From Bacteroidota bacterium (GTDB lineage Bacteria; Bacteroidota; Ignavibacteria; Kryptoniales; JAKASW01): DNA of 64,000 nucleotides. A program made the translations under genes and the position numbers. The stretch covers positions 1 through 64,000 of the forward strand of contig JAJYIT010000002.1 of assembly GCA_021789975.1 (NCBI GenBank). The letters are read 5' to 3'. Below, piece by piece: positions 1-64,000 of the stretch (position 1 is its first letter; the number at the start of each line of letters is the position of its first letter). The notes below the pieces were generated by a model. It did not search any database. It was not told where the DNA came from and worked only from the letters and a program-made list of their open reading frames with translations.

Positions 1-788
1 CTTCTTCTTGCCCATGGCGCTTGTACCTTTCTGAGTTTAATGAATACGAGTTGTTATTCTCAGAATTTACTTCGCCTTGGGCTTTTTTCTTATCTACCAA
101 TTTCAACGGAATCTGGGACAGCATCGCCAAATGTTTACCACCATCCTTAGTTCTGCTACGAATGCCATTAACGGATGATGTGATAATCCACCACGCTTCT
201 TCGGATTGTATCCCCGCTTCGCTCCTTCCTGTTCTCCATATCGTGTCATCACCATCGGGTCCAGGTCCAGTGTATATCTATCAAACTTTATCTGACAGAA
301 AAACCACTCAAAAATATTCCTGAACACCCCATTGTTTATACCCTCTGTGAACTTCTTGAAGTACCTCTGAAACGCTTTATGTCCTGCCATCTTTTCCCAT
401 CCGAAGATGTTCTGTTCTACTTTATCTTGGTGTGTCACCTCCAGATGCTCAAAACGATTGCCTCCACCCCAAATGCTTACCCAAAAATTATTAATCAACT
501 GTATCGGATCATATCCTCGATTCGATTGCTCTGCTGGAAGTCCCGCATCTAACATCGCCTCGTTTATCTTGCTTCATTCTATCACTCGCTTCATTAACAC
601 CATACCACCCCACGGCGTTACCTCCTTATCTGTAAATCCTATCTTTAGTCCCATGCTTCCTCCAAACCCTTTTCTTACTGTCGTTTAAATCTTTCTTCTC
701 GGTTTACCAACCGCCTTCTCCTCTAAGAGACAATAACTTACTTCCCTTTTTTTCTATTGGCGGTCATTAGACATTCCCCCAATTGACA
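1..788 (-). mobile_element. decayed IS1380-family-like insertion, left end not seen
   Basis: The stretch is dominated by a broken IS1380-type transposase read leftwards. Its right edge is placed near 788 because the ComA-like reading frame becomes recognisable just after it. The minus strand from 788 begins TGTCAATTGGG and leads through a short leader to a strong GGAGGA ribosome site before the transposase start at 654. No left terminal repeat or target duplication was found. To the left of about 120 the transposase similarity stops, and a different minus frame stays open to the window edge with no recognisable product. The boundaries are therefore estimates. Confidence 0.55.
103..654 (-). 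pseudogene. IS1380-family transposase, interrupted and truncated
   Basis: Translation from the ATG at 654, preceded by GGAGGAAGC, gives an N-terminal segment (MGLKIGFTDKEV). An in-frame TGA at 574-576 follows, then the same frame continues with hallmarks of the IS1380/DDE_Tnp_1 group: SNRGYDPIQLI, FWVSIWGGGNRFEHLEV, the first catalytic aspartate in FDRYTLDLD, and GYNPKKRG.LSHHPLMAF. The family normally continues for about 250 more residues after the MVVNIW position, but here the frame drifts into unrelated residues and stops. The internal stop and missing C-terminal half, with the remaining catalytic acids, mean it cannot make an active transposase on its own. Confidence 0.82.
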
Positions 789-1249
789 TTTCTGGGTTGA
801 ATGCAGTTCGAGTGCGCAACGACACAATCAGTCACGAGGTGAGGCCGAATGAAATCGTGAGACTGGCAGACGAGAGAGATCTGGATGTCTTTTTTCAGAT
901 TGAGGACTTTGATGTTGCCGCAATCATGCAAGGGGCCATCAATCGTCTCGTAAATTCTGCGACGAGATGGTTCGATGCTGGAGCAGTCCACCTGGTTTTA
1001 GATCCCGGCGAAACCGGAAGCATCGGAAGGAAATCGAGAATGAAAAGTGCAGAGGCATTTGCAAGCGAATTCGGCCTCCACACCGTTATGTTTTTGGCGA
1101 CCAATCACGAACAACAGGAAGACTTCCTGTCGTTCTTCGGCGAAGAGGTTCATCTGTGTGATGTGCCGCCCATGGATATATCAAAAGTGGAGAGATTACG
1201 AAACTTAGCTGCCTATTCGGGTACCGCCGTGTCCGGCACCCGCCTTTAG
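789..1249 (+). pseudogene. comA: ComA-like phosphosulfolactate synthase, 5'-truncated remnant
   Basis: The open frame resembles the C-terminal half of (2R)-phospho-3-sulfolactate synthase (ComA family, about 250-270 residues when complete). That enzyme adds sulfite to phosphoenolpyruvate. The pattern GLNAV....DTI followed by EIVRLADERDLDVFFQI matches the mid-barrel strand, and LVLDPGETG, FGLHTVMF, FGEEVHLCDV and the final VERLR match the C-terminal barrel strands. The N-terminal half, including the usual start, is missing exactly where the insertion begins. A TTG at 797 could initiate only a half barrel. The family match comes from remembered motif patterns, so a distant TIM-barrel relative is possible. 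Confidence 0.62.
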
Positions 1250-1534
1250 TACAATACTTCTCCAACGCGTGGCGTGCATCGTAAAATACTTCTTTTGAAG
1301 TCTTCCCGAAAACCTGAACGACCCACCAAGCGAAGTAATTCAGAGTCCACTAGTTGCAAATGGCGGTCACTCCGGGATTCTCCCGAGGGGATTCCTCGAA
1401 GACGATTTCTCATTTTTGAGGCAGAACCCTTAGTAGATCACTTTGGATTCTCACTATCAAACACAATGGATTAATTTCCCAACCCCTTAGAGCATAAGCT
1501 CTACAAATGTTTCCACCAATTTAGGAAACCGACT

Positions 1535-1622
<88 letters not shown>

Positions 1623-1650
1623 ACTACAGATTGAAAATCAAAGAAGGGGG

Positions 1651-1738
1651 CGGAGAGGGAGGGATTCGAACCCTCGATGGCGCAAAGCACCATAACGGTT
1701 TTCGAGACCGCCCGATTCAACCTCTCTCGCACCTCTCC
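1651..1738 (-). tRNA. tRNA-Ser (CGA)
   Basis: A second class II tRNA on the minus strand. It has the same acceptor arm (GGAGAGG/CCTCTCC), an anticodon loop CTCGAAA with anticodon CGA, a long variable arm (TGGTGC-TTT-GCGCCA) and a T arm GAGGG-TTCGAAT-CCCTC. CCA is not encoded. It is transcribed first of the tandem serine tRNA pair and probably cotranscribed with the GGA isoacceptor. Confidence 0.96.
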
Positions 1739-1858
1739 GAGAAAATGTAATTTAACAGCTTCGTGCGAGGCGAACAAGCTGAATGCTTCAAAAATGTCAG
1801 TTTTCAGGCACCCGTTGCTTCCTTGAAGTTGAGACTCGTGTGGGCTATCTTTTGCCCC

Positions 1859-2521
1859 GTGAAAGGTGCCTCGGCAGTATTTAGTAAAGATTTGAACAGC
1901 GAGTTGCGGACACGCTATGCTCTGAATTCGCTTTTGATGTTCGTTGTTGTCACCCTCTCTATCATCCTTTTCTCGACTGCAGGAGAAAGCGTCTCGCCGA
2001 CGCTCTCTGCCGGAATTTTGTGGATAATCATCTTCTTCGCCGCTATGAGCGGACTTTCACGATCTTTCGTCGCTGAAGAAGAGCGAGGAACGTCGATGAC
2101 TTTGCAGCTGTGGGTGAAGCCATCCTCTGTACTCCTTGGGAAACTTGCTTTCAATTCCCTGCTTATCTATGTCTTGAACGTGCTGATCGTATTTGCCTAC
2201 ATACTCACGGTCCCCTCTTTCATAGTTCAAAGCCCGTTAATCTTCTTTTTCACAATGCTGCTAGGAAGCTTTGGGCTTGCATCAGCTTCAACTTTCATCG
2301 CGGCTATTATTTCGAAGGCTAATTCTAAGGGAACTCTCTACCCAGTCCTTTCGTTCCCAATTTTATTGCCGTTACTGGTGAGCGTGATTGATGCCACACG
2401 TTTATCAGTTGATGGCGCAGCGATAGGGGAAGCTTTGGCGGACTTTAAGATATTGATATCCTACTGCGTGGTAGTTACTACTGTTTCCATAGTACTTTTT
2501 GATTTTGTTTGGAGAGACTAG
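1859..2521 (+). CDS. ccmB: heme exporter membrane subunit CcmB
   Basis: Integral membrane subunit of the CcmABCD ABC complex of cytochrome c maturation system I, which works with CcmA to release holo-CcmE in the inner membrane. The protein shows the family pattern KDL.SELRTRYALNSLLMF near the N-terminus, FVAEEERGT in the first cytoplasmic loop and about six hydrophobic helices. The GTG at 1859 is preferred over more upstream starts because it gives the normal CcmB length (220 residues). The extension starting at 1763 has no family resemblance and overlaps the tRNA leader. No clear Shine-Dalgarno site precedes it. It is first in ccmBCDEF, ending 3 bp before ccmC. Confidence 0.87.
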   Translation: MKGASAVFSKDLNSELRTRYALNSLLMFVVVTLSIILFSTAGESVSPTLSAGILWIIIFFAAMSGLSRSFVAEEERGTSMTLQLWVKPSSVLLGKLAFNSLLIYVLNVLIVFAYILTVPSFIVQSPLIFFFTMLLGSFGLASASTFIAAIISKANSKGTLYPVLSFPILLPLLVSVIDATRLSVDGAAIGEALADFKILISYCVVVTTVSIVLFDFVWRD

Positions 2522-2524
2522 AAG

Positions 2525-3205
2525 ATGGCTAGATGGATGAAACTGCTCGTGGGTGTCTGGATCGCTGCTGTCGTGACGCTAGGCGTGACGATACCGATCG
2601 GATATATCCCAGGACTTGGTGACCGAGCCCGAATCTTATTCTTTCATGTTCCTATGTCATGGGTCGCAGTCCTCGCTTTTCTAATGTCGATGTGGTATGG
2701 GATTGCGTATCTGCGTAAGCGCGACATAATGAATGACATCAAATCCGCGTCGGCTGCTGAACTCGGCTTCGTCTTCTGCATCCTTGCGACAATTACCGGC
2801 TCAATTTGGGCGAGATTTAATTGGGGGAGTTTCTGGAACTGGGATCCAAGGGAGACCTCTATCTTTGTCCTTCTACTCATATACGGCGCTTACTTTTCAC
2901 TTCGCAGCGCTCTCGAAATTGAAGAGCGGCGTGCTTCCCTTTCAGCGGTATATTCGATTGTGGCTTTCGTTACCGTGCCTTTCTTTATTTTCATTATGCC
3001 TAGAATAACTTTTAGCCTACATCCCGGTGGCGCAGGGTCTGTAGCACCGATTTTGAACACAAGCGGAAAAATGTATATGGGCACGAACATGAAATATGTA
3101 TTCTTCGCGTCATTAATCGGCTTTACCGGACTTTACCTCTGGCTCTTCCAGCTAAGGACAAGAATTGCGACTGTCACATACCATAAACATGCGGAGAGTG
3201 CCTAA
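2525..3205 (+). CDS. ccmC: heme-handling protein CcmC
   Basis: Membrane protein that presents heme to CcmE in cytochrome c maturation. It has six hydrophobic helices and the tryptophan-rich heme-binding WWD loop (WGSFWNWDPRET) at about residues 100-111. Histidines flank it, in FHVPMSW near residue 40 and in SLHPGG near residue 170, as in the heme-handling-protein family. The length of 226 residues is normal. Its stop codon overlaps the start of the next small gene (TAATG), so the two are translationally coupled. Confidence 0.95.
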   Translation: MARWMKLLVGVWIAAVVTLGVTIPIGYIPGLGDRARILFFHVPMSWVAVLAFLMSMWYGIAYLRKRDIMNDIKSASAAELGFVFCILATITGSIWARFNWGSFWNWDPRETSIFVLLLIYGAYFSLRSALEIEERRASLSAVYSIVAFVTVPFFIFIMPRITFSLHPGGAGSVAPILNTSGKMYMGTNMKYVFFASLIGFTGLYLWLFQLRTRIATVTYHKHAESA

Positions 3206-3366
3206 TGTCTTTTTATGATTTTCTCAGCAACAACTCGCTTTATGTCGTCTTGATTATCGTTTTGGTGATTTGGTTGGGAATTTTTGTGTATCTATTTCGT
3301 TTAGATAAGAAGGTAAGCAAACTTTATGAAAACGCCGAAGCCGACAAAGAGGAAGTGACAAAATGA
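3205..3366 (+). CDS. ccmD: CcmD-like small membrane protein
   Basis: A 53-residue frame that begins inside the ccmC stop (TAATG) and ends inside the ccmE start (ATGA). It has a short polar N-terminus, one hydrophobic helix at residues 11-31 (YVVLIIVLVIW and following) and a charged C-terminal tail (LDKKVSKLYENAEADKEE). CcmD is a small single-helix protein that sits between CcmC and CcmE and helps release holo-CcmE from CcmABC. Position, size and topology all fit, though sequence identity in this family is too low to prove it. Confidence 0.8.
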   Translation: MSFYDFLSNNSLYVVLIIVLVIWLGIFVYLFRLDKKVSKLYENAEADKEEVTK

Positions 3367-3776
3367 AAGGTAAGTACATAGTGGCAGGGCTCGTTATCCT
3401 TGCCTTCGTAATTTTCGGGGCAATTTCATTCATGCAAAACAATATTGCCTATGTATCTGCAACCACCGCAGAACAAACCCACCGAGTTGTTCAGGTGAAG
3501 GGTTCGTGGGTCAAGAGCATGAATAGCTTCTACGATCCAAAGACAAATACATTCCACTTTTACATGATGGACGACAAGAAGGCCATCATGCCGGTTGTGC
3601 TCCAGGGTGCAAAGCCGAACAATTTTGAAGAAGCACCTGACATCGTGGCAAAGGGACGATACGAAGATGGGGTTTTCCAGGCCAGCGATGTTCTCACCAA
3701 ATGCCCATCTAAATACCAGTCCAAAACGGGACCTCAAGCTTCAGCAGAAACTACTACTAGTAGCAGCATTAACTAA
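3363..3776 (+). CDS. ccmE: heme chaperone CcmE, CxxxY type
   Basis: Periplasmic heme chaperone anchored by one N-terminal helix (residues 5-24), followed by the OB-fold domain (VQVKGSWV, IVAKGRYEDGVFQASDVL). The classical protein binds heme covalently through a histidine in an HxxxY motif. Here the equivalent segment reads LTKCPSKY, placing cysteine 114 at the histidine position with tyrosine 118 retained. This CxxxY variant is known from archaea and some sulfate reducers, where CcmG and CcmH are absent (system I*). A Ser/Thr-rich tail follows. The start overlaps the ccmD-like stop. Confidence 0.93.
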   Translation: MKGKYIVAGLVILAFVIFGAISFMQNNIAYVSATTAEQTHRVVQVKGSWVKSMNSFYDPKTNTFHFYMMDDKKAIMPVVLQGAKPNNFEEAPDIVAKGRYEDGVFQASDVLTKCPSKYQSKTGPQASAETTTSSSIN

Positions 3777-3790
3777 ACTGAGGTAGACAT

Positions 3791-6205
3791 ATGCTTGGCC
3801 GCTTTCTCGTGTTCGCGGCATTCAGCGGTATGCTGACTGCCACGATTGCATATACATATAGTTTTTTCTACAACAATGGAACGGACAATCCCGGCAAAAA
3901 CGAAAACGATAAAGCCATAAAGATCGCCCGAATTGGGTATCACGTTGGTGCGGTATCAGTTATTTTGACAGCAGGTTTGTTTATGGACTTGCTCTTGACG
4001 CACCAGCTTCAGTACACATACGTTTGGAGCTATAGTTCTTACGAACTCCACCCCCCATTGCTCATCTCGACATTCTACGTAGGACAACAAGGGAGTTTCC
4101 TCCTTTGGGCCCTTTACACTTCCATAATCGGTCTTATTCTGATGGTGTATTCGAGGAAACACCACTACGAATCGTCGGTGATGGGAATATATTCGGCGAT
4201 CGCTACTTTCCTTGTGCTTGTTGCTATACTCAAGAGTCCGTTCGAAGAAGTATGGCAGACATGGCCGCAGTCGGTTCATGCCGGTTTCATCCCAACTGAC
4301 GGGAGAGGACTTAACCCGCTACTAGAAAACCTCTGGATAGTAATTCATCCGCCGATCCTGTTTCTGGGATTTGCATCAACAGCGGTTCCTTTCGCTCACG
4401 CGTTTTCAGGTCTCTTGCGAAAAGAGTACAAGAGCTGGACGAATGTTGCAGTACCATGGACCCTCTTTACTTCTGCAGTACTCGGATTCGGTATCACCCT
4501 TGGTGGTTTCTGGGCATATGAAACGTTGGGATGGGGAGGGTTCTGGGGATGGGATCCGGTCGAGAACTCCTCATTCATTCCATGGCTTATTGTTGTTGCG
4601 TCTGTTCATACTTTGCTTGTTCAGAGACGAACCGGCGGATTCAAGCGTGCCAACTTCATCATGGGCATGATGCCTTTCTTGCTCGTATTGTACAGTACAT
4701 TTCTAACGAGAAGTGGGGTTCTTGGTGACACGTCGGTGCATAGTTTCGAAACACCCGGCATGTGGGTATATGTTTACCTGGTGATCCTCATCGTATTTTT
4801 CGCCGTTCTCGGGTTCGGACTTTACATCTACAGAGTGAAGGATATTCCGAAGGAAAAAATCAATTACACACTGACCTCGCGAGAATTTGCACTTTTCCTG
4901 GGCGCGGCTTCACTTGCAATAGTTGCCGGATTTACTCTGGTCGGCACGAGTGCCCCACTAATCACGAACTTTCTGAAAGGCAAGGCCAGCGCCATCGACC
5001 CGAGCTATTACATCAAAACCAATCTACCTCTTGCCATCTTCATGGCTGCAATGATTGGTCTCGGGCAGCTCTTTTGGTGGAAAAAAACAAATCACCAATC
5101 CCTGCTCAAGACTTTGCAGTTGCCATTTACTGCTTCAGTAATTCTGACAGTCCTTGTAATATTTGCGGGGATGCATAGCATCGCAATGGTGGCGTTTTTT
5201 ATAGCGAGCGCGTTTGCCTTGTTTGTTAATCTGCAGATAGCATACAAGATCGCAAAAGGAAACCCGCGGTTCATGGGTGCATCAGTTGCGCATGTAGGAA
5301 TCGCACTTCTATTCATCGGGATAATTGCCTCAACTCACTATGACAGACACGTCACTCTGGCGCTTCCACAGGGGCAACCTGCAAAAGCTCTCGGGTACAA
5401 GCTGACGTACGTTGGCACATCCGAAGTCAACAACGGAAGGACAGCTTATAACGTCGTGGTCCAGAGCGGCAATAGCAAATTTGTTGCACCACTCGTCATG
5501 TACCCTAGTGCATACAACGGCGGCGCAATTATGCGCCATCCCTACATTTTCAGTCTCGTTAATTACGATATCCTTACCCACCCTGCGTTGATGGCATTCA
5601 TTGGTAGACATATGCTTACGCAGGATCTCTACCTTTCACCACAAGGAATGGAATCTGCTTCCTCAGGCAATGGATTCCAAACGAATGAATACGGGATCGA
5701 TATACCACTTCAACTAAATCGGCCGGTGAAGTACGGCAGATACACTTTCACTTTCAAGGGATTCGAAGTGCCCGCCGATCAAAGAGCGGCGATGATGAGC
5801 GGAGAATCGTTTCGTCTCAGCTCCCTGATCGAATTAACCAGTTCCTCCGGAAAGACAGAGACCATTTCACCTACAAATTACATCGAACCTGATGGACAGA
5901 ACAAGCTGAATACTGTACAAACAAAATCTGGAGATCAATTCACCGTTATGGATGTGAAGGTCGACAACAAAACGAAGGCAGCAGAGATTACACTTGCATA
6001 CCTTCCGTCGAAAAAATCGGCAGATCATTCACTCTTGACAAAGTCTGACATGCCCGAGAGCAATCAGCAGGTCCTTGTCATTGAGGCCACGATTAAGCCG
6101 TTCATAAACCTGGTGTGGGGGGGCGTGGTCGTGATGGTAATCGGATTCATAATAACATGGAGAAGGCGGCGCTCCGATCTGGCAAAAGGGCTCGAGGGAT
6201 CCTGA
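3791..6205 (+). CDS. ccmF: cytochrome c heme lyase subunit CcmF
   Basis: Large polytopic membrane protein that transfers heme from CcmE to apocytochrome. The WWD heme-binding motif (WGGFWGWDPVENSSFIPWL) begins at residue 248. The flanking conserved histidines are visible in ELHPPLL (about 86) and VIHPPILFLG (about 184). At 804 residues it is longer than typical proteobacterial CcmF. The extra length lies in a soluble C-terminal region (about 520-770) before the last helix. It closes the ccm operon and is followed by a rho-independent terminator. No ccmG or ccmH follows. Confidence 0.95.
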   Translation: MLGRFLVFAAFSGMLTATIAYTYSFFYNNGTDNPGKNENDKAIKIARIGYHVGAVSVILTAGLFMDLLLTHQLQYTYVWSYSSYELHPPLLISTFYVGQQGSFLLWALYTSIIGLILMVYSRKHHYESSVMGIYSAIATFLVLVAILKSPFEEVWQTWPQSVHAGFIPTDGRGLNPLLENLWIVIHPPILFLGFASTAVPFAHAFSGLLRKEYKSWTNVAVPWTLFTSAVLGFGITLGGFWAYETLGWGGFWGWDPVENSSFIPWLIVVASVHTLLVQRRTGGFKRANFIMGMMPFLLVLYSTFLTRSGVLGDTSVHSFETPGMWVYVYLVILIVFFAVLGFGLYIYRVKDIPKEKINYTLTSREFALFLGAASLAIVAGFTLVGTSAPLITNFLKGKASAIDPSYYIKTNLPLAIFMAAMIGLGQLFWWKKTNHQSLLKTLQLPFTASVILTVLVIFAGMHSIAMVAFFIASAFALFVNLQIAYKIAKGNPRFMGASVAHVGIALLFIGIIASTHYDRHVTLALPQGQPAKALGYKLTYVGTSEVNNGRTAYNVVVQSGNSKFVAPLVMYPSAYNGGAIMRHPYIFSLVNYDILTHPALMAFIGRHMLTQDLYLSPQGMESASSGNGFQTNEYGIDIPLQLNRPVKYGRYTFTFKGFEVPADQRAAMMSGESFRLSSLIELTSSSGKTETISPTNYIEPDGQNKLNTVQTKSGDQFTVMDVKVDNKTKAAEITLAYLPSKKSADHSLLTKSDMPESNQQVLVIEATIKPFINLVWGGVVVMVIGFIITWRRRRSDLAKGLEGS

Positions 6206-6244
6206 AGAGATAGCGAATCATAACCAAGCTTTATGTTTATCGAG

Positions 6245-6277
6245 AAGGGACTTGGACTCACGGTCAAGTCCCTTTTT
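6245..6277 (+). terminator. rho-independent terminator after ccmF
   Basis: An AAGGGACTTG / CAAGTCCCTT stem with a ten-base loop is followed by TTTTT. It lies 40 bp beyond the ccmF stop and separates the ccm operon from the convergent copZ gene. Confidence 0.85.
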
Positions 6278-6409
6278 CGCTTTTAGATGCGCATGATATT
6301 GACAGGCAGGAATTTCACTTCTCGAAAATCGAGTCAAGAAGCTACTGACATCCACCTTGTCTGAAGCGACACGGCGTGTTAATGGGGTCGATGAAAGTGC
6401 CCAAGCCGT

Positions 6410-6628
6410 CTAAGTAGTTTTGTACCCTGAGCTCTGGATTTTCCTTTTTACAATTGATAGATCCAGTTCCCCTATGTATTGGACTTCAACCTTTCCCGAG
6501 TCATGGTCCGCTTTCACCGATTTAACTCCGGGCACTTCCAGTACAGCTTTTTCTACTGTCATCTCGCAATTGTGACACGTCATCCCCTCAACGGTCAGAG
6601 AAGTTTTCTTAATTCCAACGTTGAACAT
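6410..6628 (-). CDS. copZ: CopZ-like copper chaperone (heavy-metal-associated domain)
   Basis: A 72-residue single HMA domain with the metal-binding GMTCHNC motif (Cys18 and Cys21) and the ferredoxin-like fold signature (VPGVKSVKADHDSGKVEV). It is expected to carry Cu(I) in the cytoplasm and hand it to the CopA pump encoded 11 bp upstream. As the last gene of the long minus-strand run, it converges on the ccm operon. Confidence 0.92.
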   Translation of the reverse strand: MFNVGIKKTSLTVEGMTCHNCEMTVEKAVLEVPGVKSVKADHDSGKVEVQYIGELDLSIVKRKIQSSGYKTT

Positions 6629-6639
6629 TTCACGCTTTC

Positions 6640-8973
6640 TTAAACTGATTTTCTTGAATTAATGCTGACTCGTTTCAACCTGAGCGAATTACTCACAACG
6701 CTTACCGAACTCAGCGCCATAGCAAGCGATGCAATCATCGGGTTCAACTGCCACCCCGTCAACGGATATAATGCGCCTGCTGCAAGCGGTATCAGGATGA
6801 TATTGTAAAAGAATGCCCAGAAGAGGTTCTGCTTTATTACCCTTAAAGTTGCCTTAGAGAGATTGATCGACATCGGCACCAGGCGAAGTTCATTTCTCAC
6901 GAGCGTGATGTCGGCAGCTTCCATTGCGATGTCAGTTCCTGTGGCCATCGCAATCCCCAGATCCGCCTGACCGAGGGCCGGGGCGTCGTTGATACCATCC
7001 CCCACGAAACCCACGACCTCTCCCTTGTCCTGCAATTGTTTGATCACTTTGTATTTTCCCTCCGGACGGACGTTTGCGAAGACGCTATCGATGTCGAGCT
7101 GCTTCGCGACTTTTTTGGCAGAATTCTCGCCATCCCCGGTAAGGAGATGGACCTTAACGTGCTGTTTAGAAATTTCTTTAATTGCTTCAGCGGCGTCTTC
7201 ACGCACGGAGTCGCCGACAAGAATTGCTCCGATGATCTTGAAATCGATTGATACAAACAGTATTGTCGCTGCGAGCTCTGTCGCTTTCAGAGAAACTGCG
7301 TCTGCAAACTTCGCAGGGAAATCGGGTGTATCCGTGTTGGACACGAATGCCGGTTTGCCAACGCGTACTCTTCGAGGATTAACGTTATCCGCAATGCTGA
7401 TAACCGCTTCGACACCGTCTCCTGTGAAGCTTTTGAAATCCGATGTTGATACGGGAATGGGCAGACCTCTTCTCGTCGCTTCATCAACTACAGCCTTTGC
7501 AATTGGATGCTCAGATCGGTATTCCGCAGCAGCAGCAATGGAAATCAGATAGCTCTCGTTACTCCCTTCAGCAAGAGTTGTAGAAACAACCCGCATTTGA
7601 CCAACTGTGACAGTGCCTGTCTTGTCGAAAACAACGCTCGTCAACTTGCGGGCACCTTCCAGAGCCTCGCTATTTCTGATCAGGATTCCCAACTCCGCCC
7701 CTCGACCCGTGCCGACCATTATGGCTGTCGGTGTTGCTAGTCCGAGTGCGCAAGGACAGGCTATTATAAGTACTGCGACGAATGCCATCAGAGAATGAGT
7801 CAGGACTGGCGCTGGTCCGAAGACTGCCCATGCCGCAGCCGATATGAGAGCGGCGATAAAGACGATTGGAACGAATATGGATGCAATCTTGTCGGCAATC
7901 CTCTGCACCGGCGGTTTAGAGGACTGGGCTTCTTCAACCAAGCCTGCGATCCGGCTTACAAAGCTTTCTTTGCCGACTTTCTCCGCTCTGACTGTGATTG
8001 CACCATCAAGGCACACTGTCCCACCCAACACATCGGCACCTATGGTACGCTCGACAGGCACACTCTCACCTGTCAGCATGGACTCATCGACGGTTGAAAA
8101 CCCATCTATAATTTTTCCGTCCACCGGAATTCGCTCTCCAGGTTTGACTGTCACAACGCTGCCCACCTGGATGATGCGGAGTGGTACATCGAATAACTTG
8201 CCGTCTAACAAGAGATGAGCAGTGGACGGCTGCAGGGACATGAGCTTTCTCACGGCCTCCGACGATTTCCACTTTGCACGAGCTTCGAGAATCTTCCCCA
8301 GCAATATTAACGTTATGATTACGGCGGATGTGTCAAAATAGACGTTCGCTGGTTGTCCTGCCGACGAGAGTAAATCTGGCCAGAAAGTCCCGACAGCACT
8401 GTAAATGAAAGCAGAGGAGGAACCTACAGCCACAAGAGTATTCATGTCTGCCGTGAAATGAGAAAGGGCTTTCCAAAATCCGAGAAAGAAACGGTCACTC
8501 ACATATACGACTATCGGCAAGGTCAGGACGAAAAGAGAAATGTTCCGGACCTCGATTGGAATGCTGAGCAAGGGAGGAAACACTGCAGGCATGCTTCCGA
8601 TCACGACAGCAGCCGTGAGAACAGAACCGATCATGAATTTTTTCCAGAGCTTTTTATACTCCTTTACCCTGGCATCGGCACCGGCGCTCAAGGCATCCAT
8701 CTCTTCACCGGGATCGATGATCTTGTAGCCTGCGTCCGCAACAGCTGCCTTCAGCGTATCAAGGTCAACTTTATCCGCTTCAACTTCTACAGTTGCAGAT
8801 TCCGTGGCTAGATTGACGACGGCTTCATCTACTCCATCAACTCCCCTTAGAGCTTTTTCCACCCTCAGTACACAGCTAGCGCACGTCATCCCTTGCACGG
8901 GTAGCGTGAGCTTAACCTTGCTTATTTGCGTCCCTTCGTTCTTTCTGTTACTGTCTTCCATTGCTGGATCCAA
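6640..8973 (-). CDS. copA: Cu(I)-translocating P-type ATPase CopA
   Basis: P1B-type ATPase that drives Cu(I) out of the cytoplasm. It has a single N-terminal HMA domain (GMTCASC, Cys31/Cys34), the membrane CPC motif in [15 protein letters not shown] (Cys406, Cys408), the phosphorylated aspartate of DKTGT (Asp450), the HP locus (EHPIAKAV), the actuator TGES loop, and the hinge [10 protein letters not shown]. Length (777) is normal. The start overlaps the end of the upstream ccmA-like gene by 26 bp, implying coupling. A role in metallating cytochrome oxidase rather than detoxification is possible, but the sequence does not decide it. Confidence 0.95.
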
Positions 8974-9592
8974 GGCTCTTCGTTAGCTCAACTTTCACAT
9001 CCCCAAGCGCAGCCTCGTCCTTATCGTTTGTCGCTAACACAACTACTTTGTCCCTGCGAAATACTTCGATCAACTTAAACACCATTTCCGATCCCGCCAC
9101 GTCAAGGTTCGCAGTTGGCTCGTCGAGCACCAGCACGTCCGGGTCATGAACGATTGCGGCGGCGTACTTCAATCTCTGCTTCATGCCGGAGGAAAAACCC
9201 TTCACCTCGTCGTTCCTTCTATTAAACAAACCGACTTGATTAAGAATTTCAAGGGCATTCTCCTCTTGCGAGCGAGATAATCTTCTGGCTTTTGATTCGA
9301 TCTTCAAGTTTTCCAGTGCCGTGAATTCGCCGTACAACTCCAAGTATGGAGCGACAAAGCCGATGTGCTTGTGGATGTTATCACGATCAATCACGCCATT
9401 GCTGTTTTCGAGCGTAACCGTGCCTGACGTCGGTGTGAGCACACCGCATAAAATCTTTGAAGCGGTCGATTTTCCGCTGCCGTTGGGACCGGTAATCGAA
9501 AGAATTTGACCGGAACGAACTTCAAATGATATATCTTTGAATACAGTTCTCCGGTTGAATACCTTCTTAAGCCCATTAGCCATTATACGCAT
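8948..9592 (-). CDS. ccmA: CcmA-like ABC transporter ATPase
   Basis: A 214-residue ABC ATPase with Walker A (GPNGSGKST), a Q-loop region ([21 protein letters not shown]), signature [10 protein letters not shown] and Walker B ([12 protein letters not shown]). Its short length, single domain and [13 protein letters not shown] pattern resemble the heme-exporter ATPase CcmA that partners CcmB. No ccmA is present in the ccmBCDEF operon, and this gene lies 2.7 kb beyond it on the opposite strand. It overlaps the upstream metalloprotease stop (TAATG) and the copA start. Another small exporter ATPase remains possible. Confidence 0.7.
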
Positions 9593-11286
9593 TAGTTCTT
9601 CACCACTGCTATCTTGCCGACAATCGAATTTGAGCCATCAGATAAAACATAAATGTAAACACCCGTACTTACTGCTTTTCCAGTAGAGCTTCTTCCATTC
9701 CATACAAAGTACTTCCCCCTTAAATAGACTTGCACATAATTATCACCCGACTGCTTGTCAACTAGTTGACCTGAAATGCCATAAACCAAAAGAGTTGCTC
9801 CGACCGCGTCATGAAAAGGATACGGGATTCTCAGAGTCCCGCCATCGGGATTGAACGGCTGCGGGAACGGCACATTGTTGGTCGGCGATAGGGCGTCTCC
9901 GAATATAAACGGCACCATAGCCCAATTTGTATAAGATGGTACGTCAAGAAACATACAGTAGCCACCCGACAGTTGCTTCATGCAATTTGTGGCATTCGTC
10001 GATATTCCAACACCATACTGAGAATTGAGCGTGTCCCCAGCTTCAGCAGACGAGAAGTCGGTGTTCACAACCGCAATGCCGATAGTGTCAGGGCCGTCGT
10101 TTACCTGATAAAAATGCTCAGACAATGGGAGTGCACTCTCATAGAAATCCACGCCTGTAGCCGACAGGTTTCCCTCTCCTGCAATTCTCGCGAGAGGATA
10201 TGCGGCTGCCAGCGGATAAGTCGTATATCCGTATTGGGAGGCGAGCGGAGCCCGGTAACCGGTGAGGTAGTTCCACTCCGTAAAGAGCTGAAAAGCATAA
10301 GCAGGATTGACACCGATCGACCTGAATGCGTCCTGGGTAGCCGGCAGGACAGGTTCGTGGGACATATTTTGCCAGATGAGCTTCATAACGTCCACATCAG
10401 GATACTCATGCTGAACGAATATACCAAACACACACCTTTCATACCCCGCATACGAGTACGGATCGTATTCATTAAAAGGCAGACTTACATTCTCATAAAA
10501 CACGGGGAGATATTGATAGTAGTCCTTAACTTGAGGATAAACGACTTGCTCCATCCAGGTTGAGGTCAGCTCGTAGAACCACAAGTCGTTGGGCCACAAA
10601 CCATAGTTACCCAGTTGGATTCCGTGATTGTACTCGTGGGCAATCGTTACCTTCATAGCAGCGACGCCTTTCGTGTAAGTGGATTGAAACTCATTCCTGA
10701 TTACAGTCCAGGCCCTATATGTCGGGTTTGTTCTTTCTATTATTGGATGCGAATAGTCCGCGTCAGTTTCACCGTATTCGCCAGTGGGAAGACTCTGGAT
10801 GTAAATGTAATATTGCCCGGCCCCCGCTGCACTGTCAGTGCCTGGCGCAGGCGGAAAGCCCATCGAATCCACTTCGACCTCATAGACGTGGTCTGCGATT
10901 TTCGCGGCGGAATCGGCGAAGGCAAAAGCACTATGAGGTATCTGTTGTCCATTTGTTTCGAAAAGCGCAGGCTCGTTAACACCGGTCGTGTCGAAAAAAA
11001 TCCTAAACTCGCCGGATGGACTAACTATACTGGTATCACTGGTCGGCCTGGTTTGCAAGATCGCTTTCAGGGTCTGACTCGAATTCGGTCGGTTGATGTA
11101 ATGAACAATTATGTGGAAGCCACATTTGTTGTAAGCAGCGGTGTTGTATGTCCTGAAGACCTCGCTCCTTCCCCGGTGTACATCGGTACTAAGAGCGGTG
11201 GAAGTCGAAAGCGCGACCATGATTGAGGAGAAAGTCACAGCAATCTTATTAAAAGTATTGCAGCGAAACATAAGATTCTCCTTCAT
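9592..11286 (-). CDS. secreted HEYNH metalloprotease with C-terminal sorting domain (MXAN_6640-like)
   Basis: Secreted protein of 564 residues with an N-terminal signal region. The zinc motif HEYNHGIQ (His217, Glu218, His221) is followed by a conserved glutamate-bearing helix (WFYELTSTWMEQ), the arrangement seen in the MXAN_6640 group of putative metalloproteases. The last about 85 residues (PFPQPFNPDGGTLRIPY, VYGISGQLV, VWNGRSSTGKAVSTGVYIY) form an FlgD/type IX-like C-terminal domain, pointing to export across the outer membrane. It overlaps the FG-GAP gene by 38 bp and the ccmA-like gene by 1 bp. Substrate unknown. Confidence 0.82.
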   Translation of the reverse strand: MKENLMFRCNTFNKIAVTFSSIMVALSTSTALSTDVHRGRSEVFRTYNTAAYNKCGFHIIVHYINRPNSSQTLKAILQTRPTSDTSIVSPSGEFRIFFDTTGVNEPALFETNGQQIPHSAFAFADSAAKIADHVYEVEVDSMGFPPAPGTDSAAGAGQYYIYIQSLPTGEYGETDADYSHPIIERTNPTYRAWTVIRNEFQSTYTKGVAAMKVTIAHEYNHGIQLGNYGLWPNDLWFYELTSTWMEQVVYPQVKDYYQYLPVFYENVSLPFNEYDPYSYAGYERCVFGIFVQHEYPDVDVMKLIWQNMSHEPVLPATQDAFRSIGVNPAYAFQLFTEWNYLTGYRAPLASQYGYTTYPLAAAYPLARIAGEGNLSATGVDFYESALPLSEHFYQVNDGPDTIGIAVVNTDFSSAEAGDTLNSQYGVGISTNATNCMKQLSGGYCMFLDVPSYTNWAMVPFIFGDALSPTNNVPFPQPFNPDGGTLRIPYPFHDAVGATLLVYGISGQLVDKQSGDNYVQVYLRGKYFVWNGRSSTGKAVSTGVYIYVLSDGSNSIVGKIAVVKN

Positions 11287-13402
11287 TCAGGAAGTAGATC
11301 TCTCGGTTCGATGGGGAGATAACTATGTCAGTCGGCCGCGATGCCATGGTCCACGCTCGAATGAAGCGGGGCTGATCCTGCAGAACATAATAAAGGAACG
11401 CGGCTCCCAAAGTGTGATTGTAGTATGCAAGATAACTCGTGGAATCTGCTGAAGCCATCGACACGCTATTAAAATCCGTTCTGCCCATCGGCATAGAGCT
11501 GACCTGTTTAAAAAGAAGCATCGATGAATCTATCAGCGTGGTCTGGTAGATTGAGAGAGTGTCTTCTCCCTGGACTGCGAGAATTGGGAAACCGGGCAAA
11601 GTCCCGTCCTGAAAACTTGCATCCGAGCCATGAAGCAAAAGCTTTACGGTCTTTTGTTTCGACAGGTTCGTACACGCATAGGTCAAAGAGTCTTTTCCAG
11701 ACTTCCACACCCTGAGGAAAGAAAGAGTTGGATTAACGGTGAGCCATGACGTTAAGTAGTCATCTTTTTCGTCAGCTGAAAAGTCTTTTTCAATAAAATC
11801 TGCCTGTCCTGCCACTTTCCCAAAACAAGCGATCTCGACATGGTTGTCTGGACTGACTCTGTATGCAGCAGCCAGTACTAAAGAGTCGCCCCTAAACCCG
11901 CCATTGATTGTGAATGGAGGGAATTCCGTACCAGCTCGCAACTCTCTCACCTGTCCCTTCTGGCCCGGAAAATCGTATACGCTTAATACGTCGGCGTTAC
12001 CATACGAGAAGAGAAATTGAGATTCCGTTCGTGAAATGACTTTGACCGCGGACGGGGTTCCTTTTGACTTGAGTCTGATGGCATTGGTAACGTTCAAAGG
12101 AGAGGATCCATCGAAAGTTTCCCAGTTAATTCCTCCACGTTTGTCAGCGACGAGCAAACAGTTGGAGGTATCGTTGTTTGAGACCGCCAGGAACTGGGAG
12201 CCCGCGCTCACCGGGAGCAATACGTCTTGGTTAGTCGAAAGGATCGCAGGGGTCTCAAAAATTTTCAAGGACTTTTCAATCGGGCTGGACGCCACAAGAT
12301 CCGCTCTCAGGTGGTTCTGAAAATAGAACGGGATGATGTCGTCGAACTTGTCCCCCACTCCGAAAGCGCCGCCGTATTTGAAAGTCTTTGTCATAGGATC
12401 ATAATAAAGAATTGTGATCTCTCCAGTAACCCTGCTCAATGCGGCGATATCCATCGTTCCATCCCCTGTGAAATCAGCCACAGCAAAGTCGGAGACTGGG
12501 CCGTCAGTTTCGATTGTCTGCTTCAGGAAGAAGCGACCGAAACCGTCGCCGCTATAGACATCTATCTTTGAAATCCTAGCATATCCGACTACTATGTCAG
12601 GATAGCCGTTACCATTAAGATCGGCGACCGACAGCGTCGAGGGCTCCGCTCTAAGAGGGAGGACTACCGGCTGTGCAAAAGTACCATCGCCACGACCGTA
12701 AAAAATCATCAGCTTGTGGTTTACCCAATCAAGTGCGGCAATGTCGGGGACAAGATCACCGTTGAAATCTGCTAGTTTCAGATCGCTGAAAGGAGTACCG
12801 CCGAGAGGACCCTGCGCTGGATGCGCCACTTGAAATTTCCCGCCGAGGTTACTTGAGATAGATACACCCAGTGAAAACTTTCCAAAAGTCACGATGTCAA
12901 GCTTGCCGTCCGCTTCGAGGTCTCCTGCTTCGATATCGGTACTGAAAGGGTCGGTCCTAGTTTCCTCGGACAGAACGGGTCTGCCGTCGCTATCAAAACT
13001 TACAAGGAGAACGCGATGGTGTCTCATCAAAACTGCTAACCTCGAGAGCTGCCCGATCAAATGTCCTGTCGTATCTATGACGATGGGCTTTCCTTTGGCA
13101 ATTGCTACTGGCGTATCAGGGAGGCTGACCACATTTGCGAGGACCAATTGGTCCTGAGAGTCTGGTGAAAAGAAGTAGATTGCCTTTTGCGATTCGGAAA
13201 TCGCCGCAATACTCGGCCCCCCAAAAAAATCGCCTTCGACCATTTTTCCAAGAGGCGCAATTATCGGCTGAAGCTCTTCGGATCTGAATATCGGATTATA
13301 TACTTGGGCCTGACAAAGCTTGGAAATATTTGCCAAGAAGGCGAGTTCGATAATAAGGCATCTTATTACCTGGCTCCTTCTTATACCATCTGTGCCATCC
13401 AT
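11249..13402 (-). CDS. secreted FG-GAP/VCBS repeat protein
   Basis: A 717-residue protein with a hydrophobic signal segment ending near residue 32 (LCQAQ). Several calcium-binding FG-GAP/VCBS-type repeats follow, recognisable by DLEADGKLDIV, DFNGDLVPDIAALD, DLNGNGYPDIVVGY and DFTGDGTMDIAALS between about residues 155 and 330. The family forms beta-propellers on the cell surface or in secreted proteins. The C-terminal half has further weak propeller-like blades and no obvious sorting domain. Its 3' end overlaps the metalloprotease start by 38 bp, so the two are probably made together. Confidence 0.85.
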   Translation of the reverse strand: MDGTDGIRRSQVIRCLIIELAFLANISKLCQAQVYNPIFRSEELQPIIAPLGKMVEGDFFGGPSIAAISESQKAIYFFSPDSQDQLVLANVVSLPDTPVAIAKGKPIVIDTTGHLIGQLSRLAVLMRHHRVLLVSFDSDGRPVLSEETRTDPFSTDIEAGDLEADGKLDIVTFGKFSLGVSISSNLGGKFQVAHPAQGPLGGTPFSDLKLADFNGDLVPDIAALDWVNHKLMIFYGRGDGTFAQPVVLPLRAEPSTLSVADLNGNGYPDIVVGYARISKIDVYSGDGFGRFFLKQTIETDGPVSDFAVADFTGDGTMDIAALSRVTGEITILYYDPMTKTFKYGGAFGVGDKFDDIIPFYFQNHLRADLVASSPIEKSLKIFETPAILSTNQDVLLPVSAGSQFLAVSNNDTSNCLLVADKRGGINWETFDGSSPLNVTNAIRLKSKGTPSAVKVISRTESQFLFSYGNADVLSVYDFPGQKGQVRELRAGTEFPPFTINGGFRGDSLVLAAAYRVSPDNHVEIACFGKVAGQADFIEKDFSADEKDDYLTSWLTVNPTLSFLRVWKSGKDSLTYACTNLSKQKTVKLLLHGSDASFQDGTLPGFPILAVQGEDTLSIYQTTLIDSSMLLFKQVSSMPMGRTDFNSVSMASADSTSYLAYYNHTLGAAFLYYVLQDQPRFIRAWTMASRPTDIVISPSNREIYFLNEGESYVSLQYF

Positions 13403-13419
13403 CGAGTCGTATGTCGCCC

Positions 13420-13941
13420 CTATTCTTCTTTATCCTTGGACCAAATCCTTTTGGATTCTGCCCTGTGTTTTAATCTCTGCTCTCTCCTGAAAAGAGCCTG
13501 CTCAAAACGTCTCACTTCATCAGAGGTATCAGGAACAATCGCAACGGACTTAACGGGCCTGCCTTCTTTATCAATACTTACAAAAGTCAGAAAAGCAGAA
13601 TTCGAGTGCGTCCTTTCACCTGTCAACGGCTTCTCGGAAAAGACCTTAACGCCTACCTCCATGGAAGTATTAAACACCCTATTTACGCTCGCTTTGAGAA
13701 TTACTAGTTCACCTAGCTTAATAGGTTGAAAGAAACTGATTTCATCTACAGCCGCTGTAACGCAAACATGATTTGAATGTCTGGTGGCCGCCATCGCTGC
13801 TGCGATATCAATCCAATGCATCAGGCGTCCACCAAGCAAGTTTCCCAACTGGTTTGTATCGTTCGGCAAAACCAACTCGACCATCTCCACGTGGGATTCG
13901 CGGACGTGTTTTTCAACTTTCTCGACTTGACCGGTGCTCAA
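13420..13941 (-). CDS. hotdog-fold acyl-CoA thioesterase
   Basis: Cytoplasmic thioesterase of the acyl-CoA hydrolase (YciA/BACH) type, 173 residues. It has the hotdog signature with NQLGNLLGGRLMHWIDIAAAMAA near residues 29-51 and VTAAVDEISFFQPIKLGE near residues 61-78. A charged C-terminal tail follows the single domain. Substrate chain length cannot be read from sequence. It lies between bamD and the FG-GAP gene in the same direction. Confidence 0.92.
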   Translation of the reverse strand: MSTGQVEKVEKHVRESHVEMVELVLPNDTNQLGNLLGGRLMHWIDIAAAMAATRHSNHVCVTAAVDEISFFQPIKLGELVILKASVNRVFNTSMEVGVKVFSEKPLTGERTHSNSAFLTFVSIDKEGRPVKSVAIVPDTSDEVRRFEQALFRREQRLKHRAESKRIWSKDKEE

Positions 13942-13971
13942 GGTGTCATTCCGTTCCTAGAGAATCTCTCG

Positions 13972-14757
13972 TCAGTTCACGTTTGAAAGTTTGTTTATGT
14001 CCAGGTTCAATGATCTCGCCAGCTTATTAGCTTCGGCTTTGGCAGGAGAGTCAGGATACGATGCGTAAAACTTCACCAGCGCAGCCTTGGCTTCCACATT
14101 TCTATGACGCTCCAGCAGGGCTTTTACCTTCCCAAGAGCTGCGAGATCCGCAACGTCAGAATCGTGATACTTTTCGAGTATTACATCATAGTAGACTATT
14201 GCAGCCCTATAATAGCCAAGCGTATTGTACAACTTAGCTATCTCAAAATCTTTCTTAGCAAGCTTGTTTCTCAATTTGGTTATCTCTTTTTCAGCGTTGC
14301 TCACGAGAGGGCTGCCCGGGTAATAATCGATGAAATTCTGAAACGATTCGATAGCTTTGCGAGTGTCTTCCTGGTCGAGCTGTGGTCTCGGTGATTGAGC
14401 AGCATAGCACATAGCTATCTTGAACCGAGCGTCGGGGGCGAGTCTGGATGAGGGATAATTGCGAAATACGTTTCCGAATTCGAATGCCGCGGTAATATAC
14501 TCGTGAGTTTCATAGTATGTCTGGGCAAGATAAAATTGCGCGCTATCGGCATAGGCACTTGCGGGATATTGCTTGACCACTATGTCCAGCTCACTCCTGG
14601 CATCAAGGTATGACCGCTTCTCCAAGAGTCGCAATCCCTTATGGAAGGTCGCTTCAGCGCCCTGGATGATAATTTCCTGGCTCGAGGAACAGGCACCGAG
14701 CAGGAATGACATCAAAGGGAGCATAAGCATCAGTAAGAAGCGGAGATTTGTCTTCAT
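13972..14757 (-). CDS. bamD: outer-membrane assembly lipoprotein BamD
   Basis: Lipoprotein of 261 residues with a lipobox (FLLGAC, lipidated Cys23) and five to six TPR-like helical hairpins (for example AEATFHKGLRLLEKRSYLDA, YPASAYADSAQFYLAQTYY, YPSSRLAPDARFKIAMCY). This matches BamD, the essential periplasmic partner of BamA in outer-membrane protein insertion. The start abuts the stop of the upstream small secreted protein (TGAATG). Confidence 0.92.
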   Translation of the reverse strand: MKTNLRFLLMLMLPLMSFLLGACSSSQEIIIQGAEATFHKGLRLLEKRSYLDARSELDIVVKQYPASAYADSAQFYLAQTYYETHEYITAAFEFGNVFRNYPSSRLAPDARFKIAMCYAAQSPRPQLDQEDTRKAIESFQNFIDYYPGSPLVSNAEKEITKLRNKLAKKDFEIAKLYNTLGYYRAAIVYYDVILEKYHDSDVADLAALGKVKALLERHRNVEAKAALVKFYASYPDSPAKAEANKLARSLNLDINKLSNVN

Positions 14758-15366
14758 TCAAGAACCTCTAATTGTAAAGAAAAGATAGACTATAACCGCG
14801 GCAGAGCCGATAAACAGGATCGGCTGAACCACGTCGTTCAGAAGACTACCGGAGTCGAGCTTGCCGTGCAAAAAGCCATACACTCCAACCTCCAAAGATG
14901 GAATCTGGCTCTCCTTAACGGTGTCCTCAAAGACATAAGAGAATGTATTAGCGAACCTCACTTGCCCACTGTCTGCTAGTTGGACCGCGTAAGAGGAACG
15001 TATCTTACGCACAACGTCCGATGATCCGAAAATATGTGAAGCAATTGGTGTCGAATAGAACACCTGAATTAACGGGACTCTGACCGTAAGTTGCGCAGGC
15101 TTCCCTGCGCCTACCAGCAGTCTGAATTTCCGATTCAATAGCTGCTCAATTATCCTCTGCCGTGCAAATAGATCGATCGAATGACTCTCGGTATCGAAGG
15201 TCAACTCCTTGATTCGGTTTTCTCCGAGAAGGGTCACCAAGGTTTTTGCAAGAGAATCTATTTGAGCTCCGATCACCTCATAATTAGTCGGCTTACTGGA
15301 GCTGGCAATTGCACAGGAACCGTCTATGAAGTAGCTTATCAGTCCCAGGGCAAGAACAAATCTCAT
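14758..15366 (-). CDS. conserved hypothetical secreted/membrane protein upstream of bamD
   Basis: Not recognised. The 202-residue product starts with a hydrophobic segment ending in alanine/serine residues (IDGSCAIASSS), consistent with export. An alpha/beta region of about 140 residues carries basic patches (FARQRIIEQLLNRKFRLLV). One hydrophobic helix closes the C-terminus (VVQPILFIGSAAVIVYLFFTI), which would anchor it in a membrane. Its start overlaps the glutamate dehydrogenase stop (TAATG) and its stop abuts bamD, so an envelope role alongside BamD is the simplest guess. Confidence 0.75.
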   Translation of the reverse strand: MRFVLALGLISYFIDGSCAIASSSKPTNYEVIGAQIDSLAKTLVTLLGENRIKELTFDTESHSIDLFARQRIIEQLLNRKFRLLVGAGKPAQLTVRVPLIQVFYSTPIASHIFGSSDVVRKIRSSYAVQLADSGQVRFANTFSYVFEDTVKESQIPSLEVGVYGFLHGKLDSGSLLNDVVQPILFIGSAAVIVYLFFTIRGS

Positions 15367-16649
15367 TATGCATAGATTCCGCGGACTTTAAGAGTCTTGG
15401 CGACCTTGTCTATAGCGAGTATGTACGCTCCCAGCCGCATCGAAACCTTGTATTTTTCCGCAGTATTGAAGACGTTGTTGAATGCATCATGCATCATTCT
15501 CTCAAGACGCCTGTTGACCCTGTCCAGCGTCCAGAAGTATCCTTGTCGATCCTGGACCCACTCGAAATAGCTTACTGTCACACCGCCCGAGTTCGCCAGT
15601 ATATCAGGGACGACCATGATACCCTTGCTATCAAGGATAGGATCTGCTTTCGCTGCAGTGGGTCCATTTGCTCCCTCTACGATTACTTTTGCCTTGACCG
15701 CGTGAGCATTCCGGCCTGTTATTTGATCTTCCTTCGCGGCAGGGACCAATACGTCAACTTCAAGTTCAAGGAGTTCTTCATTAGTGATTTTGTCGCCAAG
15801 TCCGCTGCCTGCCAAAGTACCGCTGTGCTGCATCCACTCGATTGCCTGATTGACATCGATTCCTTTCTTGTTAATGAATCCTCCATTGACATCGCTGAGG
15901 GCTACGACTTTCAATCCGTGCTCGCTTAGCAGCTTAGCTGAAACCGATCCCACGTTTCCAAAGCCCTGGACTGCGCAGGTGGCATTCTTTGTATTGAGCC
16001 TGAGCTTCGCCATGGCTGCGAATGTAGAAACCATCACGCCTCTGCCGGTAGCTTCTTTTCTTCCGAGTGAACCTCCGACAATCAGCGGCTTGCCCGTAAC
16101 CACAGCGTTCTCCGTTCGTCGCACATGCATGCTGTATGTGTCCATGATCCACGCCATGATCTGCTCGTTCGTATTCATATCCGGTGCAGGAATATCTTTA
16201 TCTGGCCCGAACACATCCAACATATTCGCAGTGAATCGCCTGGTTATCTTCTCCAGCTCGACGGGAGTCAGCTTGCTGGGGTCACATTTAACTCCGCCTT
16301 TAGCGCCTCCAAAGGGAATATTTGCTATCGAACATTTCCACGTCATCCATGCAGCAAGGGCTTTTATCTCATTCAGTGTGATGTCCGGTGCGTATCGAAT
16401 CCCACCTTTGGAGGGGCCGATAGCGTCGTTGTGAATCACCCGATAACCCTCAAATACTTCGATCTCGCCATTGTCCATTTGTATTGGGATGGAGACCGTA
16501 ACCTGCTTCACAGGTGTTTTTAAATATTCGTAGACGCCTCGTTCAAGCTCAAGCATTTCCGCTGCGTCGTCGAAACGCTCCATCATCGATTCGAAAGGAT
16601 TCTCCCTATCGACGATGGGAGCGGGTTCCTTATAGACAACCGTGTCCAT
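15366..16649 (-). CDS. gdhA: glutamate dehydrogenase (Glu/Leu/Phe/Val family)
   Basis: Cytoplasmic enzyme interconverting glutamate and 2-oxoglutarate with NAD(P). The 427-residue length is that of the catabolic/anabolic hexameric type. Substrate-binding and catalytic lysines lie in MTWKCS (Lys105) and GGAKGGVKCDP (Lys117), with the catalytic aspartate in PAPDMNTNEQ. The nucleotide-binding fold begins at GSLGRKEATGRGV and VQGFGNVGS. Coenzyme preference is not clear. It starts 14 bp after htpX and overlaps the next gene by one base. Confidence 0.95.
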   Translation of the reverse strand: MDTVVYKEPAPIVDRENPFESMMERFDDAAEMLELERGVYEYLKTPVKQVTVSIPIQMDNGEIEVFEGYRVIHNDAIGPSKGGIRYAPDITLNEIKALAAWMTWKCSIANIPFGGAKGGVKCDPSKLTPVELEKITRRFTANMLDVFGPDKDIPAPDMNTNEQIMAWIMDTYSMHVRRTENAVVTGKPLIVGGSLGRKEATGRGVMVSTFAAMAKLRLNTKNATCAVQGFGNVGSVSAKLLSEHGLKVVALSDVNGGFINKKGIDVNQAIEWMQHSGTLAGSGLGDKITNEELLELEVDVLVPAAKEDQITGRNAHAVKAKVIVEGANGPTAAKADPILDSKGIMVVPDILANSGGVTVSYFEWVQDRQGYFWTLDRVNRRLERMMHDAFNNVFNTAEKYKVSMRLGAYILAIDKVAKTLKVRGIYA

Positions 16650-16663
16650 ATAGCTCCTGTTTT

Positions 16664-17524
16664 CTAGTAAAGGTTTTTACCTGTTGCTAAGGCTTCGAGC
16701 CTGGCAATCCGCTCCTCTGTTGGAGGATGCGTGCTGAAAAGATTCGCAAACCGTTGTGCGGTCAGCGGGTTCACGATAAACAAATGTGCGGTAGACGGCT
16801 GGACCTGCATCGGTGCCTGTTTAACTCCGGTTTCAAGCTTCCTGAGTGCACTTGCCAAAGAGAGCGGCTTCATCGATAATTCTGCTCCTCCCTCATCGGC
16901 TTTGTACTCTCTGCTGCGGGAAATCGCCATCTGAATCAACATGGCGGCAATAGGTGCCACTATTATGACCAATAAATCTCCGATGAGCGAAGAATCCTCA
17001 TCTCGGCTCCCCCTTCCGCCGAAGAAAAACATAGACCAACTCAGCATTTGTGCGATGTAGGTTATTGCGCCCGCAAAAGTAGCCACTATTGTCGAAGTTA
17101 GAATGTCACGGTGCAGAACGTGTGAGAGTTCGTGCCCGATCACCGCCTCTAGCTCGTCTTCGTTCACAAGGCTCATAATCCCCTGCGTCACAGCTACCGC
17201 GGCGTGATGGGGATTTCTTCCGGTGGCAAATGCGTTCGGTGTCTGAGTCGGAATGATGTATAGTTTCGGCATCGGAATGTCTGCCTTTGTAGCAAGCCGG
17301 TGCACAATTGCATATAACCTTGGAGCATCCGCTTCTGAAACTTGTTTTGCATGATACCCCATCAAAACCATTTTGTCAGAGAACCAATATGCGAAGAAAT
17401 TCATCACAAGACTAAAGATAAATGCATAAGTCAAACCAGTCTTCCCACCTATCAAATCCCCGATGAGCAGGAAGAGCACCATCATCAATGTCATCAAGAA
17501 AACTGTTTTCAGCGTATTCTTCAT
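16664..17524 (-). CDS. htpX: membrane zinc protease HtpX
   Basis: M48B membrane protease involved in quality control of inner-membrane proteins. Two N-terminal hydrophobic helices (residues 8-45) precede the zinc motif GHELSHVLHRD (His131, Glu132, His135). Two further helices follow (THLSWSM region and LLVIIVAPIAAMLI), then the third-ligand glutamate in SREYKADEGGAEL. Length 286 matches the family. It lies 178 bp downstream of the nitrilase-like gene. Confidence 0.95.
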   Translation of the reverse strand: MKNTLKTVFLMTLMMVLFLLIGDLIGGKTGLTYAFIFSLVMNFFAYWFSDKMVLMGYHAKQVSEADAPRLYAIVHRLATKADIPMPKLYIIPTQTPNAFATGRNPHHAAVAVTQGIMSLVNEDELEAVIGHELSHVLHRDILTSTIVATFAGAITYIAQMLSWSMFFFGGRGSRDEDSSLIGDLLVIIVAPIAAMLIQMAISRSREYKADEGGAELSMKPLSLASALRKLETGVKQAPMQVQPSTAHLFIVNPLTAQRFANLFSTHPPTEERIARLEALATGKNLY

Positions 17525-17702
17525 TGCTAAAATTCCTCCATTAGCGCAAATAATTTATCAAGGGAGTCGAGTACTTGCAAGGCAGTGGAACACCCCCGAT
17601 AGATGACAATGCTCCTGTAGAAGTGTTGTCATTCAGTATGATTGAGAGCGGATATAGTGTTCCCCTTGGACAGCATAGTCTTCCACCGGGAAATATTTCG
17701 GG

Positions 17703-18545
17703 TCAGTAACCGAGCTCTTTCAGGTGGGAAACGACCAGCCCTGGATCTTCATCAAGAAAATGTCTTGCAAATAGGCGAGACCTGGTGCACTCCGATGGAT
17801 CGATTTTACAGCTAATCAGGTCTTCATCAAACAACTTCGCAGTTGCAACGACCTCACCATTTGGAGACACAATCTCCGACGCTCCCCAAAAATTAACCCC
17901 GTCTTCAAATCCAACCCGGTGCGAAAATGCGATATATATGCTCAGAAGTCTTGCGAGGCTTCGGTGCTGTTCACTATTGAGTAATTGACCAGCGTGTCCA
18001 CCTTCGTTGCCCGACAATCTGGTTGGGCTGGCCGCCGAAGAGAGGATGAGCCAGGCACCTTGAACTGCAAGTATATACGGGAGCGATACATGCCATAGAT
18101 CCTCGCAAATCAGCATCCCGATCTTTCCAAACTTAGTATCGAATGCCTTTACACGCCTGCCAGGGCTGAAATACCTTTGCTCCTCAAAGATACCGTATGT
18201 AGGGAGGTAGACTTTATAATGAACGTGTTTTATTGCTCCATCTTCAAAGTAAACAATTGCATTATGGATCCCACCTGCCCCATCCTTCAGAATTGTACCG
18301 AGTGCTATCGAGATTCTTTTGCTCAATTCTTTCACCGGAGCAAAAAAACTGTCGTCCACATCCAAAGCAAGCTCTGAATTGAGATCTCGAACCGAGTAGC
18401 CCGTCATGCTCAACTCGGGAAAGAGTATTACCTGCGCTCCATCATGGAGTGCTCGTTCTGCTAAATGAAGGTGCTGTTCCATGTTGGATTTCAAATCACC
18501 CAACCGCGGCCTCAGTTGACCGATTGCCAGAGTAAAGCTGTTCAG
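17703..18545 (-). CDS. nitrilase-superfamily carbon-nitrogen hydrolase
   Basis: Amidase-type enzyme with the Glu-Lys-Cys triad visible at Glu44 (LFPELSMTGY), Lys111 (HYKVYLPTYG) and Cys147 (MLICEDLWH). It most resembles the glutaminase/NAD-synthetase-associated and aliphatic amidase branches, but no synthetase domain is fused. The start is chosen at a CTG at 18545. The family's first strand (TLAIGQLRPRLGD) lies upstream of the only standard start (TTG at 18503), and a GGAGG site stands 9 bases before the CTG, inside the preceding TPM gene's stop region. The true substrate is unknown. Confidence 0.85.
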   Translation of the reverse strand: MNSFTLAIGQLRPRLGDLKSNMEQHLHLAERALHDGAQVILFPELSMTGYSVRDLNSELALDVDDSFFAPVKELSKRISIALGTILKDGAGGIHNAIVYFEDGAIKHVHYKVYLPTYGIFEEQRYFSPGRRVKAFDTKFGKIGMLICEDLWHVSLPYILAVQGAWLILSSAASPTRLSGNEGGHAGQLLNSEQHRSLARLLSIYIAFSHRVGFEDGVNFWGASEIVSPNGEVVATAKLFDEDLISCKIDPSECTRSRLFARHFLDEDPGLVVSHLKELGY

Positions 18546-18549
18546 ACTT

Positions 18550-18996
18550 CTATTCCTCCAGAATTTCGTTTGGAAGCTCGTCGTGGTCGTCCGCTGTCGA
18601 AGGAAGTTTTTCGTGGAGAATATCCCCTATCTCACTTAGAGATTCCTCAAGACCATGGAAGAAATTGCTCGCTGAAAAATGCGCAGAGAGTTTGTGAGCA
18701 AGTGAAGTCCAGAATTCAGACGGCAAAACTTTGAAGACACCGGTGTCTGCCAGTAATTCAAACTTTCTCTCGTTAAGCAGGATAAACACCAAGACGCCGG
18801 TACTCTCTTTTGTATTCTTCATGCCTAGTTTGCGAAATTCATGCTCCGCTACCTGGCGTCCGTTCAATCTTCTCTCGCTCCAGTGTTTCTTGTGCCTGAC
18901 CACGATACGAATTTCGGCTTTCGTCTTCTTTTCGATTTCGGCTATCTGTTTGCTCAAGCTATCGAGTTCTTGCTTGCTAAGGATTCTTCGTTGCAT
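18550..18996 (-). CDS. TPM-domain protein, short cytoplasmic form
   Basis: A 148-residue protein made almost entirely of a TPM fold. The conserved blocks are ISKQIAEIEKKTKAEIRIVV, ESTGVLVFILLNERKFELLAD and the helix around LAHKLSAHFSASNF. It has no signal peptide or membrane helix, unlike its larger relative two genes upstream. Members of the family are linked to photosystem repair in plants and, in bacteria, occur next to lemA with unknown function. It lies 2 bp after the DAHP synthase gene. Confidence 0.85.
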   Translation of the reverse strand: MQRRILSKQELDSLSKQIAEIEKKTKAEIRIVVRHKKHWSERRLNGRQVAEHEFRKLGMKNTKESTGVLVFILLNERKFELLADTGVFKVLPSEFWTSLAHKLSAHFSASNFFHGLEESLSEIGDILHEKLPSTADDHDELPNEILEE

Positions 18997-18998
18997 TG

Positions 18999-20015
18999 TC
19001 AGTTGTACCTTTTGTTGAACGCCGGCAGAATTTGCTGAAGCTTTTGGGTCAGCTCCGCAAATTTCTCCGGCCTGAGGGATTGTTTTCCATCCGAAAGTGC
19101 CTTTTCGGGATGAGGATGAACTTCAACCAATAACCCATCAGCTCCTGCTGCCACTGCCGCGAGAGCCATCGGCACAACAAGCTCCCAACTTCCCGTCCCA
19201 TGGCTTGGATCTACAACAACAGGCAAATGGGAAAGATGTTTGACGAGAGGAACTGCATTTAGATCGAGAGTATTTCGAGTATAAGTCTCGAAGGTTCTGA
19301 TTCCCCTCTCACACAGGATTATATCGTAGTTACCCTGTGAAGCAATATATTCCGCGGCCATCAACCATTCTTCTACGGTTGCGGCAATGCCGCGCTTCAG
19401 CATGATCGGTTTTTTTATCCTTCCCGCTGCTTCCAGCAGGGAAAAATTGTGCATGTTGCGCGCCCCGATCTGAAGTAAATCTGAATAATCGCTGACGAGT
19501 GGAAGTGTTTCAGTATCCTTCACCTCGGTCACGACAGCGAGTCCGAATTTTTCCGCTGCTTCTCGCAGGTACTTCAAGCCTTCTTCTTTCAGACCTTGAA
19601 ATGAGTATGGAGAAGTACGCGGCTTGTAAGCACCACCCCGTAAGAACTGCGCACCGTGGGACTTGACGAACTCGGCAACCTCCATGATCTGCGACCTGCT
19701 TTCAACAGAGCATGGACCTGCCATCATCACAAGACGATTGTCGCCAATGTCGATTCCGCCAGCACGAACAATCGTATCCTCAGGTTTGACGTCCCGGCTT
19801 ACCAGCTTATAAGGCTTACTTACCGGTATGCATTCGACCACGCCGGGCATGTTAGCGAACAGCGTCTGATCGACTGCCCCACGGTTTCCGGTAATGCCGA
19901 TGGCAATTCTTATCGATCCGGGAATCTCGTGTGGAGTCCAGCCTAGTGACCGCACTTTCTCTTCAACGACCTCGATCTGCTCGTCGGTCGCGTTCTTGTC
20001 CATGACGATCAACAT
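18999..20015 (-). CDS. aroF: 3-deoxy-7-phosphoheptulonate (DAHP) synthase
   Basis: First enzyme of the shikimate pathway, condensing phosphoenolpyruvate and erythrose 4-phosphate. The 338-residue protein has an N-terminal ferredoxin-like regulatory domain (residues 1-70) and a barrel with [27 protein letters not shown], the metal-binding and substrate residues around MLKRGIAAT, and DPSHGTGSW. This is the type I-beta form seen in Thermotoga and Bacillus relatives, where the N-terminal domain mediates feedback by aromatic amino acids. Its presence between two TPM genes is unexpected. Confidence 0.95.
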
Positions 20016-20137
20016 AGTTCGGAGCCCTTCAACTTCTCATCTCTGTGTCTTGTTTGATGGCATCGTCTTTGACAAATAGGAATCGAATATGGAATCTCTC
20101 AAGCTTATTGCGTTTGCGACTCGTGATCCGACGTAGT

Positions 20138-20944
20138 TCACCAGCTACCGCTTGCTCCTCCTCCTCCGAAAGACCCACCACCTCCGCTGAAGCCCCCGAA
20201 CCCTCCGCCGCCGCCAAATCCTCCGAAGCCTCCCCCCCCACCAAAGCCACCGCCGCCAAATCCGCCAAAGAACAGTGGGAAGAACCACCAACTGCTCCCT
20301 GAACCGCGGCCTGAGGCAGAGTATCTTCTGCTGTTGAACAGCATTGGGAATATGAAAATGAATACGAAGATGATGAGTGGAAGAAAGGAACCGATCGGGC
20401 TCCCGCGTTGCTGTTTCTTTAGATCGGCATGGAATGTTCCGCCGATCAGCGAAGCCAGAGCCGTTATTCCTTTGTCTATCCCGGCGTAATAGTCTCCCTT
20501 CTTGAACTCAGGGATTACGATGTTAGTCAGAATATATTCGGAATATGCATCCGTAACGACACCTTCCAAACCATAGCCCACTTCGAACCTTGCTTTGTGG
20601 TCACCGACATCCACAGTAAAAAGCAGGCCGTTGTCTTTCCCCTTCTGACCAATCTTATTCTTTGATGCAACAGACATTGAGTAATCGAATAAGTCTCCCT
20701 CCGGAACAGACTTCACAATCAGAACCACAATTTGATTGGAAGTAGAGTCCTGGTAAGCAACGAGACGACTTTCTATCGCTTGAATCTGGTTTTGATTCAA
20801 CACACCTGCTTCATCTGTTACAAACTGAGTTACCTTTGGAACATTGCCGACCGTAGAGCTTGACTGGGAAAATGCTCCCTTAGCGAAGCCGAGGCTGGCA
20901 GCGACAACAATCAGGCAAAGAAAACGAAGTCTAGAATATCGCAT
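20138..20944 (-). CDS. secreted TPM-domain protein with glycine-rich tail (YgcG-like)
   Basis: A 268-residue exported protein with a signal segment ending near AFSQ (residues 22-27) and a TPM domain at about 40-175 (VTDEAGVLNQNQIQAIESRL, NGLLFTVDVGDHKARFEVGYG). One membrane helix follows (FLPLIIFVFIFIFPMLF), then a C-terminal stretch of GGFGGGG repeats ending in ASGSW. This architecture is the usual partner of LemA; the pair is thought to act at the membrane, but its function is not established. The start lies one base from the lemA stop. Confidence 0.9.
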   Translation of the reverse strand: MRYSRLRFLCLIVVAASLGFAKGAFSQSSSTVGNVPKVTQFVTDEAGVLNQNQIQAIESRLVAYQDSTSNQIVVLIVKSVPEGDLFDYSMSVASKNKIGQKGKDNGLLFTVDVGDHKARFEVGYGLEGVVTDAYSEYILTNIVIPEFKKGDYYAGIDKGITALASLIGGTFHADLKKQQRGSPIGSFLPLIIFVFIFIFPMLFNSRRYSASGRGSGSSWWFFPLFFGGFGGGGFGGGGGFGGFGGGGGFGGFSGGGGSFGGGGASGSW

Positions 20945-21556
20945 TTAGAACTGCACCTTCGGAGCAACGGATGCTCCTTGAACTGCTTCAAAGTAAGGCC
21001 GTTGGTGAAAGCCTGTCATGGCGGCAATCATTGCCGAGGGGAATTTCAAGACCATGGTGTTGAAACCTTGAACGGCGATATTAAAACGCCTTCTTGCCAC
21101 CGCGATCCGATTTTCAGTTCCCTCAAGTTGTGATTGAAGTGCCAAGAAATTCTGATTGGCCTTGAGATCCGGGTAAGCCTCCGATACAGCGAGGAGTCTG
21201 GAAAGCGCGCCGCCCAGACTGTTCTGCGCCGCCTCAAACCTGCGGAATGCTTGCGGGTTGTCCAGAACCTGGGGAGTGATTGTCAATTGTCCCACGCTCG
21301 AACGGGCCTCCGCAACTTTCTCGAAGACGTCAGCTTCATGTTTTGCATATCCCTTTACAGTCGCGACTAAATTAGGGATCAGATCGTACCGCCTCTGATA
21401 CTGGGTCTCCACTTCACCCCAATTCTGCTTAACGTTCTGGTCGAATGAGACCAGCTTGTTATACGTCCCAACTCCCCAGCCGACAACTCCGAGGATTATG
21501 AGAATAAAAACTCCAACGATAGATAGAGCTATTATCGCTCCTCGCGACATGGTCAA
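20945..21556 (-). CDS. lemA: LemA family protein
   Basis: A 203-residue protein with one N-terminal membrane helix (IIALSIVGVFILIILGVVGWGV) followed by the long antiparallel helical domain typical of LemA (YNKLVSFDQNVKQNWGEVETQYQRR and NLVATVKGYAKHE). Its function in bacteria is unknown. It is the first gene of a minus-strand run with TPM proteins, and is divergent from gcvPB across a 118-bp gap. Confidence 0.93.
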   Translation of the reverse strand: MTMSRGAIIALSIVGVFILIILGVVGWGVGTYNKLVSFDQNVKQNWGEVETQYQRRYDLIPNLVATVKGYAKHEADVFEKVAEARSSVGQLTITPQVLDNPQAFRRFEAAQNSLGGALSRLLAVSEAYPDLKANQNFLALQSQLEGTENRIAVARRRFNIAVQGFNTMVLKFPSAMIAAMTGFHQRPYFEAVQGASVAPKVQF

Positions 21557-21674
21557 CTCCTTTGTTTAATTCAATTTAGATAAGAAGGATTTCAAACTCA
21601 AGAAAGTGGTCATGCTGCCAATACACCTTGTTTAGATCGCTTTCGAATTCTAACTTTCTAGAAAAGAAGGCTGA

Positions 21675-23117
21675 ATGACGGAAAAACTCATTTTTGAGCT
21701 CTCTCACGAAGGCAGACGAGGGTATGCTCTACCCAAGTCGGACCCACCGACATCAACGCCGGAGAATTCAATACCCGAAAGATTCAGAAGGAGGACATCG
21801 CTCGAACTGCCTGAAGTTAGTGAGAATGAAGTTGTACGCCATTTCGTACGTCTGTCAACGATGAATTACCACATTGACAAAGGGTTTTACCCGCTCGGGT
21901 CGTGTACCATGAAATACAACCCGAAAGTAAACGAGAAGGCGGCGGCCATGGAAGGCTTTGCCGATGTTCACCCGCTGCAACCTGCAGAGACCGTAGAGGG
22001 AGCTCTAGAATTGATGCATGACCTTGCAAGGATGCTCGCCAATATTACGGGAATGACCGCAGCGTCCCTGCAACCTGCTGCGGGCGCTCAAGGAGAGCTT
22101 ACAGGCATCATGCTGATCAGAAAGTACCATGAATCCAAAGGTCACGCGCGATCGAAAATACTCGTGCCCGATTCAGCGCATGGCACAAATCCCGCGAGTG
22201 TTGCCATCAGTGGCTACCAGGCCGTGAGCGTAAAGTCAAACCGAAATGGCACAGTGGATCTCGAAGATCTCAAGAACCACCTCGACCAGGAAGTAGCTGG
22301 CATGATGCTGACCAACCCGAACACTCTTGGGATTTTTGAACGCGACATAATTCAAATATGCAAGATGGTGCATGGAGTTGGTGGGCTGATGTATATGGAT
22401 GGCGCAAACCTGAATGCGATATTAGGTCTCACTCGGCCCGGCGACATGGGATTCGATGTAGTTCACATAAATCTCCATAAGACTTTTTCTACTCCCCACG
22501 GAGGCGGCGGACCAGGATCGGGTCCGGTAGCAGTTGTCGATCGTTTGAAGGAATTCTTGCCGGTACCGGTGATCGAAAACGAAGGTGGAAGATTCGCACT
22601 GAAATACGATAAGCCCCAGAGCATTGGAAAAGTCCATTCGTTCTTTGGAAATTTCGGCATGCATGTCCGAGCTTACACTTACATCCTATCTCACGGAGCC
22701 GATGGTCTAAAGAACAACAGCGTCAACGCAGTTATAAATGCCAACTACCTTCTGGCTAAGTTGAGAGACAGATTCGAGCTCCCATACGAATCGACCCCGA
22801 TGCATGAATTTGTTTTGTCCGCGGATATCCAGAAGGATCGCGGAGTTAAGGCACTCGATATTGCGAAGAGACTTCTCGATTACGGCTTCCATGCCCCGAC
22901 GATATATTTTCCTCTCATAGTCCACGAGGCGTTGATGATAGAACCGACCGAGACCGAGGCAAAAGAGACGCTGGATGCGTTCGCCGACGCATTACTAAAG
23001 ATCGACGAAGAGTCTCGGTCTGCGCCTGAGATACCGAAGTCGGCGCCTGCTACCACTCCGGTCCATCGACTCGACGATGCCTTCGCCGCCCGCAACATAA
23101 ACGTCTGTTATCGCTAA
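21675..23117 (+). CDS. gcvPB: glycine dehydrogenase (decarboxylating) subunit 2
   Basis: The C-terminal half of the P-protein of the glycine cleavage system, encoded separately as in many anaerobes and thermophiles. It carries the pyridoxal-phosphate lysine (Lys269) in [20 protein letters not shown]. The conserved N-terminal blocks [14 protein letters not shown] and [13 protein letters not shown] are present, and the length is 480 residues. It needs subunit 1 (GcvPA), which is not in this window. A TAATG overlap joins it to the next gene. No glycine riboswitch is visible upstream. Confidence 0.95.
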
Positions 23118-23554
23118 TGAGTACTTTCATCACGGATGAAGAAGCTGAGATTCGCAAAATACTTGTCGATGCGCGTGTGATTGCCGTGGTCGGGGCATCA
23201 GAAAGCCCTTTTCGCGACAGCAATATGATCATGCGATACCTTATTGAACAGGGATACGATGTTGTCCCTGTGAATCCCAAATATGAAAAGGTGCTCGACA
23301 GGCAGTGCTTCCCTACCGTGAAGAGCACAAACAGGCAGGTAGATATAGTTAACGTGTTCCGGCGCAGCGAGTATGTTGAGGAAGTTGCACACGACGCGAT
23401 AGCGTCGAAAGCAGGCACGTTATGGCTGCAACTCGGGGTTAAAGACGAGGATGCTGCACGCTATGCCGCCAACAACGGAGCTAAAGTTGTCATGGACCGT
23501 TGCATCATGGTGGAACACAGAAGGCTGATCGGTTCCAGGAACAATCGTGCCTAG
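23117..23554 (+). CDS. CoA-binding (YccU-like) protein
   Basis: A 145-residue Rossmann-fold CoA-binding domain with VIAVVGASESPFRDSNMIMRYL near the N-terminus, PVNPKYEKVL and LWLQLGVKDEDA, the pattern of the YccU/succinyl-CoA-ligase-like family. These stand-alone domains bind CoA or related nucleotides; their physiological role is unclear. It shares a TAATG overlap with gcvPB. The 194-bp gap downstream holds no clear terminator and meets the convergent secreted-protein gene. Confidence 0.9.
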   Translation: MSTFITDEEAEIRKILVDARVIAVVGASESPFRDSNMIMRYLIEQGYDVVPVNPKYEKVLDRQCFPTVKSTNRQVDIVNVFRRSEYVEEVAHDAIASKAGTLWLQLGVKDEDAARYAANNGAKVVMDRCIMVEHRRLIGSRNNRA

Positions 23555-23748
23555 CCTCCAACGTACTGCAAGAATTCTGCTTCAGGGATGAGACAGCACT
23601 CTTCATTCTGTCGTTCCGAGAATAGTTTGATCTGTTCTTTGCCGAATAGAATTGGCTTTGATATCTTTAAGAAACACTTAGACGCAAGCTGGTGACTTCC
23701 GGGATAGCGACACATTCTCCAACACAAGAGTAGCTCCCCGGAGATCGA

Positions 23749-25020
23749 TCAAGTCTTCTGCGGTTTTCTCTGGGCGGCGGGAAACAATACATTATTCAAT
23801 ATCAGTCTGTAACCGGGCGAATCCTTGTGTAAAGAGAGATTCGTCGGAGGATCTCCGACTAAATGTTCGTAGGCTTCCGGATCGTGGCCGCCAAGAAAAG
23901 TCCAAGTCCCCTTCCCGAAATCACCGTGGATGTATTTGACTTCGTCCGTGCCATTCTTTTGGGCAAGAATTATGTCGGCTGGTTTTAGCAAGCTCTTCTT
24001 GAAAGAGGTGGTCTGTCCCATGAAGTTATGAACTACATTCACCTGGTCCTGAGTAAGCATAGTCGGGACAGGGTCATACTTTGCTGAAAATTGAAAGAGC
24101 GTGAAATAGTCCGTGGCAGGATCGCGGAACTGAACCATGTCGTTCTGGGGATCATTGATATTTGAAAAAGCGTATACGTATGGATTTTCTATAATTTTGA
24201 AATTCTGAAATGCAAGACAGTTAGAATAGTCTAGTTTTGCCTGCGCATTCGGATCTGGAGGGACTCCGCCCGAGAAGATCGGCGAGGTTATATCAACATG
24301 CTGGGCAGCGAGGGCGATGTCGAGAGTTTCAGTTGCCGAACACATCGCGAACAGAAAACCTCCATGACCGACATAATTCTTTATGGCCTGTGCCACCGCT
24401 TTTTTTTCATCCGGCACATTTTTATATCCCAGTTCTTTCGCTTCCTTCTCATCCATCGCGACTTCCTCTATGTACCATGGTGCGTTGTGAAAAGCAGCGT
24501 AGAACTTTCCATATTGCCCCGTAAAGTCTTCATGGTGAAGGTGCAGCCAGTCATATTTGTAAATGTCTCCGTCCAAAACCTGCCTGTCCCACACCTGGGT
24601 ATACGGAATCTGGGCATATTGAAGCGCGAGGGTGACAGCATCATCCCACGGCCGATAGTTAGGGGGAATGTAGACGGCAATCTTAGGCGCCTTTTCCAGC
24701 CTAACCACATCCATGTTCTTGTCCGGACTTTGAACCACGGCATAAATCTGAGCCGCCTGCGTAGCCGATAGTTTGTCGTACGCCACATCTCGAAGCATAC
24801 ACTGAGTCGCAAGCTCATCACTATAATCCATCATGAACGACCCACCGCGGTAATTAAGCAGCCAGTCTACTTCCAACCCACGTTGGAGTGCGAAATAGGC
24901 AACGCCATAAGCCTTCAGGTCATTCGTCTGTTTCATGTCCATGTAGATGAGTAACTTGTCCTGTCCAAAGGCATTCACCGTAACCAGCAACATTAAACAA
25001 AAAATCAGCTTCTTCATCAC
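23749..25020 (-). CDS. conserved secreted protein, often mislabelled asparagine synthetase B
   Basis: A 423-residue exported protein with a signal peptide ending at AFGQ (residues 17-20). Its conserved blocks are LKAYGVAYFALQRGLEVDWLLNYRGG, APKIAVYIPPNYRPWDDAVT, YDWLHLHHEDFTGQYGK and GGFLFAMCSATETLDIALA. The fold suggested is a Rossmann/glutamine-amidotransferase-like flavodoxin type. I recall close relatives in Bacteroidota carrying an asparagine-synthetase label, but none of the AsnB amidotransferase or synthetase motifs is present. It sits 12 bp after the TPR gene and is probably its functional partner in the envelope. Function unknown. Confidence 0.8.
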   Translation of the reverse strand: MMKKLIFCLMLLVTVNAFGQDKLLIYMDMKQTNDLKAYGVAYFALQRGLEVDWLLNYRGGSFMMDYSDELATQCMLRDVAYDKLSATQAAQIYAVVQSPDKNMDVVRLEKAPKIAVYIPPNYRPWDDAVTLALQYAQIPYTQVWDRQVLDGDIYKYDWLHLHHEDFTGQYGKFYAAFHNAPWYIEEVAMDEKEAKELGYKNVPDEKKAVAQAIKNYVGHGGFLFAMCSATETLDIALAAQHVDITSPIFSGGVPPDPNAQAKLDYSNCLAFQNFKIIENPYVYAFSNINDPQNDMVQFRDPATDYFTLFQFSAKYDPVPTMLTQDQVNVVHNFMGQTTSFKKSLLKPADIILAQKNGTDEVKYIHGDFGKGTWTFLGGHDPEAYEHLVGDPPTNLSLHKDSPGYRLILNNVLFPAAQRKPQKT

Positions 25021-25032
25021 ATATTCTCCAGT

Positions 25033-26874
25033 TTATGAGCTTGCCCCAAGCAGCTCCTGCAGTATCGCTCGCACCTTGTTTTGATAGATCGATTTGGGAA
25101 ATCTCATTAGAAAACTTTCATATTCCGAGATAGCTTTCTGTTTATCATGGAGTGTCTCCTGATATATATCACAAATTCTTAACTGTGCTCTATCCGCAAA
25201 AATTCCCAAGCTGTCAGCGGCGATTTCCGAATAGTATTTCAATGCCTCTTTGACATTTCCCAATTTGCAGTATGAGGATGCTAAGTCAAATTTAGCGTTG
25301 GCGGTAAGAGGCATCCCAGGAAACTTCCTTAGGATCGCTTCCAGTGTCTTGGCCGCTTCGGGAATCCGATTAGACATTTCCATAGCTTGCGCCGATGCAA
25401 ATTCCTTCAGGGCATCCGGATTGCCTTTATTGTCACTTATCAAATTGTGCAAGGAGATCGCATCGTTTGCGGCGTCGGAGGATGGGTCGTCGCTAATCTG
25501 CTTCAGAAAATAAGTCGAGCTATCGTACATGCCCATATAATAAAGTGCAAGTGCCGCCTCGTACTGCATGCGTCTGTAAAATGGGTCAATCTCAGGCTTC
25601 GTTATTACGATTGATTGTTGGGCCTCATTGAGACCGGCTTTGAGGTTGCCTTCCATGACATATAACTTGGCTCTCAGGAATGAGACGGCGTTGCCGTAGA
25701 GCCCGAGCATGTCCCGGTATTTAGAAAGATATCTCTCTGCCGCCGTATAGTCATGAAAGTAATCCACCTCGATTTCAATAAGATTCATCACTGCAGGTGG
25801 ACCGTACTCCGTGTTTCCGAAATCTGTGACAACTTTGTGATAAGTCGAGACCGCGGTTGCCATATTCGGAAGACTGTCGCCCGCCGCACATGGCATTTTG
25901 TCATCGGAATAATTGCGCTCGCCCAAACCCCGCATCGAGTTCGCGTATCCCATCAGCGCTCTCGCGGCGACAACATTATTACTTGCTGCATCCGAGACTT
26001 CTTTGTATGCGTCTGAAGCAGACTTGAAGGATCCATCCGCAAGCGCCTTGTCCGCGAATGAAAGCAGCTCGGCTCCACCGGCTTTGAGGTGCTTGTCCAG
26101 CCACCGGTAGATTCCGTGGGCTGCGGGATAGTCTTTTTCTTCCATGTACAGAAATGCCAGGATACGGCGGTAGTCGATATTATCCGAGTTGTCCTTCACT
26201 TGCCTGATCATCTCCTCAGTGAAATCATCCATTGCTTGCTTGCTTGAACTGTACGCGGCAATCTGAGACTCAACATAGGTGTATGCCGACGGGTTACTTT
26301 TCTTGCCCAGCAACTCAAGCAGTTCGCGAATAGAACCTTTGTAGTTCAGGTTAAGAAAATAGACATGAGCTATATCGGTCACGAATGCATTTCTAGACCC
26401 GGTTTTCTCTTCGCCTTCCTTGTAGACTTCGACCGCTCTGTCATACAGATTATCCTTGACCATTGTCTCAGCGACAAAGCGATAGGCGTTCAGATCTTTT
26501 GGGCTTACAGCAAGCGCTTGATTCCAAACAATTGTGGCGGAATCAGCTTTACCCTCTTTGTAGTAGAGATCTCCAAGCTGGCTGAGGAGGACAACATCAT
26601 TTGGGTCGCTCTCCAGTCGATTGTTTATCAACGCTGCAGCATCAGAATAGTCTCTTAACGAGAGATAGGTACGTCGGAGGCCGTCGAAGTAGACAAAATT
26701 ACCGGGATGCTCATTGTAAAGCTGGCGGTAAAACGGAAGTGCTTTTTCAAATTCGCCCGCTTGTTCGAGAGTCTGGGCAATCCTGAACTTATTCAATTCG
26801 TCAATCGATTGGGCATTTGCGATGCGGCAAACCAGCATCAAAGCAAGAATCGACGAAGAGATGATCTTCTTCAT
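25033..26874 (-). CDS. secreted TPR-repeat protein
   Basis: A 613-residue protein with a signal peptide (cleavage near ANAQ, residue 22) followed by tetratricopeptide repeats across its whole length. The repeats include EFEKALPFYRQLYNEHPGNF, SDAAALINNRLESDPNDVVL, YDRAVEVYKEGEEKTGS and, near the C-terminus, GNVKEALKYYSEIAADS. Such proteins scaffold periplasmic complexes. It has no lipobox. It follows the acyl-CoA synthetase by 40 bp and precedes the conserved secreted protein by 12 bp. Confidence 0.88.
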   Translation of the reverse strand: MKKIISSSILALMLVCRIANAQSIDELNKFRIAQTLEQAGEFEKALPFYRQLYNEHPGNFVYFDGLRRTYLSLRDYSDAAALINNRLESDPNDVVLLSQLGDLYYKEGKADSATIVWNQALAVSPKDLNAYRFVAETMVKDNLYDRAVEVYKEGEEKTGSRNAFVTDIAHVYFLNLNYKGSIRELLELLGKKSNPSAYTYVESQIAAYSSSKQAMDDFTEEMIRQVKDNSDNIDYRRILAFLYMEEKDYPAAHGIYRWLDKHLKAGGAELLSFADKALADGSFKSASDAYKEVSDAASNNVVAARALMGYANSMRGLGERNYSDDKMPCAAGDSLPNMATAVSTYHKVVTDFGNTEYGPPAVMNLIEIEVDYFHDYTAAERYLSKYRDMLGLYGNAVSFLRAKLYVMEGNLKAGLNEAQQSIVITKPEIDPFYRRMQYEAALALYYMGMYDSSTYFLKQISDDPSSDAANDAISLHNLISDNKGNPDALKEFASAQAMEMSNRIPEAAKTLEAILRKFPGMPLTANAKFDLASSYCKLGNVKEALKYYSEIAADSLGIFADRAQLRICDIYQETLHDKQKAISEYESFLMRFPKSIYQNKVRAILQELLGASS

Positions 26875-26914
26875 GCTCGAAAAATAGTTTCGAGCTTCAT
26901 GATTAACAATGAAT

Positions 26915-28591
26915 CTACTTTAGCTCGTCCTCAAAGAATTCGAATTCTCCTCTGATTTCTTTTCCACTCTCTTGCGACCTCAGCTGCACTCTCCTAATTT
27001 TCCCTGAAATAGTCTTTGGAAGATCCGTGACAAACTCTAGTTTTCTGACGCGTTTGAACGGCGCCACTTTGTCTCTTATAAAACCAAGGATCTCCCTAGC
27101 CGTAGTGTTGGTCGGCTCAAAACCGGGAGCGAGGATCACGTATGCCTTAGGCACGTAACCTCTGATCGGGTCGGGAGAAGGGATTACAGCTGCCTCGGCA
27201 ACGGCAGGCGATTCGATCAGCGCGCTCTCTATCTCAAAGGGGCTGATCCTGTAGTCTGAACTCTTGAATACGTCGTCGGCCCGACCAACGAACCAGAAGT
27301 AACCTTCCTGATCTCGTGTGGCAACATCGCCCGTGCGGTAGTATCCGCCGGACATGACGGTACGAGTTCGCGCAACATCGTCTGCATAGTTTATCATCAG
27401 GCCGACTGGACGAGGATCCAGCTTTATCACTACTTCACCTTCATCGGATTCTTTACCGCCTGAGTCGAGCAATTCTATGCGATAGCCGGGCGCAGGGCGG
27501 CCCATCGCACCAAATTTCACCAAAGAACCGGGCATGTTTCCAACTTGCAGCGTGGACTCTGTCTGGCCATATCCATCACGAATTGTTATTCCCCAATCAC
27601 TCTTCACCTTTGTGATGACTTCCGGATTCAACGGTTCACCGGCACTCACCAACTCACGAAGTGCGTCAGGTTTCGGCTTGATATCCTCGAGAATCAGCAT
27701 CCGCCATACGGTCGGCGGCGCACATAATGTGTTAACCTTATAGTTTCGCAAGACTTCGAGGAGAGCTTTCGGGACAAATCTTGAATACTTGTAAACGAAA
27801 ATTCCGGCGCCGGCATTCCATGGTGCGAAGAAAGAACTCCAGGCGTGTTTCGCCCAGCCCGGTGAACTAATGTTGAGATGAAGATCCCCTTCTTTCATGC
27901 CGATCCAGTACATAGTCGAGAGATGACCCACCGGATAGGAACCGTTAGTATGAAGGACCATTTTCGGTTGTGCAGTCGTTCCTGAAGTGAAATATAGAAA
28001 CAGAGAGTCAGTGACCTTAGTCTGAACTTCCGCCTTATAGCTGACCAGGGAATCGTAACCCTCTTCGTAAGCGATCCAACCCTCTCGTTTGCCCCCTACC
28101 ATCACCTTAACAAAATCTCCCTCGAGTCCTTCGAACTTGTCGGCATTTTCGGGCACGGACACGACGAGTTTCACTCTACCACGCCTCAATCTGTCCTGGA
28201 TATCTTTCCTAGTCAGAAGGAGAGACGAAGGAATCATCACGGTACCCAGCTTTATAGAAGCGAGCATAACCTCCCACAGCTCCGGTTGGTTATCAAGCAT
28301 CAACAATATTCTACTTCCTCTGCTTACTCCAAGGCGCCTAAAGAAATTTGCGATCCTACTGGAAGTTTCAGAGAGTTCGGCAAATGAATACTTCCACTGG
28401 CTCCCCTTATCATCAACTATCCATAATGCCGTGTTGTCATTTCCCTCTGCATAGGTGTCGAAGTAGTCAATTGCCCAATTGAAGTCCTCAAGCGGAGGCC
28501 ATTTAAATCCGTAATAAGCAGATTCGTAATCCTCACGTCTGGATTGAAGGAAATTTCGTGCGCTTAGAAATTTCTCCAGCTCAGATTTCAT
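26915..28591 (-). CDS. acyl-CoA synthetase (AMP-forming)
   Basis: Adenylate-forming ligase that activates a carboxylic acid to its CoA thioester. The A3 loop is FTSGTTAQPKM, A5 DGYGQTE, A7 YRTGD and A8 GRADDVFKSSDYRISPFE. The catalytic lysine is in PKTISGKIRR near the C-terminus. The overall form resembles medium-chain/benzoate-type synthetases (ACSM). The start at 28591 follows GAGGAGAAATGAG. An extension to 28738 would overlap the upstream hydrolase gene, so it is rejected. The product is 558 residues. Substrate unknown. Confidence 0.92.
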   Translation of the reverse strand: MKSELEKFLSARNFLQSRREDYESAYYGFKWPPLEDFNWAIDYFDTYAEGNDNTALWIVDDKGSQWKYSFAELSETSSRIANFFRRLGVSRGSRILLMLDNQPELWEVMLASIKLGTVMIPSSLLLTRKDIQDRLRRGRVKLVVSVPENADKFEGLEGDFVKVMVGGKREGWIAYEEGYDSLVSYKAEVQTKVTDSLFLYFTSGTTAQPKMVLHTNGSYPVGHLSTMYWIGMKEGDLHLNISSPGWAKHAWSSFFAPWNAGAGIFVYKYSRFVPKALLEVLRNYKVNTLCAPPTVWRMLILEDIKPKPDALRELVSAGEPLNPEVITKVKSDWGITIRDGYGQTESTLQVGNMPGSLVKFGAMGRPAPGYRIELLDSGGKESDEGEVVIKLDPRPVGLMINYADDVARTRTVMSGGYYRTGDVATRDQEGYFWFVGRADDVFKSSDYRISPFEIESALIESPAVAEAAVIPSPDPIRGYVPKAYVILAPGFEPTNTTAREILGFIRDKVAPFKRVRKLEFVTDLPKTISGKIRRVQLRSQESGKEIRGEFEFFEDELK

Positions 28592-28674
28592 CTCATTTCT
28601 CCTCTTAGGTGGAATATTTATCTCTTGATCGACTTTGCCCACTCGTCCTGTTTGCTCAACAAGCAGGACGGCTC

Positions 28675-29574
28675 TCAGCTGATCTGAGGAAGTCGATGCT
28701 TCTTCCAGTAGCGCACAAGGCCGGGCACGTTCATCCAAAACGGATCCGCGTTGCGATAGGCTTCAATCTGTTCGTTCGTCGTTCCAAGGTTCGCAAGATT
28801 TTCGATCAGATATTCCTCAAACTCCCTGACAATCTGCTCTTCGCCTCTTCCGTCCTGCAGCCTATTTCCCACCCAATCAGTCCACTCTACAAGACGTGTC
28901 TTCAGTTCGTCGAGATACGAGCCGACATCAGTTGATTTGCCGAAGTGAGTTGGAAATAGAGCTGTCGGTCTTAAACCCCGAATTTTCTCGATGGACGCGA
29001 GCCACGTTTCGACGTTAATGTCAGGAGCGGGAGTGGGTGGCAAAACAGGTCCGCCATTTATCCTCACTCCACCGACGTCGCCGGTAAATGCATTACCCTC
29101 CACAAGGTAAGTGTTGTGGTGAGAGGCATGACCCTGAGTATCTACAGCTGCGACTTCAATTTCTCCGACTCTTATTACCTCGCCGTCCTTCGTGGGATGA
29201 ATTCTTTCGTGAGGGATTGGTTCGACAGAGCCCCACAGGAGCTTCATCTTGTCTTTATAAATTTTCTCGGCAGAAACAAGTAGTTTCTCCGGATTCTCCA
29301 TATGTTTCGCGCCGTTTGAATGGACGTAAATAGTCGCACCATTCTCCGCAAAGTGCCAGGCAGCCCCCGCATGATCAAGGTGAATATGCGTCACGAAAAC
29401 ATGCTTTATATCGTGAATGTCGACGCCAAGATTCTTAAGAGAATTCAATAGATTGTTGAAGACGGAATCAGGCCCCGTTTCAATCAATGCCAGGGACGAT
29501 TCGGTTTCGATTAGGTAGGAGGCAATCGTGCCGGGGGTAAAGAAATTCAAGTCAATCGTGTGGACTTTTATCAA
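28675..29574 (-). CDS. metallo-beta-lactamase-fold hydrolase
   Basis: A 299-residue cytoplasmic hydrolase. It has the metal-binding motif THIHLDHAGAAWHF near residues 62-75, further ligands in DTQGHASHH and FTGDVGG, and a C-terminal helical region of about 100 residues (PFWMNVPGLVRYW). The family cleaves thioesters, lactones or phosphoesters. Overlap with rpe (ATGA) and closeness to the acyl-CoA synthetase suggest one transcript. A thioester-related role is an inference from context only. Confidence 0.88.
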   Translation of the reverse strand: MIKVHTIDLNFFTPGTIASYLIETESSLALIETGPDSVFNNLLNSLKNLGVDIHDIKHVFVTHIHLDHAGAAWHFAENGATIYVHSNGAKHMENPEKLLVSAEKIYKDKMKLLWGSVEPIPHERIHPTKDGEVIRVGEIEVAAVDTQGHASHHNTYLVEGNAFTGDVGGVRINGGPVLPPTPAPDINVETWLASIEKIRGLRPTALFPTHFGKSTDVGSYLDELKTRLVEWTDWVGNRLQDGRGEEQIVREFEEYLIENLANLGTTNEQIEAYRNADPFWMNVPGLVRYWKKHRLPQIS

Positions 29575-30218
29575 ACTGCCTTCATCCTTCTTACTGCATC
29601 GGCGATATCGGGGGCCTTGAATATTGAAGTGCCCGCGACAAGTGCGTCTGCACCGCTCTGCACGAGTTTCGCAGAATTGTCAATTGTCACTCCGCCGTCA
29701 ACTTCTACGTGAACTCTCTTCCCTTTTGGGATGAGTGCTCTGACTTCAGAAATCCTTCGATATGAACTTTCAATGAACTTCTGGCCACCAAACCCTGCAT
29801 TCACTGACATGACAAGTATCAGGTCCGCGTCATTGATAATCTCCTTTACAAGGTCGGTCGGAGTGGACGGATTTATGGCTACGCCCGCCTTTATGCCCAG
29901 GCTCTTGATGTGATTTACTGTCCGGTTGAGATGCACAACGGCCTCGTAGTGAACTGTTAGTGAATCAGCGCCGGCTTTGACAAAATCCTCGACAAACAAA
30001 TCAGGGTTATCAATCATCAGGTGCACGTCCAAGGGTAATTCCGACAACCTGTTGATCGTGGATACAATCATCGGGCCGAATGTCAGGTTAGGCACGAAGT
30101 GGCCGTCCATAACGTCGATATGAAGCCAGTCTGCACTTCCCGCTTCTGCCAATTTAATCTGTCCTTCCAGCTTCGTGAAATCCGCGGCGAGCACGGATGG
30201 AGCTACCTTATGAATCAT
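29571..30218 (-). CDS. rpe: ribulose-phosphate 3-epimerase
   Basis: Pentose-phosphate pathway enzyme interconverting ribulose 5-phosphate and xylulose 5-phosphate. The 215-residue barrel shows the metal and catalytic motifs HIDVMDGHFVPNLTFGP, LDVHLMIDNP, MSVNAGFGGQKFI and HVEVDGGV. Both ends overlap its neighbours by 4 bp, as in many Bacteroidota-related genomes where rpe follows a PASTA protein gene. Confidence 0.96.
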   Translation of the reverse strand: MIHKVAPSVLAADFTKLEGQIKLAEAGSADWLHIDVMDGHFVPNLTFGPMIVSTINRLSELPLDVHLMIDNPDLFVEDFVKAGADSLTVHYEAVVHLNRTVNHIKSLGIKAGVAINPSTPTDLVKEIINDADLILVMSVNAGFGGQKFIESSYRRISEVRALIPKGKRVHVEVDGGVTIDNSAKLVQSGADALVAGTSIFKAPDIADAVRRMKAV

Positions 30219-31018
30219 TCCTGGGGTGGTCCGTTCTGGTTTGGCAATTCTGACACGTAGAGATTTATAGAAGTTCCTTTCGGCACGACATCTTGTGATC
30301 GGGGGTATTGCTCCAGCACAGTGTTCGGAACGAGGCGGTTGTTTGGCCGGAAGGCAATTTTCCCGAGGGAAAGGCCGGAAGTAAAGATAAGTCTCTGCGC
30401 TTCGGACAAAGGTTTTCCAACCAAATCTGGTACAGATACTTCACCCGGCATCACTTCCCCCGACGAAACGATGAGCGAGACCTGACTCCCGGCAGACACC
30501 TGAGTATTTGGAGGCACGGATTGCGACATCACAATATTTGCAGGGAAGTCGCTCGACGAGTCGGTGGTAATTTGGCCTACCAAGAGTCCTACACGCTCAA
30601 GCATGAACTCTGATTCACGCTCCGAGTGGCCGCGCAGATCCGGGACAGAAACCTTTTCGACACCGCCGCTCAAAACCAGATACACCCTCCTGCCACGCTT
30701 CACTGTAGAGCGTGCATCAGGATTCTGCGAAAGGACCGTGTTGATCGCAAGCGCGCTTGACTCGGTCGAGCCTTTTTCAAATTGCAATCCGGCGGTGTCG
30801 AGAGCAACCTTTGCCTCCGAAGCCTGCATGCCAACTACATCAGGTACTACTACTGTTCCTCCGTCGTGCACGTACCATGGCATAACCACCCAATTCATTA
30901 ACGAGAAGAAAGCCACTAAGATAAGGAACGTGACATAGAATTTCTTTGCGAGGTCGGACCATAGTATCCGGAATAGAAAGCTGTGGTTGTTGTTCATCAA
31001 TGAGTAGAATCTATTCAT
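30215..31018 (-). CDS. membrane-anchored protein with three PASTA domains
   Basis: An inner-membrane protein with a short cytoplasmic N-terminus, one helix (FYVTFLILVAFFSLMNWVVMPW) and three PASTA domains outside. These begin at VVVPDVVGMQASEAK, VSVPDLRGHSERESE and VSVPDLVGKPLSEAQ. PASTA domains bind peptidoglycan muropeptides. There is no kinase or transpeptidase domain, unlike the usual PASTA proteins of Gram-positives. The ATG at 31018 is chosen over a TTG at 31096 that lacks a ribosome site. The 4-bp overlap with rpe is clear. Confidence 0.87.
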   Translation of the reverse strand: MNRFYSLMNNNHSFLFRILWSDLAKKFYVTFLILVAFFSLMNWVVMPWYVHDGGTVVVPDVVGMQASEAKVALDTAGLQFEKGSTESSALAINTVLSQNPDARSTVKRGRRVYLVLSGGVEKVSVPDLRGHSERESEFMLERVGLLVGQITTDSSSDFPANIVMSQSVPPNTQVSAGSQVSLIVSSGEVMPGEVSVPDLVGKPLSEAQRLIFTSGLSLGKIAFRPNNRLVPNTVLEQYPRSQDVVPKGTSINLYVSELPNQNGPPQE

Positions 31019-31406
31019 TGCCGCCCTGATTTTCAAGATTGGACTTGGCTTACCAGTGGGCTTTCCGACAAATCCGGTCCTCTGTTGCCTCAACAACTAT
31101 TATTTGCTAATTCCGTCGGGACGGAATTCGGCATAGTGCTCATTCCAACAATATTTCTTACCGCAGGTTGTTTCCTAAAATTAGTTGGAATGGCGCTAGT
31201 TGAAGAAGAATCCATTCGTCGAAAGGTGTCAGTCATTCCGAATTGAAAGGCAAGATGTTAATCCATCTGAGGAGCGAAATATAATGAAAGGGAATCAGGC
31301 AAGACTCGGATCCGGCATCGACCGCGTACTAAGGGACAATACCGGTTTGCCGGCCGGACCGAAGAGAGGAGCTACTAGCCGAGTATCAGCTCGTGGCTAC
31401 TCGTCA
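31019..31406. other. intergenic region upstream of the PASTA-rpe operon and downstream of ptb
   Basis: No convincing gene. It holds two inverted repeats: a near-perfect 20-bp palindrome at 31109-31128 (AATTCCGTC-GG-GACGGAATT), and CATTCCAAC (31141-31149) paired with GTTGGAATG (31184-31192). An apparent frame at 31200-31484 runs into the ptb gene and shows no protein-like pattern. Confidence 0.6.
31109..31128. repeat. 20-bp intergenic palindrome
   Basis: Nine complementary bases on each side of a GG centre (AATTCCGTC / GACGGAATT), about 90 bp upstream of the PASTA gene start. It could be an operator or a transcript hairpin. No T-run follows on either strand, so a terminator is unlikely. Confidence 0.6.
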
Positions 31407-32369
31407 TTACGATTTGAACGCTTCGACGCCGTCCGACTTCTTGGAATATTCGGCAACAATGCATCCCAATGCAACCGACAGTAGTTTAGCGTCCTTTTTA
31501 TCCGCCCTTGAAGGGATCAGGATAGGAATTCTTGCACCCACTATTACATGAGCTAGCCGAAGGTTTGCAAAATAGGTAGTACTCTTGGCGAGGCTGTTGG
31601 CCGCTTCGATATTTGGGGCAACCAGCACTTCAGCTCTTCCGGCTACTTCGGATTTAATCCCCTTTTCCTCGGCAGCGTTTTCGGATAGTGCACTATCAAG
31701 CGCCAGGGGACCATCCACAACACACCCCTGGATTTGTCCTCTTTCATTCATCTTAGAAAGCGCTGCGGCATCTATAGTCGACTGTAAGTTTGTGAGCACA
31801 AATTCGGTCGCTGACAGTATTGCAACTTTTGGATTCGCATTTCTCAGGGCATGGGCGACATCGACCGCGTTCGTCACCAATTCAACTTTGTTCTTCAAAT
31901 CCGGAGCCAAAGTCATCCCACCGTCAGTTATCATAACCAGTTGGCTCCCCTTTCGTTTGGGATATTCGAAAACGAAAACGTCGCTAAGAAGCCTCCCAGT
32001 TCTAAGTGAAGAATTGCCTTCCCTGCCATTTCCACCTGATAGTACAGCTTTCATCATCGTGCCCGTGTCAATGCCGCCCTTCATGAGGATGTCTGCTTCC
32101 CCGTCGCACGCAGCTGCTATTGCAGCAGAAAGTGCCGACTCGCGACTGGCGTGATCAATGATTTCCATTTCAGGATGAGTACCATAGAATTCCTTCATCC
32201 CCTTTTCTATCGATTCTTTCTGACCGAACAGTTTGAAAGATACTTTGAGTCTGGTTACAGATTCAGATAAAGCGGAAAAAGTCTCTTGATTGGAGGGATA
32301 GATGACACCGATTGTCTTCGTCGGCAACGTCGACGCAAAATCAATTAATTCCTCTAAATTTTCGATCAC
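31407..32369 (-). CDS. ptb: phosphate butyryltransferase-type acyltransferase
   Basis: Transfers an acyl group between CoA and phosphate; in the Ptb branch the substrate is usually butyryl or branched-chain acyl. The 320-residue protein shows the PTA_PTB fold, with ILMKGGIDTGTMMKAVL near residue 90, VMITDGGMTLAPDL near 145, and C-terminal SEVAGRAEVLVAPNIEAANSLAKS. It lacks the extra domains of Pta. Paired with the butyrate kinase gene 39 bp upstream, it would form an acyl-CoA to acyl-phosphate to acid route that yields ATP. Confidence 0.9.
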   Translation of the reverse strand: MIENLEELIDFASTLPTKTIGVIYPSNQETFSALSESVTRLKVSFKLFGQKESIEKGMKEFYGTHPEMEIIDHASRESALSAAIAAACDGEADILMKGGIDTGTMMKAVLSGGNGREGNSSLRTGRLLSDVFVFEYPKRKGSQLVMITDGGMTLAPDLKNKVELVTNAVDVAHALRNANPKVAILSATEFVLTNLQSTIDAAALSKMNERGQIQGCVVDGPLALDSALSENAAEEKGIKSEVAGRAEVLVAPNIEAANSLAKSTTYFANLRLAHVIVGARIPILIPSRADKKDAKLLSVALGCIVAEYSKKSDGVEAFKS

Positions 32370-32408
32370 AAATCTCCTCTTCGCGAAGACATCATAACTA
32401 AACCTGTA

Positions 32409-33494
32409 TCAATAAGTCAGAGCTTTCTCTTCCCCTCGCAGGACTCGAAGCGCTCCGTGCACCAGGCTCGTCATTTCATCCTCGCCGGGATAAATCTCAA
32501 CCGGTGCTATGAAATCGATTCTTTCCTTTATCCATGAAGTAAAGAGCTTTGAACCAGCAAGACCTCCAGTCAAGAGTACTGCATCGACTCTACCTTTCAA
32601 AACGGTCGACATGGCACCTATTTCCTTCGCTACCTGATATGCCATGGCACGGTATACCTCTTCGGCGTCTTTGTCCCCGCGCTTGATCCTTTCCTCAACC
32701 TCGTGGGCGGAATTCGTACCAAGGTACGCGATCAAGCCGCCGCGGCCCATAATCATGGATCTTATTTCATGCTCGGAATACTTGCCGGAAAAGCAAATGC
32801 TCGCGAACTGTTGAAGTGGAAGGCCGCCGCTCCGCTCCGGTGAAAAAGGTCCGTCGCTCGATGCATCGTTCGCATCAATTATTTTTCCTCCGCATACGGG
32901 GGTCACCGAAATTCCGCCGCCCAGATGTGCCACGACAAAATTTGTCTCCCAGACCTCCCTTCCCAATTTTGTGGCCTCAAACCTTGATATGGCATGTATG
33001 TTCAGGGCGTGAGAAAGACTCCTGCGAGTGATTAGAGGATGCCCGGAGTACCTGGCCAGTGGCTCGAATTCATCCACTGAAACCGGGTCCACAACGAAAG
33101 CGGGACATCGGTATCTTCTGGACATTTGAAAAACTATGGCACAAGCTAGGTTCGACACGTGTTCGCCCTGAAAGTTTGTCCTGGCATCCAAGATCATTCG
33201 GTCATCTATCAAGTATGTGCCGCCCGGAATAGGTTTCAACAGCCCTCCAACTCCTACCAATGCCGAAGGGGTTTCCCTCGTCTCCTTCAGCCATGCGTTT
33301 GCTATTTTGGTCCTGAAGTCAAATTGGTCCCAAACAGCTCTGAAACTGTTTAGCTCATGCCGTGTATGCCGGATAGTGGCTGAAGATACGAGCGTCGTAT
33401 CCCGGAACAAAGCTAACTTAGTCGACGTTGATCCCGTATTGACCGCAAAGATGTGGTACCTCTTCCTCGTATTCCGCACGGTCCGAACCTCCAA
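32409..33494 (-). CDS. buk: butyrate kinase-type acyl kinase
   Basis: ASKHA-fold kinase making or using acyl phosphate. It shows the phosphate-1 loop NTGSTSTKLALF near residue 18, DPVSVDEFEPLARYSG, the HLGGGISVTPVCGG block near 190 and ERSGGLPLQQF near 220. The C-terminal nucleotide motif is VLLTGGLAGSK. Length 361 matches butyrate kinase rather than the longer acetate kinase. It is expected to work with Ptb. Branched-chain acyl substrates are equally possible. Confidence 0.92.
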   Translation of the reverse strand: MEVRTVRNTRKRYHIFAVNTGSTSTKLALFRDTTLVSSATIRHTRHELNSFRAVWDQFDFRTKIANAWLKETRETPSALVGVGGLLKPIPGGTYLIDDRMILDARTNFQGEHVSNLACAIVFQMSRRYRCPAFVVDPVSVDEFEPLARYSGHPLITRRSLSHALNIHAISRFEATKLGREVWETNFVVAHLGGGISVTPVCGGKIIDANDASSDGPFSPERSGGLPLQQFASICFSGKYSEHEIRSMIMGRGGLIAYLGTNSAHEVEERIKRGDKDAEEVYRAMAYQVAKEIGAMSTVLKGRVDAVLLTGGLAGSKLFTSWIKERIDFIAPVEIYPGEDEMTSLVHGALRVLRGEEKALTY

Positions 33495-33594
33495 TTTTTT
33501 ACCTTCTTTGACCGATACCCGAGCGCTAAAGGTATACTGCCAGTTGTCTGCCCCTCAGAAACCAACAGGTGCTCCTCAAACCACAACATCTATT

Positions 33595-34521
33595 TTAAAA
33601 GGAAGTACTTACGTTTATTCGGTGGAGACCTCCGAGCTTCCCCCAGGAAGAATACGAATAGTCGAGCGCATATCCATAAAACTTGATCCCAGCCCCGAAA
33701 GACAAGCCCTCTATGCCGGAACTCATACCAACTTTCATCTGCTGATGTTCAAGGTTGTCATATCCGACCCGCACGTGAAAATTGTCCGATAACAAGAATT
33801 CCCCGCCTATCACGAATGAGCGAAGACGATCCGAGAAGCTAATGCCGGGTTCACCCAACCTTCTTATTGCCACGTTCAGTATCAGGGGGAGGTGTTCAAG
33901 CTGTTTCGAGATACCGAACCTTATATCGAAAGGAAGCGTTTCGGTCAGACCCGCATATGTAGTCATCTGCCTTCCGACATTCATAATCGAGAATCCTACT
34001 CCCATCATATCTTCAGGGAAGTTGTAATAGAGCCCAGCGTCGAATGCTAATGCCGAAGAACTGTAAGAAGAGATAGAAGAGTAGATTCCCTTGAGATTAA
34101 ATCCATAGCTGAAGTTCTTGCCGAGGTAGTTTGAATAATTCAGTGTAATCACGGCGTCGCCCGCAGTAAAAGTGCCGTATTGATTGCCGAGTTCGTCCGT
34201 GGCAGCAAAGGATCCATAGTTTATGTATCCTATGCCTGCTCCGAAATAGCCCATTGTCGGAACTTGAAAAGTAGAGAAGACATAACCTGAGTTGATATCC
34301 AGAACATGCTTCAGGAATCCGAATGTTACCGCTCGATTCTTGGCCCCTACTGACAAAGCGGGATTGTAATAAAACCCTGCCGGGTCATCTGTGCGTGCCA
34401 TGACGCTGCCTGCTAGTGCCGCTTCACGCGCGCTAACATCCAGGTTCAGAAATTCATAGACTCCCTGACCATAGCCTGCATTAGCCAGAAGAAGTATGGC
34501 CATCAAACCAAATAATTTCAT
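33595..34521 (-). CDS. porQ: type IX secretion system protein PorQ
   Basis: A 308-residue outer-membrane beta-barrel of the FadL-like PorV/PorQ family. A signal peptide ends at GYGQ (residue 19). It shows VYEFLNLDVSAREAALAGSVMAR and PAGFYYNPAL near the N-terminus, then repeated amphipathic strands (GAGIGYINYGSFAATDELG, FSYGFNLKGIYSSISSYSSS). PorQ is specific to the type IX system, which exports proteins with the C-terminal domain seen on the two proteases in this window. It stands alone, with no other por gene adjacent. Confidence 0.88.
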   Translation of the reverse strand: MKLFGLMAILLLANAGYGQGVYEFLNLDVSAREAALAGSVMARTDDPAGFYYNPALSVGAKNRAVTFGFLKHVLDINSGYVFSTFQVPTMGYFGAGIGYINYGSFAATDELGNQYGTFTAGDAVITLNYSNYLGKNFSYGFNLKGIYSSISSYSSSALAFDAGLYYNFPEDMMGVGFSIMNVGRQMTTYAGLTETLPFDIRFGISKQLEHLPLILNVAIRRLGEPGISFSDRLRSFVIGGEFLLSDNFHVRVGYDNLEHQQMKVGMSSGIEGLSFGAGIKFYGYALDYSYSSWGKLGGLHRINVSTSF

Positions 34522-34591
34522 TTTAAGAATCTACCCGCAGTCAACGTCTTTTTCAAGACCACCTGTATTGATTATATTCTTGAACTATTCA

Positions 34592-35629
34592 ATGGAAGTC
34601 CACCAAATCGACAGATCGAAAATAAACAAGATACTTGTCCTGAAGCCGCGGGCAATCGGAGATGTTCTCCTGTCCACGCCGGTACTGGCGAACATCAGGG
34701 CTGAGTTCCCAAATGCGACGATAGACTTTTTTGTCGAGGAATTTGCCGCACAAGTCGTCGAGCTAAATCCTTTCATAAATAGAGTTCATGCCATCAACAC
34801 CGGCAAGTCTTCCCCTCTTTCTATAATCTTTGATATCAGAAGAGCACGGTATGACCTTGTGATAGACCTTTTCGCGAACCCGCGGACGGCAATTGTCACG
34901 ATGTTCAGTGGTGCCCCATACCGGGTGGGGTTCCCTTTCAAATGGAGGAGGCACGCCTACAACATAATTGTCAGCCCCAGGAGCGGTGAAGTTCACAATG
35001 TAGAATTCAACCTCGACGCGTTGAGGAGAATTGGAGTGCCAGTCAAAACTACCGAGCTCTCCTTTCCTATTGACGATCAATCATTCCAGTTCGCCGCGGA
35101 TTTCATCCGAGACCACAACCTGGCAAAAGATAGTTACCTGACGGTCAACATCGGCGGCGGTTGGCAAATCAAACGGTGGCCCATCGACAAGTTTGTCGAG
35201 CTCTGCCGGATGATAGACGACAGGTTGAATATGCCCGTGGTTATCCTATATGGCCCTTCCGAGATAGATGATGCACTGCGAGTCCAAGGACAGTCGAACG
35301 CGATTCTTGCCCCGCAGACTTCGCTCCGTCAGATGGGAGCTATTATGAAATATTCTCGTCTATTGATCACAAACGATTCCGGACCTATGCATATTGCTGC
35401 TGCTCTTAGGGTTCCGACACTTGCGATTTTTGGGCCAACTAATCCGAAACTTCAGGGACCCTATGGGAACATATCGGCAATCGTCCGAAATGAAAACCTT
35501 GATTGTCTTTCATGTAATCTGATAAAGTGTCCGATCAAGAACATTTGCATGACTCAACTCGAAGCAGAAAGCGTCTTCAGGCATCTTCTCGAATTTATGA
35601 GAACAGTTAAAAAAATGAAAAGAGGGTAA
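34592..35629 (+). CDS. family 9 glycosyltransferase (heptosyltransferase-like)
   Basis: A 345-residue GT9 enzyme transferring a sugar during lipopolysaccharide or related glycan assembly. It shows the N-terminal LVLKPRAIGDVLLSTPVLANIR, the nucleotide-sugar site NIGGGWQIKRWP and the late block ITNDSGPMHIAAALRVPTLAIFGPT. A cysteine cluster near the C-terminus (CLSCN.IKC...NICM) is typical of heptosyltransferase II relatives. The start at 34592 fits the family. An earlier ATG at 34496 lies inside porQ on the other strand. The stop directly abuts the next glycosyltransferase. Confidence 0.88.
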   Translation: MEVHQIDRSKINKILVLKPRAIGDVLLSTPVLANIRAEFPNATIDFFVEEFAAQVVELNPFINRVHAINTGKSSPLSIIFDIRRARYDLVIDLFANPRTAIVTMFSGAPYRVGFPFKWRRHAYNIIVSPRSGEVHNVEFNLDALRRIGVPVKTTELSFPIDDQSFQFAADFIRDHNLAKDSYLTVNIGGGWQIKRWPIDKFVELCRMIDDRLNMPVVILYGPSEIDDALRVQGQSNAILAPQTSLRQMGAIMKYSRLLITNDSGPMHIAAALRVPTLAIFGPTNPKLQGPYGNISAIVRNENLDCLSCNLIKCPIKNICMTQLEAESVFRHLLEFMRTVKKMKRG

Positions 35630-36805
35630 ATGGAAATCTTTGACTTTGAGATTCCGTCGTGCAAGCGATTTAACGGTTACAAGCCGTGCATTCCTTACAA
35701 AACCTGTTACGAAGGGTGTAGCAGACCCGACTCCCCGTTTGGGACAAAAATTCTGATCATAAACCTTGATGCCATGGGGGATGTGCTTATGACGACGGCA
35801 CAACTGGCAGCCATAAAGCGGAAGTACCCCGATAGCTACATTGCATGGATTACGCTGAAGTCTGCCGCCCCTCTTCTACATAACAACCCATTTATCGATG
35901 ATGTATTCCAATGGGATGAAGACAGTCTCCTGATTCTGGGAGAGATGAGCTTCGATGTAGTTATGAACGCCGATAAATCAAGAAGATCAGCCGCACTGGC
36001 AATGAAGATCAAGGCAAAAGAGAAGCTCGGGTTCGGTCTGAATGAAAACGGTCAGATTATTCCGTTGAATAAAGAAGGAAGCTACAATTATAAATTGGGC
36101 ATCGATGACTACTTGAAATTCAGAATCAACGAGCGAACCGGTCAGGATATTCTTGCGGAGACGTTCAAGCTGCCATATGTTCGTGATGAATATATGTTGC
36201 GATTGGAAGAAGAAGAAATCCGACATACTTCGTTGTACCGAGAGTCGATAGGAGTAGGTGAAAGAGAGTTTGTCATCGGGTTCAATACGGGATGTTCCAA
36301 CTTGTTTCCCAACAAGAAGATGACCATCGATCAACACCTTGACTTGATTGAACATTTTTCAACACACGACGATATAAAGATGCTTCTGCTTGGGGGCAAA
36401 GAGGATTCCCAAAGAAACGAGACAATCTATTCACAAGCACTTCGTAGAAATCCCGGTTTGGTTACGAAGCTTTTCAGCACTCCAACAACCGAAGGTCAAC
36501 GCCGCGGGATGATCTACGAGAATGCTACAGATGTAGTTATAACTGGTGATAGTTACGGGATGCATCTCGCTATTGCTTTAAGAAAGTATGTGCTGGTCTG
36601 GTTCGGAGTAAGCTGCTGGAGTGAGATCGATCTATACGGCCGAGGTGAGAAATTCATTCCTTACGAGGATGTCGACAGGAAGCAGATTCTATATTGCTCT
36701 CCGTGCTGGAAAAAGGTGTGTCCGCACGACCTTGAGTGCATTAAGTTGATCGATATCGATGGCATTTACCGAAAGGCTATCGAATTTATTAAAAGAACAC
36801 CTTAG
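35630..36805 (+). CDS. second family 9 glycosyltransferase with cysteine-rich N-terminus
   Basis: A 391-residue GT9 relative, with ILIINLDAMGDVLMTTAQLAAIKRKY near residue 42, TGDSYGMHLAIALRKYVLVWFG near 302 and a cysteine pair set CSPCWKKVC...LECI near the C-terminus. It also carries an unusual N-terminal segment with four cysteines between residues 10 and 35 (CKRFNGYKPC, TCYEGC), which could bind a metal or form disulfides. Its ATG follows the first glycosyltransferase stop with no gap (TAAATG), so the two are coupled and probably act in sequence on one glycan. Confidence 0.85.
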   Translation: MEIFDFEIPSCKRFNGYKPCIPYKTCYEGCSRPDSPFGTKILIINLDAMGDVLMTTAQLAAIKRKYPDSYIAWITLKSAAPLLHNNPFIDDVFQWDEDSLLILGEMSFDVVMNADKSRRSAALAMKIKAKEKLGFGLNENGQIIPLNKEGSYNYKLGIDDYLKFRINERTGQDILAETFKLPYVRDEYMLRLEEEEIRHTSLYRESIGVGEREFVIGFNTGCSNLFPNKKMTIDQHLDLIEHFSTHDDIKMLLLGGKEDSQRNETIYSQALRRNPGLVTKLFSTPTTEGQRRGMIYENATDVVITGDSYGMHLAIALRKYVLVWFGVSCWSEIDLYGRGEKFIPYEDVDRKQILYCSPCWKKVCPHDLECIKLIDIDGIYRKAIEFIKRTP

Positions 36806-37040
36806 GTGGGTAAAGCTGAAAACGCATCTCGAAGTCTCGCCCGTTTCCTTCAGAGACCAGAACGAGTTAGGAAGCCCTTTTCGGTCACAGCGCTCAAAGT
36901 CGAGCCGCCTTCGGCGGCCCAGACACGACGCGAGCAATCCTGGCCGAGGCAGCTGACTCCACTCCGTTAGAGTATCCTATGGGAGGCGCTCGTATAAATT
37001 GTTGGGATTCATTTCAATGATCGACTTGGCCCATGAAACA

Positions 37041-37064
37041 AAGAAAGGGCGGCTTGCAGCGCCC
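37041..37064 (-). terminator. rho-independent terminator for the nifJ operon
   Basis: On the minus strand a GGGCG / CGCCC stem with an eight-base loop is followed by TTTCTT, just beyond the stop of the dihydroorotate-dehydrogenase-like gene. The stem is short (5 bp), so the call is moderate. Confidence 0.6.
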
Positions 37065-37084
37065 AGACTTTGGCCGAAGAAGAA

Positions 37085-38083
37085 TCACACTATCAACTTA
37101 AATCTATTCAACGCTTTTACGTAGTTGGCGCGTTCGAAAGCTGCAGGATCCACGACCGATTTTTGGCTCATGCTTCCCTTCATCTGTTCGATTGATTCGT
37201 ACTCGTGCTCTTCCATCCACTTAGTCAAATCCGCCAGTACTTTTCCGATATGCTGCGCTCCGTGTTGAAGAAGTGCCGAACACATCATAGTAACGTCGGC
37301 TCCCGCCATCACAAGCTTCAGAACGTCTTCAGCGGTGTGAATCCCGCTTGTAGCAGCCAGGCTTGCGTTGACTTTGCCGTAGGATATGGCGATCCAGCGC
37401 ATCGGGAGTCGATTCGCTGATGAGTCGCTCATCGTAACGCCAGGCGCGACTTCAAGGTGGTCCAAGTCTATATCAGGCTGGTAGAAACGGTTGAACATAA
37501 CAAGTCCGTTCGCTCCGGCCCCGACAAGCCGTTGAAGGACGTTCGACAGCGAGCTAAAGTAAGGGCTGAGCTTCACAGCTACCGGTATGCGAATAGATTC
37601 GCTGACGGCTTTAAGAACATCCAGGTATCGCTCCTCTACTTCATGAGAAGTTAGACGTGGATCGGTGGGAATGTAATAGACATTCAGCTCAACGGCGTCA
37701 GCACCTGCGTCCTCAAAGTGCTTCGCATATTTAATCCATCCTCCCGGCGTTACGCCGTTCAGGCTTGGGATAACCGGTATGCTGAGAGAATCTTTCGCCT
37801 TTCGGAGAAGATCGATATACATGTCAGGCTCCAGGTTGTACTCTTCAGCGTTCGGAAAATAAGAGAGAGCCTCAGCGTAGCTATCCGTTCCATAATGCAG
37901 ATAGTGGTCGAGTTCGGCGCTTTCGTGTACAATCTCCTCCTCGAACAATGAATACATAACAATCGCTGATGCTCCTGCATCTTCGAGTCTTTTCATGCTA
38001 TCGAGGTTTCTCGATAAAGGACTTGCAGATGGCACAATTGGGTTTGTCAGATCGAGACCGAGATATTTCGTCTTCAGATTCAT
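37085..38083 (-). CDS. dihydroorotate dehydrogenase-like flavoprotein
   Basis: A 332-residue FMN barrel of the dihydroorotate dehydrogenase superfamily. It shows [29 protein letters not shown] at the N-terminus, [38 protein letters not shown] and the flavin phosphate motif [19 protein letters not shown]. It differs from the true pyrimidine enzyme in its catalytic surroundings, and in Bacteroidota-related genomes it commonly neighbours pyruvate:ferredoxin oxidoreductase. Here it follows nifJ by 37 bp. An electron-transfer link with PFOR is an inference. Confidence 0.88.
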
Positions 38084-38120
38084 TTTATCACTTTCGTTTT
38101 AGTTAGGCATGGTCGCCGCA

Positions 38121-41100
38121 TCAGTTCATGACGGGTGATTTTGTAGATTTGTTTTCACCGTTTCCGCCGGATTGTTGCGGTGCGTATTCCTTCGAAAGTT
38201 GTTCATACATCTTCCATCTTTCATTTACGTCGTCCTGGGCAAGTTCCATCAGGAATTTCACCCTATCAGGATGAGTCCTCTTGAGCATATTGAATCTTGT
38301 TTCCAGCGAAGTGAATTCTTCGACGGAACCTTTCGGCGATTTCGAGTCGAGCCTGAACGGATTCTTACCTTCGTGCTCCAACCTCGGGTCGAACCTAAAC
38401 AGAGGCCAATAGCCGGTATCGACGGCCACTTTCTGGTGTTGTGCTCCAAGAGCCATATCAATTCCGTGCTCTATGCAGTGTGAGTATGCAAGGATGATTG
38501 AAGGCCCGTCGTAGGATTCCGCTTCGAGGAAAGCGCGGACAGTTTGAGCATCGTTAGCGCCCATCGCAACACGTGCAACATAAACGTTACCATACATCAA
38601 CGCCATCAACGAAAGGTCCTTTTTCCGCATCGGTTTTCCCGCAGCTGCAAATTTCGCAACTGCCCCACGGGCTGTCGCTTTTGACATCTGGCCGCCGGTA
38701 TTGGAATAGACCTCGGTATCTAGAACTAACACGTTGACGTTTTTGCCTGACGCCAGGACGTGGTCGAGTCCACCGTAACCTATATCGTATGCCCAACCGT
38801 CTCCACCGATGATCCAGACACTCCGTTTCACAATATTGTCCGCAACGTCAAGAAGGCTGTTCGCTTCCGGCGATTTCATTGCCGCAAGTTTCTCCTTGAG
38901 AACACCGACTCTTCGGCGCTGGTCGTAGATGCCGGACTCGTTCGATTGATCTGCCTCAAGAATTTCTTTGACTAGTTGATCTCCGATTTGGCCCGAGAGC
39001 TTCTTGAGGAGTTCTTTAGCAATCTCTGTCTGTTTATCTATCGACAGTCTCATTCCGAAACCGAATTCCGCGTTGTCTTCGAAAAGCGAGTTGGACCAAG
39101 TGGGACCTCTGCCGTCCTTTGTCACCGTATAAGGAGTGGTTGGGAGATTGCCGCCGTATATCGAGGAGCAACCTGTAGCGTTGGCAACAAGCATCCGATC
39201 TCCGAAGAGTTGAGTAGCTAGTTTGACGTAAGGAGTCTCCCCACATCCGGAGCAGGCACCGGAGTACTCGAATAGGGGCTGGAGGAACTGAGAATCTTTA
39301 ACGTTGTCCAGTCGGATACTTCTGCGATCAACCTCAGGAATGTCGAGGAAGAAGTCGTAGTTGACCTTCTCAGCTTCCCTGATGGGCGGCTGCGGCCTCA
39401 AGTTTATGGCCTTTACCTTAGCTTCCTTTTTGCTCTTCACGGGGCAGAATTCGACGCAGAGACCGCATCCGGTGCAATCTTCAGGAGCAACCTGTAGGGA
39501 ATACTTCATTCCCTTGTGCTCCGCGCTCTTGAAGTCGACGGCCTTGAAAGTAGACGGCGCATTCGACATGTTAGAGGGATCGAACACCTTTGCTCTAATG
39601 GCAGCGTGCGGACATATAACGACGCATTTATTGCATTGGATACAAATCTCCTCTTCCCACACCGGAATCTCAAGTGCAATGTTTCTCTTCTCCCACTCAG
39701 ATGTGCCCGTGGGAAAAGTTCCATCTATCGGCATCGCGCTGACGGGAAGCGTATCTCCCTTCCCTTCGATCATCCTGGCGGTGACTTTCTTGACATATTC
39801 AGGCGCGCGTACCGACACGACCGGCGGCATTTCCGCTGTACTTGTGACCTGGTCAGGCACCTTCACCTCGAAGAGATTCGCAAGCGTCTGATCGACAGCC
39901 AGGAAGTTCTGTTGAACCACCTGGTCACCCTTCCTGCCATAAGTCTTCTTGATCGATTTCTTGATCTGTTCGATTGCCTGTTCGCGCGGTAACACTCCGG
40001 AAATTGCAAAGAAGCAGGTCTGCATAATCGTATTGATCCTGCTTCCCATGTTAGTCTGTCGCGCGACTTTATACGCATCGATAACATAGAACTTAAGATG
40101 CTTATCGATGATCTGTTTCTGTATTTGTCTCGGCAGTTTGTCCCAGACCTTATCGGGACCGTAGATGCTGTTCAACAGGAAGACTCCGCCGGAAGCGGCC
40201 TTTTCAAGGACATCGAACTTCTCCACGAAGAACCACTGGTGGCAGGCGACAAAGTTAGCTCTGTTGATTAGGTAAGTGGAATGAATCGGTCTTGGCCCAA
40301 AGCGGAGGTGAGAAACTGTCTGAGATCCGGATTTCTTCGAATCGTAGACGAAATACCCTTGTGCATAGAAGTCTGTTTCGCCGCCGATGATCTTGATTGA
40401 GTTCTTGTTGGCACCAACTGTACCGTCGGCCCCCAGTCCATAGAACATGCCTCTGAAGACGTCATCCGGTTCCGTGTCGAACGAATCATCATATTCAAGA
40501 CTCGTATTTGTAACATCGTCGACTATGCCGACTGTGAAATGGTTCTTCGCTTTCTGTTTGCTCAACTCATCGAAGACTGCTTTTACCATCGCAGGTGTAA
40601 ACTCTTTTGATGAGAGTCCATACCTTCCCCCGATTACTTTCGGCATCGAAGAAAATGGGAGTGTACCGGCTGCGTTCATTTCCGCAAGGGCGGTTACGAC
40701 ATCTGCGTACAGAGGCTCGCCCGTGGCGCCCGGCTCTTTTGTGCGGTCGAGCACCGCAATTCCTTTTACAGACTTTGGCAATGCGTCGACAAAGGCTTCT
40801 ACGGAAAATGGTCTGAAAAGTCTAACCTTTATAAGTCCGACTTTCTCTCCCTTCGCATTCAGGTACTCGACAGTCTCGTGCACAGTTTCGGCACCTGACC
40901 CCATTATTATGATTACCTTCTCTGCCTCCGGTGATCCGACATACTGAAACAAATGATATTCGCGGCCAACCACTTTTGCGAATCTATCCATTACTGACTG
41001 GACTATTGCCGGACATGCTTCATAGAACTTGTTTATCGTTTCTCTCGCCTGGAAGAACACGTCAGGGTTTTGCGCCGATCCGCGGAGAACGGGATGGTCG

Positions 41101-41774
41101 GGTGATAGTGCGCGTTCACGGTGCTTCCTAATCAGTTCATCACTCACGAGCGCTCGCATCTGTGCGTCACTCATCTGTTGGATTTTAAGCACCTCATGAG
41201 ATGTCCTGAAGCCGTCAAAGAAATGGAGAAACGGGACACGTGCTTCGAGAGTAGCTGCCTGAGCAATCAAAGCGAAGTCATTCACTTCCTGCACCGAATT
41301 GGATGCGAGCATTGCAAACCCGGTAGGTCTTGCTGCCATCACGTCGCCGTGATCTCCGAAAATGGATAACGCGTGGCTGGCAACCGTGCGAGCTGCGATA
41401 TGGAATACCGTTGAGGTCAACTCACCGGCAATCTTAAACATATTCGGAATCATCAGGAGCAGTCCCTGGGAGGCGGTGAATGTAGTCGTCAGGGCTCCTG
41501 CCTGCAGTGAACCATGAACCGCACCGGAGGCACCGCCTTCGCTTTGCAGCTCAGCCACCAGGGGGATTGTCCCCCATAAGTTCGGCCTGCTCTGTGCCGA
41601 CCACTCATCTGACCACTCACCCATCGGCGAGGAAGGTGTGATTGGATAAATCGCTATGACCTCGTTGAGTTTGTGAGCTACAAAAGCGGCCGCTTCGTTG
41701 CCATCGATGGTAGCAACACTCACCGTGGAGGCTGACTGTTTGTCCTCTCCATCGGTTTTATTGTCTTCTGCCAT
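38121..41774 (-). CDS. nifJ: pyruvate:ferredoxin (flavodoxin) oxidoreductase
   Basis: Oxidises pyruvate to acetyl-CoA and CO2 with reduction of ferredoxin. The single polypeptide (1217 residues from the ATG at 41774, preceded by AGGAATAG) contains the pyruvate-binding domains and two ferredoxin motifs: CIQCNKCVVICPH beginning at residue 711, and CTGCGLCVEFCP near 767. An iron-sulfur ligand set CSGCGETPY follows, then the thiamine diphosphate motif GDGWAYDIGYGG near 986 with EVYSNTGGQMSKAT. The longer frame to 41852 has no family resemblance. Expressed with the dihydroorotate-dehydrogenase-like gene, it marks anaerobic or facultative metabolism. Confidence 0.96.
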   Translation of the reverse strand: MAEDNKTDGEDKQSASTVSVATIDGNEAAAFVAHKLNEVIAIYPITPSSPMGEWSDEWSAQSRPNLWGTIPLVAELQSEGGASGAVHGSLQAGALTTTFTASQGLLLMIPNMFKIAGELTSTVFHIAARTVASHALSIFGDHGDVMAARPTGFAMLASNSVQEVNDFALIAQAATLEARVPFLHFFDGFRTSHEVLKIQQMSDAQMRALVSDELIRKHRERALSPDHPVLRGSAQNPDVFFQARETINKFYEACPAIVQSVMDRFAKVVGREYHLFQYVGSPEAEKVIIIMGSGAETVHETVEYLNAKGEKVGLIKVRLFRPFSVEAFVDALPKSVKGIAVLDRTKEPGATGEPLYADVVTALAEMNAAGTLPFSSMPKVIGGRYGLSSKEFTPAMVKAVFDELSKQKAKNHFTVGIVDDVTNTSLEYDDSFDTEPDDVFRGMFYGLGADGTVGANKNSIKIIGGETDFYAQGYFVYDSKKSGSQTVSHLRFGPRPIHSTYLINRANFVACHQWFFVEKFDVLEKAASGGVFLLNSIYGPDKVWDKLPRQIQKQIIDKHLKFYVIDAYKVARQTNMGSRINTIMQTCFFAISGVLPREQAIEQIKKSIKKTYGRKGDQVVQQNFLAVDQTLANLFEVKVPDQVTSTAEMPPVVSVRAPEYVKKVTARMIEGKGDTLPVSAMPIDGTFPTGTSEWEKRNIALEIPVWEEEICIQCNKCVVICPHAAIRAKVFDPSNMSNAPSTFKAVDFKSAEHKGMKYSLQVAPEDCTGCGLCVEFCPVKSKKEAKVKAINLRPQPPIREAEKVNYDFFLDIPEVDRRSIRLDNVKDSQFLQPLFEYSGACSGCGETPYVKLATQLFGDRMLVANATGCSSIYGGNLPTTPYTVTKDGRGPTWSNSLFEDNAEFGFGMRLSIDKQTEIAKELLKKLSGQIGDQLVKEILEADQSNESGIYDQRRRVGVLKEKLAAMKSPEANSLLDVADNIVKRSVWIIGGDGWAYDIGYGGLDHVLASGKNVNVLVLDTEVYSNTGGQMSKATARGAVAKFAAAGKPMRKKDLSLMALMYGNVYVARVAMGANDAQTVRAFLEAESYDGPSIILAYSHCIEHGIDMALGAQHQKVAVDTGYWPLFRFDPRLEHEGKNPFRLDSKSPKGSVEEFTSLETRFNMLKRTHPDRVKFLMELAQDDVNERWKMYEQLSKEYAPQQSGGNGENKSTKSPVMN

Positions 41775-41911
41775 TTCTATTCCTTTTTTCGTATTGATTA
41801 GAGTAAACCTGGACGGTGAGAATCGTGCAAAATAGATGCCGATCCGAACCAATCATAAGCGCTTGAAAATCAATCAACTACAACCACAAAAATGCCCATT
41901 TACAGATTGAG

Positions 41912-41950
41912 GCGGTATTCTGCCCCATGAAAGTGCAGAATTAGTTCCGC
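41912..41950. repeat. inverted repeat upstream of nifJ
   Basis: ATTCTGC (41917-41923) pairs with GCAGAAT (41935-41941), with outer GCGG/CCGC arms at 41912-41915 and 41947-41950. It lies about 140 bp upstream of the nifJ start. No T-run follows, so an operator or leader hairpin is more likely than a terminator. Confidence 0.5.
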
Positions 41951-41982
41951 ACCGATTAATATTGTGACCGACAAAGTGGAGG

Positions 41983-42014
41983 AAAAAAAACGTCCCGTCG
42001 GAGGGCGGGACGTT
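41983..42014 (-). terminator. rho-independent terminator after the TonB-dependent receptor
   Basis: On the minus strand AACGTCCCG / CGGGACGTT form a nine-base-pair stem around GCCCTCCGA-type loop bases, followed by a run of eight T. It lies 30 bp after the receptor stop and insulates nifJ. Confidence 0.9.
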
Positions 42015-42044
42015 TCATCATGCGCTTGTTAAGCGATCGTCAGA

Positions 42045-45000
42045 TTAGAAGTTATACCTCACTCCAAGCTGCATTTGCCAGCGAGAATAGAATGAGTCCG
42101 GTGACCATGGTACACCGCCTCTTGGGAGCGAGAGCGCAAAAGCCGGTTGTCCTGAAGCATTCATTCCTTCATAATTCAAGAGAGTATAAGTTCCGTAGGG
42201 AACCGTCTCTATGTAGCCCCAGTTATGGTCAAGCAGGTTTAGGAAGTTCAGAACGTCTAGAGTGAACTCTATATTCTGACCGGCAACCGTCGGGATATCC
42301 TCTGCCAACCGAAGATTCAGTTGATTCTGCCAGGGAGACCGACCACCGTTGCGCGGGACGATTTGGCCCTGGTACTTACTCAGATATGGGTCGCCGTTTA
42401 TGTAGTCAGCGAGCTGAGTATAACTGGACTGTGGTGCCGGCACCCACTGCCCGTTCTGCTTGACCACTAGATTAATATCGCCACCCGGTGCGACGTTTTT
42501 CGGATCGTATATCAGATCGTTCTGGTTGTTACCGTCACCATTTACGTCACCATAGTAAATGTAGGAAAACGGACTCCCGGATTGCCCTGAATAGAAGAGC
42601 GAAATTGTCGTCGCGAAACCAGGACCATAATTGACCGTCTCAGAAACCGATGCCACCACCCGGCTTGGAACACTGAAGTCTGAAACCGCTAAGGGCGGAT
42701 CATTCGGGTTTCCGGGGACCGGATTGTAAACAAATTGCGATATTGCTTGTGTGGATGTCACCGCGTTTTGATCATAAGACCGGCTGTATGTATATGATAA
42801 ATCCAAGAAGAGCTGGTCATTCACTCCAGATTTCAGCAGTGAAAAGATGCCTCTCCCAAACTGTCTCTGCAACGAAGCCGTTAAGTCGTACTCATAAGGC
42901 TTGTTGGTGTTTGTCATATAAACGACGTTAGTGTAATTCGTGCTGACCTTGTTGTAGTTCCAGTTGTAATTATAGAGACCCGGCTTCGGAGTTCCGAAAA
43001 AGGGCCTGTTGTCAACGCCAGGCCACAATTGCTGCCCCGTCGCCTGTAAGTTGAGATCCTGGTACAGAACGTCGTTCAATGACTGACTGAATATCCCTTC
43101 CAGTGTTCCGACAACTCCAAACGCAAGTTGATGGTCAACCGCTAGATCTACTCTGAAGACCTGAGGCATCTTGAAGTTGTTCGACGTCAGGTCAATCTCT
43201 GTGGTCGGAATAGGAGCAAGTAGAGAATCGACAGGAATGCCACCGCCCGGTCTCGGTTGATCCAAGGGATTAGAAGTGAAGAATCCTCCTGGCAAATCGT
43301 AGGCACTGAGGCGGTTGATGTTAACTCCTGTATTGCTATACTGGTTGGAGAGCCAAACATATGGTACACGTCCTGTAAAGACTCCGGCTCCTCCCCTTAT
43401 GATTGTGCTTCTGTCTCCACTCACGTCCCAATTGATTCCCAATCGCGGAGATAGGAGAGGAGTTGCTTTCGGAGTCTGATCAGTCTTCAAACCCATCGAG
43501 GCGAAGGTCTGGTCAAAAGCAGGATTGTTCAGCGGCTTGTCGGGGAAGGTTGGAATGTCTAACCTCAGGCCGTAAGTCAACTTGAAATTGGAAGTTATGT
43601 TCCATTCATCCTGAGCATACACTCCGTACTGGACCGCATTCCACTTGGCTCTAGGCTGATTGACTCCAGGCAGATTGGAATAGTCATACTGGTAATTGTA
43701 AGGCTTGCCGGCTGCGAAGTCGCTAAGACTGTTGAAAAGATAGAAGCCGTAGAAATCTCTGAGGAAAAGGTTGTTGAATCCAAATAACTCGTCGTGCGTC
43801 CCGAAGGTCAGTAGATGGCTGCCGAGCGACACCGACAAATTATCGGTCAATTCCCAGATATCCTGGCTAAGAGCGTTCGCGCCTGAAAATTGTTCTGTCC
43901 CGGCCACAAGCATCCCGCCATTAGGAAGTGATGGATCTTTTACTTCGATCATTGGGAACACGGGTCCCGGTACAACTCTGGTGTCACGGATCGATGTGTA
44001 TCCTGCTATCAATTCGTTTGACAAAATTGGACTGAACGTGCTATTCAACTGAGCAAGTATTGAGTTTGTCTTGTCGTTGAAAGTGTATTCGCTTCCCGAA
44101 TAATAAAGCTCAGAGCTCGTTCTGGTCAAGTTGTCTTCGTTGGCATCGACAAAGTTATCGCGAATCGTGAGCTTGTTCATCTCATCGATATTGTAGTCAA
44201 TCCTGGCGAAAATCTTGTTAGAGGGGGTGAGCAGCGTGTAGGTGTTGATCGACCCCGGATTATATCCATACTTTGCGAGGACACTTTGGAACTCTTGTGT
44301 TGCCGAGCTTGGTGGATTCATTACGTCGTAAAGCGGTTGACGCTCGCGCGTAATTTCACCGTTCACAAAGAAAAAGAGCTTATCCCTCATGATGGGACCG
44401 CCAACCCTGAACCCCGTCTGAACGTTACTGAAGGTCGGGTAAGGCTTCTTGTACACATCAGGACTCGTACCGACGAAATTTTGATTCTGGCCAAAAAAGT
44501 AGAGTGAACCCGTGTAAGTGTTCGTTCCGCTTCTCGTGATGGCATTTATTTCGCCCCCTGTAAATCCGCCCTGCCTAACATCAAACGGAGCCATGGTAAC
44601 CTGGAATTCCTGGATGGCATCAAGGCTGATAGGTGTTGTGCCGGCCTGACCTCCCGGCGTACCGCTTGAAGGAAGACCGAAGAGATCGTTGTAATTCGCA
44701 CCGTCGATCTCGATGTTGTTGTACTTTTCGTTTCTTCCGAGGGATGAGTTGCCTCCACCATAGCCAACCATCTGTGGAGATAGGTCGACAAAATCCTGAA
44801 AACTTCTTGTGATCGTTGGGAAATCGTTGATATACTTCTTCGATACGATAGTTGCGGCGCCCGTACGGTTTGTATTCATCAGCGCATTTCGCTCTGCGAT
44901 TATCTCGACGCCGCCGACGTTAACTGCTTGTTCGGTGAGTTTGAAATTAAGTTCTAGGTTCTGGCCAATCTCAAGGCTGGCGACTCGCACTTCCTGCGTC

Positions 45001-45266
45001 TTGTAACCGACTTCGGAAACTGTGATTACATAGGGGCCGCCTACCCTCATGCCTCGAACGAAATAGCGGCCGTCAACTTGCGTGCTGGTTCCGTATTTCG
45101 TTCCCGATGGAGTATGAATGGCCATGACCGTCGCACCCGGTATTGCTTGACCATGTGTGTCTGTAACGACACCGCTGATCGAAGCCGTTGTTACACCTTG
45201 AGCAAGTACAGAAACCGGTAATGATAACAAAAGAGTGAACTGAATGATCCTTAGCAAACCCCGCAT
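42045..45266 (-). CDS. TonB-dependent outer-membrane receptor with carboxypeptidase-like regulatory domain
   Basis: A 1073-residue outer-membrane transporter. It has a signal peptide (LLSLPVSVLAQG), a CarboxypepD_reg-like domain at about 27-110 (ISGVVTDTHGQAIPGATVMA, VDGRYFVRGMRVGG) and a plug domain (VGGVEIIAERNALM, IDGANYNDLFGL). A long beta-barrel ends in WQMQLGVRYNF with the terminal phenylalanine needed for Bam insertion. It resembles Oar-type receptors more than SusC, and no SusD gene is adjacent. A triple 11-bp repeat like the one before pstC lies 156 bp upstream, suggesting phosphate control. Confidence 0.93.
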   Translation of the reverse strand: MRGLLRIIQFTLLLSLPVSVLAQGVTTASISGVVTDTHGQAIPGATVMAIHTPSGTKYGTSTQVDGRYFVRGMRVGGPYVITVSEVGYKTQEVRVASLEIGQNLELNFKLTEQAVNVGGVEIIAERNALMNTNRTGAATIVSKKYINDFPTITRSFQDFVDLSPQMVGYGGGNSSLGRNEKYNNIEIDGANYNDLFGLPSSGTPGGQAGTTPISLDAIQEFQVTMAPFDVRQGGFTGGEINAITRSGTNTYTGSLYFFGQNQNFVGTSPDVYKKPYPTFSNVQTGFRVGGPIMRDKLFFFVNGEITRERQPLYDVMNPPSSATQEFQSVLAKYGYNPGSINTYTLLTPSNKIFARIDYNIDEMNKLTIRDNFVDANEDNLTRTSSELYYSGSEYTFNDKTNSILAQLNSTFSPILSNELIAGYTSIRDTRVVPGPVFPMIEVKDPSLPNGGMLVAGTEQFSGANALSQDIWELTDNLSVSLGSHLLTFGTHDELFGFNNLFLRDFYGFYLFNSLSDFAAGKPYNYQYDYSNLPGVNQPRAKWNAVQYGVYAQDEWNITSNFKLTYGLRLDIPTFPDKPLNNPAFDQTFASMGLKTDQTPKATPLLSPRLGINWDVSGDRSTIIRGGAGVFTGRVPYVWLSNQYSNTGVNINRLSAYDLPGGFFTSNPLDQPRPGGGIPVDSLLAPIPTTEIDLTSNNFKMPQVFRVDLAVDHQLAFGVVGTLEGIFSQSLNDVLYQDLNLQATGQQLWPGVDNRPFFGTPKPGLYNYNWNYNKVSTNYTNVVYMTNTNKPYEYDLTASLQRQFGRGIFSLLKSGVNDQLFLDLSYTYSRSYDQNAVTSTQAISQFVYNPVPGNPNDPPLAVSDFSVPSRVVASVSETVNYGPGFATTISLFYSGQSGSPFSYIYYGDVNGDGNNQNDLIYDPKNVAPGGDINLVVKQNGQWVPAPQSSYTQLADYINGDPYLSKYQGQIVPRNGGRSPWQNQLNLRLAEDIPTVAGQNIEFTLDVLNFLNLLDHNWGYIETVPYGTYTLLNYEGMNASGQPAFALSLPRGGVPWSPDSFYSRWQMQLGVRYNF

Positions 45267-45656
45267 ATACTACTCCTTTCCGCTTGTGCTTTCTGTTTGA
45301 TAGATAAAGGATTGGGGAAATTCGTTCTTGGGGACGACGCGGTAAGCCAATGGTTATGTAACTGACACACCGTGCTCTCTGCATCACTTCCACCACGGGA
45401 AAAAAGTTAGCGCACGCTTCAGTCAAAAGCAAGTTAAGTTAGAGTTAAGAAGTCCACTCCATTTGTTTAGTGTCCGGACCAGATGAGCTATCCAGGGAAA
45501 CTGCTCGGAGATCCGCGAGCGATTTCCTTCAAGAATCAAGAGGTTGCCGACCGAGTGCACCGAGATGTCCCTGGCGGAACGTCGGACTCTTTCTCGACAG
45601 CCTCTTTATGAATTCAGATTCTTCCTATTTAGCGCGCCAAGTATTTACATCTCCCT
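45267..45656. other. receptor upstream region with Pho-box-like repeats
   Basis: The 390 bp between the M1 aminopeptidase and the TonB-dependent receptor hold no gene. It contains an 8-bp GTCCGGAC palindrome at 45472-45479 and the triple repeat at 45422-45448. An AAAGGAG ribosome site lies just before the receptor start (45270s). Confidence 0.6.
45422..45448 (-). promoter_or_regulatory. PhoB/PhoP-type box upstream of the TonB-dependent receptor (predicted)
   Basis: On the plus strand GTCAA (45422), GTTAA (45433) and GTTAA (45444) recur at exactly 11-bp spacing; read in the direction of the receptor gene they are TTAAC, TTAAC, TTGAC. Direct repeats of one helical turn are the binding pattern of phosphate response regulators, and TTAACA is the PhoP half-site in Gram-positives. 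The same pattern, with four copies, precedes pstC. Confidence 0.5.
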
Positions 45657-47606
45657 TCAACTGCCCGAGATTGATCCCGACTCCCAGGTATTGTTATTAC
45701 GGTTGACGTCGGGAAGAACGTGGTTTGGATCAAGGACGACTCTTTCTACTTTCTCGTGTCCATACACCGGGAAGGTATATCTATTTCCATCATACCAAAT
45801 TTCCACAGGCAATTTATAAACCTTCGAAGTTCCATTTGCCAAAGTAACTTCCAACTGCGTGGGCATGACCAATCCACGGTTATTAGACAAGTATATCAGA
45901 GTGACTCCTGTGTCCGCTTTGACCGAATCGACCGCCTGGTCCAGTACGTGCGTTGAGTAGAACCACCCTCGCCAAAACCAGTTGAGACTTTCTGCAGTGT
46001 AATCCTGAATTGTCCGGAAAAAATCTGCCGGTTGTGGATGTTTGAATGCCCATCTTTTTATGTAAGCTTTGAAAGCTGGATCGAACAACTTCTGACCGAC
46101 AATGAATTCACGGAGGAGTCGAAGGCCGAAAGCAGTTTTGAAGTATTCGAGGAATCCAAGGTTTCGAGGCTTGATCTGATCGGCCCTGGTGTCGATCGGT
46201 TGATCGTTTACGGGCATCAGCATCCGTTTGGCGATAGAATCTGCTCTAAGCATTATGTTCTGCCTTGCCAGATCGCCGTAATAGTCATGGTTCGAGTAGT
46301 AGTTTATGAAAGTGTTAAAGCCTTCATCCATCCACGCATGTCGGCGCTCATCACTTCCGACGGTCATCGGGAACCAACTGTGACCAAATTCATGATCCGT
46401 TACGTTGTATAAATATTGTCCGCGTGCGTGAACAGAGCAGAAAACAATCATCGGATATTCCATACCACCCACGATGCCAGCCACGTTCGTTGCGACCGGA
46501 TATGGATAGTGATAGTACCTCGTCGAATAGAACATGAATGTGTGTCTCATCATCTGGATCACATCTTCCCATCCGGGGATCTTGGCGCTGTCTGCCTTGA
46601 TCCCTTCAGGGGGATAGACAGCCATCAACAGAATATTGTCCCAATGAGAAGCATCCCATACAAAAGCCTTAGATTCAGCCCATGTAAAATCGCGCACGTT
46701 TTCGGCATGGAACCTCCAGGTCATCTCGCCTGTACCGCGCGGCATTGTTTCCGGGTTGCCCATATCTGATATCGGAATAACGTGTACCGTTGAGTCAGTT
46801 TTCCGTGCCTCCTCAAGTCGCCTGAGTTCGGTTTTGGTCAGCACGTCTTTCGGATTCTGCAGTACGCCCGTAGCAACCACTATGTAGTCCCTCGGCACAG
46901 TGATGCTTACATCGAAGTGCCCATATTCCAGGTAAAACTCGCCTTCACCCAGATAAGGCAGAGGATTCCACCCATGTACGTCGTCATAGACATACATTCT
47001 CGGGTACCATTGCGCAATTTCATAAATTGTTCCGTCTTTGGGTTGAAACCGACCCATCCGGTCTGAGCCATAATGTGGTACAACGAAGCTCCATGCGATA
47101 TCGAGCTGCACCTTGCCGCCTCTTGGTGGAATTGAGCGCTCAAGGTAAATCTCCATCTTGGTATCGCTCACGATATATTTCGCAAGCGATCTCTTGCCGT
47201 CTTGAACGACTACTATTGATTGAAGGGAATCTCCACCGTTCTTGAATGCTCCTCTCCATCTGGCACGCGGGTTATCATATTCCAGATTTCCCCAGCTCCC
47301 TTCTTTAAAGAGATTCTGATCGAGCTGCAGCCAGAGGTGGGTCAAAGGATTTGGAGAGTTGTTGGTATAGGTAATAACCTCCCTTCCAGATATTCTGTCG
47401 GTGATCGTGTCGAGCCTGGCATCGATTCTGTAGTCTGCTCTTTGCTGCCAGTAGTCAGGTCCAGGACGGCCGTCAGCAGTTCGCACACTGTTTGGAGTAG
47501 GCAGGTGTAACGGTTCAAAAATATTGCCGCTAGACTGCGCCTGCGCTACGCCGAAACACAGAACGCACAGAAAGATAGCAGTGCTCATATTAAGCAATCG
47601 CTTCAT
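45657..47606 (-). CDS. M1-family zinc aminopeptidase, secreted
   Basis: A 649-residue exported metallopeptidase with a signal peptide ending at AQAQ. The zinc motif HEFGHSWF begins at His405, with Glu406 and His409, and the third ligand Glu428 lies in WMDEGF at the classical spacing. The exopeptidase substrate motif GGMEYP precedes it. The start at 47606 follows AAGGAGAACCC; the longer frame to 47672 lacks a signal peptide at its own N-terminus. It lies between the pst operon and the TonB-dependent receptor, so it may supply peptides or amino acids. Confidence 0.92.
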   Translation of the reverse strand: MKRLLNMSTAIFLCVLCFGVAQAQSSGNIFEPLHLPTPNSVRTADGRPGPDYWQQRADYRIDARLDTITDRISGREVITYTNNSPNPLTHLWLQLDQNLFKEGSWGNLEYDNPRARWRGAFKNGGDSLQSIVVVQDGKRSLAKYIVSDTKMEIYLERSIPPRGGKVQLDIAWSFVVPHYGSDRMGRFQPKDGTIYEIAQWYPRMYVYDDVHGWNPLPYLGEGEFYLEYGHFDVSITVPRDYIVVATGVLQNPKDVLTKTELRRLEEARKTDSTVHVIPISDMGNPETMPRGTGEMTWRFHAENVRDFTWAESKAFVWDASHWDNILLMAVYPPEGIKADSAKIPGWEDVIQMMRHTFMFYSTRYYHYPYPVATNVAGIVGGMEYPMIVFCSVHARGQYLYNVTDHEFGHSWFPMTVGSDERRHAWMDEGFNTFINYYSNHDYYGDLARQNIMLRADSIAKRMLMPVNDQPIDTRADQIKPRNLGFLEYFKTAFGLRLLREFIVGQKLFDPAFKAYIKRWAFKHPQPADFFRTIQDYTAESLNWFWRGWFYSTHVLDQAVDSVKADTGVTLIYLSNNRGLVMPTQLEVTLANGTSKVYKLPVEIWYDGNRYTFPVYGHEKVERVVLDPNHVLPDVNRNNNTWESGSISGS

Positions 47607-47801
47607 AGTTGGGTTCTCCTTCGTGTGGTGGGACAAAGAGAGGTTGGATGCAATAGAAATAGTCGCCTTCAAACTCCCATCTGGTAATAGAGACTACGAT
47701 ACCCTGGAATTCGGGTAAGAACAATCGAAACAGACGAATCGGATCTGAAAAGGTTCGTTAAAGAGTGAGGCTTGAAACGAGGTAGGATGCGACAACGAAG
47801 C

Positions 47802-48578
47802 TTAGCCGAATCTGCCTGTGATGTAGTCCTCAGTCTGCTTTTTCTTTGGCCTGGTGAACATGTCACGGGTGTCGCTGAATTCCACAAGTTCCCCCAAATA
47901 GAAGAAGGCAGTAAAGCTGCTCACCCTTGCTGCCTGCTGCATGTTGTGTGTAACGATTACGATCGTATACAGTTCCTTTAGCTGGAAGATGAGCTCCTCG
48001 ATCTTGGCGGTTGAAATCGGATCGAGTGCACTAGCGGGTTCATCCATGAGGATGACTTCCGGGTTCACCGCGAGGGTCCTTGCGATGCAGAGTCTCTGCT
48101 GCTGACCTCCAGACAGGCTGGCTCCCGATTTCTTCAGCGAATCTTTCACTTCGTCCCACAGCGCTGCCTGCAAAAGGGTGCGCTCGACCACGTCGTTGAG
48201 TTCTTTTCTGGAATGCCTCCCCATCAGTTTCAGACCGGCAGCAACGTTATCATAGATTGACATGGTAGGAAAAGGATTTGGCTTCTGAAAGACCATACCT
48301 ATTTTACGTCTGACGAGTACAGGATCTATGTTCGAAGCATAAATGTCCTGACCGTCAACAAGGACTCTGCCAGTGATCCTGGCATTCTTTGCCAGTTCAT
48401 GCATGCGATTCAAGGTCCTCAAGAATGTGGTCTTGCCACATCCGGATGGACCGATGAATGCAGTTACTTCATTTTTTGGAATAGAAATGTCGATTCCCTT
48501 TAGTACTTGGACGCTTCCGAAGTATGCTTTCAAGTCTTCAGTCAGGATTCCGGCAAAATGATTTGGGTTGTCGGTCAT
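47802..48578 (-). CDS. pstB: phosphate ABC transporter ATPase PstB
   Basis: ATPase of the high-affinity phosphate importer, 258 residues. It has Walker A (GPSGCGKTT), the PstB-specific [17 protein letters not shown], signature [16 protein letters not shown] and Walker B ([15 protein letters not shown]). Membership is secure because of the Q-loop KPNPFP motif. It overlaps pstA by 4 bp and is the last gene of pstCAB. No phoU follows. Confidence 0.97.
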
Positions 48579-49477
48579 AAGGTGTGTTCGTATTTCTGCT
48601 TTGAAAAAGCCCTAACTCCCATATTGACGATCAGTATTGCCATGACCAGGACAAGTGCCCCGGCCCATGCCTGTCTATGCCAGTCACGATACGGCGAGAT
48701 GGCATAATTAAAAATCTGAACAGGTAGAGTAGAGATCGGTTCTGAGAGGCTGTAACTGTAGAATGCATTGTTAAAACTCGTGAAAAGAAGTGGAGCGGTC
48801 TCACCAAGAACTCTAGCGACTGCCAGCAATATGCCCGTGACAATTCCACTCTTCGCGCTTCGCAATACAACCGAAAGTACTGTCCTCCAATAGGGCACAC
48901 CGAGTGCCAGCGATGCTTCACGAATCGAAGTTGGGACTGTTTGAAGCATCTCGTCGGTCGTCCTGATAATGGTCGGTATCATCATGACTCCAAGGGCAAA
49001 TCCACCGGCTATCGCCGAGAAGCTTTTCATCGGAAGAACAACGACGGTATACGCGAATACGCCCGTGACTATCGATGGCGTACCGTTAAGTACGTCGGCA
49101 ACGAATCTTGTTACGGTGGAAAGTTTGCTGTGTGGAAATTCCCCAAGATATATTCCACCCAGGAGGCCGATAGGTATGCCCATCGCTGATGCGAGTCCGA
49201 CGACGTAAAGCGAACCTATGATGGCATTTCCCATCCCACCGCCGATTTCACCAACCGGAGCGGGCCTGTGAATGAAGAAATTCAGGTTAACAGATGAGGC
49301 TCCCTTGTAAAAAAGGTAGCCGACTATCAGGAGCAATGGAAGAAGAACTATCAGAATGCTCGATGAGAATAGGACCGTGAACAACGTGTTGGATATCTTG
49401 CGGCGCCAATAAACGAAGCCGCTCCCCGAAAGTACGGTTCTTCTTACCTGCTCTGTGTGGTTCGCCATATCAGCCAC
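48575..49477 (-). CDS. pstA: phosphate ABC transporter permease PstA
   Basis: Inner-membrane permease of the Pst system, 300 residues, with six predicted helices. The binding-protein-dependent transport motif is seen in [30 protein letters not shown], and the start region has [24 protein letters not shown]. The first 34 bp overlap the end of pstC, so the real start may be the second methionine (49468). Confidence 0.96.
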
Positions 49478-50415
49478 CTTGCTGCACCATTCACGATCAG
49501 CGTTATGAGAAGTAGGATGAAAGCAACGGCCACCAATGCCGACAGATAGGAAGATGTGGTAGCTTCAGTGAATTCATTTGCAATCACCGCAGCCATCGAA
49601 TAACCGGGGTCAAGTAATGAAAGACTCATCTTGGGGGTGTTTCCGATGACCATTGTCACCGCCATCGTCTCTCCCAAAGCTCGCGCAAGGGCCAGGACTA
49701 TCGAGCCCGATATCCCGCTTTTAGCAAACGGCAAGGAAACCCGCTTCACTGTCTCCCATCTTGTCGCGCCCAGCGCATACATCCCCTCTTTCAGAGGAAC
49801 CGGAACTGTACTCAATACTTCTGTGGAAACGGAAATGATGAAAGGTACTATCATTATGGCAAGTATCAGCGATGCCGTGAGCATTCCAATGCCGAGCGGG
49901 TACCCTTTGAAGAACGGAAGATATCCGAATGCGTCCTGAAGAAACGGCTCGACGGTCATCGCCATAAGCGGCGAGAGCACAAAGATTCCCCACAGGCCAT
50001 AAACAACGCTCGGTATTCCCGCCAACAATTCGACGAGGGGTTGCAGCAATCGTCTCAACCATTTCGGCGAAAGCTCTGCCAGGAAAATCGCCGTACCAAC
50101 TCCGAGAGGAGTCGCAATAAGCAGAGACACAAACGAGGTCACAAGCGTGCCATAGATAAAGGGGAGTGCACCGAACACGCCTGTCACGGGATCCCAGGTC
50201 GTCCCCTTTATGAACCCCCAAAACCCAAGATTGTGAAATGCCAGTTGGGAGGACAAGTATAGTTGCAAACCGAGCCAAACGAGCAAGACAATCACAACAA
50301 AAGCGAACATGCCGACAACGAGTTTGAAAACATTGTCGGGTCGAACAAAGGTCCGTTTTTCAAATTTCAATTCAGGGGATTGAAGTGCTGGCACATCTTG
50401 GATTTCCAGAGCCAT
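49444..50415 (-). CDS. pstC: phosphate ABC transporter permease PstC
   Basis: Inner-membrane permease partner of PstA, 323 residues. It has the FGALPFIYGTLVTSFVSLLIATPLGVG region and the EAA-type loop VPLKEGMYALGATRWETVKRVSLPFAKSGISG. It is the first gene of pstCAB. The periplasmic binding protein PstS is not encoded here. A run of four 11-bp repeats sits 34 bp upstream, which implies phosphate regulation of the operon. Confidence 0.96.
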   Translation of the reverse strand: MALEIQDVPALQSPELKFEKRTFVRPDNVFKLVVGMFAFVVIVLLVWLGLQLYLSSQLAFHNLGFWGFIKGTTWDPVTGVFGALPFIYGTLVTSFVSLLIATPLGVGTAIFLAELSPKWLRRLLQPLVELLAGIPSVVYGLWGIFVLSPLMAMTVEPFLQDAFGYLPFFKGYPLGIGMLTASLILAIMIVPFIISVSTEVLSTVPVPLKEGMYALGATRWETVKRVSLPFAKSGISGSIVLALARALGETMAVTMVIGNTPKMSLSLLDPGYSMAAVIANEFTEATTSSYLSALVAVAFILLLITLIVNGAARWLIWRTTQSR

Positions 50416-50448
50416 GTAATCAAAGTAGCCAGAAGCATTTAATTGCAG

Positions 50449-50486
50449 GTTAAGTAAATGTTAAGAAAGTGTTAACTCCTGTTTAA
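50449..50486 (-). promoter_or_regulatory. Pho-type box upstream of pstC, four direct repeats (predicted)
   Basis: GTTAA at 50449, 50460 and 50471, and TTTAA at 50482, recur at exactly 11 bp. Read toward pstC the series is TTAAA, TTAAC, TTAAC, TTAAC with five- to six-base spacers. Two of the gaps give a full TTAACA. This is the arrangement bound by OmpR-family phosphate regulators and it precedes a phosphate transporter, so the call is strong for a predicted site. Confidence 0.7.
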
Positions 50487-50487
50487 C

Positions 50488-52632
50488 TTACGGTAAACCC
50501 CAGATCTTCCGCGTTACCCATTCGATTCCAAGTAGCAAAATGACCAATCCCAGGAGCGGAAGTGAAGTCAACACTTCGAACCGATGCGAAGTTGAAAGTG
50601 CTACCGGCCTTTTCATCTCAGGGTCGAGAGTGAAATTGCCCTTTTCAAATTCTTGAGCAGTCATGAACTTACCTCCCGTCAGTGCAGCAATCTGCTCCAA
50701 CAGTTGTGCATTCATAGACGGCTGTAGAAACTCTCTATTCAACGGGGCTACCACTACCGATCCGCTGTCAACCCCGACAACCTGTCCGTCCTGCAGAGCT
50801 TTCGCAACGAAAGTGTATTTCCCCGCTCCAATTCCCGCAGTACTCGCGCTGTAGCCTCCATCACCGCGCGGAGCGAGTTCGAAATTTGCCACGCTCTCCA
50901 ACGAGGCGTCGTCGATGAGACTTACGTCCACAGTTGCACTACTTACCGGGACACCTGATTGGTCAACAAGAAGGGAGCTGAATCTTATGTTTTCGGAAGG
51001 AGCATATATCTTCCTGTCGGTGTGCACTGAGAGAAGCCTCTGGTTCCCACTCGTCAAAACAGTTCTCAAAACTGTCTTAAGGAAATCCTTGAGGAAGTCT
51101 TGCGACAAACCACTGACAGGACTCATCAACTGAAGACGCCAAATACCGTACGCGAGAAATGCAGCGCTTCTCTCGGCAGGATTTACAACAAAGAGCGGAT
51201 AGTTCAATAAATTTCCGCTTAGCACAGGATAAGCCAACACTACTGAGCCGGGATGTGGAACCACAATAGTTTTCTGGTAATAAATCGGGGGAAAGAAATT
51301 CGAATTCTCCGAGATCAGCGTATAGAGCGGCTGTAAACTCAGCGGTATTGATCCGGACGCTGCAGAAGAAACTCCGACCTGGAACTCGCCTTCCTGGAAA
51401 CCTTGCACAGCGATAGGAAGACGCGGTAGTTTGGCCAATGCTGCTGGGGAGAAGTTCTTTCCCGCAAAGTACACGTACGGAATTCCAGTCGTCCGCAATC
51501 GGTCGGCAATACGGCTTAATGTCTGCAGAGAGTGAGTATTAGGAAAATCATAAAGACAGATTGCATCGAACTTATGTCCGAGTATTTCATCAGCATCCTT
51601 TTCAAAGAACTCATTTCCGCTTTTCTGAACCAGAAGTTTTACCTCAAAGTCCTGTGAACCTTCTATGTTTCGTCTCAAAAAAGCGGCATCAGAAGCCGGT
51701 TCGCCTGCAACAAGCAGGACTGAGAATTTTCCTTTTTGGACATATGCCGTGGTCGATGCGGTATTATTCTTGCTGCTAAATTCACCGGTTTGTGGAGGAA
51801 CGCTGACCGTGAAGACGTGCGTCCCAACTTTGACCGGTGTATAGTCAAACGAGACTTCGACGTCACCTTTTTGAGGCAGTACAATTTCTTTATTGCCCAC
51901 TTCTCTTCCGTTTTCCAGAAGATGAACCACCGCGGTCCTGCCTTCGAAACCGTGGGAGTTAATGATCGCCTTAACTGCACTTTTCTTCCCAGCATACATA
52001 ACGGGGGCAGGAATGACCTGTCGTACAATTATGTCCTTTGGTGTGGTCGAGTCGCCTACACCAACGGTATACACCGGATATTGGATAGCCCTCGCCACAT
52101 CTACAGGACTCCCCCCCTCGTTGTAATCACCATCAGTGAGGAGAATTGAGAAGGCAACGCCGTTGTTCATGCCCATCTCTGAAGTCGACAATAACGCAGA
52201 AGCTATATTCGTGCTGGTCTGGTTATAACTCAATGAATCGATGGGAACTCTTTTCAGTACCCCGTTCCCAAACGGGACTGGAACAACGTCGAAGTACCTT
52301 CTCAACGTATCCATCTCATCGCTGTGCAAAATTTCCTCGATTACTTGTGAACGCGGAATGCCAGCTTCTTTTATAGACATACTCTGGGAATCATCCAACA
52401 AAAGAAACACATCACGTTTCTTCTCGTGGAAATGTACTAAGCTCGTTACGAGATTAGCTGCTGCCAGGAAAAGGATGAATATTACCAGCCCTCTCAGTAA
52501 ACCGAGGAATGATTTCCTCCCGCGCGAAAGGTTCTCAACTCTCGCATACATTAGATACGCGAGTCCCAAAGCAACGGTTGCAAAGGCGATGAATAAGTAG
52601 ATAGGAAGATCGAAGTGAATTTGAAAATTCAT
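50488..52632 (-). CDS. membrane protein with von Willebrand-type domain
   Basis: A 714-residue membrane protein with two N-terminal helices (residues 9-30 and 42-66). A von Willebrand A-like metal site is visible in FLLLDDSQSMS near 76-86 and in LLTDGDYNEGG. A long periplasmic region has beta-sandwich and glutamine-amidotransferase-like segments, and a C-terminal helix (PLLGLVILLLGIEWV) closes the protein. The form matches BatA-like or DUF4159-type aerotolerance-related proteins, but membership is loose. Its stop lies inside the fourth Pho repeat region (50488), and its start overlaps the subtilisin gene's end by 4 bp. Confidence 0.78.
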   Translation of the reverse strand: MNFQIHFDLPIYLFIAFATVALGLAYLMYARVENLSRGRKSFLGLLRGLVIFILFLAAANLVTSLVHFHEKKRDVFLLLDDSQSMSIKEAGIPRSQVIEEILHSDEMDTLRRYFDVVPVPFGNGVLKRVPIDSLSYNQTSTNIASALLSTSEMGMNNGVAFSILLTDGDYNEGGSPVDVARAIQYPVYTVGVGDSTTPKDIIVRQVIPAPVMYAGKKSAVKAIINSHGFEGRTAVVHLLENGREVGNKEIVLPQKGDVEVSFDYTPVKVGTHVFTVSVPPQTGEFSSKNNTASTTAYVQKGKFSVLLVAGEPASDAAFLRRNIEGSQDFEVKLLVQKSGNEFFEKDADEILGHKFDAICLYDFPNTHSLQTLSRIADRLRTTGIPYVYFAGKNFSPAALAKLPRLPIAVQGFQEGEFQVGVSSAASGSIPLSLQPLYTLISENSNFFPPIYYQKTIVVPHPGSVVLAYPVLSGNLLNYPLFVVNPAERSAAFLAYGIWRLQLMSPVSGLSQDFLKDFLKTVLRTVLTSGNQRLLSVHTDRKIYAPSENIRFSSLLVDQSGVPVSSATVDVSLIDDASLESVANFELAPRGDGGYSASTAGIGAGKYTFVAKALQDGQVVGVDSGSVVVAPLNREFLQPSMNAQLLEQIAALTGGKFMTAQEFEKGNFTLDPEMKRPVALSTSHRFEVLTSLPLLGLVILLLGIEWVTRKIWGLP

Positions 52633-54746
52633 TTCAAGAACAACGACTTGACTACCTTCACAGCTCCGTTCACTTGGACCTTGACAAGGTAAATGCCGCT
52701 CGCCACCTGTTCTCCATTACCCCTGTCACCGTTCCAAACGAATTCCTGGTAACCCGATGGGAGCGTACCGGAGAAGACCGTTTTGACCTTCCTACCAAGG
52801 ACATCATACACTTCAATGTTCACGGCCGATGAGTTTCTCAAAACGAAGCTTATATGAGTTCCGGTATTGAACGGGTTCGGATATGCATCAAACATAACAA
52901 AGCTTTGCTCTGACGTAACAGGATAAAGCTTCCAACCCGTGGCCGCAAAGGGTTTCTTAGCGCCGTCGTATGGAACATCTAAGGACTTCCCTGCCGAGTC
53001 CTGAAAATCAAAGTAGAAGTAGACCTGACTGGTCAGAGACTTTGGGCTGGGGATTCGGAAAGCATACTGGTTCAATGAATCTGTTGTGAAGACTGGTGCA
53101 GAAAAGTAGTTCACGCCGTCGAAAGAATAGAATGCTTTGCTGAGCGACACGTTGATCCCGTTCGTACTATATGCTCTCGTAGCGACATAGGAGACTGAGT
53201 CGACAGACCAATTCGAAAAGTCATTTGGGCTAACGAAACCGAGTGCATTCATCGCGTTCCAGGCATTCACGATTCCCCATCCATAGAAGTCATTCGGATA
53301 AAGCAGCGTATCTGAACCGGCAGCACTCATGTTCTCGACAGCAGTTCTCTTCAGGAGATCGATCACTTGCATGGGGGTAAAGTTCGGGCGCACGTTGAGT
53401 ATCATTGCGGCGATCCCCGCAGTTATCGGAGTAGAAAAGGATGTTCCCGATTCGTACGCATATGTGTCCGGGCCGGGCACTACGGCCACATAATCACCTA
53501 CTCCGTCGGCCACAAGGTCGGGTTTTGTTCTACCATCGTTGGTCGGCCCTGTCGAACTGAAATAGGCAAGCTTCCCGGTTAAGTCGACCGCGCCAACCGA
53601 AATTATACTGTCTGCATCTGCCGGCGTATCCATGGTTCCGACCACACCGTTCCCGTTCCCCTCGTTCCCCATGGCTTGTACTACCACCACTCCAAGCTCG
53701 GCTGCGCGCGTCGCGGCCCTGCTGCAAAGGGCGGTACGTCCGTTAAAGTCTCCGCGAGACCAGAAATACGACTGGGCTGAATCAACTGCCCCGGAAGAAT
53801 CGACAAATATACTGTAGGCAACCGATGAGGACACGACATCTACTCCCCTGGCTTCCATCCACTCAATTCCTTCGACCCAATTGTCCTCTTCCCATTTGAA
53901 GTCGGTCACCGGAACATACTCCGTTTTCGCAAGCATGAAATCCGCGCCATAGGCCACACCGATCAGATCACCCGGTGCATAACCACCTAATACAGATAAC
54001 GTGGATGTGCCATGATTATCCTGGTCTTGTGCATCTGGTGGGTTGTTATTCGGCTGATTGCGAGTAAGGGAATCGTGTTGAATGAAATCGTGTTCACCCA
54101 CTATCCTTACATGAGCAAGAGCATCGTGGGCATTATAGCGGAAACCTGTATCAAGCATGCCCACCAACACGCCCTGACCATTGATGCCGAGAGCTTGCAC
54201 CTCCGGAATTCGGCTAAGGTTGAGCTGACTATATGATGGCCCGTAGAAGCTTGAGTCACCCGGTTGCGTTGAGGAAGACACCTTAAACAGCCTCGGCGGC
54301 GCGGCTGTGGGAGTCTCGGGACCGACAGGAATCGAGAACACCGGTATATGTCTCATAGCCATGACAAAGGGAAGCCGCTCGGCTCTCACCAGATGCGAAG
54401 AATCTGTCTCGACAACTGCGGCATTGAACCAACGGCTCTCACCGACAACATCAAGTCCCGCACTGCGCAGGCTGTCAAGATACGGTTGATAAACTGGGAA
54501 ATCCGCCTGTGAAACGACTCGCGACAAAGGAAGCACTTTCAACCTGCGGTTTATAGCACGCTTTGTCAAGTATCCATGCTCAAGGAGGTACTGCTCGGCA
54601 CCTCCTACACCGGACTTGTCGAGGTATTCCTGTGCGTTAGGTTTGCCCTTGAAAAATATCCAGTACTTGCCCTCTGCCCATCCGTCATTAACAAACGGAC
54701 TGAAGAGCCCGGAAACAAGGATGCCCGAGAGCAGGATTCGCTTCAC
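52629..54746 (-). CDS. secreted subtilisin-like (S8) protease with type IX sorting domain
   Basis: A 705-residue exported serine protease with the complete catalytic triad: Asp199 (GMLDTGFRYN), His245 (NHGTSTLS) and Ser436 (GTSFSTPITAG). An N-terminal region of about 190 residues contains the inhibitor-like propeptide. The last 85 residues (YPNPFNTGTHISFVL, IEVYDVLGRKV, FVWNGDRGNGEQVASGIYLVKV, SLFLK) form the type IX C-terminal domain that directs export and cell-surface attachment. It overlaps moxR by 4 bp at one end and the von Willebrand protein by 4 bp at the other. Confidence 0.92.
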   Translation of the reverse strand: MKRILLSGILVSGLFSPFVNDGWAEGKYWIFFKGKPNAQEYLDKSGVGGAEQYLLEHGYLTKRAINRRLKVLPLSRVVSQADFPVYQPYLDSLRSAGLDVVGESRWFNAAVVETDSSHLVRAERLPFVMAMRHIPVFSIPVGPETPTAAPPRLFKVSSSTQPGDSSFYGPSYSQLNLSRIPEVQALGINGQGVLVGMLDTGFRYNAHDALAHVRIVGEHDFIQHDSLTRNQPNNNPPDAQDQDNHGTSTLSVLGGYAPGDLIGVAYGADFMLAKTEYVPVTDFKWEEDNWVEGIEWMEARGVDVVSSSVAYSIFVDSSGAVDSAQSYFWSRGDFNGRTALCSRAATRAAELGVVVVQAMGNEGNGNGVVGTMDTPADADSIISVGAVDLTGKLAYFSSTGPTNDGRTKPDLVADGVGDYVAVVPGPDTYAYESGTSFSTPITAGIAAMILNVRPNFTPMQVIDLLKRTAVENMSAAGSDTLLYPNDFYGWGIVNAWNAMNALGFVSPNDFSNWSVDSVSYVATRAYSTNGINVSLSKAFYSFDGVNYFSAPVFTTDSLNQYAFRIPSPKSLTSQVYFYFDFQDSAGKSLDVPYDGAKKPFAATGWKLYPVTSEQSFVMFDAYPNPFNTGTHISFVLRNSSAVNIEVYDVLGRKVKTVFSGTLPSGYQEFVWNGDRGNGEQVASGIYLVKVQVNGAVKVVKSLFLK

Positions 54747-55747
54747 CTTTCAAGCAGTCGGCGAATTAAATCAGTGGTTGACAAATTTTCGGCTTCGGCA
54801 TTGAAGTTTGTAATTATCCTATGCCTCAGCACGGGTAGAGCGGCTTTCTTCACGTCTTCGATGTCGGGGCTTAATCGGTTGTCCATTGCCGCGATTGCCT
54901 TTGAGCCGAGTATTAAGTATTGTGATGCTCTTGGGCCAGCACCGTAGTTAACGAATTGTCTTACGTAATCAGGTGCGGCCGAATTTCGTGGACGCGTTCT
55001 ATTCGCGAGATCAACCGCGAATTTTATGACCGAATCAGAAACCGGCACGCGTCTTACCAACCCCTGGAAATACAAAATGTCTGCGCCTTCAACTACCTTC
55101 TTCACCTCCGGTGCATAGTCCCCTGTCGTAGATTGGACGATCTTAACTTCTTCCTCGAATGAAGGATAATCGAGCCAAAGATTGAACATGAACCTATCCA
55201 ATTGTGCTTCGGGGAGCGGATAGGTTCCCTCCTGCTCAATCGGGTTTTGTGTGGCGAGTACAAAGAAGGGCTGTTCGAGATGAAACGTTTGCCCTGCTGC
55301 GGTCACTCTGTTTTCCTGCATTGCTTCCAGGAGAGCACTCTGAGTCTTAGGCGGGGTACGATTTATTTCGTCCGCCAGGATAATATTCCCAAAGAGAGGG
55401 CCCTTCACAAATCTGAATCCTCGCTCTCCGGTTGTCACATTATCTTCCAGGATTTCCGTGCCGGTTATATCGCTCGGCATCAGGTCAGGCGTAAACTGAA
55501 TTCGGCTGAACTTCAGGTTCAGAGCATCTGCAAGGGTTTTCACCAGCAGCGTCTTCGCGAGACCAGGAACTCCTATTAACAGACAGTGGCCACGCGATAG
55601 TACTGTCACAAAGATTTGTTTTACAATCTCATCTTGTCCCACTATTACCTTGGCGACCTCACTGCGGAGCTTGACAAAGCCCGCGTTCAGTTCGGATATT
55701 CCCTCTACGTCGGAGACTCGTCTCTCTCTTACGCTTGTCTGACTCAA
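54743..55747 (-). CDS. MoxR-family AAA+ ATPase
   Basis: A 334-residue chaperone-like ATPase with Walker A (GVPGLAKTLLVKTLA), Walker B (ILADEINR), sensor motif (LATQNPIEQEGTYPLPEAQLDRF) and the C-terminal lid. MoxR proteins usually act with a DUF58 and a von Willebrand protein to mature a substrate. Here a subtilisin gene stands in between, and no DUF58 gene is visible. It overlaps the upstream M16 gene by 4 bp. Confidence 0.92.
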   Translation of the reverse strand: MSQTSVRERRVSDVEGISELNAGFVKLRSEVAKVIVGQDEIVKQIFVTVLSRGHCLLIGVPGLAKTLLVKTLADALNLKFSRIQFTPDLMPSDITGTEILEDNVTTGERGFRFVKGPLFGNIILADEINRTPPKTQSALLEAMQENRVTAAGQTFHLEQPFFVLATQNPIEQEGTYPLPEAQLDRFMFNLWLDYPSFEEEVKIVQSTTGDYAPEVKKVVEGADILYFQGLVRRVPVSDSVIKFAVDLANRTRPRNSAAPDYVRQFVNYGAGPRASQYLILGSKAIAAMDNRLSPDIEDVKKAALPVLRHRIITNFNAEAENLSTTDLIRRLLER

Positions 55748-57192
55748 TGCTCCTCTCCCTGCTCAAAAACTTGAAATTCCTTTCCCGATGGCGATAGAAC
55801 TTTCACCTGCCGAAGCCTCAAGAGACTCCTGGAAATTTCCTTGGAGTTTCCGCTTAAGACTATCGAGAGCTTGTCGGGGTGTATATACTTTCTAGCTACA
55901 GATCGAACATCAGCGGCAGTTACTGCAGCAACATTCTTTCTATAATTTCGGTAGTAATTTTTCGGAAGGTGGTACATCTCAATTGCAACGACGCGTCCTG
56001 CAACTTGTTGCGGTGTTTCAAGCTGAATGGGAAACAGCCCGGACAAGTAGCCACGGACTTGTTTCATCTCCTCTTTGGTAGGAAGCGCAGTTCTTATTCT
56101 CTTCAATTCTTTCATTATCTCGTCGATTGTTTCCGCTGTTACTTCATTTCTGACATCAGCCGAAACTTCGAACGATCCCGGCAAAATCCTGGCATCAAAA
56201 ATAGTCCTGCCGCCGTACGTGTAACCGTGTGCCTCTCTAAGATTCATGTTAATTCTCGAACCGAAATAGCCTCCCAGCAAAGTATTCATAAAGGCAACTT
56301 TGATAAAGTCGGAGTTATTCCGTGCAATTCCAATGTGACCAATTCGCAGCGTTGACTGCACTGCCCCCGGCTTGTCAACGATATATATCGGATTGTCTGT
56401 GCTGTCTCCGTCCGGAGGTGGAACACTCACTTTCGGATTCTTTCCTTTCCACTTGCCGAAGTACTTAGACACAAACCGATCCGCTTCTCTTGCAGTTATG
56501 TCCCCGGCAAAAACTATGAAGGAGCTGTCCGGAGTGTAGTAATCATGATGGTATCCGACAAAGTCTTCTCTTTTCATCGCAGTTACGGAATCTTCCGTAC
56601 CTCCTGCCGGCATCGCGTAAGGGTGTCCTTTGAATACCACGGATGAAAATTTGGTATCAGCAAGATAGCTTGGTTCCGATTTCATTTTAATTATCGATGC
56701 GATCCTTTGTGCCCTCAACCGATCGATCTCTTCATCCGGGAAGGAGGGGTTAAGAACAACGTCCTGAAGTACTTCGAGACAGGTGTCAAGATGAATCTTC
56801 AATGTCGAAATGAACACCTGGCTTGAATCCCATGAGGAGCTGCTCGAAAGCGACCCGCCTACGAAGTCTATTTCATCTGCAATCCGAACGGCATTTCTGT
56901 TCTTAGTCCCTTTGGTCAACAATTCGCTGGTGACACTTGCCAACCCGGGCAAACCGCCGTCCAGAGTTGAACCGGCTTTTACAACAAAACCAACGGTCAC
57001 AAGGGGCAGTCCATGATTTTCCACCACAAACATCTTGAAACCATTCCTGTAGACTTTCTCAAAGTATTTCGGGAATGCCACTTTTCCGGGGGGACCGGAC
57101 TTCGGTGGCTTCGACCTGTCTAAAGGCTTAATAGTTGCTTTCCGCTGTACCGTCATCGACTTTCGACTCTTTGTAGTTTTTTTCTTGCCCAC
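55744..57192 (-). CDS. M16-family peptidase-like subunit lacking the zinc motif
   Basis: A 482-residue M16 relative with the fold markers NGFKMFVVENHGLPLVTVGFVVKAGS, DFVGGSLSSSSSWDSSQV and the C-terminal half RLRAQRIASIIKMKSEPSYLADTKF and GYTYGGRTIFDAR. The position that should hold HxxEH reads ASVTSELLTKG, so it is not an active protease by itself. Paired with an active M16 subunit 193 bp upstream, it resembles the catalytic/non-catalytic heterodimers of this family. A basic, lysine-rich N-terminus (KKKTTKSRKSMTVQRK) precedes the domain and has no signal peptide. Confidence 0.85.
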   Translation of the reverse strand: MGKKKTTKSRKSMTVQRKATIKPLDRSKPPKSGPPGKVAFPKYFEKVYRNGFKMFVVENHGLPLVTVGFVVKAGSTLDGGLPGLASVTSELLTKGTKNRNAVRIADEIDFVGGSLSSSSSWDSSQVFISTLKIHLDTCLEVLQDVVLNPSFPDEEIDRLRAQRIASIIKMKSEPSYLADTKFSSVVFKGHPYAMPAGGTEDSVTAMKREDFVGYHHDYYTPDSSFIVFAGDITAREADRFVSKYFGKWKGKNPKVSVPPPDGDSTDNPIYIVDKPGAVQSTLRIGHIGIARNNSDFIKVAFMNTLLGGYFGSRINMNLREAHGYTYGGRTIFDARILPGSFEVSADVRNEVTAETIDEIMKELKRIRTALPTKEEMKQVRGYLSGLFPIQLETPQQVAGRVVAIEMYHLPKNYYRNYRKNVAAVTAADVRSVARKYIHPDKLSIVLSGNSKEISRSLLRLRQVKVLSPSGKEFQVFEQGEEH

Positions 57193-57385
57193 AGACCGTG
57201 GGGAATTTTATTACCGGGATCGATCAACAGAAGTTTTAGAGACTTATTCACCTGTTCACCAAATAATCCATCAAACAACGACGGGAAATGTCCGGGCACC
57301 CTCCTCGACCGGGGGCATCCGAAGACACCCAAAGAGTGTGATTTGCAGATGGTCGTCCCATTCTTCAACTGCCATTCAGGGTTTG

Positions 57386-58699
57386 TCACGATTCTTTGTG
57401 GTCGTTAGGATAGTAGAAGATTACCACGCGCTTTTCCTTTTTAAGAAATTTCTTTGCGACGTCTCTGACATATTCAGCTGAAACCGAAAGCTCACGATCG
57501 ACCTCCGAGTTTATCAATCCCGGCTCCCTGAAAAAAGTGTGGTAATGCGCGAGGGCATCAGCAATTCCGTTGTTTGTGGAAAGTCGGCCGACATATGAGG
57601 ATATAGTAGAATTCCTGGCCTTCTCAAATTCGTACTGGTCCAAGATCGAAGTTTGCAGCTTGTCTATTTCGTTATCGAACAAATCCAATACTTCACTTTC
57701 AGAATGACCCGGGGCTACAAAGGCAGAAAAAAGGAAGACCCCACTTTTCTCCATGCCTTCAACAGAGATTCCAAATTCGGAAACCGCTTCAGAATTGTAT
57801 ACAAGCCGCCGATATAATCTCGAACTGTTCCCGTCCGATAGTATTCTTTCCAATTGGTTCATCGCGTAATACTCTTCAGTTCCCTCCGCCGGAAACTTGT
57901 ACCCGAGGAAAACACCCGGTGCGGCAACGCTCCCGCCGAGGATGGCTTTCACTTCCGTGCTCAATTCCTCATCTGTAAACTTCGGCAGAGGTATCTCGCT
58001 CCCGCGTGGAACATCAGAAAAGTATTTACGGATCAGGGTTTCTGCTTCCGCATAATTAATGTCGCCGCTCACGACAAGTGTCGCGTTGTTTGGGACATAG
58101 TAAGTCTCATAGAACTCTCTGACGTCGTGCATCGTTGCAGAATCAAGATCGGCCATGGAACCGATCACGGGCCAATGATACGGACCAACGGGGAAAATAA
58201 GTCCCTGCATTTTCTCGGAGGAGTCGCCGTAAGGTCTATTGTCTACCCTCCACCTCTTCTCTTCCTTCACAACTTCTCGCTGGGTGAGAAGGGCTTCCTC
58301 TGAAACGCTGAACTTGAGCATCCTGTCGCTTTCCAACCAAAGGGCGAGCGCCAGTTGATTGGATGGAACCACCTCATAATAATTTGTGATATCCTCGGTC
58401 GTATAAGCGTTGTTATAACCGCCGGCGAGAGATATGTACTTGTCGAACTCACCTTTTCTCACATGCTCAGATCCCTCGAACATCAGATGTTCAAACAGGT
58501 GAGCAAAGCCGGTCTTCCCCGACTTTTCGTTCTTTGACCCAACATGATAGCAGACATCCACTGCAACCACAGGTACCGTGTTATCCTTCCGAAGAAGAAC
58601 CATAAGCCCGTTGTCTAACTCGAACTGTTTAAATTGAACGCTTACTTTGACTTTACTCATAATTTTAGGCTTCTTGGTCGAGGCTTTGATGTTTGGCAT
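57386..58699 (-). CDS. M16-family zinc peptidase, active subunit
   Basis: A 437-residue M16 peptidase with the inverted zinc motif HLFEHLMF (His67, Glu70, His71), the downstream ligand glutamate near position 147 (EEKRWRVDN region) and the substrate-binding C-terminal half. No signal peptide is evident, but many family members are periplasmic. Its start may instead be Met14 (58660). It precedes a catalytically dead relative and probably forms a heterodimer with it. The 193-bp gap between them holds no gene. Confidence 0.9.
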   Translation of the reverse strand: MPNIKASTKKPKIMSKVKVSVQFKQFELDNGLMVLLRKDNTVPVVAVDVCYHVGSKNEKSGKTGFAHLFEHLMFEGSEHVRKGEFDKYISLAGGYNNAYTTEDITNYYEVVPSNQLALALWLESDRMLKFSVSEEALLTQREVVKEEKRWRVDNRPYGDSSEKMQGLIFPVGPYHWPVIGSMADLDSATMHDVREFYETYYVPNNATLVVSGDINYAEAETLIRKYFSDVPRGSEIPLPKFTDEELSTEVKAILGGSVAAPGVFLGYKFPAEGTEEYYAMNQLERILSDGNSSRLYRRLVYNSEAVSEFGISVEGMEKSGVFLFSAFVAPGHSESEVLDLFDNEIDKLQTSILDQYEFEKARNSTISSYVGRLSTNNGIADALAHYHTFFREPGLINSEVDRELSVSAEYVRDVAKKFLKKEKRVVIFYYPNDHKES

Positions 58700-58830
58700 T
58701 TCGGCCTTAATTCCGGGTATGACTCTTTCGCGTAATTAGTGTCACCTATCGGAGAACGATCTGATAGGCAGGATGCCGGTGGAGGCGCTACATTATGCTT
58801 TATGATAAGGACCCGCCTAAGCGCGCAGGG

Positions 58831-60111
58831 TCAGCTCATTATTTTCCAGTAAACCTGTTTCTTGAGCTCAGCGATCCATTTCGCATAGGCCTCGTTCTGT
58901 TTGAACTGAAGCGCCATGTTTTGAATGCGTGTATAATCTTGATTCAAATTCATCTTATGAGACGCAATCCGCGCCCTCAGATAAACTATGTGGTAACCAT
59001 AAGTGTTCCCAAATTGAACTTTCGCAGGCTTGCTTATCTGTCCGACTTTCAACTCGTTCACAGTTTTTAGAAACGAAGGTTCAAGCTGGTCGATTGCCAC
59101 GGTTCCCAGGTCGCCTCCGAGTGCACGAGTATCTTTGTCTTGAGAATTCTCCATTGCAAGTTTTGCAAAACTCTCACCATGCATTGCCTTGTACCTAAGA
59201 GTATCCAGGACGGTTACAATTGAATCATCTTCCGACGGAAGATGCGGCACTTTAATAAGGATGTGTCTAACATGTACCATGTCACCACGTCTACCAAGAA
59301 GCTGGATGATATGATAACCGAACTGTGTTTTCACAACCGGCGATATCTCGCCGACCTTTAGAGCATAAACCGCATGCTCAAACTCCGGTACAAACTGACC
59401 CCTGCTCGCCCAGCCCAGATCACCGCCCGACGCCGCGCTTCCCGGATCCTGGGAATACTTCTTAGCCAATTCTGCGAAGCTTGCTCCATTCTTGATTGAA
59501 TCACGCAGCGACTCGGCAAGATCATAAGCTTCCTTCTCAGCCTTCTCGCTCGGCTTCGGCACCATGAAAATGTGGCTTAGTGTCACTTGCTCAGGCACCT
59601 CCGGGAGACTATCCTTGAATGTTTCGTAGAACTGTTTCACCTCTATCGGAGATACTTGCAAATCCCCGAATTTCTGTTGTTTGAGTTTCTCCACTATTAG
59701 TTGCTTGCGCATCTCATCACGGAATTCAGCCTTGATCTTATTAATCGACATCCCGTAAACCTGTTCAACTTTTTGCTGACTACCGAGCTGACTGATCAGA
59801 TTCTGGATACGTGAATCAAGCTGGCGGTTCACATCCTCGTCGGTCACCGTGATGCTGTCGAGTTTGGCCTGCGCCAGAATCAACTTGTCGTCGATCATTG
59901 CTTCGAGAACTCTCTTGCGCAGCGACGGGTCATCTGCGTTGAGCTTGTCTTGATATGCAGTCAGTTGGACCTGATAATCGAGCTCGGACTTGAGGATGAT
60001 TTCGTTTCCGACTACAGCGACAACTTCGTCCAACACTGGCTTGGTTTGGGCCGCTGCAAAACCCGCCGATAGGGCAATCAATACTAGAGCTTGAGCCAAT
60101 CTTCTAATCAT
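58831..60111 (-). CDS. SurA-like periplasmic peptidyl-prolyl isomerase
   Basis: A 426-residue exported foldase with a signal peptide (ALSAGFAAAQ). A SurA_N-type chaperone region at about 25-165 (VVAVVGNEIILKSELDYQ) is followed by two parvulin domains near 175-275 and 275-390 (LSHIFMVPKPSEKAEKEAYDL, VRHILIKVPHLPSEDD, ALGGDLGTV, FGYHIIQLLG). SurA helps outer-membrane proteins reach the Bam complex. It lies 3 bp after the lipoprotein gene and is the last of the three-gene set. Confidence 0.92.
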   Translation of the reverse strand: MIRRLAQALVLIALSAGFAAAQTKPVLDEVVAVVGNEIILKSELDYQVQLTAYQDKLNADDPSLRKRVLEAMIDDKLILAQAKLDSITVTDEDVNRQLDSRIQNLISQLGSQQKVEQVYGMSINKIKAEFRDEMRKQLIVEKLKQQKFGDLQVSPIEVKQFYETFKDSLPEVPEQVTLSHIFMVPKPSEKAEKEAYDLAESLRDSIKNGASFAELAKKYSQDPGSAASGGDLGWASRGQFVPEFEHAVYALKVGEISPVVKTQFGYHIIQLLGRRGDMVHVRHILIKVPHLPSEDDSIVTVLDTLRYKAMHGESFAKLAMENSQDKDTRALGGDLGTVAIDQLEPSFLKTVNELKVGQISKPAKVQFGNTYGYHIVYLRARIASHKMNLNQDYTRIQNMALQFKQNEAYAKWIAELKKQVYWKIMS

Positions 60112-60113
60112 AT

Positions 60114-60980
60114 TTACTCCTGCGTGCCTGTGTCTCTAATAGCAACACCAGGATTGATTTCAAAATTTCCAGATGCCCGCAATGAATCAATCAAATTATT
60201 GTAAAGTTTGGTGCGCTTTTCAATAGTGAGCTTCTGCTTAATTTCCGGGGCGACGCAGGAAATGGGAAGCAATTGGCCCGAGTCATACCATTTCAAGACT
60301 TGCACGATGTAAGTAAGACTATCAAGTTGAATTGGGAAAGATACCGCACCTTCACTCAGAGACTGGATTACAGTCCATATCGATTGGTTAGTACCTGACC
60401 GCTTGAGGTAAGTGGAGTCACTCACCATCATGATTTCGTACGGCGGCATATGAGAAAGGGCCAAATTCCACGCTTGTCCAGAAACGATGGAATTCCTGAA
60501 TGACACGGATACACTCCGTTTGCCGAACGAAACGAAGTTAACGAGAGCGACATTTTCAGACGCGCGGAACTCTTCCTGGTGCAATGAATAGTAGTCTACA
60601 AGCGTTTGGGCGGAGAAACTATCCGCTGCTTGATAGATGCGCTTGTTCAATAGCATCGTCACGGCAAGCTGTCTTGAAAACTCATCGACTCGTTGGCGAA
60701 ACCGGTCATTATCGTTCAAGCCCTCTTTTTCCGCCTCGTCAAGGAGGAGTTGCTGATCCACCCAATTGGAGACATAATTTCGCACCGCATAAGCAGAATT
60801 CGTGTCGACGTGTGCTGATACTTGTGCCATATATAATTCTTTTCCACCAGCTCTCGCCAGAAGTGACCCGTTGCTCGGTGCCCTGCCGCAGCCAGACAAG
60901 ATGCTCGCGACCGCCAGGAGCGACAACAGGATACCGGCTGAATCACTTCTCGGCAACGAGTTCGCGAAATGATTTTTCAT
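60114..60980 (-). CDS. lipoprotein related to periplasmic peptidyl-prolyl isomerases
   Basis: A 288-residue lipoprotein with a lipobox at Cys31 (ASILSGC). The N-terminal chaperone-like region (VSNWVDQQLLLDEAEKEGLNDNDRFRQRVDEF) resembles the SurA/PpiD helical domain. A weak C-terminal region (LSEGAVSFPIQLDSLTYIVQVLKW) may be a remnant parvulin domain, but the characteristic HILI and GGDLG motifs are absent, so catalytic activity is doubtful. It overlaps the upstream isomerase by 38 bp. Confidence 0.78.
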   Translation of the reverse strand: MKNHFANSLPRSDSAGILLSLLAVASILSGCGRAPSNGSLLARAGGKELYMAQVSAHVDTNSAYAVRNYVSNWVDQQLLLDEAEKEGLNDNDRFRQRVDEFSRQLAVTMLLNKRIYQAADSFSAQTLVDYYSLHQEEFRASENVALVNFVSFGKRSVSVSFRNSIVSGQAWNLALSHMPPYEIMMVSDSTYLKRSGTNQSIWTVIQSLSEGAVSFPIQLDSLTYIVQVLKWYDSGQLLPISCVAPEIKQKLTIEKRTKLYNNLIDSLRASGNFEINPGVAIRDTGTQE

Positions 60981-62931
60981 TTATGGTAACGCCGAATTCC
61001 TTCCTGAGTTTATCAAGCCATGTCTTTTGAATTCTTTTTGATTCCACCTCCTGGTAATCGGATGACACCTCGCCACGCGCCTCTTCAAAAGTTTTTGGCC
61101 GGGGTGCCTCGAACTTGTCAACCCTGATTATCGAGAAGCCCCCTTCATACGGAATTGGTTTGCTGAACTGGTCCTCCTTCATGGAGAATCCGAGAGTAGC
61201 GAGCGTGTTTGATGAATCGGCAAAGAGCCCCCAACGACCGCTGTTCTTCCTTGCATCCGTTCGTGTCGTATACTTAACAGCAAGCGAGTCAAAATCGCCT
61301 CCGTTCTTCAAAGAATCATAGATTGCGTTCGCAAGGCTGTCGTTGTACACGTGGATCTCGCTCAGTTCCACTCTCTTCGGCCAGTAGTAACGACTAAGAT
61401 GATCAAAGTAGTAAGGCCGTAGGACGCTGTCGCTCGCCACCACTTTATTCCAAACTTCTTCTTGTTCTATCTGGTAGATAAGGATACCATTCTCGTATTG
61501 GCTCATAAGTGTGTCAAACTCAGGATAAGTCGGAGCTTTCTTGAGCGCGTAGGAGGATAGAAGCATTTGCTTTGCTGCACGATCAATTATCGTGTGTATG
61601 TTGTTCCAACTCAAGACCAAACCGGAAAGATCCTTCTCAGAAGTTCCGAGGGAGATCAGGGTATCGACTGTGCCTACAGAATTGTCGAAGGAAAATAATG
61701 TTGCGTGCCTCTCAGGTTTGGTTAGGAGGGAATCGAAGTCTGCCTCGCCAAACCTCTGCGTCGAGTCCAGCTTGTCGTAGAGAGACCTCACAGCAATTTC
61801 ATCGAGCTTGTAATGCATTTCTTGCTTAAGTGCATTCACGAAATTTTCCAGGTCGTACTTGTATCCGCCATTCAAGTACTCCTGCCTAATCTTCGCTTTC
61901 TCTTCACTAAACGGAGGTATGGGTTGTATGCCGGTTAGCTTGATTATGTGATATCCGAATTGGGTCCGGATCGGACCGGTAATTTCTCCCAATTTCATTT
62001 TGAACACAGCTTCGTCGAAAGGTCTCACCATCATTCCTCTCTTGAAGTACCCAAGGTCGCCTCCTCTGATCGCAGAATATTTGTCCGAAGAATTGTCTTC
62101 TGCCAGTTTGGCGAAGTCCACTCCCGACTTAGCGGAATCGAGTACTGCAACAGCTTTATCGTACGCCGCGAGAGTGTCGGCCGGTGTCTTCCCGGCTATC
62201 GGAATCAGTATGTGGCTCGCTCTTACAGCTTCGACCCGGGGATTCTTTTCCACCAGTTGCACGACGAGGTAACCGAATGGCGTTCTAACAGGTACCGAAC
62301 CTACTTCGCCAGGCTTGAGCGAGTAAAGCATGTTCTCAAATTCTTCGCCTCCGGCATACTGAAGAAATGTTCCAGCAGTAATGTAGTAGGTCTCACCCCC
62401 GCGATAGATCTTGGCAAGCGAATCCATTGAAGCGCCACCCTTAACTTCCTTGATGACCTGCATAGCTTCATTGTATGCCTTCAACGTGTCCCCTTCGGGG
62501 TTGGCCGAGTCTTTCTGGATCTGAATGAAAACTTGGTTCGCTCTCACTTCAAACTTGCGCCTGTCGTAGATTTTTTTCACCATTGGATCGGTGATTTCGT
62601 GTTCCAGTATGTAACTCACCGCAAGCTGCGACTCATAGTCCTTCATCTCATTTTCAATTTGCGGGTCTTTAATCATCCCTTGCTTTTCAGCGTCAAGCAA
62701 TTTTAGGTTATAATCTACAAGCAGATTTAGAAAGTTCTCTTTGTTATTGAAGCTTTGCGCTGTGTCGGGAGTAGAAAGATTATTCTGCTCATATTGCCGT
62801 TTGAAATCTCCGTAGGTAATCTTCTTGTCGCCAACAACAGCGATTACCCGGTCGTTCAAATTCATGTTTGCCGCACAGCCAGCAGCAGCTATGCTAAAGA
62901 TTAGTAGGTACAAAGATCGCCTGACCGACAT
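60943..62931 (-). CDS. periplasmic peptidyl-prolyl isomerase lipoprotein with parvulin domains
   Basis: A 662-residue lipoprotein (Cys19 in SIAAAGC) with an N-terminal chaperone helix region (VIAVVGDKKITYGDFKRQYEQ). At least two parvulin domains are recognisable, one around VRASHILIPIAGKTPADT, GGDLGYFKRGMMVRPF and FGYHIIKLTG. A third, weaker one occurs around SEIHVYNDSLANAIYDSLKNG and RWGLFADSS. It is the first and largest gene of a three-foldase operon that would assist export and outer-membrane assembly. Confidence 0.9.
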   Translation of the reverse strand: MSVRRSLYLLIFSIAAAGCAANMNLNDRVIAVVGDKKITYGDFKRQYEQNNLSTPDTAQSFNNKENFLNLLVDYNLKLLDAEKQGMIKDPQIENEMKDYESQLAVSYILEHEITDPMVKKIYDRRKFEVRANQVFIQIQKDSANPEGDTLKAYNEAMQVIKEVKGGASMDSLAKIYRGGETYYITAGTFLQYAGGEEFENMLYSLKPGEVGSVPVRTPFGYLVVQLVEKNPRVEAVRASHILIPIAGKTPADTLAAYDKAVAVLDSAKSGVDFAKLAEDNSSDKYSAIRGGDLGYFKRGMMVRPFDEAVFKMKLGEITGPIRTQFGYHIIKLTGIQPIPPFSEEKAKIRQEYLNGGYKYDLENFVNALKQEMHYKLDEIAVRSLYDKLDSTQRFGEADFDSLLTKPERHATLFSFDNSVGTVDTLISLGTSEKDLSGLVLSWNNIHTIIDRAAKQMLLSSYALKKAPTYPEFDTLMSQYENGILIYQIEQEEVWNKVVASDSVLRPYYFDHLSRYYWPKRVELSEIHVYNDSLANAIYDSLKNGGDFDSLAVKYTTRTDARKNSGRWGLFADSSNTLATLGFSMKEDQFSKPIPYEGGFSIIRVDKFEAPRPKTFEEARGEVSSDYQEVESKRIQKTWLDKLRKEFGVTINEKSFRELVAEK

Positions 62932-63440
62932 TCAGAAACCTCCATTTGATTGTTTTATGCAGATATGAGCATACTCAACGGGTCACAGAAAATCAAGGTA
63001 ACCAGCCGTTACGAAACGAGATAAACGTGACTTATGACTCTTATGGCAAAGCGGTAGCCATCATCCGTTTAATGAAATAGAATTTAACACGTCTCACGTC
63101 ATTGAGACGGAATTAAGTGGACAGCGAGGAAAGTCGAAATTCATTTTCGAACCCTGCAAGAAGAATTCCCGGCAAATCGAGCGATTCAGTGGTCTCCTAC
63201 TTTGAATCTCACTTCAAAGAAGAAAAGTGAATGAACCGCAATGATCGCAGGGATCGCGAAGTTCTGTATCGCTAAAAAATCCTTAGCGTACCTTAGCGGT
63301 CTCCGCGGTTTGACCAAAACATAAATTAGGACACCACTAACGATTCTTGGAATTTGCATTTTCATTTCATATTTTTTGATTGCTTTCTTGGCAGGGGTTA
63401 CAAGAATCTTAAGCAAATTATTTACTAACAATTCAGAGTT
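62932..63440. other. 509-bp intergenic region with inverted repeats
   Basis: No gene is supported. It holds CGTCTC/GAGACG at 63089-63108, CTTTGAA/TTCAAAG at 63200-63219, and the dyad-symmetric AACCGC element at 63234-63310. A frame at 63186-63431 on the minus strand runs through these repeats and is not protein-like. Confidence 0.6.
63234..63310. repeat. dyad-symmetric intergenic repeat with AACCGC arms
   Basis: The arm at 63234-63261 (AACCGC...CGC...CGCGAAG) and, on the opposite strand, the arm at 63310-63282 (AACCGC...CGC...CGCTAAG) have the same framework with one base of length difference. They would form a long imperfect hairpin around a T-rich loop. The pattern recalls the short non-coding repeats with AACCGC..GA..CGC periodicity that are scattered in many bacterial genomes. 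Confidence 0.6.
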
Positions 63441-64000
63441 ATGGTTGCACTGTCAGTTGGCTTGATTACTGGAATTATAATATCGATCCCGATCGGCCCG
63501 ATAAATGTTGCCGTTATATCTAAAGGCTTCAAGCAGGGCTTCAAGAATGCTTTCGCAATTGGACTGGGCGCATCCGCAATGGATTTCACCTACTGTGCGG
63601 CGACGATGCTGGGGCTATCTGCTTTCGTACACAGGCTTGAAGTCAACATTATTTTCAGGATTATCGGCTTTTTTCTTCTTCTATACCTGGGCTTGAAAGA
63701 TATTACGACAAAGGTGGGATCCTTTCGCTACGATGAAGACATTCAACATAACGGGCGGTTCCACAGTGCCTTCCTTATAGGTGTGTTCATGTACGTTTCT
63801 AATCCGACACTCGTCGCGTTCTGGATCGCGCTGAGCGGCATCGTACAGTCGTCAGGTTCTGTCGTTCAGAATTTCGGTGATGGCGCACTTTTCGCACTCG
63901 GAGTCGGCGTCGGAACTGCGCTTTGGTACTACTCGATGCTCAAGGCAATTTTTTGGAAGCGCGATAAATTCAGAGCTGAAACTTTAACTGTACTTTCCAG
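63441..64000 (+). CDS. LysE/RhtB-type amino acid exporter, 3' end outside window
   Basis: The frame is open from the ATG at 63441 to the window edge (186 codons seen). It shows the LysE family start SVGLITGIIISIPIGPINVAVISKGFKQGF-type pattern, AIGLGASAMDF, and the family block SNPTLVAFWIAL. Several hydrophobic helices are visible. The family exports amino acids or similar small solutes across the inner membrane; the substrate cannot be told. A full-length protein would need roughly 20-40 more residues. Confidence 0.85.
   Translation, partial: MVALSVGLITGIIISIPIGPINVAVISKGFKQGFKNAFAIGLGASAMDFTYCAATMLGLSAFVHRLEVNIIFRIIGFFLLLYLGLKDITTKVGSFRYDEDIQHNGRFHSAFLIGVFMYVSNPTLVAFWIALSGIVQSSGSVVQNFGDGALFALGVGVGTALWYYSMLKAIFWKRDKFRAETLTVLS

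Follow-up and report, generated by a model that had tools for sequence, protein, structure and literature searches.

In a PHO box, direct repeat units of 11 nt, in which about seven positions are conserved, follow one another in tandem, and a promoter carries several of them (PMC4415409). The boxes of Escherichia coli, Bacillus subtilis and Streptomyces share three properties with the site described here: the repeat layout, a position upstream of the -7 or -10 element, and phosphate-transport genes as targets (PMC4415409). The core sequence is different: TTAAC here, CTGTCAT in E. coli and GTTCACC in Streptomyces. Furthermore, the box described here is tied to the TTG/TAnnTTTG promoter of the Bacteroidota, a phylum in which the -7 promoter consensus is TAnnTTTG (PMC9723704).

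Closer systems have been studied in several species. The PhoB protein of Bacteroides fragilis binds the pstC promoter in EMSA (PMC3547664). In Flavobacterium johnsoniae three TonB-dependent transporters and two SusCD-like (Pus) complexes are induced only under phosphate depletion (PMC8115612). These transporters have annotated Plug domains and, in the case of Pus, SusC/SusD partners, whereas the receptor described here is Oar-like, matches neither Plug nor SusD and belongs to a different lineage; it is by annotation that the two are set apart. In Riemerella anatipestifer the genes preceded by TTTAACA, the binding motif of a regulator called PhoP, include those for a TonB-dependent receptor and an outer-membrane barrel as well as moxR (PMC9603813). 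PhoP was read as a virulence and redox regulator and its motif was likened to that of ArcA; we compare it here by binding motif. Finally, receptors of the Oar subclass combine an N-terminal CarboxypepD_reg extension (PF13620) with a TonB-dependent receptor fold, according to the sections of PMC6434023 considered here. Oar of Myxococcus xanthus, which shares the extension and the fold with our receptor, is needed for PopC secretion, and those sections report no link to phosphate (PMC6434023).

The window, the whole stretch of 64,000 nucleotides that we analysed, adds a further probable case of the known Pho regulon in an uncultured Bacteroidota lineage. A gene on the minus strand (42045-45266) encodes an Oar-like TonB-dependent receptor of 1073 amino acids with CarboxypepD_reg and OMP_b-brl_4 domains. 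Three pentamers spaced by 11 bp lie 156 bp from its ATG (45266), exactly as the initial annotation had described: on the plus strand GTCAA at 45422, GTTAA at 45433 and GTTAA at 45444. Read on the coding (minus) strand from 45448 to 45422, the sequence is TTAAC(TCTAAC)TTAAC(TTGCTT)TTGAC, or TTAAC-N6-TTAAC-N6-TTGAC. Unit 1 (TTAAC, 45444-45448) and unit 2 (TTAAC, 45433-45437, 11 bp further on) are followed by a putative unit 3 (TTGAC, 45422-45426), the weakest of the three.

The same pattern was said to be a repetition of that at pstC. Both loci do contain the strict pattern, although the pstC box has four good units rather than three: TTAAA, TTAAC, TTAAC and TTAAC (50449-50486, minus strand), which start at 50486, 50475, 50464 and 50453. 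The box belongs to a pstC-pstA-pstB operon that spans 50415-47802 on the same strand as the receptor (pstC, 49444-50415, TIGR02138; pstA, 48575-49477, TIGR00974; pstB, 47802-48578, TIGR00972; all above cut-off). Between pstB and the receptor lies a gene for a family M1 peptidase (45657-47672, minus strand). The operon is indeed nearby, but its end is about 2.5 kb from the receptor and not about 3 kb as first estimated.

The repeat is rare in the genome. We searched the genome for the pattern, strictly and with one mismatch, and used the reversed pattern as a control. The strict form GTYAA-N6-GTYAA-N6-GTYAA has two matches in 4.7 Mb, the receptor site and pstC (50449-50475), and the reversed control has none. 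With one mismatch allowed, a single further place appears (C33:129714), and the control matches once. Among spacings of 7-15 bp, 11 bp is the sole one at which the window contains three-unit scores of 13/15 or more, and pstC and the receptor site are the two places where it does. For the 350 bp upstream of the receptor, dinucleotide shuffling gives p = 0.0025, the lowest value that 400 shuffles can yield. A pair of units is not diagnostic by itself, since TTAAC-N6-TTAAC is found 11 times genome-wide and its reversed control also 11 times.

The additional place on C33 fronts a porin-like gene with weak matches to BBP2 and Porin_O_P only. Downstream of it follow pstS1 and pstS2 (both TIGR00975 above cut-off), ppx, a CHAD gene, a gene of the histidine-phosphatase family and ppk, and a second site on C33 fronts pstS2. 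Because the best sites of the genome lie at pstC, at the porin-like/pstS1/pstS2 operon and at the receptor, the 11-bp TTAAC array marks phosphate genes in this genome. The receptor is its sole target without an obvious phosphate role. The genes phoB, phoR and phoU are consecutive on C77. For PhoB the best family is TIGR02154 with 242 bits, below the cut-off of 296, and no autoregulatory box at 9/10 or better precedes phoB.

The position of the repeat suits an activator. A -33-like TTG (45430-45432, minus strand) overlaps the spacer after unit 2, whose start is 28 bp away from a -7-like element, TAACTTTT (45402-45409, minus strand). Together they form a promoter of the type TTG-N20-TAnnTTTT, which resembles the TAnnTTTG of the Bacteroidota. 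A sigma-70 promoter scan gave no hit, as expected for the phylum. The site consists of at least two tandem 11-bp direct repeat units near the -33/-35 region, upstream of the promoter; the same motif precedes phosphate uptake genes of the same genome, and this genome encodes PhoB and PhoR. By its sequence features the repeat is a typical PHO box of the PhoB family.

A gene-specific conserved block of 18 bp, GTGGTGGAAGTGATGCAG (45379-45396, minus strand), follows where the mRNA is expected to begin. An Rfam search of 45150-45650 matched no RNA family. We rejected a conserved RNA fold, because the alifold energy was reached by 25 of 100 column shuffles, and by eye also a conserved small ORF, because indels break the frame and one of two tandem copies in a relative (G012b) has an early stop.

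The architecture is conserved in the genus. The order pstCAB-M1 peptidase-receptor-NifJ is kept in most relatives, and the M1 peptidase gene is conserved as the one that directly follows pstB. The upstream regions of orthologous receptors had been proposed as a check, and we aligned nine promoters from eight genomes, one of which has two tandem receptors. In an otherwise variable alignment the conserved islands are CTAAAC further upstream, TTAAC-N6-TTAAC, CTTGCTTTT, TAnnTTTT 20 bp after the TTG, and GTGGTTGAAGTGATGCAG. Units 1 and 2 are kept in all nine readable promoters. Unit 3 did not pass this check: it appears as TTGAC, TTAAA, TTCAC, TTGAG or TTCAG and is elsewhere unrecognisable, so that the footprinted core comprises two units. 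Three promoters (G003, G010 and G012a) have two units only, and there the three-unit test is without significance. Across the genus the mean best three-unit score is 12.0 at 11 bp versus 8.9-10.7 at other spacings. The two tandem receptor copies of G012 (C81, L153) each have their own box, promoter and UTR block.

Spacing to the promoter is nearly constant. From unit 2 to the -7 element the distance is 28 bp; three promoters with 10 extra bp have 38 bp instead, and as 10 bp make one helical turn, the face of the helix is kept. The pstC promoters of ten relatives have at least three units, and the last unit lies 26 bp before a -7-like element in all ten. The porin-like and pstS2 promoters of the own genome likewise have at least three units and show the same 26 bp. 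TTAAC-N6 repeats 26-28 bp before TAnnTTTG thus offer a PHO box that can be scanned for when predicting phosphate regulons of Bacteroidota.

We propose that the receptor belongs to the Pho regulon, with phosphorylated PhoB binding the array and class II activation at the TTG/TAnnTTTG promoter, and give this reading a probability of about 85%. We infer that when phosphate is scarce, phosphorylated PhoB would bind the tandem half-sites (core TTAAC) head-to-tail. The box overlaps the -33 region and its 28-bp distance from the -7 element is the position of a class II activator. Bound PhoB would thus recruit RNA polymerase and switch on the receptor in concert with pstCAB and the porin-like/pstS operon. 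Across the outer membrane, the receptor would then take up a scarce compound that may contain phosphorus.

The main rival is another regulator of the OmpR/PhoB family, for example one for the envelope or redox state, that binds similar 11-bp half-sites, in which case the receptor would not be controlled by phosphate. The genome has genes for at least seven full-length regulators of the OmpR family, and Riemerella PhoP binds its TTTAACA before many non-phosphate genes in addition to moxR and a TonB-dependent receptor (PMC9603813). In Chitinophaga, arrays similar to CTTAACAATTTGTTAATTYGGMGTTAAA, TTAAC-N6-TTAAY-N6-TTAAA, stand before the orthologous receptor (37-39% identity), and in the three genomes searched this site is among one or two perfect matches per 7-8 Mb. 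Yet no PstC above cut-off was found in Chitinophaga, and a box in that genus is therefore not necessarily a sign of phosphate control. The other side of the balance is that the remaining strong sites in the own genome and genus front only pstC, the porin-like/pstS operon and, in one relative, ppk. Moreover, PhoB of Chitinophaga and the PhoB encoded here are each other's best hit, and their recognition helices, GDRT(V/I)DVHIRKIR, are nearly identical. Overall we consider control by another regulator improbable.

Chitinophaga has other sites of this kind, which also count in favour of another regulator. The second perfect match lies before a paralogous Oar-like TonB receptor (L178, L200), and weaker 11-bp TTAAC arrays front moxR (L197, L204), the gene bound by Riemerella PhoP. 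One-mismatch sites in Chitinophaga are mostly background (48 versus 34 control matches).

A second alternative, which we regard as very unlikely, is that the receptor is expressed mainly by read-through from the pst operon and the M1 gene, with the repeat minor or vestigial. The shared strand and the conserved pstCAB-M1-receptor order agree with it, as does a search for terminator-like hairpins, which found none on the coding strand between the M1 gene and the receptor. However, the receptor has its own footprinted box, a TTG-N20-TAnnTTTT promoter and a 5'-UTR block. In addition, the repeat is still there when the receptor is away from pst. Five genomes from a second family of the order show this: their orthologous receptor (48-49% identity) is located away from pst, downstream of a gene that resembles nuoN by eye, and all five carry two to four TTAAC-like units before it (shuffle p 0.0025-0.01). 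Seven of seven genomes of these order relatives have a four-unit box before pstS.

Chance repetition of an A+T-rich TTAA word, for which the lack of two-unit enrichment might speak, has a negligible probability, given the three-unit and 11-bp specificity, and is refuted by the conservation of the repeat in orthologous promoters and in order relatives.

Conservation beyond the genus is patchy, as the array is absent in many other class members and from most distant Bacteroidia orthologues. Apart from Chitinophaga, the distant orthologues (Bacteroidales, Flavobacteriaceae) show no general 11-bp signal.

The predicted switch also outlives the gene behind it. The block GWGGYNGARGTGATGCAG occurs always in the receptor slot, in 10 of 13 genus genomes with one copy each (two in G012), and a control search of the 13 genomes gave no match. 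An orthologue of the receptor is missing from two relatives, G001 and G011, but the same box, promoter and UTR still stand there between the M1 gene and NifJ. Their slot (G001, L158 14454-16961; G011, L257 9982-12468) contains an unrelated TonB receptor with Plug and TonB_dep_Rec domains, which is only 26% identical to the Oar-like receptor over the N-terminal part. At the junction G001 has an assembly gap with a repeated stretch of the UTR, and G011 is free of gaps there. In G006 the slot is without a receptor. Thus the receptor has been exchanged and the predicted switch kept in two relatives. That such a site persists after its gene has gone and comes to serve another receptor speaks for selection on the regulation itself, and the locus is a clear example of a regulatory context that survives the gene under its control. 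Receptor exchange behind a kept switch and the gene-specific UTR block are the non-standard features of this member of the Pho regulon.

The initial annotation had predicted a phosphate-controlled receptor. The evidence supports this prediction: the best sites of the genome front phosphate genes or the receptor, the box is kept in promoters of the genus and the order at a near-constant distance from the promoter, and it stays when the receptor gene is exchanged. Because the box is shared with phosphate-uptake genes and the switch was kept after receptor replacement, expression of the receptor under phosphate shortage is very probable.

The CarboxypepD_reg extension (PF13620, 2.2e-20) is the one found in Oar proteins. 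No match to Pfam Plug (PF07715) was found in the receptor at E 0.001, and we therefore call it Oar-like and not Oar; a plug-like region at about 120-250 was judged by eye only. The AlphaFold2 model (mean pLDDT 69, pTM 0.70) finds its best Foldseek matches in TonB-dependent transporters of the FusA, YddB and FepA type, with E from 1e-30 to 1e-20. As modelled, the receptor has the fold of a TonB-dependent transporter with plug and barrel. We abandoned deriving the substrate from the structure, as Foldseek gave generic TonB-dependent transporters only. That the ligand contains phosphorus is a guess, put at slightly less than even odds. An orphan class of large TonB receptors would here be tied to phosphate starvation, and its substrates become testable as phosphorus compounds.

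Tentatively, and with more doubt than confidence, we suggest a wider picture. The fixed PhoB switch may form a phosphate-starvation slot for exchangeable TonB receptors, and the UTR block may add a second layer of control beside the PHO box. The Oar-like family could then be a widespread, unrecognised phosphorus-scavenging transporter, controlled by PHO boxes even in Chitinophaga.

Some observations concern the phosphate genes themselves. In one genus relative, G008 (L160 5990-6080), ppk is preceded by a PHO box of the form TTAACTTG...TATTTTG; this ppk and ppx are located between a VWA-type gene and pstC. The pstS2 and porin-like promoters of the own genome (C33; L147 10586-11689, 9331/9383) have TAnnTTGC at -7, where the receptor has TAnnTTTT. 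TAnnTTGC resembles motif SM5 (TAnnTTGY), which was assigned to a sigma variant in Flavobacterium psychrophilum. At pstC the putative -7 element (window 50415-50427, minus strand) is separated from the annotated ATG by about 12 bp, and it is similarly close in ten genus relatives. A -7 element this close to the ATG suggests a leaderless or near-leaderless pstC mRNA.
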